Positions 1-18,662 of a DNA stretch of 18,662 nt are shown piece by piece (the first letter of the stretch is position 1; each line of letters opens with the position of its first letter). Origin of the DNA: Rikenellaceae bacterium. Its GTDB lineage: Bacteria > Bacteroidota > Bacteroidia > Bacteroidales > Rikenellaceae. Under the pieces are notes generated by a model. That model ran no database searches. It was given only the letters and a program-made list of their open reading frames with translations, and was not told where the DNA came from. The translations under genes and the position numbers were made by a program. The stretch is from assembly GCA_021203585.1 (NCBI GenBank), contig JAJQAW010000151.1:1-18662 (forward strand). The letters are read 5' to 3'.

Positions 1-209
1 GGATGGAGCAATAGACCCGGATAATTCCCCGAAAGGAGTATATTGCTGCCGCCCCCGATGACGTACCAGGGCCGACCGCTCCACTGCGGATCGGAAAATA
101 GAAAATCTAAGTCATATTTGTTACGGAATTCGGCAAATCCGGCCGCTTTGGCCGAGATCCCGAATGTGTTCAATTCCTTCAGTTCCTGATTGTGCTGAAT
201 GGTGAGCAT
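1..209 (-). CDS. murB: UDP-N-acetylenolpyruvoylglucosamine reductase, N-terminal part (runs off the left edge)
   Basis: MurB reduces UDP-GlcNAc-enolpyruvate to UDP-MurNAc with NADPH and FAD, the second committed step of peptidoglycan precursor synthesis in the cytoplasm. Only the first 69 codons are present, read on the minus strand from an ATG at 207-209. They show the family's opening NTFGI motif (residues 14-18) and the FAD-binding GGGSNILL motif (about residues 53-60) followed by G-x-LLH. This is the usual order and spacing for the N-terminal FAD-binding domain. A TATCTTTG box just upstream on the same strand supports this start. The gene is divergent from the nuclease gene at 304. The rest, including the substrate-binding domain, lies outside the window, so completeness cannot be judged. 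Identification rests on motifs seen directly. Confidence 0.93.
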   Translation of the reverse strand, partial: MLTIQHNQELKELNTFGISAKAAGFAEFRNKYDLDFLFSDPQWSGRPWYVIGGGSNILLSGNYPGLLLH

Positions 210-227
210 AGCTATCGGTTAAAGTAT

Positions 228-235
228 CAAAGATA
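228..235 (-). promoter_or_regulatory. Bacteroidota -7 promoter box for murB
   Basis: The minus strand reads TATCTTTG, an exact match to the phylum's TAnnTTTG -7 consensus, 18 bases upstream of the murB ATG. I see no convincing -33 TTTG partner at the usual distance. Confidence 0.55.
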
Positions 236-278
236 ACCTTTTTTCGACAGGCGAAGCGGCCGCGGGCGGTGAATTTAT

Positions 279-286
279 TATTTTTG
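279..286 (+). promoter_or_regulatory. Bacteroidota -7 promoter box for the nuclease gene
   Basis: TATTTTTG matches TAnnTTTG and ends 17 bases before the ATG at 304, which would give a very short leader. Together with the minus-strand box at 228-235 it makes 210-303 a compact divergent promoter region. Confidence 0.5.
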
Positions 287-303
287 CAGGAGATACCTTC
301 ACC

Positions 304-1362
304 ATGAAAAAAAATGCCCGCTACCGGCGTCGGCCGTCTGCTAGAAAAAAGAAAAAACCATCCCGCGGCAAAACCGCCCGGTGGATGTTTCGTCTGGCGA
401 CGTTTACTGTGGTGGCGGCATTCTGTTGGAGCCAATGCCTCGTAAACCAGTGGGGATGGAAAGAGGGACCGGAGACCGTAGGTCCGATCCGGGAAAGGTC
501 TACCGGTCAACCGGATTCCGAATCGTCCCGGGAACGGCCGGTCAATCCGGAATCGATGGCCTCCCCGGCGCTACCGTCCGCTTCCGGCAACAGGGCTGCG
601 GCACCGGTTGTAAACTCGGTAGAAAGTGAGTCCGATCTGAAACGGCATTCGACAGAGAGCTCGGCTTACGGATTAGAAATTCCGGCTGTGGACCAGCCGG
701 AATTCTTGGTCGTTTGTCCGGAAGGCCGGTATACCCTGTGGTACGATACTCTTTACCGGCAAGCTGCCTGGACAGCCCATGTGTTGACCCGGGCCGATAT
801 GGAAACATCCCGGGCCGAACGTAAGAACGGTTTCGTGATCTGCCAAACGGTCCGGTCCAAAGGGTGGCCTTACGCCAAAAGCAGTGATTATACCCGCAGC
901 GGATACGACCGAGGGCACCTGGTCCCTTCGGCCGACCGTACCGGTTCTCGAACGGAAAACGATGCCACGTTTCGCCTGTCGAACATCGATCCGAAAAATC
1001 CCCGCCTGAACCGGGTGGTGTGGAATCAACTGAAGGACGAAATCCGGCAAATGGCCCTCCGTTTGGACACCCTTTGGGTGGTCACCGGAGGTGAACTCAA
1101 ACCGGGATTGGAACGGATCGGGGCCAGCGGGGTCGGTGTTCCCGAACATTTTTTCAAAGTGCTGTTGGCCCGCAAGAAGGGAGAATGGATGGCCATGGCC
1201 TTCCTCGTACCCAACCGATCGGAATTAAAGCCCTCCTTCTGGGAATATGCCTTATCGGTGGCGGAAGCGGAACGATTGTTGGGGATCGATTTTTTTCATA
1301 CCTTACCAAAGGCTCTCCAACGGCGCATCGAATCGGAGTGCCATCCGCAGCGGTGGCAATAA
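304..1362 (+). CDS. Membrane-anchored or secreted DNA/RNA non-specific endonuclease (NUC1 family)
   Basis: This 352-residue protein belongs to the beta-beta-alpha-metal (Serratia nuclease / EndoG) family, which cuts DNA and RNA using one catalytic His and one Mg ion. Residues 202-205 are the signature DRGH, with His205 as general base, within YDRGHLVPSADR. Asn236 in LNRVVW is the expected metal ligand, and the SNIDP segment before it fits the family's SNxxP. The N terminus is very basic (residues 5-26) and is followed by a hydrophobic segment at about 28-47, so the enzyme is probably an inner-membrane anchor or secreted form. A low-complexity linker at about 55-125 separates it from the nuclease domain. 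The acidic residue usually 8 after the Asn is Lys here, with Asp and Glu just after it. The start is chosen from the -7 box at 279-286. The biological role (nutrient scavenging, defence, competition) cannot be read from the sequence. Confidence 0.88.
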   Translation: MKKNARYRRRPSARKKKKPSRGKTARWMFRLATFTVVAAFCWSQCLVNQWGWKEGPETVGPIRERSTGQPDSESSRERPVNPESMASPALPSASGNRAAAPVVNSVESESDLKRHSTESSAYGLEIPAVDQPEFLVVCPEGRYTLWYDTLYRQAAWTAHVLTRADMETSRAERKNGFVICQTVRSKGWPYAKSSDYTRSGYDRGHLVPSADRTGSRTENDATFRLSNIDPKNPRLNRVVWNQLKDEIRQMALRLDTLWVVTGGELKPGLERIGASGVGVPEHFFKVLLARKKGEWMAMAFLVPNRSELKPSFWEYALSVAEAERLLGIDFFHTLPKALQRRIESECHPQRWQ

Positions 1363-1415
1363 GCTCATCGGACACATCCGGTTTACGGCGGCCGGAGGTA
1401 ATGAATGTTTAACGC

Positions 1416-2387
1416 ATGAACAGACAAATAATACCTTTTCTGAAAAAAATCCTTTCGGGCATCTATACTCCCGTAATGATTGCGGCCATTGTGATCTCGC
1501 TGGCCTTGTGGTACCTCAATAAATTGGGGCATACTTACACCACGACGGTGACCGTTCCGGTGACCATAGTCAATGACGCGGAGAGCGCCGTAGGAGTATT
1601 GGACAACGAAACCGATATCGAATGCCGGGTGGAAGGAACCGGATACGAATTGCTCAAATACCGCTGGACGCCGCGCAACCAACTGACGGAGATCGATTTG
1701 CGCAGACTCGATTTGCGGCAAGTGGAAGGAACCAACCGAAGTGAAATCACCCATACATCCCTGTATAATGCCATAGCCGACCAATGGAAGGATATCCGCT
1801 TGTTGGCGATTCTCACTCCGCGCATCGAAATTTCCACCGCGCCCTTTCGAACCAAAACGGTCCCGGTTTTTAGCCGGATCGATATGGATTTTCGCAACCA
1901 ATACATGCCGCTCGGACCGGTGGTCCTTTCTCCCGATTCGATCGAGGTCAAATCTCTGGCTTTTGTGGTCGATACCCTGGAGGCAGTATACACCGTTTAT
2001 CGTCATTTCAATCATGTCAACGGGCCGTTGAGCGGCACTATCGATTTACAGGAGATTCCGGGAGTTGTTTTTCCGGTGGACGAGGTAGGCTTTTACCTGA
2101 CCGTGGAAGAATATACGGAGATCGAGTTGGAACTGCCGCTCGGTTTGTTGAATGCTCCGGAAAACCGGCGGCCGGTCATCCTGCCCGGACAGGTAAACGT
2201 GCGGCTCAATGTGGCCAGCAGTAAATACGCCAGCGCCCAATCCGGCGAAATCCGGGCTTACATCGATTACGATGATCGGTTGACCAACATGGGAAAACAG
2301 TACAAGGTGTATGTACCGGTTCCGGAGGGGATCGTGGTCAAAGAAATTTCTCCCCTGTATGTCGAATTAATTTTCGAAGAGCGATGA
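1416..2387 (+). CDS. YbbR-like domain membrane protein
   Basis: This 323-residue protein has one N-terminal membrane segment (about residues 16-35) and then a beta-rich extracytoplasmic region. In Bacteroidales a protein of this size and layout usually sits directly before coaE and is annotated as YbbR-like. In Firmicutes YbbR (CdaR) regulates the diadenylate cyclase, but no cyclase gene is visible here, so that role should not be transferred. An in-frame TAA at 1410-1412, two codons upstream, makes the ATG at 1416 the earliest possible start. The stop codon overlaps the coaE start (ATGA, 2384-2387), so the two are almost certainly co-transcribed and translationally coupled. The nuclease gene ends 53 bases upstream and may be in the same transcript. 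The family call rests on overall layout and context more than on sharp motifs. Confidence 0.8.
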   Translation: MNRQIIPFLKKILSGIYTPVMIAAIVISLALWYLNKLGHTYTTTVTVPVTIVNDAESAVGVLDNETDIECRVEGTGYELLKYRWTPRNQLTEIDLRRLDLRQVEGTNRSEITHTSLYNAIADQWKDIRLLAILTPRIEISTAPFRTKTVPVFSRIDMDFRNQYMPLGPVVLSPDSIEVKSLAFVVDTLEAVYTVYRHFNHVNGPLSGTIDLQEIPGVVFPVDEVGFYLTVEEYTEIELELPLGLLNAPENRRPVILPGQVNVRLNVASSKYASAQSGEIRAYIDYDDRLTNMGKQYKVYVPVPEGIVVKEISPLYVELIFEER

Positions 2388-2980
2388 TTCGCCTGGGGTT
2401 GACCGGAGGGATCGGAAGCGGCAAAACCACCGTGGCCCGGATTTTCGAATCGTTGGGAATTCCGGTTTACTATGCCGACCAGCGCGGGCGTTGGCTCTCG
2501 GATTATGCGCCTGAGGTCATCCTGAATATCCGGGCGGTGTTCGGCGACCGGGTCTATCGGGAGGATGGCGCCTTGGACCGGAAATACCTCGCCGAGAAAG
2601 TATTTACGGACCGCTCTTTGCTGGAGAAACTCAATGGAATAATACATCCGCAGGTGCGCCGGGACTACCGAGAATGGGTTTGCGGGCAGCAAGAGGCGCC
2701 CTTTACATTGATGGAGACTGCGATTTTGTTCGAGAGCGGTTTCGACACCGAAGTACAGCAGGTGATCGTGGTCACGACCCCGGAGGAATTGCGGATCGCG
2801 CGCACCATGCAACGGGACCATGCGGACGAGGTTTCCGTACGGGCCCGGATACAGGCCCAGATGCCGGAACAAGAGCGTTTGGCCAAGGCCGATTACGTGC
2901 TCTATGCCGATGATTGTCACTTGCTCATCCCGCAGATTCTCGAGCTGTACCGAAAATTGACCGATACTTTTTCGGGATAG
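2384..2980 (+). CDS. coaE: Dephospho-CoA kinase
   Basis: CoaE phosphorylates the 3'-hydroxyl of dephospho-CoA with ATP, the last step of coenzyme A synthesis, in the cytoplasm. The 198-residue length is typical. The Walker A P-loop GGIGSGKT is at residues 8-15 near the N terminus. It is followed by the nucleotide-kinase-type YYAD (Asp32, the likely catalytic base). The conserved IIHPxVR segment (His88-Pro89) and the METAILFESG segment of the CoA-binding region come next. RxxxQ-type lid residues follow, in ARTMQRDH. The gene starts inside the stop codon of the YbbR-like gene. No intrinsic terminator with a U-tract is visible after the stop; a GC-rich foldback lies at about 3035-3060. The gene looks intact. 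Confidence 0.95.
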   Translation: MIRLGLTGGIGSGKTTVARIFESLGIPVYYADQRGRWLSDYAPEVILNIRAVFGDRVYREDGALDRKYLAEKVFTDRSLLEKLNGIIHPQVRRDYREWVCGQQEAPFTLMETAILFESGFDTEVQQVIVVTTPEELRIARTMQRDHADEVSVRARIQAQMPEQERLAKADYVLYADDCHLLIPQILELYRKLTDTFSG

Positions 2981-3071
2981 CCTGGAGTGTTACCCGGCTA
3001 TTCCCCTTTTACGCTGGAGATCCGCCGTGACTATAGCCCGGCCGCGGCCGCGGTGGGCGCGGTGTACCGAT

Positions 3072-3505
3072 TCAGAGTCCGGAATATCTCATTTTCCATT
3101 CCGGATGGCCGGTCAGCGGGTCCACTCCCTCGCCGACCGCGGCGAATCCCTGCCTTTGGTAAAAAGCTACCGAGGGATAGTTCTCTTTGAAGACGTTCAA
3201 TTCGATCTGCGGGTGGTTTTTTTGATTTTTTCTATCAATTGAAATCCGATGCCTTCACCCTGCCGGGAAGGATCGACAAAAAGCGCGGCTACGAAATTTC
3301 CGTGCAAGGCGGTAAAACCGACCACTTCCCCGCTCATATTATCGTCGTATACCCACACTTCCGATTGCGGCAGATACTCCCGGCGCATGGTTAGCTCCTG
3401 CTTTTCCCAGAAGCCCGGTTCCACAAAATCATGGGCCTGTTTGGAGGCCTCGAGCCAAATCCGGATGACCGCGTCTTCGTCCGCCGGCGTAAACATTCTT
3501 ATCAT
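3072..3505 (-). pseudogene. GNAT acetyltransferase (YjaB-like), frameshifted in a 7-base homopolymer
   Basis: The minus-strand frame from the ATG at 3503-3505 encodes a GNAT-fold N-acetyltransferase: AVIRIWLEAS, FVEP, then the acetyl-CoA-binding segment ALFVDPSRQGEGIG. It stops early at 102 residues. The missing C-terminal part is present immediately downstream in another frame, reading HPQIELNVFKEN, then AVAFY-type SVAFYQRQGF and GHPEWKMRY, ending at a TGA at 3072-3074. The shift falls at a run of seven A on the coding strand (T on plus, 3217-3223); eight A would restore one 144-residue protein resembling E. coli YjaB. Both halves look well conserved, so the defect is recent, an assembly or sequencing indel, or bypassed by slippage on the A-run. 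The acyl acceptor is unknown. The gene converges on coaE. Confidence 0.85.
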
Positions 3506-3827
3506 ACTTGCGCACTTTAATAACTTCCATAAAAGTAGGTATTTATTTTACCACTTCAAAACCGTACGGCAGACCTTCAACAACCGCGCCTGCGGTATCC
3601 TTTTTATAAAAAAAAGTAGCCGGACGGGAAAAAACAGTGTGCCGGTTTTGGTCTAATTTCGTCGAGCGTTCGAACCGGGTACCTGCACAGTGAAAAAAGA
3701 AAGGGTACGAATTGCCGCTGAGGTAACAATGACGCCGTATTCGAGCCGGGCGGACCCCCGCTTCCCGTTTGCTGTACATCGACAGATTCGGCGAGCACCG
3801 GCTTTTACCGTGGAAATAGAATATATA
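3506..3827. other. Intergenic region between the divergent GNAT and AraC genes
   Basis: This region of about 320 bases has no gene I can support. It contains a short hairpin at about 3585-3598 (ACCGC, loop GCCT, GCGGT) followed after four bases by five T. It looks like a terminator but has no obvious gene to end. A minus-strand open frame ends at 3543 with the peptide GLPYGFEVVK; I could not assign it or find a credible start for it. Near-matches to the -7 box exist on both strands (TACTTTTA on minus near 3530, TAATTTCG near 3654) but are weak. Confidence 0.4.
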
Positions 3828-4707
3828 ATGAATGAAAGCATGTCGAATATTTATTCCGTAGATCATTTTTGTTGTTACAAATACCAGGACCATGAAAAAC
3901 CCCTGCTTGAAATACTGGACGCCCATCCCGGACAACTCGTTGAACGGGACCTGAACGATACGGCCATCACCTTCCTGCTTCGCGGTTCCATGCATTTGAG
4001 CTACGATAAAGTCGTGGATCGGGAAATCGGCTGCGGAACCATCCTGCTTTTCCCACCGGGCAGCCATATAAAAGTACAGTTTGGGGAAGAAACACATCTG
4101 CTCGTTTTCCGGGTCAAAGAAATCATTCAACTGTGTAATTGTTTGACCATACAGCAATTGTATGATGAAACAGCGGTGGATAGAGACGGCTTTCATGTGC
4201 TCGGGATTCATCATCGGATTGCCCAATACCTGGACCATTTGATGGATACGGTCCGGGACGGCATCCGGTGTCCTTATTATTACGAGACCAAAATCAAAGA
4301 ATTGTTCTTTTTGCTATTGAGCTGCTATCCCCGGGAGGAATTGACCGTTTTTTTCGCCCTTACTCAGTCCGGACGTGCAGTTTATGGATCTGATGTACCG
4401 TAATTACCGCCATATAACCAGCGTTCAGGAGTTAGCCGATCTATCCCTGTACAGCAGTTCGGGCTTTAAAAAGCAATTTTACCGGGTTTTCGGAAATTCC
4501 CCTTCTGTCTGGCTGCGCAACCGGAAATCGGCTCTCATCTACCAGGACCTCAACGGCTCGGGCTTGAGCATCAAGGAGATTGCCGACAAATATCATTTTT
4601 CTTCCGTCTCTTCCTTCAGCACTTTCTGCCGGAAAAATTTCGGATCTCCTCCCGGTAAAATTCGTTCCGGAAAATCCGTTCGGCCATGGCCGACTAAAAA
4701 AGGCTAA
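3828..4707 (+). pseudogene. AraC-family transcriptional regulator, frameshifted in a 7-base homopolymer
   Basis: Two overlapping frames together make one AraC-type regulator. The first, from the ATG at 3828 (MNESMSNIYSV), is an AraC-like N-terminal cupin sensor: LLRGSMHLSY, ILLFPPGSH, then a helical linker YYYETKIKELFFLLLS. It ends out of family at TAA 4401-4403. The second frame continues the homology as PLLSPDVQFMDLMYRNY, then the two helix-turn-helix units (SVQELADLSLYSSSGFKKQF and SIKEIADKYHFSSVSSFSTFCRKNFG), ending at 4707. The switch fits the T7 run at 4348-4354; with six T the protein would be continuous at 292 residues. The open frame upstream of 3828 has no family character, so I place the start there. 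Ligand and targets are unknown. As sequenced, the product lacks its DNA-binding domain. Confidence 0.85.
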
Positions 4708-4759
4708 GAAACAAAAACAAAGGGCCTGTTTGTGTAAACGAGCGAATTTTCGGCTTCCT

Positions 4760-4767
4760 TATCTTTG
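4760..4767 (+). promoter_or_regulatory. -7 promoter box in front of a putative small RNA
   Basis: TATCTTTG is an exact TAnnTTTG match about 50 bases after the AraC stop, with no downstream plus-strand coding gene that it could serve. A TTTG at about 4728-4731 is too far upstream to be an ideal -33 partner. Confidence 0.4.
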
Positions 4768-4820
4768 TAAAGCCTAACTGACCGGCAACTGGTAACTAAT
4801 CGTATAAAAGTTCGCAAAAA

Positions 4821-4885
4821 CGAGTCCCAAGCAACCTTCGGCATTATTTTCTCAAGGGGTAGCAAGGTTGCTTGAGGGCTACTCG
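4821..4885 (+). repeat. Long imperfect inverted repeat (stem about 18 base pairs)
   Basis: The arms are CGAGT-CCC-AAGCAACCTT and AAGGTTGCTT-G-A-GGG-CT-ACTCG around a 25-base loop. The 11-base core (4828-4838 with 4864-4874) is perfect. The loop can pair alternatively, for example CTCAAG (4851-4856) with CTTGAG (4871-4876), giving two mutually exclusive folds. It lies inside the candidate small RNA. Confidence 0.75.
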
Positions 4886-4921
4886 ACCAACATTTTTCTT
4901 CATTCTTTATAGTTTTGCCCG

Positions 4922-4958
4922 AAAGACTGTTTCCCATCCGGAGGAGCAGTCTTTTTCG
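4922..4958 (+). terminator. Intrinsic terminator
   Basis: AAAGACTG (4922-4929) pairs with CAGTCTTT (4947-4954), and the plus strand continues as TT then CGC, so the U-tract partly overlaps the stem. The orientation fits the end of the candidate small RNA. The minus strand has no T-run at the corresponding position. Confidence 0.6.
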
Positions 4959-5178
4959 CATTCCCCCGGTGGGAGGCGGGTGGCCCGTAAAGCCCCATCG
5001 GTAAGCGGCGTATCCCGAGTTGAGTGCGGCCTGGACTTCGGTGTAATTTCTGTGGGTCCCGGTTCTGATTTTCCGGAGGCATCGGCCGGCTTGCCGCTCC
5101 GACGGATGATCCGAGAATCCGGAGCGGGAGGTAAACCGGTAGGCCAACCACACCGGCTCGGCGCCGTTCGGGCTTCAC
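4959..5178. other. Non-coding stretch, nothing recognised
   Basis: This stretch of about 220 GC-rich bases lies between two terminators, one on each strand. Open frames cross it on both strands, but none has a family-like composition, a credible start or a promoter. I see no tRNA, rRNA or riboswitch signature. Confidence 0.4.
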
Positions 5179-5227
5179 AAAAAATCTCCCGTAAACTACC
5201 GCCGTTCAGGACGGTGTTCACGGGAGA
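5179..5227 (-). terminator. Intrinsic terminator of the M16 peptidase gene
   Basis: On the minus strand a long hairpin (TCTCCCGTGAAC ... GTTTACGGGAGA, with one mismatch, and an inner ACCG/CGGT) is followed at once by six T (A-run 5179-5184 on plus). It begins 27 bases after the peptidase stop codon, which is the expected place and strand. Confidence 0.88.
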
Positions 5228-5253
5228 CTTCGGTCGGTCCGATAGCCGACGGT

Positions 5254-8070
5254 TTATTCGGCCGAGACTCCGTTCATGATTACCTGGATCCGGTTGCCGC
5301 TGGCCAGGACCTCCCGGGCCAGGTCCTGGATGTCAGCTTTGGTCAGAGCATTTACCGCTTCGGGATAGGCCCGCATGTTCAGTCCGTATTGGTAATAACT
5401 ACTCATCAGGCCGAGCCAATACCCGTTTTCTTCCAGGTTTTCTCGGTGTTTTTTCAGCATAAATTCTTTCACCTTGTTAAAATCCGCATCGGAGGGTCCG
5501 GCCTGGGCAATCTTTTCGATCTCTTCGATGGCGATCTCCAGCAGGCGGTCCCGCTGTTCGGTATTGGTATCGAAGCCGATTTGCAGGGTTCTCTCCTTTT
5601 TGGAGGCGGAAATCGACATCCCGGCTCCCGGACTATAAGTTCCTCCCTCTTCTTCCCGCATGGTTTCGGTATAACGGCTGAGCAGGATTTGACCCAGCAT
5701 ATCGGCCTGCACGCTGTTTTTCAGGGAGGGTTCGGCCTGATCGGTCAGAATCATCCGAACCGAAACTTTGGGGGATTCCATCTTTTGTTCGTAACTGTTG
5801 GTAATGACTCCCCGCGCCCGGTAAATCGGGGTTCCTGCCTGGCCCTTTGCTCCGGTAGCCGGAAGCGAAGCCAGGTATTGCTCGACATAGGGCTTGAGCT
5901 CCTGTTCGTCGATATTGCCGATGAATAGAAAGGTAAAATCACCGGCGTTGGCAAAACGTTCCCGGTAAAGCTCCAGGGTTTTTTCGTAATCGAATTGCTG
6001 CACGTCCTCTACCGTGGTGGCAGCCATGCGCGGATGGTGGCCGTACAGAGTGGAAAGCAACGAATCCTGATAAATATAGGCCGGATCGGAGGCGCTGTTG
6101 CGCAGTTGGGCGATTTGGCGAGTCTTCCACGACTCGAACGCTTAGTGATCCTGGCGCACGCCGGTGAACTGCAAGTATACCAATTGCATCATCGTTTCCA
6201 GATCGCGCGGCGCGCAACGGGCCGATACATTCTGGGTAAGTTCGCCCAGCCCGGCGCTAGCCGTGGCATTTCGGCCGGCCAGCACTTTGCCCAGATTTAC
6301 AGCGCTGAAATTACCCAATCCGCCGAGAGCCGGAGCGGAATTGATGAAGTTTAATTCCCGGATATACCGGTCGTCGATGACCGACGTACCGCCCGGACTA
6401 AATCCGGTCATCACAATTTGATCGTTTTTGAAAGTAGTCGGTTTGACCACCACCGTTGCGCCGTTGGAAAGGGTCCAGACGGTAGCGTCGAATATCGTAT
6501 CTTTCTCCGTTTTGACGATCGTACCCGGTTGGGGGAATTCGCTGATTAGCGGTTCGTCGGAAACTTCTTCCCGATAGGGTTCCATTCGGGTTTCCGTCGC
6601 TTCCCGGAAGATGGTCAGAATCTCCTCCCGGCTCGGATAAACCAAACCCTCTTTTTCCGGTCCCTGAACGGTGATAATGATATTATCGTCCGTAACCAGG
6701 GTTTTCATATATTCGTTCACGGCTTCCACGGGTAGCATCGGAGCTAACTGGTTGAATAAGTTGTACTCCAATTCGATGCCGGGTATCGGTTCTCCGTCCA
6801 GAAAAGCGCGGGTATATTCGTCGGTGTAAGAAGAATTGCGCTGTTTTTCCCGTTCATTGTAAGCGGATTCCATGCCGTTGAGGAAATTGGCCCGCGCCCG
6901 TTCGTATTCGGAGGGGGTGAAACCGTGCTGCACGGCCCGCTGAACCTCCTGGACCACTGTCCGCAGCCCCCGCTCGATGTGGTCTTCGTCCGAAATGGCC
7001 ACGACGTTGAAGGCGTCTTTGGTTTTGGTGATGCCCATAATGGCTCCGGAAAATGTTCCGGCGCTCAGGAACGGCGGATCGGGACTTTGCACCAATTCAC
7101 TGTAACGGGTATTGAGCATCGAGCTGATCATCGACTGCAGGTAGCCGTCCACATAATAGTCGGGCGTGTTGCGGTATTCCCGGGGAAAAATATCTTTCTT
7201 GTACAGAATGGTAGTCCGCACGTTTTTCATCTCTTTGTCGGTGGCCAGGGCCACGATCGGCTCCCGGTTGTCCGGAACTTCGTGGTAAATCCGTTCGGCC
7301 CGGTCATCATCCAGCGGAATATCGCTGAACATGGCTTTGATTTTGGCCTCCACGTAATCCACATCGATGTCGCCGACGATAATCAACCCTTGTAAATCGG
7401 GGCGGTACCACTTGTGGTAGTAATCGCGGATGTCCTGGTAGGGAAAATGGTCCACCACCTCCATCAAACCGATCGGTAGGCGGTGGCCGTATCGGCTGCC
7501 TTCGAAAATAACCGGCAGAATTTGGTCGAAAATTCGCATCTGCGCGGATTGCCCGGTACGCCATTCTTCGTGAATCACTCCGCGTTCGTTGTCGATCTCT
7601 TCGTCCACCAGCGCGATCCCGCAGGACCAGTCGTACAGAATCAGCAGGCAGGAGTCGACGATGCCCGGGCGGGTGACCGGAATATTCATCAGCGTATAAA
7701 CGGTTTCGTCGAACGAGGTATAAGCATTCACGTTGGCGCCGAATTTTGCTCCGATGGATTCCAGGTACTCCAGCATGGTTTTATCCGGGAAATGAGTCGT
7801 TCCGTTGAAGGCCATGTGCTCCAGGAAATGGGCCAATTCCCGCTGCGATTCTTCTTCCTGCATGGAGCCGACTTTTTGGGCAATGTGGAATTCGGCCCGG
7901 TCTTTGGGCAGTTCGTTGTGCCGGATGTAATAAGTCAGTCCGTTGTCCAGCACGCCGACCCGTACCTGCGGATCGATCGGCAGTTGTTGCGGCGCCTGGG
8001 CCATGGCCGCGCAAGAGAAGATTCCCAGCCAGAGGACCAGGGTTGTTTTCCATCTCGTGATTCTTTTCAT
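5254..8070 (-). pseudogene. M16-family zinc metallopeptidase, two-domain, interrupted by an in-frame TAA
   Basis: Read on the minus strand from the ATG at 8070, this is a 938-codon periplasmic M16 peptidase of the insulinase/pitrilysin family, common in Bacteroidota. A signal peptide covers residues 1-25 (AMA-QA cleavage). The inverted zinc motif HxxEH is His81-Phe-Leu-Glu84-His85, and the third ligand is Glu162, 81 residues after the first His as in pitrilysin. The second M16 half follows. The frame is broken only at codon 643, a TAA (6142-6144) in RQDH-stop-AFESWKTRQ. Downstream the same frame continues as normal family sequence to 5254, with no indel. Glu is the likely original residue (GAA to TAA). 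As sequenced, the product is a 642-residue protein ending in the second half. The remaining 295 codons have no good start of their own. A terminator follows at 5179-5227. Confidence 0.92.
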
Positions 8071-8542
8071 AGGATTTTCGTAGTTAATGTATTTACTGTT
8101 CGATGCATATTTCCTGCTCTTTCCCCGGGACCCACTGCGCGTTCGTTCCGCTGTCGCTCTCCGGCTTCTTAATTCCTGCCTTTGCGAAGCACGCCTGCAG
8201 ATTGGCCGGATTTTCCGAAGGGTTTCCAGGCTCCGGTTCCGGGAAAAACGGTTCCGAATATACTCCCGAAAATGAATAAATTTACGGTAAAGCGCGTTTT
8301 TAAACGGATTGCGGATCGTGTTTAGTATAATCCGGACTCAAAGATTTAATTTTTTACTATAACAAAGGAAGATACTTACGGTTAAAATTACAAACTTTTT
8401 ATTGCGTTTTGTAAAAAAATCATAACCGGAATTAAATATTCCGGTAAAAATACTTACCCGGCAAATCATTTTTGCCAAAAGAAATGGGCCGATTTTTGCT
8501 ACCTTTATCCGCGTAACGCCCAAAAAATTGAATTAGATTTTC
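8071..8542. other. Divergent intergenic region between the M16 peptidase and nucleoside phosphorylase genes
   Basis: This region of 472 bases has no supportable gene. The part from about 8270 on is clearly AT-rich compared with its surroundings, as expected of a regulatory region. It holds the perfect inverted repeat at 8425-8445, two copies of ATACTTAC (about 8372 and 8450), and a near -7 box TACCTTTA at about 8499, 44 bases before the phosphorylase ATG. Confidence 0.6.
8425..8445. promoter_or_regulatory. Palindromic site, possible operator
   Basis: ACCGGAAT (8425-8432), spacer TAAAT, ATTCCGGT (8438-8445): perfect 8-base arms around five bases, in the AT-rich divergent region about 100 bases before the phosphorylase start. 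The size suits a dimeric regulator. There is no U-tract, so it is not a standard terminator. The regulator is unknown. Confidence 0.4.
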
Positions 8543-9418
8543 ATGAGAACGATACGAGCTTCAGAACTGATCCTTAACGCCGACGGCTCGGTGTTTCACC
8601 TTCATCTTCGCCCGGAACAACTGGCCGATAGAATTATCCTGGTGGGCGATCCGGCCCGTGTGGAAGTCGTTGCCTCCTATTTCGACCGGATAGAATCCCG
8701 GACCGCTCACCGGGAATTCGTTTCGGCCACCGGAACTTACCGGGGAACCCGGTTGACCGTTCTTTCGCACGGCATCGGTGCGGACAATATCGACATTGTC
8801 ATGACCGAACTGGATACCCTGGTCAATGTGGATTTTCAAACGCGGACCGTCCGTGAACAAAAGAAAAAACTGTACATGCTTCGGTTGGGTACTTGCGGAG
8901 CCTTGCAGCCCAACCTGCGCATCGGCGATCGCGTGCTGGCAGAAATATCCATCGGATTCGACGGATTGTTAAATTTTTACGCCGGATGCAAAAAAGTTTG
9001 CGACCTCAGTATGGAGGGAACTTTTGTGGAGCACATGAAATGGAGTTCCCGGTTGGCGATGCCCTATTTCGTGCGATCCTCCAGTTTCTTGAATCAATTG
9101 TTCGCCGGGTGCAGCATTCCCGGAATAACCATTTCGGCCCCCGGATTTTACGGTCCGCAAGGCCGGGTAGTGCGTTTGGCGTTGGCCGATCCTGAAATGA
9201 ACGGCAAACTGGAAACCTTCCGTTACGGTGAAAAACGCATTCTGAATTACGAAATGGAGAGTTCCGCGCTGGCCGGCCTGGCCGCACTGCTGGGACACGA
9301 GGCCACGACCTTGTGCACGGTCATCGCTCAACGGATCCAAGGAGATTCCGAGCCGGATTACACCCCGCATGTGCAGCGGATGATCGAACTGGCCCTCGAC
9401 AAAATCACCGGATTTTAA
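8543..9418 (+). CDS. Nucleoside phosphorylase, uridine-phosphorylase type
   Basis: This 291-residue protein is a member of the PNP/UDP family, which splits nucleosides with phosphate into a free base and (deoxy)ribose-1-phosphate in the cytoplasm during nucleoside salvage. Residues 34-37 are the phosphate-binding VGDP with Arg39. Residues 114-119 (RLGTCG) match the RxGT(C/S)G core that contacts phosphate. NYEMESSAL (about 235-243) is the ribose-binding EMExS motif. Uridine phosphorylase is the best fit from these segments, but the base specificity (uridine, or purine nucleosides) cannot be settled by eye, so I give no gene symbol. The ATG at 8543 gives the expected N terminus. The gene stands alone, with a long AT-rich region before it and dnaN nearly 200 bases after it. 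Confidence 0.87.
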   Translation: MRTIRASELILNADGSVFHLHLRPEQLADRIILVGDPARVEVVASYFDRIESRTAHREFVSATGTYRGTRLTVLSHGIGADNIDIVMTELDTLVNVDFQTRTVREQKKKLYMLRLGTCGALQPNLRIGDRVLAEISIGFDGLLNFYAGCKKVCDLSMEGTFVEHMKWSSRLAMPYFVRSSSFLNQLFAGCSIPGITISAPGFYGPQGRVVRLALADPEMNGKLETFRYGEKRILNYEMESSALAGLAALLGHEATTLCTVIAQRIQGDSEPDYTPHVQRMIELALDKITGF

Positions 9419-9564
9419 CCGTACGGCCTCATCGTTTCACCATTCCACCCGACTTATTCGTAGACCCGAACCCTCCCCTCCGGTGAAAGGGCTCCGCAAC
9501 GAAGCGCGTTGCAGCCATTTCGCTCAAAAGCCGGAACGGTATAGGTAAAAACCGGAAAAAGTTC

Positions 9565-9572
9565 TATCTTTG
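9565..9572 (+). promoter_or_regulatory. -7 promoter box of dnaN
   Basis: TATCTTTG is an exact TAnnTTTG match 43 bases before the dnaN ATG, implying a leader of about 35 bases. The -33 element is not clear. The 9419-9564 stretch before it holds only a small hairpin (GCAACG/CGTTGC at about 9496-9513) without a U-tract. Confidence 0.55.
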
Positions 9573-9615
9573 AGGGATAAATTCATCTGAAGAGCCATTA
9601 AAATACAATAACAGC

Positions 9616-10743
9616 ATGAAATTTACGGTATCCAGTTCAGCCCTGCTGAACCTCTTACAGGCCACCGGCAAGGTCATCAGCAATAAAAACACATTGCCCA
9701 TTCTTGATTATTTCCTGTTCGAACTCCAACAGGGGGTGTTGCGCATCACCGCATCCGATTTGGAAACGACCCTGACCGGGACGCTGCCCATCGAAAACAT
9801 CGAGCAGGAGGGCATTATCGCCATTCCGGCGAAACGGGTGCTGGACACCCTCCGGGAATTCCCGGAACAGCCGCTGACCATCGAGGCCAACGACTCCACC
9901 TGGGAGGTCAATATCAATTGGAAATCGGGAAAACTGGTCATTCCGGGTACCTCCGGACTGAGTTATCCAAAGCCAGCCGAACTCGATGATACGGAGGCGG
10001 TTACCGTGGAGATGAATCCGGAAAAACTGTTAACCGGCATCGAAAAAAGCATTTTCGCTACGGCCGACGACGAGATGCGTCCGGTGATGAACGGGGTTTA
10101 TCTGGACCTTTCTCCTCAGGCGGTTATTTTCGTAGCCACGGATGCCCATAAGCTGGTGCGCAACATACTGGCCATGGAAACCGGCATCGAAGCTTCCTTT
10201 ATTCTTCCCAAAAAACCGTCCAACCTGCTGAAAGGTATTCTGCCCCGGGAAGAGGAGCCGATCCGGCTGCAGTTCGATAAGAAAAATGTGGTATTTACGC
10301 TCTCCAAATATACGTTGATCTGCCGCCTGATCGAAGGGACCTATCCGAATTACAATGCGGTCATTCCAAACAACAATCCGAACAAGGTGACCATCGACCG
10401 CGCGGAATTCATGCACAGCATCAAACGGGTGGCCGTTTCTTCGAATCCTTCCACCAACCTGATCAAACTGGATATCGACAACAACCTGTTGAAACTCACG
10501 GCTCAAGATATCGATTATTCGGTATCGGCGGAAGAATCGATCGCCTGCAGCTACGAAGGAGACCCGATCGTAATCGGTTTCAAATCGACCTTTCTGACCG
10601 AAATTCTCGCCAACCTCGAGACCGAACAAATCGTCATCGAACTGGCGGATTCCACCCGGGCCGGTGTCTTCAGGCCAGTAGATGACGAGCAGGAAGGGCA
10701 GGATATCCTGATGCTGCTCATGCCGATGATCATCAACGTGTAA
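9616..10743 (+). CDS. dnaN: DNA polymerase III beta subunit (sliding clamp)
   Basis: The beta clamp forms a ring around DNA and tethers the replicative polymerase, and is also a docking hub for repair and mismatch proteins. The 375-residue length is typical for three repeated clamp domains (about 1-120, 128-245 and 246-375). Diagnostic segments seen are LLNLLQATGKVISNKN and LPILDYFLFEL near the start. Then come the ATDAHKL loop in the middle domain and the LIEGTYPNYNAVIP segment of the protein-binding groove region. The C terminus is DILMLLMPMIINV (family: xxYVxMPMRL-type end). The frame is intact with no internal disruption. It has its own -7 box upstream and an intrinsic terminator downstream, so it is probably monocistronic. 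It is not next to dnaA, which is common in this phylum. Confidence 0.98.
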   Translation: MKFTVSSSALLNLLQATGKVISNKNTLPILDYFLFELQQGVLRITASDLETTLTGTLPIENIEQEGIIAIPAKRVLDTLREFPEQPLTIEANDSTWEVNINWKSGKLVIPGTSGLSYPKPAELDDTEAVTVEMNPEKLLTGIEKSIFATADDEMRPVMNGVYLDLSPQAVIFVATDAHKLVRNILAMETGIEASFILPKKPSNLLKGILPREEEPIRLQFDKKNVVFTLSKYTLICRLIEGTYPNYNAVIPNNNPNKVTIDRAEFMHSIKRVAVSSNPSTNLIKLDIDNNLLKLTAQDIDYSVSAEESIACSYEGDPIVIGFKSTFLTEILANLETEQIVIELADSTRAGVFRPVDDEQEGQDILMLLMPMIINV

Positions 10744-10766
10744 TACTGGGAGGATCGAACAGGATG

Positions 10767-10803
10767 AAAAAAGGTCAGCTGCCGGGAAGCGCCGGCCTTT
10801 TTT
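10767..10803. terminator. Intrinsic terminator after dnaN
   Basis: A-run plus G (10767-10773) pairs with C plus T-run (10797-10803), enclosing a GCCGG/CCGGC stem. It lies 24 bases after the dnaN stop and 50 bases before the exonuclease gene. The A-run/T-run symmetry means it could work in both directions, though only dnaN needs it. Confidence 0.8.
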
Positions 10804-10852
10804 GCGAAGAAATGCTTATATTTGAATCACACAAAACCAAAACCGACCCGCC

Positions 10853-11626
10853 ATGGAACTGAACCTCAAGCGCCCCATTATATTTTTTGACCTCGAAACC
10901 ACCGGCGTGGATCCGGCAAAAGACCGTATCGTCGAGATTTCAATGATTAAAATTATGCCCGACGGCACGGAAGAGACCAAAACCCGCAGACTGAATCCGG
11001 AAATGCCTATTCCCGCAGCCTCCTCGGCCATTCACCACATCTACGACGAGGATGTCAAAGATTGTCCGACCTTCAAAGCCGTGGCTAAATCGCTGCAAAA
11101 CTATATCGAGGGATGCGACCTGGCCGGATACAATTCCAATAAGTTCGATATTCCGGTCCTGGTGGAGGAATTCTTGCGGGCGGGGATCGACATCGATATG
11201 CGGAAAACCAAATTCATCGATGTACAAAATATCTTTCATAAAATGGAGCAGCGCACCCTGGTGGCCGCTTATAAATTCTATTGTCAAAAAGACCTGACCG
11301 ATGCCCATGCGGCCGAAGCGGATACACGGGCTACTTACGAAGTGCTGAAAGCCCAATTGGACCGTTATCCCGAAGAGCTGAAAAACGATATGGAATTCCT
11401 CTCCGAATTCTCCACTCGTACCAAAGATGTGGATTTTGCGGGAAGGATTATTTGCAACGAAGACGGGGTGGAATGCTTCAATTTCGGAAAACACAAAGGG
11501 CGGCCCGTATGCGAAGTGTTCCGGGAAGAACCCAGTTATTACGCCTGGATGATGAACGGAGATTTTCCCGGATATACCAAACGGGTAATCACCGCGATTC
11601 GGCTTCGAGAACTCGGAAATAAATAA
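10853..11626 (+). CDS. DnaQ-family 3'-5' exonuclease with C-terminal DUF3820-like domain
   Basis: This 257-residue protein belongs to the DEDDh exonuclease family (polymerase III epsilon / ExoX type), which removes nucleotides from 3' ends of DNA with two metal ions. All five catalytic residues are visible: Asp13 and Glu15 (FDLETTG), Asp99 (NKFDIPVL), His152 (DAHAAEAD) and Asp157. After the domain (about 8-170), residues 205-255 carry the FNFGKHKGRPVCEVF and YYAWM pattern of DUF3820, which also ends many Bacteroidota exonucleases of this size and is seen in ExoX-like proteins. Its position after dnaN suggests a replication or repair role, and clamp binding is possible but not shown. A terminator separates the two genes, so they are probably not one operon. 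A 7-base-pair hairpin without a U-tract follows at 11639-11655. Confidence 0.92.
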   Translation: MELNLKRPIIFFDLETTGVDPAKDRIVEISMIKIMPDGTEETKTRRLNPEMPIPAASSAIHHIYDEDVKDCPTFKAVAKSLQNYIEGCDLAGYNSNKFDIPVLVEEFLRAGIDIDMRKTKFIDVQNIFHKMEQRTLVAAYKFYCQKDLTDAHAAEADTRATYEVLKAQLDRYPEELKNDMEFLSEFSTRTKDVDFAGRIICNEDGVECFNFGKHKGRPVCEVFREEPSYYAWMMNGDFPGYTKRVITAIRLRELGNK

Positions 11627-12007
11627 CCAGGGGCACCAGCGCTTTGAAAAAGCGCCGAAAATCACACCGGTCGGTTTCCCCTTCGGGTTATCTTCTGCAC
11701 GCTCGGCTTAGCTCCAGTCTGCTTGGCTCCGACCCACTCGGATATCGGTGGGCGGCCTGGGTGTAGTCAAAAACCGGCTTCTCATCCGCTCTTGGGCTGG
11801 GTGTCGGTTGGAAAAAATACCCCAAAACCTTTGGGTCCGGGTGGTAATTCCCCTTCGGGCCGGTATGTCTCGATGCCCGACGCTTCCCACAATTTTGGGC
11901 CCTCCAGTACCGAGACATACCGCATTTGCCGCCGGCGAAGGTCAGTTTCACGGAGAAAACTACCCAATCTGTTTGCTGAAAAAAATGGAATACTAACCGC
12001 TATCGTG
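11627..12007. other. Structured leader / intergenic region before the GH43 gene
   Basis: This region of 381 bases has no convincing gene, although the GH43 frame stays open upstream to 11723. It is rich in foldbacks: GCGCTTT/AAAGCGC at 11639-11655, CCCAAA/TTTGGG at 11821-11835, and a perfect 12-base inverted repeat CGGTATGTCTCG (11861-11872) with CGAGACATACCG (11911-11922). The 12-mer TTCCCCTTCGGG occurs twice (about 11676 and 11848). I recognise no known riboswitch. Confidence 0.5.
11861..11922. repeat. 12-base perfect inverted repeat with 38-base loop
   Basis: CGGTATGTCTCG and its exact reverse complement CGAGACATACCG flank a 38-base loop that can form a small inner hairpin (CCCA/TGGG). 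It could be an RNA structure in the GH43 leader or a regulatory site. It ends 85 bases before the lipoprotein start codon. Confidence 0.7.
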
Positions 12008-13546
12008 ATGAACCATACGATTTATACCTTATTGATCTTCTTTTTTCTCGCTGGATGCCGGGAAAATTCCTCCGTTTCCGGGTGGGAGCTAACCAATAAA
12101 CAGGGGGATTTGGGCAACGGATATTACCTCAATCCGATATTAAGCGGAGATTATCCCGATCCGACCATCCTGCGGGACGGAGAAGATTATTACATGACCC
12201 ATTCCTGCTTCGACTACTTGCCCGGATTGGTGGTGTTTCATTCCACAGACCTGGTCAATTGGCAGCCGATCAGCTTTGGGCTGCAAACTTATCTGGGGTC
12301 CGTGTGGGCGCCCGATATTACCCGGTACGAGGATCGCTATTACATTTATTTTACTGTCTCCAATCCACGGTCCAATTTTGTGGTCTGGTCTCACTCTCCC
12401 TATGGTCCGTGGAGTGAACCGATCGATCTGGGAATCGGAAACATCGATCCGTGTCATATCGTAGGCCAAGACGGGACCCGCTGGTTGTTTATGAGCAACG
12501 GAATTCGCCAGCAACTGACCGCCGACGGATTGGCCGTGGTACCCGGAAGCCAGGAAAAAGTATATGATGGCTGGGCGTATCCACAAGAGTGGGTGGACGA
12601 GTGTTTTTGCCTGGAAGGACCGAAACTAAAATACATCGACGGATATTACTACTACCTGAACGCCCAGGGGGGTACCGCAGGACCGCCGACCAGCCACATG
12701 GTGGTCGCCGCGCGCTCCCGGTCGATCGATGGACCGTGGGAAAATTCACCTTACAACCCGATTGTCCGCACCTGGAACAATACCGACCGCTGGTGGTCCA
12801 AAGGCCACGGCTCACTCGTCGATACTCCGCAGGGCGAATGGTGGATCGTTTACCATGCCTATGAAAACGGGTTCTACAACTTGGGACGGCAAACCCTGTT
12901 GGAACCGGTTGAATGGACGGAGGACGGGTGGTTTAAAATCCCCGAGGGAGTACGGCCGGACGAGCCGATAGCTAAACCGGTCGTTTCCGAAAAACAACCC
13001 GGCCGGCGCGACCGCCTGGGGGAGTTTCGAATCGGTTTGGATTGGAAGTTCTACAAACATTACGACCCGAACCGGTGCAGGGTGAACGCGGATACGTTGA
13101 CCATGAAAGGCCAGGGAGATTCACCGGGAACTTCTTCTCCGATCCTATTCGTGGCCGGAAACCATGCGTATGAAGTGCAGGTAGAGATCGAAAAGGATCC
13201 GGGAACCGTGGCCGGATTACTGCTCTATTATAACAGTGATTTTTATGCCGGAACCGGTTTTGACAGCCACCGCCGGTACCGTTACCGCAAAGGCCAGGCT
13301 GCTGGGCGTGGAGCCCATACCGAAGGAGACGGCAACCGGTTGTGGCTTCGGCTCCGGAACGATCGTCAAGTAGTTACCGGCGCCTACAGTTACGACGACC
13401 ACACCTGGTACAACGAGGAGTGGGGGATGGAATTATCCGGCTATAACCACAACACGCTGTATGATTTCCAAAGTCTTCTGCCTGCTTTGTTCGTGCACGG
13501 CCAAGGAGAGGCCCGGTTTAAAAATCTCCGGTATACCCTGCTTTGA
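12008..13546 (+). CDS. GH43 family glycoside hydrolase lipoprotein (beta-xylosidase / alpha-L-arabinofuranosidase type)
   Basis: This 512-residue five-bladed-propeller glycosidase is predicted to remove xylose or arabinose from xylan-type glycans with inversion. The start is set at ATG 12008 because it opens a lipoprotein signal peptide: a hydrophobic stretch ending LAGC with Cys17. The open frame upstream to 11723 has no such character. The three GH43 carboxylates are visible: base Asp51 (DYPDPTIL), pKa modulator Asp147 (GNIDPCH) and acid Glu203 (CLEGPKL). The catalytic domain spans about 38-315. The C-terminal part (about 325-512) looks like a beta-sandwich of the kind that caps many GH43 enzymes (DUF1349 / concanavalin-like). 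As a lipoprotein it is either periplasmic-facing or surface-exposed. Exact specificity cannot be decided by eye. The nearby xylose genes make xylan or arabinoxylan a reasonable inference. Confidence 0.93.
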   Translation: MNHTIYTLLIFFFLAGCRENSSVSGWELTNKQGDLGNGYYLNPILSGDYPDPTILRDGEDYYMTHSCFDYLPGLVVFHSTDLVNWQPISFGLQTYLGSVWAPDITRYEDRYYIYFTVSNPRSNFVVWSHSPYGPWSEPIDLGIGNIDPCHIVGQDGTRWLFMSNGIRQQLTADGLAVVPGSQEKVYDGWAYPQEWVDECFCLEGPKLKYIDGYYYYLNAQGGTAGPPTSHMVVAARSRSIDGPWENSPYNPIVRTWNNTDRWWSKGHGSLVDTPQGEWWIVYHAYENGFYNLGRQTLLEPVEWTEDGWFKIPEGVRPDEPIAKPVVSEKQPGRRDRLGEFRIGLDWKFYKHYDPNRCRVNADTLTMKGQGDSPGTSSPILFVAGNHAYEVQVEIEKDPGTVAGLLLYYNSDFYAGTGFDSHRRYRYRKGQAAGRGAHTEGDGNRLWLRLRNDRQVVTGAYSYDDHTWYNEEWGMELSGYNHNTLYDFQSLLPALFVHGQGEARFKNLRYTLL

Positions 13547-13560
13547 TCCGTAGGGTTCGA

Positions 13561-13581
13561 AGCGGACCTCTACAGGCCGCT
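13561..13581. repeat. Small hairpin after the GH43 gene
   Basis: AGCGG-A-CCT (13561-13569), loop, then AGG-CCGCT (13574-13581): eight base pairs with one bulge, 15 bases after the GH43 stop. No T-run follows, so it is not a convincing intrinsic terminator, but it may stabilise the message end. Confidence 0.45.
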
Positions 13582-13697
13582 GGTCGATTCGGGAGCGGAG
13601 TATTCCGAAGTAAAGGCTATATTTTTACCGATTTTTTCAGGAAAAAGGAGTAAATGAGGCATCTTTGGCACGTTAGAGGTAAAGAATCCAACGGGAT

Positions 13698-15509
13698 ATG
13701 AAAAGAACAGTTTATCTGCTTATATTGGTTTTGGCTTGTACGGCCCTCGCTTCCGGTCAGGAAACGGAATCCTCCCCCAACCGGGTGGTAATCGGCGGGG
13801 AGTATTTTTATGTGCATACGGTCCAGCCGGGAGAAACTTTTTATTCGCTTAGCCGGAACTACGACGTTCCGCAGACGGACATCGTCAAATACAATCCGCA
13901 GATGGCCGAAGGTTTGCGGGCCGGTGAAGCCATAAAAATTCCGGCTCCCGCGCCGGAGCCCCTTCCGCGGAACATCCGCAACCGGACGACCAGTAACCGT
14001 CGGGTCGAAGTGCATGCCGTCAATCCCGGCGAAACGGCCTATTCCATTGCCAGGCGATACGAAGTATCGATCGACAAGCTGATCGAATCCAATCCGGGCC
14101 TCAATCCGACCATCCTGAGCATCGGACAGCGGATTTTAATACCCCGAGGGGTGATCGGAACGGCGACTCCGGAAGAGATCGATGTCGAATTTTCCCAGTA
14201 CACGGAAGCCCTGACCGAGATCACCGAGGGGTGGGGCTACCACCTGGTGGAACGGGGAGAAACCCTCTATTCCCTCTCTCGTGCTTTGAATATTCCGGAA
14301 GATACCCTGCGCAAATACAATCCCGTAGAATTGGCCGGCGGCTTGCGGGCCGGTTCGCTGCTGCGATACCCGGTCGCGGTGGAATCTGTGGCAGCGTTAC
14401 CGCCAGAAGACGTGACGGCGGCGGAGGAGTCCGACTGGGCGGAGCGCTTTGACCGGACGGTGGTTAAAACTTTCGACCCCTCCGGACCGGTCCAGGCGGC
14501 CTTGCTGATGCCCTTTACCTCCAGCGGTCAGACCGAAGCATCGTCCGTGGATTACTACAACGGAACGCTGCTGGCTTTGCAGGATTTGAAAGAGGAAGGC
14601 ATATCGGTCGAACTGACCGTTTACGACACCAAACGGTCGGTACAGGAAACCCGCCGGATTTTGCGGCAAAACGATATGGAACAGGTAGATCTGATGATCG
14701 GTCCACGCACGGAGGAGACTTTCGAAGTAGCTGCTCGTTTTGCCTCCCGGCAGGGGATTCCGATAGTTTCTCCGCAGAGTCAGGTGGAGATCGACAATCC
14801 CCTGGTCTTTCAGGTCCGGCCGGGCAACCAGTACCAATACGATAAGCTGAAACCCTTCCTGAGCGCGGACCATAACGTGGTGCTGATTACTCCCTCTTCC
14901 GGATTGGATGCCGCTTTTCAACAGGAAATCGAGCATTTATTGCCTTCCAATACCCAGCGGATCGGTTACACCGGACGGGGGTCGGCCACGGCCATCCGAA
15001 ATGCGCTCTCTCGGGATCGGGAAAACATTCTGATCATTCCAACCAACAACGAATCCCTGACCGATGAGATTTTACCCACGATCAGCTCCATTCAGAACAA
15101 CATCTCTTCCACCACGGGGCGGGGTTACCCGATCCGGGTCATCGGAAGTCCGCAGTGGGCCCGTTTTCAGAACAACGACCGCGAGCAATTTTTCAAATTG
15201 CAGGCCATGTACGTTACGTTGTATTACGCCGACCGGACGACCCCGGCAGTCAGCGCGTTCGATCAACGTTACCTGGCTTCATTCGGTAGTTTGCCTTCGC
15301 TGTTCTCCTACCGGGGTTACGATGTGGCCAAATTGTTCGTGACCGCCATCAAGCAATACGGGGAGCAATACGACCGTTCGATCAATCGGGTTAATACCCC
15401 GCTTTTGCAGGTTCCTTACCACTTCCGGCAGCAAGAACAGGGACAATGGATCAACGATCAGTGGGTACTGGTGCAATACCGGAATGATTATATCATCGAA
15501 GTGAAATAG
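13698..15509 (+). CDS. Exported protein with three LysM repeats and a periplasmic-binding-protein type 1 domain
   Basis: This 603-residue exported protein has a signal peptide (residues 1-20, ALASG-Q; a Cys at 14 makes a lipoprotein a weaker alternative). Three LysM peptidoglycan-binding repeats follow at about 38-82, 104-148 and 180-225. Each carries the GET-x-YSxxR core and an NP turn. After a linker, about 265-600 has the fold pattern of ABC-type amino-acid receptors (PBP1 superfamily). Its features are ALLMPFTSS, YYNGTLLALQDL, VDLMIGPRTEETFEVAA and IPIVSPQSQ. No transporter genes are nearby, so a solute-uptake role is not supported. E. coli LpoA also uses a PBP1-like domain as an activator of a cell-wall synthase, so a cell-wall regulatory role is one inference. 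The start follows a CATCTTTG near-match to the -7 box at about 13659. A strong terminator ends the unit. Confidence 0.9.
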   Translation: MKRTVYLLILVLACTALASGQETESSPNRVVIGGEYFYVHTVQPGETFYSLSRNYDVPQTDIVKYNPQMAEGLRAGEAIKIPAPAPEPLPRNIRNRTTSNRRVEVHAVNPGETAYSIARRYEVSIDKLIESNPGLNPTILSIGQRILIPRGVIGTATPEEIDVEFSQYTEALTEITEGWGYHLVERGETLYSLSRALNIPEDTLRKYNPVELAGGLRAGSLLRYPVAVESVAALPPEDVTAAEESDWAERFDRTVVKTFDPSGPVQAALLMPFTSSGQTEASSVDYYNGTLLALQDLKEEGISVELTVYDTKRSVQETRRILRQNDMEQVDLMIGPRTEETFEVAARFASRQGIPIVSPQSQVEIDNPLVFQVRPGNQYQYDKLKPFLSADHNVVLITPSSGLDAAFQQEIEHLLPSNTQRIGYTGRGSATAIRNALSRDRENILIIPTNNESLTDEILPTISSIQNNISSTTGRGYPIRVIGSPQWARFQNNDREQFFKLQAMYVTLYYADRTTPAVSAFDQRYLASFGSLPSLFSYRGYDVAKLFVTAIKQYGEQYDRSINRVNTPLLQVPYHFRQQEQGQWINDQWVLVQYRNDYIIEVK

Positions 15510-15529
15510 CGCTCCGACCGGGAGCTTGG

Positions 15530-15562
15530 ACCGGACAATATCCGTTATTGTCCGGTTTTTTT
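15530..15562 (+). terminator. Strong intrinsic terminator after the LysM/PBP1 gene
   Basis: Perfect 11-base-pair stem ACCGGACAATA (15530-15540) with TATTGTCCGGT (15546-15556), five-base loop, followed by a run of T to 15562. It lies 20 bases after the stop and insulates the xylose genes from upstream transcription. Confidence 0.93.
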
Positions 15563-15700
15563 ATGGCATAAATTTTAAAAAAAATTAATAACCGTACTTT
15601 TTACGTTAAGTAACCGTTGGCCGCCGTCTGCTCCAGATGCCGGTCGGATCGGAGGTATGGCCTTGTTAATAAGTATTGTACGTTTTTTTAAGGGTGTTAG

Positions 15701-15721
15701 TTAGCGTAAAATTTGCACTAA
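15701..15721. promoter_or_regulatory. Palindromic operator of the Nudix-HTH sugar regulator
   Basis: TTAGCGTAAA (15701-15710), central A, TTTGCACTAA (15712-15721): an almost perfect palindrome (TTAGYGYAAA-N-TTTRCRCTAA, with G-T-type differences only). It is the right size for a winged-helix dimer and sits just before the predicted promoter of the regulator gene, as expected for autoregulation. The arms are also flanked by GTTAG and C. Binding is inferred from position and symmetry. Confidence 0.65.
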
Positions 15722-15723
15722 CC

Positions 15724-15754
15724 TTGGTTTTGTAAGCGGTAGTGTGTAATTTTG
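15724..15754 (+). promoter_or_regulatory. Promoter of the regulator-xylB unit
   Basis: TTG at 15724-15726, a 20-base spacer, then TAATTTTG at 15747-15754, an exact TAnnTTTG -7 box. It starts three bases after the operator. Transcription would begin near 15761, which argues against a TTG start codon at 15752 and for the ATG at 15785. Confidence 0.55.
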
Positions 15755-15784
15755 AAAAACAAGTTAACGATCAACGGATTAGAA

Positions 15785-16543
15785 ATGGTTCCGACAAAAA
15801 ATCCCTCCATATCGGTCGATTGCGTGGTGTTCGGTTTCGACGGAGCGTCGCTGAAGGTGCTTCTGGTTAAACGGAGGTACCGGGAAACCACCCCGGCCGG
15901 AGAGGTAATTGCCCGGGAAGATTTTAAGCTTCCGGGAAGCCCGATTTATAACGATGAAGACCTTTCCACCTCGGCTTACCGGGTATTGGAAGAACTGACC
16001 GGATTGAAGCAGGTTTATCTGAAGCAGCTTCAGGTCTTTTCCGATCCCCATCGGATCGATTCCAAAAGCCTCGGGTGGCTCAATGAAACCTACGGTTTTC
16101 AAACCCGACGGATCATTACCATCGCTTATTATTCCCTGGTGAAACTGAATTCCCACATGGTGGCCCACACCTCCATGCGGAAGGCGGTGTGGCAGGATGT
16201 GCAATCGATCAAACGGCTTGCCCTGGACCACAAACAAATTCTGGGTGTGGCGCTCAATACGCTGAATAAACAGTTGGTCAACGAACCCATCGCTTTTGAA
16301 TTGCTGCCCAAACGCTTTACCATTCGACAGCTTCAGGGACTTTACGAGGCGATATTGGGCTTTGAAATCGACAACCGCAACTTCCGCAAAAACCTCCTCG
16401 GATCGGGTTACCTGGAGCCTACGGAGGAAAAAGAGCGAAACGTGGCCCATAAACCGGCCTTGCTGTATACCTTCAACCGCCATGCCTACGAAAAGGAAAT
16501 TCGGAAGAAATCGACATTGAATTTTGTAAATTGGCACGATTAA
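15785..16543 (+). CDS. Nudix-HTH (NrtR-like) transcriptional regulator of xylose use
   Basis: This 252-residue regulator has an N-terminal Nudix-fold sensor (about 1-140) and a C-terminal winged helix (about 145-225: LPKRFTIRQLQGLYEAILG, NFRKNLLGSGYLEP). The Nudix box GSPIYNDEDLSTSAYRVLEELTGL keeps the outline but lacks the full REUxEE catalytic glutamates. This is typical of the NrtR/AraR branch that binds a metabolite and does not hydrolyse it. In Bacteroides a regulator of this type commonly precedes xylB and xylA, as here. The effector is therefore likely a xylose-pathway sugar or sugar phosphate (inference). The ATG at 15785 is preferred because the -7 box at 15747-15754 overlaps the alternative TTG start at 15752, which would add 11 residues. 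xylB follows 20 bases after the stop, and a palindromic operator precedes the promoter. Confidence 0.9.
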   Translation: MVPTKNPSISVDCVVFGFDGASLKVLLVKRRYRETTPAGEVIAREDFKLPGSPIYNDEDLSTSAYRVLEELTGLKQVYLKQLQVFSDPHRIDSKSLGWLNETYGFQTRRIITIAYYSLVKLNSHMVAHTSMRKAVWQDVQSIKRLALDHKQILGVALNTLNKQLVNEPIAFELLPKRFTIRQLQGLYEAILGFEIDNRNFRKNLLGSGYLEPTEEKERNVAHKPALLYTFNRHAYEKEIRKKSTLNFVNWHD

Positions 16544-16563
16544 CCATAAGAATCCCTGAAACT

Positions 16564-18051
16564 ATGAAAACATTAGGATTGGATATCGGAAGCTCATCGG
16601 TGAAGGCCGCCGTACTGGATACGGAAACGGGGGCCTGTGTGGCTTCGTTTACCTCTCCCGCTACGGAACTTCCCATCGATGCTCCGCAGCCCGGATGGGC
16701 GGAACAAGCGCCCCAGATGTGGTGGGAACATGTATCCGTTTGCTTGCAGGAAATTTTCCAAAGCGGAAAAGTGCAGGCGGCGGAAATAGCCGCCATTGGA
16801 ATTACCTACCAGATGCACGGAATGGTGGCTCTGGATGCCGAGGGTCAGCCATTGCGTAATTCCATCATCTGGTGCGACAGCCGCGCGGTGAGTCTCGGAG
16901 AACAAGCTTTTCGGCAAATCGGGCCGGAGAAATGCCTGTCGGAGTTGCTCAATTCACCCGGTAATTTTACCGTCTCGAAACTGGCCTGGGTGAAAGAAAA
17001 CGAGCCGGAGATTTATGCCCGGGTGGATACGGTGATGCTGCCCGGCGATTACATTTTATATCGCTTATCCGGCGAAAAATCCACGACCCAGAGCGGTTTG
17101 TCCGAGCAAATTCTCTGGAATTTCCAGCAGGACGGTTTTGCCGACAGGGTGGCCGAGTTTTACGGGATTGCCCGGGAGGTGATTCCCCAGGCCGGGCCCA
17201 ATATCGGAATACAAGCCTACACAACGCCGGCTATCGAGCGGCAATTCGGAATCCCGGCAGGAACCCCCATCGCCTACCGTGCCGGGGATCAACCCAATAA
17301 TGCCTTTTCCCTGAATGTATTGGAGCCTGGAGAGGTGGCAGCAACCGGAGGTACTTCCGGGGTGGTTTACGGGGTGACCGATCAAAGAAAGGCCGACCCC
17401 CAGTCCCGCGTAAATACCTTTCTGCATGTCAATCACGGGGGGGAAGGGCCGCGTTACGGAGTGTTGCTTTGTATCAACGGGACAGGCATCCTGAACGCTT
17501 GGATGAAACGTTTGGCCGCGGACCATTTGAACTACGATCAAATCAATGCGCTCTGTGAGCTCGTGACGGCCGGAAGCGAAGGAGTCACGATGCTTCCCTT
17601 CGGAAATGGAGCGGAACGGATGTTGTGCAACCGGTATACCGGAGCCGTGATGGCTGGAGTGGACTTGAACCGCCACGGAAAACCCCACGTATTCCGAGCC
17701 ACTCAGGAAGGCATCGCCTTTGCTTTCCGTTATGGCATGGATATACTCCAAGGGATCGGCGTGGATACTCGCCTGATCCGGGCCGGGAGGGCTAACCTGT
17801 TTTTGAGCCCCCTGTTCCGCGAGACGTTGGCCACTGTGGCCGATGCCAAAATCGAGTTATACAATACCGACGGGGCTTTGGGCGCTGCCCGGGGTGCGGC
17901 TCTGGGGGCCGGCATATACCGCTCCCGGGAGGAAGCCTTCGATTCTTTGAAAAAAATCGAAGCAGTGGAACCGAATCCGGTCATTAAACCGGCGCTGGAA
18001 GAGGCCTATCTGCGGTGGAAGTCGGAACTGGACCGGCATCTTACCGCCTAA
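16564..18051 (+). CDS. xylB: Xylulokinase
   Basis: This enzyme phosphorylates D-xylulose with ATP to xylulose 5-phosphate, which enters the pentose phosphate pathway. The 495-residue length is typical of FGGY carbohydrate kinases. Visible features are the N-terminal phosphate-binding GLDIGSSSVKAAV (residues 5-17) and QMHG (83-86) and WCDSR (103-107) of the sugar pocket. The catalytic-base region AGDQPNN (Asp242) and the ATP-domain segment TGGTSGVVYG (261-270) follow. LLPFGNGAER-like TMLPFGNGAERML and GTGILNAWMKR complete the pattern. The ATG at 16564 gives the canonical N terminus; the open frame runs 11 codons upstream into the end of the regulator gene but has no family character. It is 20 bases after the regulator and probably in one operon with it. 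The frame is intact. Confidence 0.95.
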   Translation: MKTLGLDIGSSSVKAAVLDTETGACVASFTSPATELPIDAPQPGWAEQAPQMWWEHVSVCLQEIFQSGKVQAAEIAAIGITYQMHGMVALDAEGQPLRNSIIWCDSRAVSLGEQAFRQIGPEKCLSELLNSPGNFTVSKLAWVKENEPEIYARVDTVMLPGDYILYRLSGEKSTTQSGLSEQILWNFQQDGFADRVAEFYGIAREVIPQAGPNIGIQAYTTPAIERQFGIPAGTPIAYRAGDQPNNAFSLNVLEPGEVAATGGTSGVVYGVTDQRKADPQSRVNTFLHVNHGGEGPRYGVLLCINGTGILNAWMKRLAADHLNYDQINALCELVTAGSEGVTMLPFGNGAERMLCNRYTGAVMAGVDLNRHGKPHVFRATQEGIAFAFRYGMDILQGIGVDTRLIRAGRANLFLSPLFRETLATVADAKIELYNTDGALGAARGAALGAGIYRSREEAFDSLKKIEAVEPNPVIKPALEEAYLRWKSELDRHLTA

Positions 18052-18224
18052 AACCGGGTTTGGGAATCCTCGCACTTTTTTCACCGCTATTTTTGGCCTC
18101 CGCAAACCACGCACTGTGCCGGAGCCCAGGAGTGGTAAAACGGAGAGGGGCCCGGATTTGAAACGCGATTACCGCGCACAATAAATCATTAGAAACTGAG
18201 ATTCACACTAAAAAAATAATTTTT
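18052..18224. promoter_or_regulatory. Spacer between xylB and xylA with possible promoter and half-operator
   Basis: A 173-base gap in which TATTTTTG (18088-18095) matches the -7 consensus, so xylA may have its own transcript start in addition to readthrough. TTCACACTAA at 18202-18211 resembles the right arm of the regulator's operator (TTTGCACTAA), and TTAG occurs at 18189-18192, but the spacing and left arm do not match, so this is a weak site. Confidence 0.35.
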
Positions 18225-18662
18225 ATGAAAAGCATGTTTGAAGGGATCGGTAAAATCCGATATGAAGGAGCGGATTCGAAGAATCCGTTGGCATTCCGGT
18301 GGTACGACGAGAACCGGGTCATTCTGGGAAAAACCATGAAAGAACACCTGCGTTTTGCGGTTGCTTACTGGCACTCCTTTTGTGCCCAGGGAGGAGACCA
18401 ATTCGGGGGCCCTACGATCGATTTTCCCTGGAACGCGATTGTCGATCCGGTGGAACGGGCCAAAGCCAAAATGGATTCCGCCTTCGATTTCATGGTAAAA
18501 ATCGGAGCCCCGTACTATTGTTTCCACGACGTGGACCTGGTGGACGACAGCGGCAATCCGGTGCCTCCCGGCGAGGTGGGGGAGCTGGTGCTGCGGGTGC
18601 CCGAGGACAAAAAGCAAAACGGCCTGTTCCGGGGCTACTACAAGGACCCGGACCTGACCGCC
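18225..18662 (+). CDS. xylA: Xylose isomerase N-terminal part joined in frame to an acyl-CoA synthetase fragment (probable chimera)
   Basis: The frame is open from ATG 18225 to the window edge (146 codons). Codons 1-102 are xylose isomerase: [43 protein letters not shown] and YYCFHD, with the catalytic His101 (and Asp104 just after) in the FHDVD motif. This enzyme converts D-xylose to D-xylulose, the substrate of XylB, so its place is as expected. From about codon 103-107 the sequence turns into [17 protein letters not shown] ... [13 protein letters not shown]. That is a middle segment of AMP-forming acyl-CoA synthetases (A7/A8 region) and nothing like a xylose isomerase barrel. By hand count, third positions are G or C in 61 of 102 codons before and 40 of 44 after. 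The metal-binding part of the isomerase is missing. I read the first 306 bases as genuine and the rest as foreign. Confidence 0.9.

Follow-up and report, generated by a model that had tools for sequence, protein, structure and literature searches.

The last open reading frame (ORF) of the stretch of DNA analysed here (the window) reads as the N-terminal part of a xylose isomerase followed by a piece of an AMP-forming acyl-CoA synthetase, and sequence comparisons indicate that this half-isomerase, half-synthetase gene is almost certainly an assembler chimera formed at a shared k-mer and not a real feature. The window is the whole of a contig (C375, 18662 bases) from a 2.29-Mb assembly of 404 contigs, which has a stated completeness of 82.3% and contamination of 2.28% and which we regard as a metagenome bin. 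The joint lies about 110–135 bases from the end of the contig and the pieces that it connects most likely come from two different bacteria. A false join by an assembler had been proposed in the first-pass annotation of this DNA; it is supported by the contig end, the intact xylA gene of a congener, the word that the two families share at the joint, the Oscillospiraceae-like nature of the tail and the failure to find a second example. The features concerned are the following.

16564..18051, + strand: xylB, encoding a xylulokinase-like FGGY kinase (TIGR01312), an uninterrupted frame directly upstream of the xylA part
18225–18662, + strand: the last ORF, 146 codons, open up to the window end
18225..18527, + strand: N-terminal part of xylA, 101 codons, genuine-looking (TIGR02630/NF003998; 82% amino acid identity to congener G001, 87% to P0009)
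18528..18548, + strand: the joint, DVDLVDD, a word that some members of each parent family possess; the switch falls at 18530–18551
18549..18662, + strand: putatively foreign tail, an Oscillospiraceae-like fragment of an AMP-forming acyl-CoA synthetase gene, cut by the contig end (end of PF00501, NCBIfam models)

The change from isomerase to acyl-CoA synthetase in mid-frame, first seen in the letters of the sequence, was recovered in profile searches against both families. The ORF follows XylA up to codons 102–108 and then, with no shift and no stop, continues as AMP-forming acyl-CoA synthetase, the tail peptide (18549..18662) being [13 protein letters not shown]...[10 protein letters not shown]. 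Residues 1–109 align to the N-terminus of the XylA family (NF003998, E = 1.3e-47, profile positions 1–109 of 439; the N-terminal part against TIGR02630, E = 5.3e-45, 154.1 bits, positions 1–107 of 435), but the ORF leaves this family at residue 102–108 of about 436. The last 45 codons, searched alone, match acyl-CoA synthetase models, the best being NF005897 (E = 2.5e-5), and cover only positions 344–384 of 384 in PF00501 (E = 2.9e-5, 22.8 bits against a gathering score of 29.9), so that only about 44 of the about 550 residues of such a synthetase are found here. All matches of the ORF stay below the curated cut-offs, as fragments would be expected to do; for TIGR02630 the cut-off is 533.25 bits, and the XylA of congener G001 scores 680.2. 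The motif FHD (residues 100–102) and the DVDLVDD that follows it (18528–18548) are located where the first-pass annotation had placed them, and the jump in third-position GC (GC3) that it had described, from 61/102 codons before the joint to 40/44 after it, was reproduced (Fisher p = 1.5e-4). When overlapping 44-codon windows were scanned in 12 other ORFs on this contig, none had as many as 40 (0 of 3332 + 600 + 226; highest value, 38).

Comparison base by base, with the xylA gene of G001 and an Oscillospiraceae synthetase gene (G081) as references, placed the best switch point after position 18550, on a plateau (within one base) that extends from 18530 to 18551. Without gaps, the window is identical to the G001 xylA gene at 80/96 bases before 18528, versus 27/96 for the G081 synthetase gene; after 18547 the corresponding values are 26/103 versus 75/103. 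Between the two, at 18528–18547, it matches both genes, at 18/20 and 16/20 bases, respectively. Gene family and nearest relatives change at one point, as expected of a chimeric contig.

Analysis of related genomes showed intact counterparts of the isomerase part. A complete xylA had been anticipated in close relatives, and in congener G001 a xylB homologue is indeed followed by an intact 436-aa XylA. The N-terminal part of the window's ORF is 82% identical to this XylA over 102 residues, and the product of xylB is 78% identical over 491 residues to that of the ORF upstream of xylA in G001; against TIGR01312 (XylB) it gives an E-value of 8.1e-90 and 301.6 bits, less than the curated cut-off of 380.25. 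The closest isomerase found at the protein level is P0009 (87% identity over 108 residues). The N-terminal part was matched in 35 of the 81 genomes searched, its own genome counted, and frames were fetched from 19 of the 34 matching relatives. All 19 continue as isomerase past FHD and contain both the EPKP and the ExNHA regions, which we take to hold the metal ligands of the enzyme and which are absent from the window's ORF; none of the 19 contains the synthetase part. Beyond FHD, 18 of these frames have another 333–335 residues and one (L014) runs to the end of its contig. A search of plasmids matched 20 records (17 annotated as xylA, 3 without annotation), and all 20 listed places fall in the isomerase part of the query. 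The remainder of xylA was not found in the assembly itself, where a search with the family gave a single match, the window's own (profile positions 1–107 of 435).

The frame at L014, from another member of the host's family, lies on a 3522-base contig (G005:C151); it agrees with other isomerases as far as residue ~332, after which ~34 poorly aligning residues lead to the contig end, perhaps through a second misjoin at a contig end, or through a frameshift. P0016, a Rikenellaceae bacterium protein, appears to be the product of the same gene.

The closest synthetase to the tail is 84% identical to it as protein, and the nearest DNA found is 75% identical. Over the last 44 residues, amino acid identity is 79–84% to five of the seven related fragments (P0002–P0006), 58% to P0007 and 48% to P0008. 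An Oscillospiraceae metagenome-assembled genome, TD116_bin58 (L029/L132), encodes a synthetase with 74% identity, and another genome of the same genus (L111) one with 70%. An origin of the tail in the host's own order, probably the Bacteroidales to judge from named matches such as P0016, was considered and rejected, as three same-order synthetases are only 42–47% identical to it, versus 74% in the Oscillospiraceae; no alignment was obtained for a fourth, L139. Synthetases resembling P0003 do occur in that order, the best ten listed being 57–62% identical to it, including one from the same family (G032). The nearest NCBIfam model to P0003 is NF047394 (MbcS), with a score that falls under the cut-off because P0003 is a fragment. 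Tail excepted, the best P0003 matches among those listed are 34% identical in the window's own assembly and 33% in congener G001. The P0003 query gave no second close copy of the tail in the assembly, only the tail itself and the synthetase on contig C385 at 34%. With the AMP-binding family as the query, the assembly yielded five matches, namely C385 (full length), C58 (as two adjacent pieces), the tail and a weak match on C365 under the cut-off. An in-frame TGA had been flagged in the C385 synthetase; by eye it looks like an ordinary stop, with a typical C-terminus there.

A scan of genome contigs for the donor confirmed at least 298 relatives, and the best of the top 80 among them was 73% identical. 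At the DNA level, the tail was matched in 26 of 396 genomes from the family of the best match and in 6 of 11 genomes from its genus, G081 included in both counts. The donor species was not found, as none of these 396 family and 11 genus genomes has a match better than the 75% of G081. The GC3 of the tail (0.91) exceeds that of all nine synthetase ORFs measured (0.49–0.81; nine of sixteen loci, the other seven being without an ORF under the motif used), so base composition points to no known donor. By its protein affinities, the donor is probably a clostridium outside the collections searched.

The joint had been thought plausible in both families, and this was borne out: the word DVDLVDE is present in some unjoined isomerases (8 of the 120 listed, P0009 among them) and in some unjoined synthetases (3 of 7, including P0002 and P0003), which suggests that about 20 nucleotides of DNA are shared there. 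At the joint, the sequence is [10 protein letters not shown] in the isomerases P0009 and G001 and LYDVDLVDED in the synthetases P0002 and P0003. Across 840 isomerase–synthetase pairs, the longest common word has 7 residues; DVDLVDE is shared by 24 pairs, and the other such word, PKTISGK, is found in 1/120 isomerases and 7/7 synthetases. In DNA, the G001 xylA and G081 synthetase genes have 15/20 nucleotides in common at the joint, and at least 15 matches are reached in only 4 of 245670 in-frame pairs of 20-mers from these two genes. When all frames are taken, 15 pairs reach at least 15 matches and two reach 16, which puts the joint among the best places without making it the single best. Among the closest DNA sequences available, G001 xylA departs from the window at 2/22 positions of the joint and the G081 synthetase at 5/22; true parents with GC-rich codons could be identical over about 20–22 bases, a length close to the minimum k-mer size of common assemblers.

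If the gene is an assembler chimera, the contig would, as far as about 18530–18550, represent a segment of one genome, probably from the Bacteroidales and with the gene order regulator, xylB, xylA. The assembler would have met a k-mer of about 20–22 nucleotides, around 18526–18547, that is also present in an acyl-CoA synthetase gene from an Oscillospiraceae-like clostridium in the same sample, taken the wrong branch for another ~110–135 bases and then stopped. The join inside DVDLVD(E/D) would keep the frame because both proteins encode this word there in the same codon phase. Such a chimera would account for the contig end, for the switch of family, affinity and composition, for its position and for the kept frame. 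What we infer from these comparisons is that the two true parents are identical over the k-mer, that the assembler took this step, and to which taxon each parent belongs.

Passages of two earlier papers (PMC7299287, PMC8171044) describe how chimeric contigs can arise when k-mers shared between genomes link their de Bruijn graphs. As in the chimeras treated in those passages, the sequences of two genomes appear here to meet at a stretch that each of them contains. The passages deal mainly with related species (or with sequencing errors), whereas the stretch in the window belongs to unrelated families, both of which encode DVDLVD.

It is very improbable that xylA truly recombined, across phyla, with a synthetase gene acquired from a clostridium, by an illegitimate event at the shared ~20-nucleotide word that left a dead fused gene in this strain. 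In favour of such an event, the frame is kept exactly across the join, the word there is present in both families and might equally serve as a site of illegitimate recombination, and the assembly shows no other piece of xylA. Nevertheless, such an event would have had to fall within ~110–135 bases of a contig end by chance, the tail looks clostridial and has no other close relative found in the assembly, and the event would have destroyed xylA right behind an uninterrupted xylB. Nor did searches for tail-related proteins, which required shared five-residue words and covered lengths of 80–256 aa and 113–359 aa only, give a second example. No second protein with both parts was among the proteins recovered (2 and 8, respectively); the window's own protein appeared in both sets and was the sole one with an isomerase part. 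Likewise, none of the 120 isomerases listed, out of 1098 found with residues 1–110 of the congener's XylA, had a match to the tail, and none of the seven synthetases P0002–P0008 had a match to the isomerase. A functional isomerase–synthetase fusion enzyme is hardly credible at all, for although the open frame runs across the joint, its isomerase part would end at residue 102–108, before the EPKP and ExNHA regions that all 19 relatives' frames possess, and its synthetase part, present in none of those 19 frames, would begin only near position 344–353 of the 384 in the PF00501 profile.

Read as an assembler chimera, the joint has little biological weight but illustrates clearly how assembly could produce an in-frame 'fusion gene'. 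The shared k-mer would come from two unrelated families whose genes specify identical residues in one codon phase, so that the artefact would arise with neither of the telltale signs, a frameshift or a stop. Gene fusions claimed from sequence at a contig end should be examined for in-frame misjoins of this kind.

The rest of the contig offers several further observations. The regions 11723–13546 and 15752–18051 look like a xylan- or pentose-use neighbourhood, with a GH43 glycoside hydrolase, a LysM-like ORF (recognized by eye) and, immediately ahead of xylB and xylA, a regulator of the nudix/winged-helix type. A xylose transporter gene had been expected after xylA; G001 was the only genome inspected for it, and the 1287 bases past its xylA stop contain one ORF of at least 150 aa, which is on the other strand and by eye sigma-factor-like. 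The M16 peptidase gene at 5254–8070 (− strand) has one in-frame TAA at 6142–6144, with M16 domains in both halves, and is either a pseudogene or affected by a base error. At 3690–4707 (+ strand), an AraC-type regulator is seemingly split over two frames that overlap at 4375–4403; the helix-turn-helix domain is in the second frame and the first frame has no Pfam match, the split having been read by eye.
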